A stretch of 10,415 nt of DNA from Candidatus Aminicenantota bacterium (GTDB lineage Bacteria > Acidobacteriota > Aminicenantia > Aminicenantales > UBA4085), in assembly GCA_003154255.1 (NCBI GenBank), contig PMCY01000066.1, positions 6,416 through 16,830 of the forward strand. Reading direction: 5' to 3'. This document shows, piece by piece, positions 1 to 10,415 of the stretch. Each line of letters starts with the position of its first letter. Within the stretch, counting starts at the first letter, position 1. The translations under genes were made by a program, and so were the position numbers. The notes under the pieces are model-generated. The model was given only the letters and a program-made list of their open reading frames with translations, searched no databases and had not been told where the DNA came from.

Positions 1-1170
1 AGGGGCGGTCAGGGCTTTGCGCGGCTCGATCTCCCGATCCAGGGCGACGATCGGGAACGTCGCTCCCGCCGTATTCAGGACCAGGCGCGAGGCCAGTGAG
101 GCGACCGCGCGCGGCGCGCTCCCCGCGGGTATGATGATTTGGGAATCCAAGGTGTCCAGGATTCCATCCTTGTCCATGTCTCCATAGAATCCTTTGGCCG
201 TGAACAGTCCGGTCAGGTCGAATTCATGGCCGGCCCCGTCGGCCCGGGAAAGGTCCTTATACGACGCCGTCAACATCCGCTTGGGATAACCCTGGCGCGG
301 CAATACCGCCTCCACTTTGTTCTTGCCGAACCGCAGTGTCATCGTGATCCGGGCGCAGCCGGCGTAATCGAGGACCTCACTTTTTTGGCCCCGCAGATGG
401 GTCAGCCTCAGACTATCAAAGGCTTTGGCCGCCGTGGTTAGGTCGTCTTCGTCCGTGAAATTGATATCGGCCGTAAGATTCTTAATTTCGCCATTGTTAA
501 AAGACAGCTTTTTAAGCGAATTCGGACCCTTGGGCGCCGGCGGGAATTCGTAGAGCACGGAACGGATGACCGTCCGCTGCAGATGGACGTTCTCGGCGGA
601 CAAGAATTGATCGATGTCCCGTTCCAGAGTGGCGAACGTCTGGCCTTCCTCGCGGCCCCAGATGTCCCATAAATAGGGCCAGCGGAGGAAAAAAGCCCGG
701 GCCGTCTGGAGGAGGGCCTCCTCCGACCCGGCGGTGATGAAAATTCCGGTCTGGGCCTTGAAGGCGAAGACGGAGACCAACCCCTCATTAGGGCCGACGG
801 CCGGGGCTTCCAAGTCACCTCCGCGCAGGGCGTCCTTGAGCCACTTGACGTTCGTCCCCAGCAGGATCGGATTTTCCAGGCGGTCGATCCGGCCGGCGTC
901 GGACTCGCGCCGAACCAGGCCGGTCAGGTCCTGGGACAGGGAATCGAAATTGGCCCGCGATGCGATGTCGGCCGCCGCCGCCAGCTCCGCGGCGGTAGGC
1001 GAGTCGGGGATGACGATGCATAGGGCGACTCGGTCGGCAAGCTGGTCGCCGTCCGTGTCCTTAAGCGTCTTGCCCAGGAGAAAAACATGCGACAGGCTGG
1101 TAACCTGGGCCGCGGCCGGTGAGGCGGCCAAGGCCAGGGCGAAGAGGAGAAGCGCAGCGGCATTTTTCAT
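1..1170 (-). CDS. Exported protein of unknown function with two calcium-loop repeats (C-terminus beyond window)
   Basis: I do not recognise this protein; its first 390 residues are here and it runs off the left edge. It starts MKNAAALLLF and has a clear signal peptide (basic K2, hydrophobic core, Ala-rich end near residue 22), so it is exported. Two Asp-rich loops of EF-hand or thrombospondin-3 type occur at D38-x-D40-x-D42-x3-D46 and D331-x-D333-x-D335-x3-D339. Each is followed at identical spacing by a short strand (CIVIP 51-55, IIIP 345-348) and then an Ala-rich helix ending ASR (70-72, 360-362), so the module is probably duplicated. Between them is a mixed alpha/beta region including NPILLG (near residue 100) and an aromatic patch FFLRWPYLWDIWG (about 156-168). 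The frame is open throughout, in a region where the other frames give only short fragments. The missing C-terminus might hold an enzymatic or anchoring domain; that is a guess. The ATG at 1170 has only a weak ribosome binding site, but the signal peptide supports it. Confidence 0.8.
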   Translation of the reverse strand, partial: MKNAAALLLFALALAASPAAAQVTSLSHVFLLGKTLKDTDGDQLADRVALCIVIPDSPTAAELAAAADIASRANFDSLSQDLTGLVRRESDAGRIDRLENPILLGTNVKWLKDALRGGDLEAPAVGPNEGLVSVFAFKAQTGIFITAGSEEALLQTARAFFLRWPYLWDIWGREEGQTFATLERDIDQFLSAENVHLQRTVIRSVLYEFPPAPKGPNSLKKLSFNNGEIKNLTADINFTDEDDLTTAAKAFDSLRLTHLRGQKSEVLDYAGCARITMTLRFGKNKVEAVLPRQGYPKRMLTASYKDLSRADGAGHEFDLTGLFTAKGFYGDMDKDGILDTLDSQIIIPAGSAPRAVASLASRLVLNTAGATFPIVALDREIEPRKALTAP

Positions 1171-1209
1171 GTTCTCAGCTTTCCCGCAGATCGGAGCGGT
1201 CAGGCCAAG

Positions 1210-1215
1210 ATTATA
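1210..1215 (-). promoter_or_regulatory. -10 box for the exported protein gene
   Basis: Read on the minus strand this is TATAAT, a perfect match to the sigma-70 -10 hexamer. It would place transcription start near 1203 and leave a leader of about 33 nt before the ATG at 1170. I see no good -35 hexamer at 16-18 bp, so the call rests on the -10 and its position. Confidence 0.4.
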
Positions 1216-1315
1216 GACCATAGGCCCAGGATTGAGAATCCCTGCGGCGGTGGCTGCTGGCCATCATCGCCGCCGATCTTTCAGCCAGCGGACTTGATGA
1301 CTGGCGAAACGCCCG

Positions 1316-1345
1316 TTGACCGGACGGCCGGCGTTGACTTAGAAT
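1316..1345 (+). promoter_or_regulatory. Sigma-70-type promoter of mscL
   Basis: TTGACC at 1316-1321 and TAGAAT at 1340-1345 are separated by 18 bp. Each matches the consensus in five of six positions. Transcription would start near 1352, about 33 nt before the mscL ATG, leaving room for the strong ribosome binding site. It is divergent from the promoter of the exported-protein gene. Confidence 0.6.
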
Positions 1346-1372
1346 GAACGCAAGAATAGCGCACTATGGTTC

Positions 1373-1380
1373 AGAAGGAG
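1373..1380 (+). promoter_or_regulatory. Ribosome binding site of mscL
   Basis: AGAAGGAG lies 4 nt before the ATG at 1385. It is the strongest Shine-Dalgarno sequence in the window and fixes the mscL start. Confidence 0.7.
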
Positions 1381-1384
1381 AAAC

Positions 1385-1825
1385 ATGTTCAAGGAATTCA
1401 AGGAGTTCATCCAGAAAGGCAACGTTATGGACCTGGCCGTCGGGTTCATCATGGGCGCGTCCTTCGGCAAGATCGTCACCTCCCTGATCAACGACGTGAT
1501 CATGCCTCCTATCGGGCTCCTGCTGGGGAAGGTGGATTTTTCCAACCTCTACATCAACCTGTCAGGCCGGGCTTTCGAAACTCTGGCCGAAGCCAAGAAG
1601 GCCGGCGCGGCGACGATCAACTACGGGGCCTTCCTGAACACCCTCCTGGAATTTCTGGTCGTTGCCCTGGCCATCTTCGCCATGGTCAAGTGGATCAACT
1701 CCTTGAGGCGCAAGCCTATTCCCGCACCAGCAGTGCCCACGACTAAGGACTGCCCCTTCTGCTTCACGGCCATTCCTATCAAGGCCGTGCGCTGCCCCCA
1801 CTGCACATCGCAGCTGCAGGGCTGA
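1385..1825 (+). CDS. mscL: Large-conductance mechanosensitive channel MscL with C-terminal zinc ribbon
   Basis: A pressure-relief channel of the inner membrane that opens when hypo-osmotic shock stretches the bilayer. Residues 1-108 follow the MscL family: N-terminal amphipathic helix ([13 protein letters not shown]), first membrane helix with the pore-lining pattern [16 protein letters not shown] (16-31) and IMPPIGLL (39-46), a periplasmic loop (about 50-78), and a second helix about 79-104. At 146 residues it is slightly longer than the roughly 136-residue E. coli protein. The usual C-terminal cytoplasmic helix bundle is replaced by a Pro-rich linker (111-118) and a four-cysteine knuckle, C123-x2-C126-x10-C137-x2-C140, which is expected to bind zinc. 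It has its own promoter and a strong ribosome binding site. It converges with the DUF1295 gene, with 31 bp between the stop codons and no convincing terminator there. Identity is near certain; the role of the zinc ribbon is not known to me. Confidence 0.96.
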
Positions 1826-1856
1826 CCCGCGACCCGGCGGATCCTCGGGAATTTCC

Positions 1857-2642
1857 TTACGGGGCCGATTTTCGGCGTCTGGGAAACCAAGGCAGAAAAG
1901 CGTTGACTGCGCCGGCATAGGCGGCGAAATCGGCGCGGTCGGCATATTTTCTTTCAAGAAGGGGAACGCCCGAGACAAAGCGGAGCAGGAGCGTAATGGT
2001 CAGCGGCCCAAGAAGGCCCGGCCATCCCCCGGGAACGGCCAGACTGACGAGAAAGATTCCCCACCACATCAGCGCCTCGCCGAAATAATTCGGATGGCGG
2101 GTGTAGGCCCACAGGCCGCCTGTCATGATAAGGCCGCGATGGTCCGGATGGCGCTTGAAACGGGCCAGTTGGGCGTCTCCGACCGCCTCGAAAAGGAATC
2201 CGATGAGCCAGACTCCCAGGCCGGCCGCGTCGAGCGCCGACCAGGCCGCCGCGGGCCGCCGGGCCAATAGCACGAGCGGAAGGGCGATGAGGACCATGAA
2301 GAATCCCTGGAGCATAAAGATCTGAAGGTAGCTGCGCAGGACGAATGTCCGACCCCAGCGGGCCCGCCAGGCGGCGTAACGGAAATCCTCGCCCCGCCCG
2401 CGGTTGCGGTGAAAGATATGGAAAGAAAGCCGCACCGCCCAGAGGAGAACCAATCCGCTCAAGAGCAGCCGGCGGCCCGTCCATGCCGGATGCAGGGCCA
2501 GGCTTATGGCGGCAAGGAGAATGAAGCCGGGGCCCCAGGCGGCGTCGACGATGCCGTTATCTTTGCGGACCAGGGCGATTAGAAACAGGCCGGTCATAAA
2601 GGCCCAAACGGCGGCCGCGGATACGGCGATATCGGTCAGCAT
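1857..2642 (-). CDS. DUF1295 family multi-pass membrane protein (steroid 5-alpha-reductase-like)
   Basis: A 261-residue integral membrane protein of the DUF1295 family, related to the steroid 5-alpha-reductase and isoprenylcysteine methyltransferase fold. Hydrophobic helices are visible at about 4-26, 33-52, 57-75, 104-126, 138-156 and 188-222. The diagnostic C-terminal motif [14 protein letters not shown] is at 176-189; in relatives this region binds the nucleotide or methyl-donor cofactor. DAAWG at 33-37 near the second helix also fits the family. The protein ends in a basic tail (PRRRKSA). The reaction and substrate are unknown; family membership suggests modification of a lipid or isoprenoid. 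The ATG at 2642 lies 13 bp after the stop of the FakA/DegV fusion gene, with only a weak ribosome binding site, so the two are probably co-transcribed and translation may be coupled. Confidence 0.9.
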
Positions 2643-2655
2643 GGCGTCTCGGGCG

Positions 2656-4455
2656 CTATTCGGAGAGAAGGGCCACGGCGGCGGCGCCGATCCCGCTGTG
2701 GACGCCGATGACGGGCGAGACTTCCATGATGTACCGCGGTCCGAAACCGAGCATGCCGGTCAGGGCCTCTTCATAGGCCCGGGCTCGTGCGGGGTTCTGG
2801 GCATGGACGATGGCGTAGCCCCAGAGCTTGTCCTTTTCGGCGACGCCACGGACGAGTTCCAGGACCTTGGCCATCATGCGCTTACGGGAAAAAGTCTTGG
2901 CCGCATTGTAAGCCTTGCCGTCGGCGCCGATCGAGACGACCGGCTTGATGTTGAGGATTTGCGCGGCCAGGCCCTTCACGGCGCTCACCCGGCCGCCGCG
3001 GATAAAATACTTGAGGGTCAGAACGTCAACGAAAAGGCGGCCCTTGGGGACCCAGGATTCGAGCTGGCCGACGATCTCCTCGTGAGGATGCCCGGCCAGG
3101 GCCAGCTCGGAGGCCCGGTCGACCAGCAGGCCGAGGCCGGCCGAGATCGATTTCGAATCAATCACCGAGATCTTCCGGCCGGTCAGGCTTTGGGCGACTT
3201 TGAGGAAGGTGCCATAGGTGCCGCTCAGGCCCTCCGAAACGGTGATGGCGATGACGGATTCGTAGTGGCTGGAGAGAAAAGACATCGTGTTCTGAAAGGC
3301 CTTGAGGGCCGGGACGGCCGATTTGGGGTGATCCTTGGACGTCCGCAGGAGATCATAGAACCGGTCCGGCAGGATGGTCATCTTGTCCAGGAACTGCTGG
3401 GCGCCGAAGACAATATTCAGGGGGATGAAATGAATCTGCCGGTCGTCCATGATCGGCCGCGGCAGGTCGCAGGAGGAATCGGTCAGGATGGCGATCTTGG
3501 ACTTGGGCGACCAGACAGCTTCGTATTGTTTCTTCATATCGTCGACTTTGATCTGGGCGATGGTTCCGCGGTCCTTCAGCTCGAAGAACAGCCCGTCCGG
3601 CGTATTGGTGTGGACGTGGATACGGACGCGCTCTTCGGAGCCGGCCACGACGGCCGAGTCGCCGTAGCGCTGGACGATATTACGGATGCCCTCGATCTCC
3701 AGGTTCGTCCCGACCAGCAGGGCCTCGGAACAGAAGCGGTTGTGGAGCGACTTGTCCTTGGAGGGAGCCTTGACTTCGTCGGGCGGGATCCAATCGAGTT
3801 CGGTTTTCTGGACCCTTAAAAGCTTGCCGTTCTTGATGAATTGGAGGATGCCTTCCAGAAAATCGACGAATCCCTTGGCCCCGGCGTCGACCACGTTGGC
3901 CTTGGCCAGGACGGCCAGCTTCAAGGGAGTTTCCCGCAGCGATTGCCGGGCGGTGAACAGCGATTCGGCAAACAGCTCCTCGAAGTCGGCGGTATGGGAT
4001 GCCTTTTGGTAGACGGCTTCGGCCCATTCGCGGATGACCGTGATCATCGTCCCCTCGACCGGGTGGACGATGGCCGCATAGGCATGCTGGGCGGCTCGCT
4101 TGACCGACTCGCCGAAAGCCTTGGTCGTCAGCATCCATTCGTGGTGGCCGACCTCCTTGCTCATGCCATGCAGGAACTGGGCGAAGATGAGCCCGGAGTT
4201 GCCTTGGGCCCCATACAAGGCGGCGTTGGCGATCGACTTGAGAGTTTCCTTGATCGAGCGTTTGGCTTCCGCGCCCTCGGCAATGGCCCGGAACGTGGAG
4301 GCCAGATTCGTACCCGTGTCGCCGTCGGGAACGGGGAAGACATTGATGCGGTTCAGATAGGATTGGTCGTGGATGACGGCGTTGCCGCCCGCCAGAAAGG
4401 CGTAATAAAGGCGATTGCCGTTCAGATAGCGGATCTTCAGCTTCATCTTTTTCAT
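2656..4455 (-). CDS. Fused fatty acid kinase (FakA-like DhaL) and DegV/FakB fatty-acid-binding protein
   Basis: A 599-residue cytosolic protein. Residues about 15-205 are a DhaL/DAK2 kinase domain with the metal/ATP motif [14 protein letters not shown] (38-51), GAQGNSG (82-88), [10 protein letters not shown] (131-140) and [14 protein letters not shown] (189-202). Residues about 238-312 match the FakA middle domain, including HVHT (280-283) and VDDMKKQYE (304-312). From about 320 it is a DegV (EDD-fold) lipid-binding domain: LTDSSCDLP (324-332), SEGLSGTY (407-414), a [15 protein letters not shown] stretch, and the conserved GGR...NIKP region. In Firmicutes, FakA phosphorylates fatty acids held by a separate FakB; here kinase and carrier share one chain, and FakA's own C-terminal domain seems replaced by DegV. 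The expected product is acyl-phosphate for phospholipid synthesis (inference). The start is set by CGGAAGAG 7 nt upstream; M4 is a weaker alternative. The gene has its own promoter and leads into the DUF1295 gene. Confidence 0.9.
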
Positions 4456-4462
4456 CTGTCGA

Positions 4463-4470
4463 CTCTTCCG
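4463..4470 (-). promoter_or_regulatory. Ribosome binding site of the FakA/DegV fusion gene
   Basis: CGGAAGAG on the minus strand, with 7 nt to the ATG at 4455. Its spacing favours the first Met over the in-frame Met at codon 4. Confidence 0.55.
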
Positions 4471-4539
4471 CCGTAAACTCGCGCCGCCCTATAAAAATGG
4501 GGTTTGGAAGGGCGGGCGTCCCTTTGATGGCCCGGATGT

Positions 4540-4567
4540 ATTATAAGTAAACAAGGGGAAATATCAA
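4540..4567 (-). promoter_or_regulatory. Sigma-70-type promoter of the FakA/DegV - DUF1295 operon
   Basis: On the minus strand TTGATA (4567-4562) and TATAAT (4545-4540) are separated by 16 bp. The -35 matches in five of six positions and the -10 is perfect, making this the best promoter match in the window. It sits about 12 bp beyond the stop of the ABC ATPase gene on the same strand, so the lipid pair can be expressed separately from the importer. Transcription would start near 4533, giving a leader of about 78 nt. I see no terminator between the ATPase stop and this promoter, so read-through from the importer operon is possible. Confidence 0.65.
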
Positions 4568-4578
4568 CCGCGCCCGGC

Positions 4579-5337
4579 TCAGCGGACGATGAAGGTGCGG
4601 CCTTCATGGCGCAGAATGCGCATGGGGATCTCATACATGGATTCCAGAAGGGTCTCGGTGACGATCGCCTCGGGGACCCCGCGCGCGGCCACGGCCCCAT
4701 CCTTCAGGCAGATCAGTTCGTCGGCGTAGCGTATGGCCATGTCCAGGTTGTGCAGGGTGACCAAAACGGTTTTGCCCCGTTCGTCGACCAAACGGCGGGC
4801 CAGGTCAAGGACGTTTGTTTCATGCTTGGGATCGAGAAACGTGGTTGGCTCGTCGAGGACCAAAATATCGGTGTCTTGGACCAGGGCCCGCGCGATAAGG
4901 ACGAGGCGGCGTTCTCCGCTGCTCATCTGCTGGTAGGCCCGTCCGCCGTGTCCGGCCAGGCCGACAAAGGCCAAGGTTTCCTCGGCCCGGGAGGCATCCT
5001 TGGACGACGGCAGGGAGAACAGGGGCACATACGGAGCCCGGCCCAGGAGGAGAAACTCCCGGACCGAGTAGTTGAAAGCGGATGTGTGTTCCTGGGGCAC
5101 AAAGGCCATGAAACGGGCCCTCTCGCCGTCCGGGATCGCCGCCAGGTCCCGATCGTTCAGGAAGACGGTCCCTCGCGGAACAGGGAGGAGGCCGGCCAGG
5201 CATTTGAGGAGCGTCGTTTTGCCCGCGCCGTTGGGTCCCACGAGCGCCGTCATGCGGCCGGCGGCGAATTCCAGGTCGGGAACCCGCAGGGCGAAGCCCG
5301 GGCGGAGAAAAACGAGGCCGCGCACCTGAATGCTCAT
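4579..5337 (-). CDS. ABC transporter ATPase, iron-complex/cobalamin importer family (BtuD/FepC-like)
   Basis: The 252-residue cytosolic ATPase that powers the importer encoded with it. Motifs in order: Walker A GPNGAGKTT (34-42), Q-loop FVPQEH (79-84), signature MSSGE (138-142, a mild variant of LSGGQ), Walker B DILVLDEP (157-164), D-loop FLD (167-169) and switch histidine H196 in TLHNLD. Length and motif spacing fit the BtuD/FecE/FepC group. The frame stays open upstream to an ATG at 5559, but that extension lies inside the permease gene. The start at 5337 overlaps the permease stop as ATGA and begins directly with a canonical ABC N-terminus (MSIQVRGLVF). No ribosome binding site is visible, so translational coupling to the permease is likely. 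It is the last gene of the operon. The substrate cannot be read from this subunit. Confidence 0.94.
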   Translation of the reverse strand: MSIQVRGLVFLRPGFALRVPDLEFAAGRMTALVGPNGAGKTTLLKCLAGLLPVPRGTVFLNDRDLAAIPDGERARFMAFVPQEHTSAFNYSVREFLLLGRAPYVPLFSLPSSKDASRAEETLAFVGLAGHGGRAYQQMSSGERRLVLIARALVQDTDILVLDEPTTFLDPKHETNVLDLARRLVDERGKTVLVTLHNLDMAIRYADELICLKDGAVAARGVPEAIVTETLLESMYEIPMRILRHEGRTFIVR

Positions 5338-6341
5338 AGCCAGATCTTCGTCGATTTGCGCAGCAAAAGGATGAACAGGGGGATGCCGATGATGCTGGTG
5401 AAAATGCCGACCGGCACCTCGAACGAAGCCAGGCTGCGGGCGATGTCGTCGGCCAGAAGCAGGAACGAAGCGCCCAGCGCGGCCGAGAGCGGGACGACCC
5501 GGCGGTTGTCGGCCCCCACCATCATCCGCACAAGGTGGGGAACGATGAGTCCGATCCAACCGATGATCCCGGCGACGGCCGTGGCCGCGGCCGTGATCAG
5601 GGTGGCCAGGGCGATGACCAGGAATTTCTCTCCGCGCAGATTGACGCCGAGCGAGCGGGCCTCCTCGTCGCTCAGGGAAAGGACATTCAGGCGCCAGCGC
5701 AAAAGCAGCAGGATCGCGACGCCGCCCAGGACGAAAGGCAGCGACACGGCCAGGTCTCTCCAGCCGGGGCGGGCCAGGTTGCCCATGAGCCAGTTGAAGA
5801 GGGCTTGGAGCGAATAGGGACTGGCAAAGAATTCGACCAGGGACAGCAGGGCCGTGAAAAAAGCCGAGACGATCACTCCCGTCAGCAGCAGGGAGACGAT
5901 CGGAGACTCGGACCGGGCGGAGATCGAAAGGACCAGCAGCACGGCGACGATGGCGAAAAGAAAGGCCGAGATCTGCGGCGGAAAAGCCGGGCCCAGGAAG
6001 ACCAGCGAGAGCGAAGCCCCGAATCCGGCGCCGGAGGAGAGGCCCAGGATATATTCGTTGACCAGGGGATTCTTGAAGAGTGCCTGCAGCGAAGCGCCCG
6101 AAACGGACAAGGCCGAGCCCACGGCCAAGGCCAGGATCAGGCGCGGCAGGCGGACGCCGAAAACAATGGCGGAGTACCCTTCGGGCAAGCCGGCCTTCCA
6201 GGCCGGCACGAACGGGGACAATAGAGTCTTGAGAAGGGCAGGGAGGGGAATGCGATAGGTCCCCAGGTAGAGAGAAACAGCGAACAGGACGAGCGGCGAG
6301 ATATAGATCAGCAGCCGGAGCGTTCTCTTTTTATCGGCCAT
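5334..6341 (-). CDS. ABC transporter permease, FecCD/BtuC family
   Basis: A 335-residue polytopic inner-membrane permease; two copies would form the channel with the ATPase dimer. FecCD hallmarks: RLPR (64-67), NPLVNEYILGLSSGAGFGA (91-109), the ATPase-coupling segment LSLSDEEARSLGV (221-233), GWIGLIVPHLVRMMVGADNR (261-280) and the C-terminal VGIFTSIIGIPLFILLLRK (311-329). Hydrophobicity fits about ten helices, normal for BtuC. I chose the ATG at 6341 rather than the far-upstream in-frame ATG at 6533. The extra 64 residues are Arg/Pro/Ser-rich and lie over the binding-protein gene, while 6341 has GGAG 7 nt before it (6349-6352). It overlaps the end of the binding-protein gene by 11 bp and the ATPase start by 4 bp, so all three should be translated from one mRNA. 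Confidence 0.94.
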   Translation of the reverse strand: MADKKRTLRLLIYISPLVLFAVSLYLGTYRIPLPALLKTLLSPFVPAWKAGLPEGYSAIVFGVRLPRLILALAVGSALSVSGASLQALFKNPLVNEYILGLSSGAGFGASLSLVFLGPAFPPQISAFLFAIVAVLLVLSISARSESPIVSLLLTGVIVSAFFTALLSLVEFFASPYSLQALFNWLMGNLARPGWRDLAVSLPFVLGGVAILLLLRWRLNVLSLSDEEARSLGVNLRGEKFLVIALATLITAAATAVAGIIGWIGLIVPHLVRMMVGADNRRVVPLSAALGASFLLLADDIARSLASFEVPVGIFTSIIGIPLFILLLRKSTKIWL

Positions 6342-7398
6342 CGAGCCACTCCGCGCAGCCGATCGATTCGGACAACGCTGCAAAGATCCGGTCGATGCCG
6401 TAGAATTTCTTGAAAACGGCGTCGGCCCGGACTTTCCAATCCGCGGCCGGGAAAAGACCGGGGTGGAATAGTCGGGCCAGGTAGGCCGTCTCGACCAGGA
6501 CTTCGGCCGGGTCCCACCAATTCCAGAAACCAAACGTGTAATGGACGCGGCGGTCCCGCACGGCGGGGACGGTGCTCAGGCGGCCATCGGAAAGGAATAG
6601 GCCGGTTGTCACGGCCCGCCGGCGGGCGGGATAATTCCCATGGACCAGGATGACATCGGGATTCCAGGCCAGGAGTCGTTCGAAATTGACGTTGGCGATG
6701 AGCGTCCCCAGAAACGAGGGCAGGAGATTTTCGGCGACGTTCGTCCCGCCCGCGGCATCGACCGGTTCATAGTGGACGGGGGTGCGCGTCGGAGAACCCC
6801 AGAACGCCAGATAGACGCGAGGCCGGGGTTCGGATGAAGCCTGAACGGTTCTGCGGATCGCTTCGATCTCGGCCCTGAAATAGGCGATCAGCTCGGCGGC
6901 CCGTTCGGACCGGCCGAGAATGGCGCCCAGGAGGCTGATCTCTTCCAGGAGGCGGTCGTAGCGGCCTTGGGAGGCGAGCGCGATCGTGGGAATCCCGGTT
7001 TTCGATTGGAGGGCTTCGACCACCGATTTATCTTCAGGCCCCCCGAAAATCGCCTCCGGCGCGAGGCGAAGGACAAGCTCCATATTCACGTTGTAGTCGG
7101 CCATGGATACGAGAGGCAGGCTGTCCGAGCCGGGGGCGATGATTCTGAACAGGGGGTCTTCCGCCCTCAGAAAATGATCGATCCCGACGAGCCGGCCGGC
7201 GGCGCCGAGGGCAACGATGATGCGGCTGATCTCGGGCTGGAGGGAAAGGACGCGCTCAAGATGGGAGGGCAGCGCTACGGTTCGGCCGAGGTTGTCGACG
7301 ATCGTACGCCTGTCTTGGATCTCTCCCGCCGCCGCGGCGCTCCCGCAGAGGACTAACCCGATAAACAGCGCGGCGGATTGAATAACGAATTTTCGCAT
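6331..7398 (-). CDS. Periplasmic substrate-binding protein of iron-complex/corrinoid importer (BtuF/FecB-like)
   Basis: A 355-residue exported binding protein of the type III fold used for siderophores, haem and cobalamin. It has a signal peptide (MRK, hydrophobic core, AAAA near 21-24). The cysteine in GLVLC (14-18) does not make a proper lipobox, so it is probably soluble periplasmic rather than a lipoprotein. The mature part begins with the family pattern TIVDNLGRTVALP (32-44), followed by RVLSLQPEISRIIVALG (49-65) and VGID (71-74). Later come LAPEAIFGG (112-120), PDVILVHG (247-254) and an aromatic segment FGFWNWWDP (289-297). The ligand cannot be assigned; no cobalamin riboswitch fits in the short upstream gap. 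I chose 7398 over an in-frame ATG at 7434 because the signal peptide then starts correctly and the -10 box falls just upstream. It is the first gene of the operon. Confidence 0.9.
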   Translation of the reverse strand: MRKFVIQSAALFIGLVLCGSAAAAGEIQDRRTIVDNLGRTVALPSHLERVLSLQPEISRIIVALGAAGRLVGIDHFLRAEDPLFRIIAPGSDSLPLVSMADYNVNMELVLRLAPEAIFGGPEDKSVVEALQSKTGIPTIALASQGRYDRLLEEISLLGAILGRSERAAELIAYFRAEIEAIRRTVQASSEPRPRVYLAFWGSPTRTPVHYEPVDAAGGTNVAENLLPSFLGTLIANVNFERLLAWNPDVILVHGNYPARRRAVTTGLFLSDGRLSTVPAVRDRRVHYTFGFWNWWDPAEVLVETAYLARLFHPGLFPAADWKVRADAVFKKFYGIDRIFAALSESIGCAEWLDGR

Positions 7399-7411
7399 GG
7401 CCAAGGCGCTT

Positions 7412-7417
7412 ATTATA
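7412..7417 (-). promoter_or_regulatory. -10 box of the importer operon, implying a near-leaderless mRNA
   Basis: TATAAT on the minus strand, 13 bp upstream of the binding-protein ATG at 7398. Transcription would start near 7405, leaving a leader of roughly 7 nt with no Shine-Dalgarno. The expected -35 position (7435-7440) reads TCCCGC, a poor match, so an activator may be needed. Confidence 0.45.
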
Positions 7418-7466
7418 ACAGAGTCCAAGGGCAAGCGGGACCGGCATCGCCCCGGGTCGGGCGCTA

Positions 7467-7475
7467 TGCTATCAT
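7467..7475 (+). promoter_or_regulatory. Extended -10 of the kinase-MFS fusion gene
   Basis: TGCTATCAT is an extended -10 (TGn plus TATCAT, five of six). No -35 is evident at 17 bp. Transcription would begin near 7482 and leave about 9 nt before the ATG at 7491. TATCATG is repeated directly at 7470-7476 and 7487-7493, and ATCATGAT (7471-7478) is a perfect 8-bp palindrome that could also be a protein site. Confidence 0.35.
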
Positions 7476-7490
7476 GATCGGGAATTTATC

Positions 7491-9323
7491 ATGCCGAAGC
7501 GCCAGGCCATCCTTCTTATCGGTCCCACGGGGGCGGGGAAGTCCCCTCTCGGGGAATACCTGGAACATACCGGCTTCGGCGGGCGACGCTGTTTCCATTT
7601 CGATTTCGGCACTGAGCTTCGCGCCGCTGCCACCCCCTTACGCACCGCATTCGACGATGACGATGCCCTGAGCCCGACCGACCTCGACATCATCCGGCGC
7701 GCTCTCGAAGCCGGGACACTGCTCGAAGATGCGGAATTTCCCATCGCTCTTCGAATTTTCCGACGGTTCGTTCATAGGAAAGGCCTCGGTCCGAACGATT
7801 GGATCGTCCTCAACGGCCTGCCCCGTCATGCCGGGCAAGCCTTAGGATTGGAAACCGAGGTCGATGTCAGCTTGGTGGCCGTCCTGCAGACGGCGGCCGA
7901 AGTCGTCCGTGAACGGATCCGGAGCAACGCCGCGGGAGACCGCACCGGCCGTTTTGACGACGAACCGGCCGCGATCGAAGCCAAATTGAAGATCTTCGAA
8001 GGCCGGACCCGCCCGCTCATCGAATATTATTCCTCAAGGGGCGCGGCCGTGATCCGTGTGGACGTCGGGGCGGAAACGACGGCGGCCGAAATGGCCGGGC
8101 GCCTGGCTGCGGCCGGGGCGCCGGGCGATGCGCCGGGTTCCCGGCGGGCCTTGAACATCGTCTCCCTGGCCGTTTTTCTGGCCTCCTCGACCTGGTTCAC
8201 GGGAACGGCGGCGGGGCCTTTTCTTAAAACTTTATGGGGTCTGGGACCGGGCGGAGCGGCCTGGCTGACGACGGCCGTCCAGCTCGGATTCATCGCCGGA
8301 ACGCTGTCCTATGCGCTTCTCAACGTCGCTGACACTTTTTCCTCCCGCCGCGTCTTCGCCCTTTCCGCGCTTGCCGGAGCCTTGTTCAACGCCGCCTTCG
8401 CCTGGCCCGGCAACGCCTATCCGGCCGCCCTGGCCTTCCGCTTCCTGACCGGGGTATCCCTGGCCGGCGTCTATCCGGTGGGGATGAAAATCGTCGCCCA
8501 GTGGCACCGCGGCCCCTTGGGCCGGCCCCTGTCCCGCCTCATCGCCGCCCTGACCCTGGGCTCGGCGGCGCCTTTCCTGCTCATGGCCCTGGGCGGCCGC
8601 CTCGATCCGCATATTCTCCTGGCAGCAGCGTCCGGGTTGGCGATCGGGGGGGCGGCCCTGGTCGCGTACGGACTCGATGACGGACCCTTCCGGCTGGCGC
8701 CCGCCCGGTTCGATTGGAGGGCCGCCGGCCGGGTTTTCGCCAAACGGGGCTTCCGGCTGCAGGCTTTGGGATATTTCGGCCATATGTGGGAGCTCTACGC
8801 CTTCTGGTCGCTCAGCGGATCTTTCCTGGCCGCTGCTTTGGCCGGCACGGCTTTGGCGGGGGAGCGGACCGTGGCCGGATTCGTCTTCCTGATCTTCCTG
8901 GCCGGAGTCGGAGGCTGCCTGGCCGGCGGCGCCGCTTCCCGCCGTCGGGGCGAAAAAAGCGTGGCCCTCGCCGCATTGGCCGCGTCCTCGATCTGCTGCG
9001 CCTTCTCTCCCATTTTTTTCGGCGTTCCGGCCTGGGCGCTCATTCCGTTCCTACTGGTCTGGGGGGCGGCGGTCATCGCCGACTCGCCGCAGTTCTCCGG
9101 ACTGGCCGCCCGATTCTGCGAAGAGGAATATATGGGGACCGCCCTGACGTTGCAGAACGGAATCGGTTTCGCGATCACGGTCTCCGCCATCCAGATCACG
9201 GCCGGGGCGGCGCCGCTTCTGGGCTGGCGCTGGGTCTTTCTCCTCCTTCTCCCCGGCCCCGTCCTGGGCGGCCTGGCGGCACGGCGGCTCCCCGGCCGGG
9301 GATCGGCGCCTCCTCCCGTTTGA
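7491..9323 (+). CDS. Adenylate-kinase-like domain fused to a 12-helix major facilitator transporter
   Basis: A 610-residue protein in one open frame. Residues 5-205 resemble adenylate/nucleoside monophosphate kinases: P-loop GPTGAGKS (11-18), HFDFGTELR (36-44; R44 fits the NMP-binding Arg), NGLPR (108-112, the GFPR motif), RERIRSN (140-146), RFDD (154-157) and TRPLIEYY (173-180). The LID insert is very short, and the Arg following RFDD in typical enzymes appears as K165. Residues 221-598 are an MFS transporter with about 12 helices, including FRFLTGVSLAGVYPVGMK (316-333), GYFGHMWELYAFW (427-439) and DSPQFSGLAARF (531-542). The linker is 206-220. MFS proteins place the N-terminus in the cytosol, so the kinase would have access to ATP. 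A separate MFS start at the TTG for L221 (8151) is possible, though it has no clear ribosome binding site. The transport substrate is unknown; coupling of uptake to phosphorylation is inference. The ATG at 7491 has only GGGA upstream. Confidence 0.88.
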   Translation: MPKRQAILLIGPTGAGKSPLGEYLEHTGFGGRRCFHFDFGTELRAAATPLRTAFDDDDALSPTDLDIIRRALEAGTLLEDAEFPIALRIFRRFVHRKGLGPNDWIVLNGLPRHAGQALGLETEVDVSLVAVLQTAAEVVRERIRSNAAGDRTGRFDDEPAAIEAKLKIFEGRTRPLIEYYSSRGAAVIRVDVGAETTAAEMAGRLAAAGAPGDAPGSRRALNIVSLAVFLASSTWFTGTAAGPFLKTLWGLGPGGAAWLTTAVQLGFIAGTLSYALLNVADTFSSRRVFALSALAGALFNAAFAWPGNAYPAALAFRFLTGVSLAGVYPVGMKIVAQWHRGPLGRPLSRLIAALTLGSAAPFLLMALGGRLDPHILLAAASGLAIGGAALVAYGLDDGPFRLAPARFDWRAAGRVFAKRGFRLQALGYFGHMWELYAFWSLSGSFLAAALAGTALAGERTVAGFVFLIFLAGVGGCLAGGAASRRRGEKSVALAALAASSICCAFSPIFFGVPAWALIPFLLVWGAAVIADSPQFSGLAARFCEEEYMGTALTLQNGIGFAITVSAIQITAGAAPLLGWRWVFLLLLPGPVLGGLAARRLPGRGSAPPPV

Positions 9324-9348
9324 CGGCAGACCGGATTTGGCGGACAAT
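9320..9348 (+). promoter_or_regulatory. Possible promoter of the acyl-CoA synthetase gene
   Basis: TTGACG (9320-9325) and GACAAT (9343-9348) are separated by exactly 17 bp. The -35 is strong and shares bases with the TGA stop of the kinase-MFS gene; the -10 matches only four of six. Transcription would start near 9355, about 27 nt before the ATG at 9382. Read-through from the upstream gene is equally possible. Confidence 0.35.
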
Positions 9349-9381
9349 CGCAGGTCACTTCCACCCCGGAGTGCATAGACC

Positions 9382-10415
9382 ATGGATATCCACGATCTCG
9401 ATCCGATCTTCAAGCCCCAGCGCATCGCCCTCGTCGGGGTGAGCCCCAATCCCAACAGCGTCGGGGGCAAGATTCTGGCCAACCTGGTCGGAGGGGGATT
9501 TCGCGGCGTCGTCTACCCGGTCAACCCCTCGGTCGAAGCGGTCATGGGGATTCCCTGTTTTCCATCCGTAGGCACCCTGCCCCGCACCCCCGATCTTGGC
9601 ATTCTCTGCGCCGCCGCCGTTCAAATCCCCGGCCTTGTGGCCCAATGCGGCGAGGCCGGCGTCCGCGGGCTCATCGTAGTGTCCTCCGGCTTCCAGGAGA
9701 CCGGCGAAGTAGGCCGTCTCCTCGAAGAACAAGTCTGCCTCGAAACGGCTCGATTTCCCTCGATGCGTCTGATCGGGCCAAACTGCTTGGGGATCATCGT
9801 GCCCGGCCAGCAGCTCAACGCCAGCTTCGCCGGGGCCATGCCCAAGGCCGGCCAAGTCGCATTCATCTCCCAATCCGGCGCCCTCTGCACCTCCGTCTTG
9901 GATTGGGCGCTCCAGGAGAAAGTGGGATTCTCCCATTTCATTTCCATCGGCAACGCCATCGATGTCGGCTTTGCCGATCTGATCGATTACCTGGGTGAGG
10001 ACGAGCAGACCAAATCCATCCTTTTGTATATCGAATCGATCCGCGAAGCCCGCCGGTTCATGACTGCGGCCCGCGCCTTCGCCCGGACCAAGCCCATCAT
10101 CGCCTATAAGGCCGGCCGTTTTCCCGAATCGGCCGCGGCCGCGGCGTCTCATACCGGGGCCTTGGCCGCGGAAGACGCCATCTACGACGCCGCCTTCCGC
10201 CGGGCCGGAGTAGCCCGGGTTTTCGATTTTGGCGAGATTTTCGACGTGGCCGAACTGCTCGGCAGGAAGAAGGTCCCTCGGGGAGACCGGCTGGGAATTC
10301 TGACCAACGCCGGGGGGCCGGGAGTCATGGCCGTCGACGCCCTGGTCGCCGCGGACGGGAAGCCGGCCCGCCTCTCGGAGGAGACGATGGCCCGGCTCAA
10401 CGAGACGCTTCCGCC
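9382..10415 (+). CDS. Acyl-CoA synthetase (ADP/NDP-forming), CoA-binding alpha part (C-terminus beyond window)
   Basis: The first 344 codons of an acetate--CoA ligase (ADP-forming) type enzyme, which makes ATP from ADP, phosphate and acetyl- or another acyl-CoA in fermentation; the reverse direction activates acids. Residues 7-130 are the CoA-binding Rossmann domain (RIALVGVSPNPNSVGG 14-29, YPVNP 45-49). IGPNCLGI (131-138) and FISQSGAL (161-168) mark the succinyl-CoA-ligase-like domain. The phosphorylated histidine of the family is H257 in SHTGAL, and E218 in YIESI is at the place of the Glu that stabilises it; both numbers agree with what I recall for archaeal ACD alpha subunits. TNAGGPGV (309-316) opens the third subdomain. 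Whether a beta (ATP-grasp) part is fused cannot be seen, so the product could be about 460 or 700 residues. Fusion with a GNAT domain (protein acetyltransferase Pat) is a less likely alternative. A GGAG lies 10 nt before the ATG. Confidence 0.93.
   Translation, partial: MDIHDLDPIFKPQRIALVGVSPNPNSVGGKILANLVGGGFRGVVYPVNPSVEAVMGIPCFPSVGTLPRTPDLGILCAAAVQIPGLVAQCGEAGVRGLIVVSSGFQETGEVGRLLEEQVCLETARFPSMRLIGPNCLGIIVPGQQLNASFAGAMPKAGQVAFISQSGALCTSVLDWALQEKVGFSHFISIGNAIDVGFADLIDYLGEDEQTKSILLYIESIREARRFMTAARAFARTKPIIAYKAGRFPESAAAAASHTGALAAEDAIYDAAFRRAGVARVFDFGEIFDVAELLGRKKVPRGDRLGILTNAGGPGVMAVDALVAADGKPARLSEETMARLNETLP

Follow-up and report, generated by a model that had tools for sequence, protein, structure and literature searches.

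An MFS carrier with an N-terminal kinase-like domain, conserved in an Aminicenantes lineage

A gene of Candidatus Aminicenantota bacterium encodes, in one chain, a divergent nucleoside-monophosphate-kinase-like domain (K) followed by an MFS carrier (M) and, as judged from its sequence and that of its relatives, this fusion is genuine and conserved. The gene lies in the window, the whole stretch of 10,415 nucleotides analyzed here, where an uninterrupted frame of 610 codons runs from ATG to TGA at 7491..9323 of the forward strand and specifies 610 residues. A preliminary description had read this as a single stop-free frame and the frame was found intact. The motifs named there were all recovered in place: GPTGAGKS (residues 11-18), FGTELR (39-44), NGLPR (108-112), RFDD (154-157) and PLIEYY (175-180). 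Its division into a kinase and a carrier half also held when both parts were scored separately against Pfam, residues 1-220 matching ADK (PF00406; E 8.6e-9; 36.1 bits, above the gathering score of 26.8) and residues 221-610 matching MFS_1 (PF07690; E 2.5e-14; 53.4 bits, above the threshold of 33.4). Translation from an in-frame TTG at 8151..8153 (+), proposed as an alternative start, is without sequence support.

The same arrangement recurs in other proteins. Residues 1-212 were searched against proteins about 336-1067 residues long, with scoring of the 7996 candidates that had most words in common. Of the 31 proteins matched, 11 carry K followed by the same M: the window protein's cluster, P0002, and ten others. 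The latter share order and junction with the window chain at 64-81% identity; one of them, P0004, whose source label is Candidatus Aminicenantales, is cut short. The source annotation of some fused chains reads 'MFS family permease/adenylate kinase family enzyme'. These proteins bear directly on the suspicion that a lost stop or an assembly error at the linker merged two genes. The window genome (3.48 Mb) is indeed fragmented, with 377 contigs and 76% completeness, and an NN gap sits just past the window end. The same junction in ten other proteins nevertheless excludes chance or a missed stop, and six sequences are grouped in cluster P0002, for which a contig of 66,879 bases is given, longer than that of 22,485 bases here; we therefore treat the artefact as refuted and grant it practically no probability. 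Among the matches listed, 13 relatives of M exceed 65% identity and ten of these have both halves. In P0153, on a contig of 1,691 bases and probably cut, the C-terminal part of K is in frame with M; P0154 and P0155 lie on contigs below 2 kb and P0154 shows only a short end of K. Relatives that begin at a start of their own without similarity to K appear from about 60% identity downwards (P0157, P0162 and P0163).

The preliminary description had also asked how many genomes keep the fusion. As a single match it is present in one of 12 genomes of the family, one of 94 of the order and one of 142 of the class, the sole species-level genome of these 142 being the window's own. In G009, K and M stand at the ends of two contigs, C55 and C90, and could represent one locus broken between them. 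The variable loop of K in G009 (L110:1-275, reverse strand) carries an in-frame insertion of a dispersed repeat matching in both orientations; an 83-base piece of it has 31 matches in G009, itself included, two in G006 and none in the window genome. So far, the fusion is thus known from one lineage that is poorly sampled by these genomes. In phylogenetic trees, the fused M halves form one clade (SH-aLRT 100; 12 rows, P0154 being counted with its short K end only) and so do the fused K halves (SH-aLRT 98; 11 rows). The fused K clade falls inside a group of 17 rows (93) with six unfused ones, among them those of the same genus, G001 and G002. Both trees are quick ones with SH-aLRT values only, built in order of similarity from 70 of the 107 unfused listed rows for M and from 60 of the 120 free-standing listed rows for K; P0004 and P0155, too short in coverage, are absent from the M tree.

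K occupies residues 1-207 (7491..8111, forward strand, as for all features of the fusion gene) and has retained the hallmarks of a phosphate-handling site. In a 41-row alignment of K (A4), invariant positions include G11, P12, T13, G16 and K17 of the P-loop GPTGAGKS (7521..7544), H36, F37, D38, F39, G40 and R44 of HFDFGTELR (residues 36-44; 7596..7622), N108 of NGLPRH (residues 108-113; 7812..7829) and D150, R151, R154, D156 and D157 of GDRTGRFDD (residues 149-157; 7935..7961), a short LID with conserved arginine and aspartate. Among 40 free-standing K proteins, 45 residues are near-invariant and 42 of them are identical in all 11 fusions, including G11, P12, G14, G16 and K17 of the P-loop, R44, R112, Q116, R142, R154, D156 and D157. 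Structure comparison with the full chain returned MFS chains and K was hence folded and searched alone; the K-only model and the structure search give an NMP-kinase fold with confidence.

With the adenylate kinase and UMP-CMP kinase family (PF00406), K shares the fold, the P-loop and the conserved acceptor-side arginines and glutamine, and its short LID is like that of UMP-CMP kinases. It differs from adenylate kinase in having HFDFG instead of an ISTGD-type motif and asparagine instead of aspartate before G-PR, and its best scores remain far below the NCBIfam cut-offs for that enzyme (44.7 bits versus 168 for TIGR01351; 42.9 versus 187 for NF001381). Aligned with three canonical Adk proteins, that of its own genome and two others of the family, K has F39 and N108 where these have threonine and aspartate. 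We take these two positions, the threonine of STGD and the aspartate of DG-PR, to be AMP and Mg contacts in canonical Adk, and given the substitutions AMP may possibly not be the acceptor of K. Identification of K with the housekeeping adenylate kinase was rejected: all 12 genomes of the family have an ADK match elsewhere at E 5.6e-40 or better (three of these had their sequences compared directly), so K is an extra enzyme beside canonical Adk. A search for relatives of K yielded 1435 matches with E values up to 0.001, 120 of them listed and the tail of which may include ordinary adenylate kinases; in the plasmid and phage collections, K has no match at E 1e-5.

M covers residues 217-610 (8139..9320) and is joined to K by a linker at about residues 208-216 (8112..8138). 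A linker of 15 residues had been announced; the models put it nearer 7-9, since the last helix of K runs to residue 209, or to 207 when K is modelled alone, and the first membrane helix sets in at 217. AlphaFold2 modelled the whole chain from a 68-row alignment with a mean pLDDT of 90.3 and a pTM of 0.80. Between ten fused chains (P0004 excluded), mean pairwise identity drops to 53% at residues 205-220, versus 81% (residues 1-46) and 68% (61-200) in K and 74-78% in M. The MFS fold predicted for M comprises 12 membrane helices with the N-terminus inside, in agreement with the 12-helix domain claimed earlier; a simple hydropathy scan over 19 residues at a time, with a threshold of 1.25, gives 11 peaks. 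With membrane limits set by hand from the model, the loops carry 18 lysines and arginines on the predicted cytosolic side and two outside. Given this charge bias, a cytosolic location is expected for the N-terminus and for K, as had been proposed. Sequence and model together thus argue for a real single-chain fusion with a complete MFS carrier and a kinase-like domain whose predicted location is the cytosol.

The cargo of M is probably an organic anion. Among NCBIfam carrier families, the window M (P0001) matches only TIGR00898, for cation transport, at 21.6 against a cut-off of 550.75. Its relative P0161 has weak matches to aromatic-acid and galactonate carriers (TIGR00895, 48.6 versus 418.55), the unfused M of G005 has no match to an NCBIfam carrier family, and comparison with solved structures by sequence gave no match at E 0.1. 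These data bear on the idea that K phosphorylates the cargo leaving the carrier and thereby traps it. Such vectorial phosphorylation would suit the predicted cytosolic position of K close to the carrier and its conserved acceptor-side arginines. PnuC with the NadR kinase likewise combines an uptake protein with a cargo-acting kinase; PnuC is not an MFS carrier and NadR is a different kinase from K. Against it stand the family hints for M, which, weak as they are, do not point to nucleosides, and the common occurrence of M without K and of K without M; we consider it distinctly unlikely. Alternatively, K might bind ATP or AMP and regulate M as a nucleotide-sensing gate, catalysis being dispensable. 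The two departures from canonical Adk, at acceptor and Mg positions, would fit a sensor, and control by energy state would suit a carrier of an energy substrate. We give this gate little credence in view of the strict conservation of the P-loop and the phosphate-side arginine set, and of the relatives of K, which are mostly free-standing proteins with no carrier to gate.

The genes around the fusion may point to another role. Downstream, at 9382..10415 (+), lies the start of a gene for an ADP-forming acyl-CoA-synthetase-like protein, and past the NN gap the contig goes on with ATP-grasp and GNAT domains, the parts of this split gene being scanned separately. Since the downstream-gene query spans the gap, it is out of frame after about residue 345, and short matches beyond that point were not used. 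The divergent neighbor, at 6331..7434 (-), encodes the periplasmic substrate-binding protein of a FecCD-type ABC importer. K also stands beside FecCD-type importer genes, with no M detected, in G001, G002, G004, G006, G008 and G010, and directly before the counterpart of this downstream acyl-CoA-synthetase gene in G002, G008 and G010, the full-length relative in G002 having the GNAT domain. An SHTG motif, whose histidine we take to be the catalytic one, is present in the downstream gene of the window, G002 and G008. An acyl-CoA synthetase followed by GNAT is the layout given for type I Pat in a published account, which also describes the acyl-CoA-synthetase domain of class I and II Pat as devoid of the catalytic histidine (PMC8556138). 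Near the unfused M of G005, an AMP-binding acyl-CoA synthetase is encoded two genes off, and a gene belonging to that cluster is present in G007 as well. Acyl-CoA genes are near M in three and absent in five of eight plasmid regions (of 71 records, taken from the 20 listed). In other genera, neighbors of K, with one representative per gene cluster, show no common theme: they include peptidase C69, GH42 and GFO/IDH in g10 and ADH, RNase H-like, DUF1015 and acyl-CoA dehydrogenase in g15. The gene caller was a crude one, used only for finding shared neighbors. Two other proteins of these loci deserve mention. A 434-residue protein resembling an outer-membrane barrel by eye (L171:4817-6121, forward strand), for which neither Pfam nor NCBIfam gave a match, is encoded repeatedly in genomes of the family, downstream either of K or of the acyl-CoA-synthetase gene. 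Within the window, DAK2 and DegV domains are found in one chain at 2656-4455 (-), presumably akin to a union of FakA and FakB, the subunits of fatty-acid kinase.

The trees, together with the order of genes, lead us to infer that the fusion arose once in an Aminicenantes lineage. In the simplest account, M would have entered between K and the acyl-CoA-synthetase gene, at a place where K already stood beside these and the ABC-importer genes, and would then have joined K. An older K-M neighborhood with separate losses is also allowed by two remnants. In G011, a piece of M (L111:5236-5675, reverse strand; residues 6-84 and 323-388) lies beside an importer gene with no match to K; in G007, a piece of K (residues 73-139) lies just upstream of an intact, separate M.

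The explanation that we favor, tentatively and at somewhat less than even likelihood, is that of a cytosolic kinase-like enzyme tethered to its carrier, which would link import to the turnover of nucleotides or anions nearby. K, held by a short linker at the start of M, would be catalytically competent and would use ATP to phosphorylate an anionic acceptor at the cytosolic mouth of the carrier, so that uptake of the cargo would be coupled to nucleotide or anion turnover there. In its preferred form, the imported acid would be activated to a CoA ester with release of AMP, and K would clear this AMP (AMP + ATP -> 2 ADP). Competence is suggested by the near-invariant residues kept in the fusions and by the confidently modelled fold, and the acid theme by the acyl-CoA-synthetase gene adjoining K in three genomes, by the genes of G005 and G007 and by the matches of P0161. 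Two points argue that the pairing is meaningful: within the fused clade both halves are conserved, and a second fusion, described below, has a different MFS carrier. Several observations count against this reading: the independent distribution of K and M, the joining of K to unrelated soluble enzymes, F39 and N108, the weak carrier-family matches, the five plasmid regions without acyl-CoA genes and the lack of a common theme among neighbors of K.

The distribution of both halves was followed in the 94 genomes of the order: eight have both, 27 only K, 10 only M and 49 neither (Fisher p=0.59, a guide only as the genomes are related and not independent). Remnants (M in G011, K in G007) were scored as absent, as were the matches judged weak or short in G066, G079 (K), G092, G017, G023, G028 and G077; G009, with both halves at contig ends, and G042, with the N-terminal part of K only, were scored as present. 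Within the family of 12, K occurs without M in six genomes and M without intact K in three. K and M thus occur independently across the order, which counts against a tight coupling. The partners of K are also varied. Among the 31 K-bearing proteins, 14 have an MFS domain (11 of them in the window's clade), five a Sua5-type domain, three a GrpB domain and nine others, four of the latter being without a second Pfam domain and the partners including an aminotransferase. In P0027 and P0029-P0032, K is combined with a Sua5-type threonylcarbamoyl-AMP synthase, and the K of these five proteins form one clade; in P0013, P0016 and P0022, a GrpB-like domain precedes K and these K again form one clade.

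Independent distribution and many partners are what one would expect if neighboring genes had simply been joined and the chain tolerated, K and M working independently of each other; the remnants of G007 and G011, where one half has decayed beside an intact M or in an importer locus without K, agree with such a passenger fusion. Yet 11 chains, with identities as low as 64%, have kept the join together with both halves, and an MFS carrier was joined to K at least two times in opposite orders. We hold this account to be a serious one, if rather unlikely. The opposite order is found in P0015, P0018 and P0023, in all of which K is C-terminal. The K of these three proteins belongs to the same family as that of the window fusion but to another clade, which is its own (99), and the MFS domain of P0015, unlike M, is similar to YbfB and to L-lactate and galactonate carriers, without reaching any of the curated NCBIfam cut-offs. 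A bolder proposal would make the window protein an MFS-based group translocator in a single chain, whose N-terminal kinase would phosphorylate the emerging cargo and render secondary transport irreversible, the opposite-order fusions being a second invention of that device; its chances are, in our opinion, slim.

The preliminary description knew of no described system of this form. This holds for the join of K with an MFS carrier: none was described in a full-text literature search judged on titles and abstract openings. It does not extend to MFS-enzyme fusions in general. The lysophospholipid transporter LplT and the acyltransferase Aas are encoded by adjacent genes in many bacteria and are apparently fused into a single open reading frame in some (PMC11416262). 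As in the K-M protein, an MFS carrier is combined there with an enzyme on the cytosolic side, in one open reading frame whose halves are separate in relatives; the enzyme, in contrast, is an acyltransferase whose modification of the cargo is established, where the K-M protein has an NMP-kinase-like domain at its N-terminus. LplT-Aas is a precedent for an MFS carrier joined to a cargo-modifying enzyme and lends some support to vectorial phosphorylation. The fusion of an MFS carrier with a cytosolic enzyme is thus not itself new, and the K-MFS join is undescribed in the literature searched.

The family of K draws notice in its own right, as a free-standing kinase-like family that invariant HFDFG and NGLPRH motifs distinguish from adenylate kinase. 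Because K and an MFS carrier were joined twice independently, once in each order, and because a cytosolic K is predicted for the join that was modelled, the pairing merits experimental study, and a kinase placed on a secondary carrier would offer a direct test of whether chemistry in the same chain makes transport one-way. Should K prove a tolerated passenger, the fusion would clearly exemplify the merger of two genes, at a locus from which either half has also disappeared on its own.
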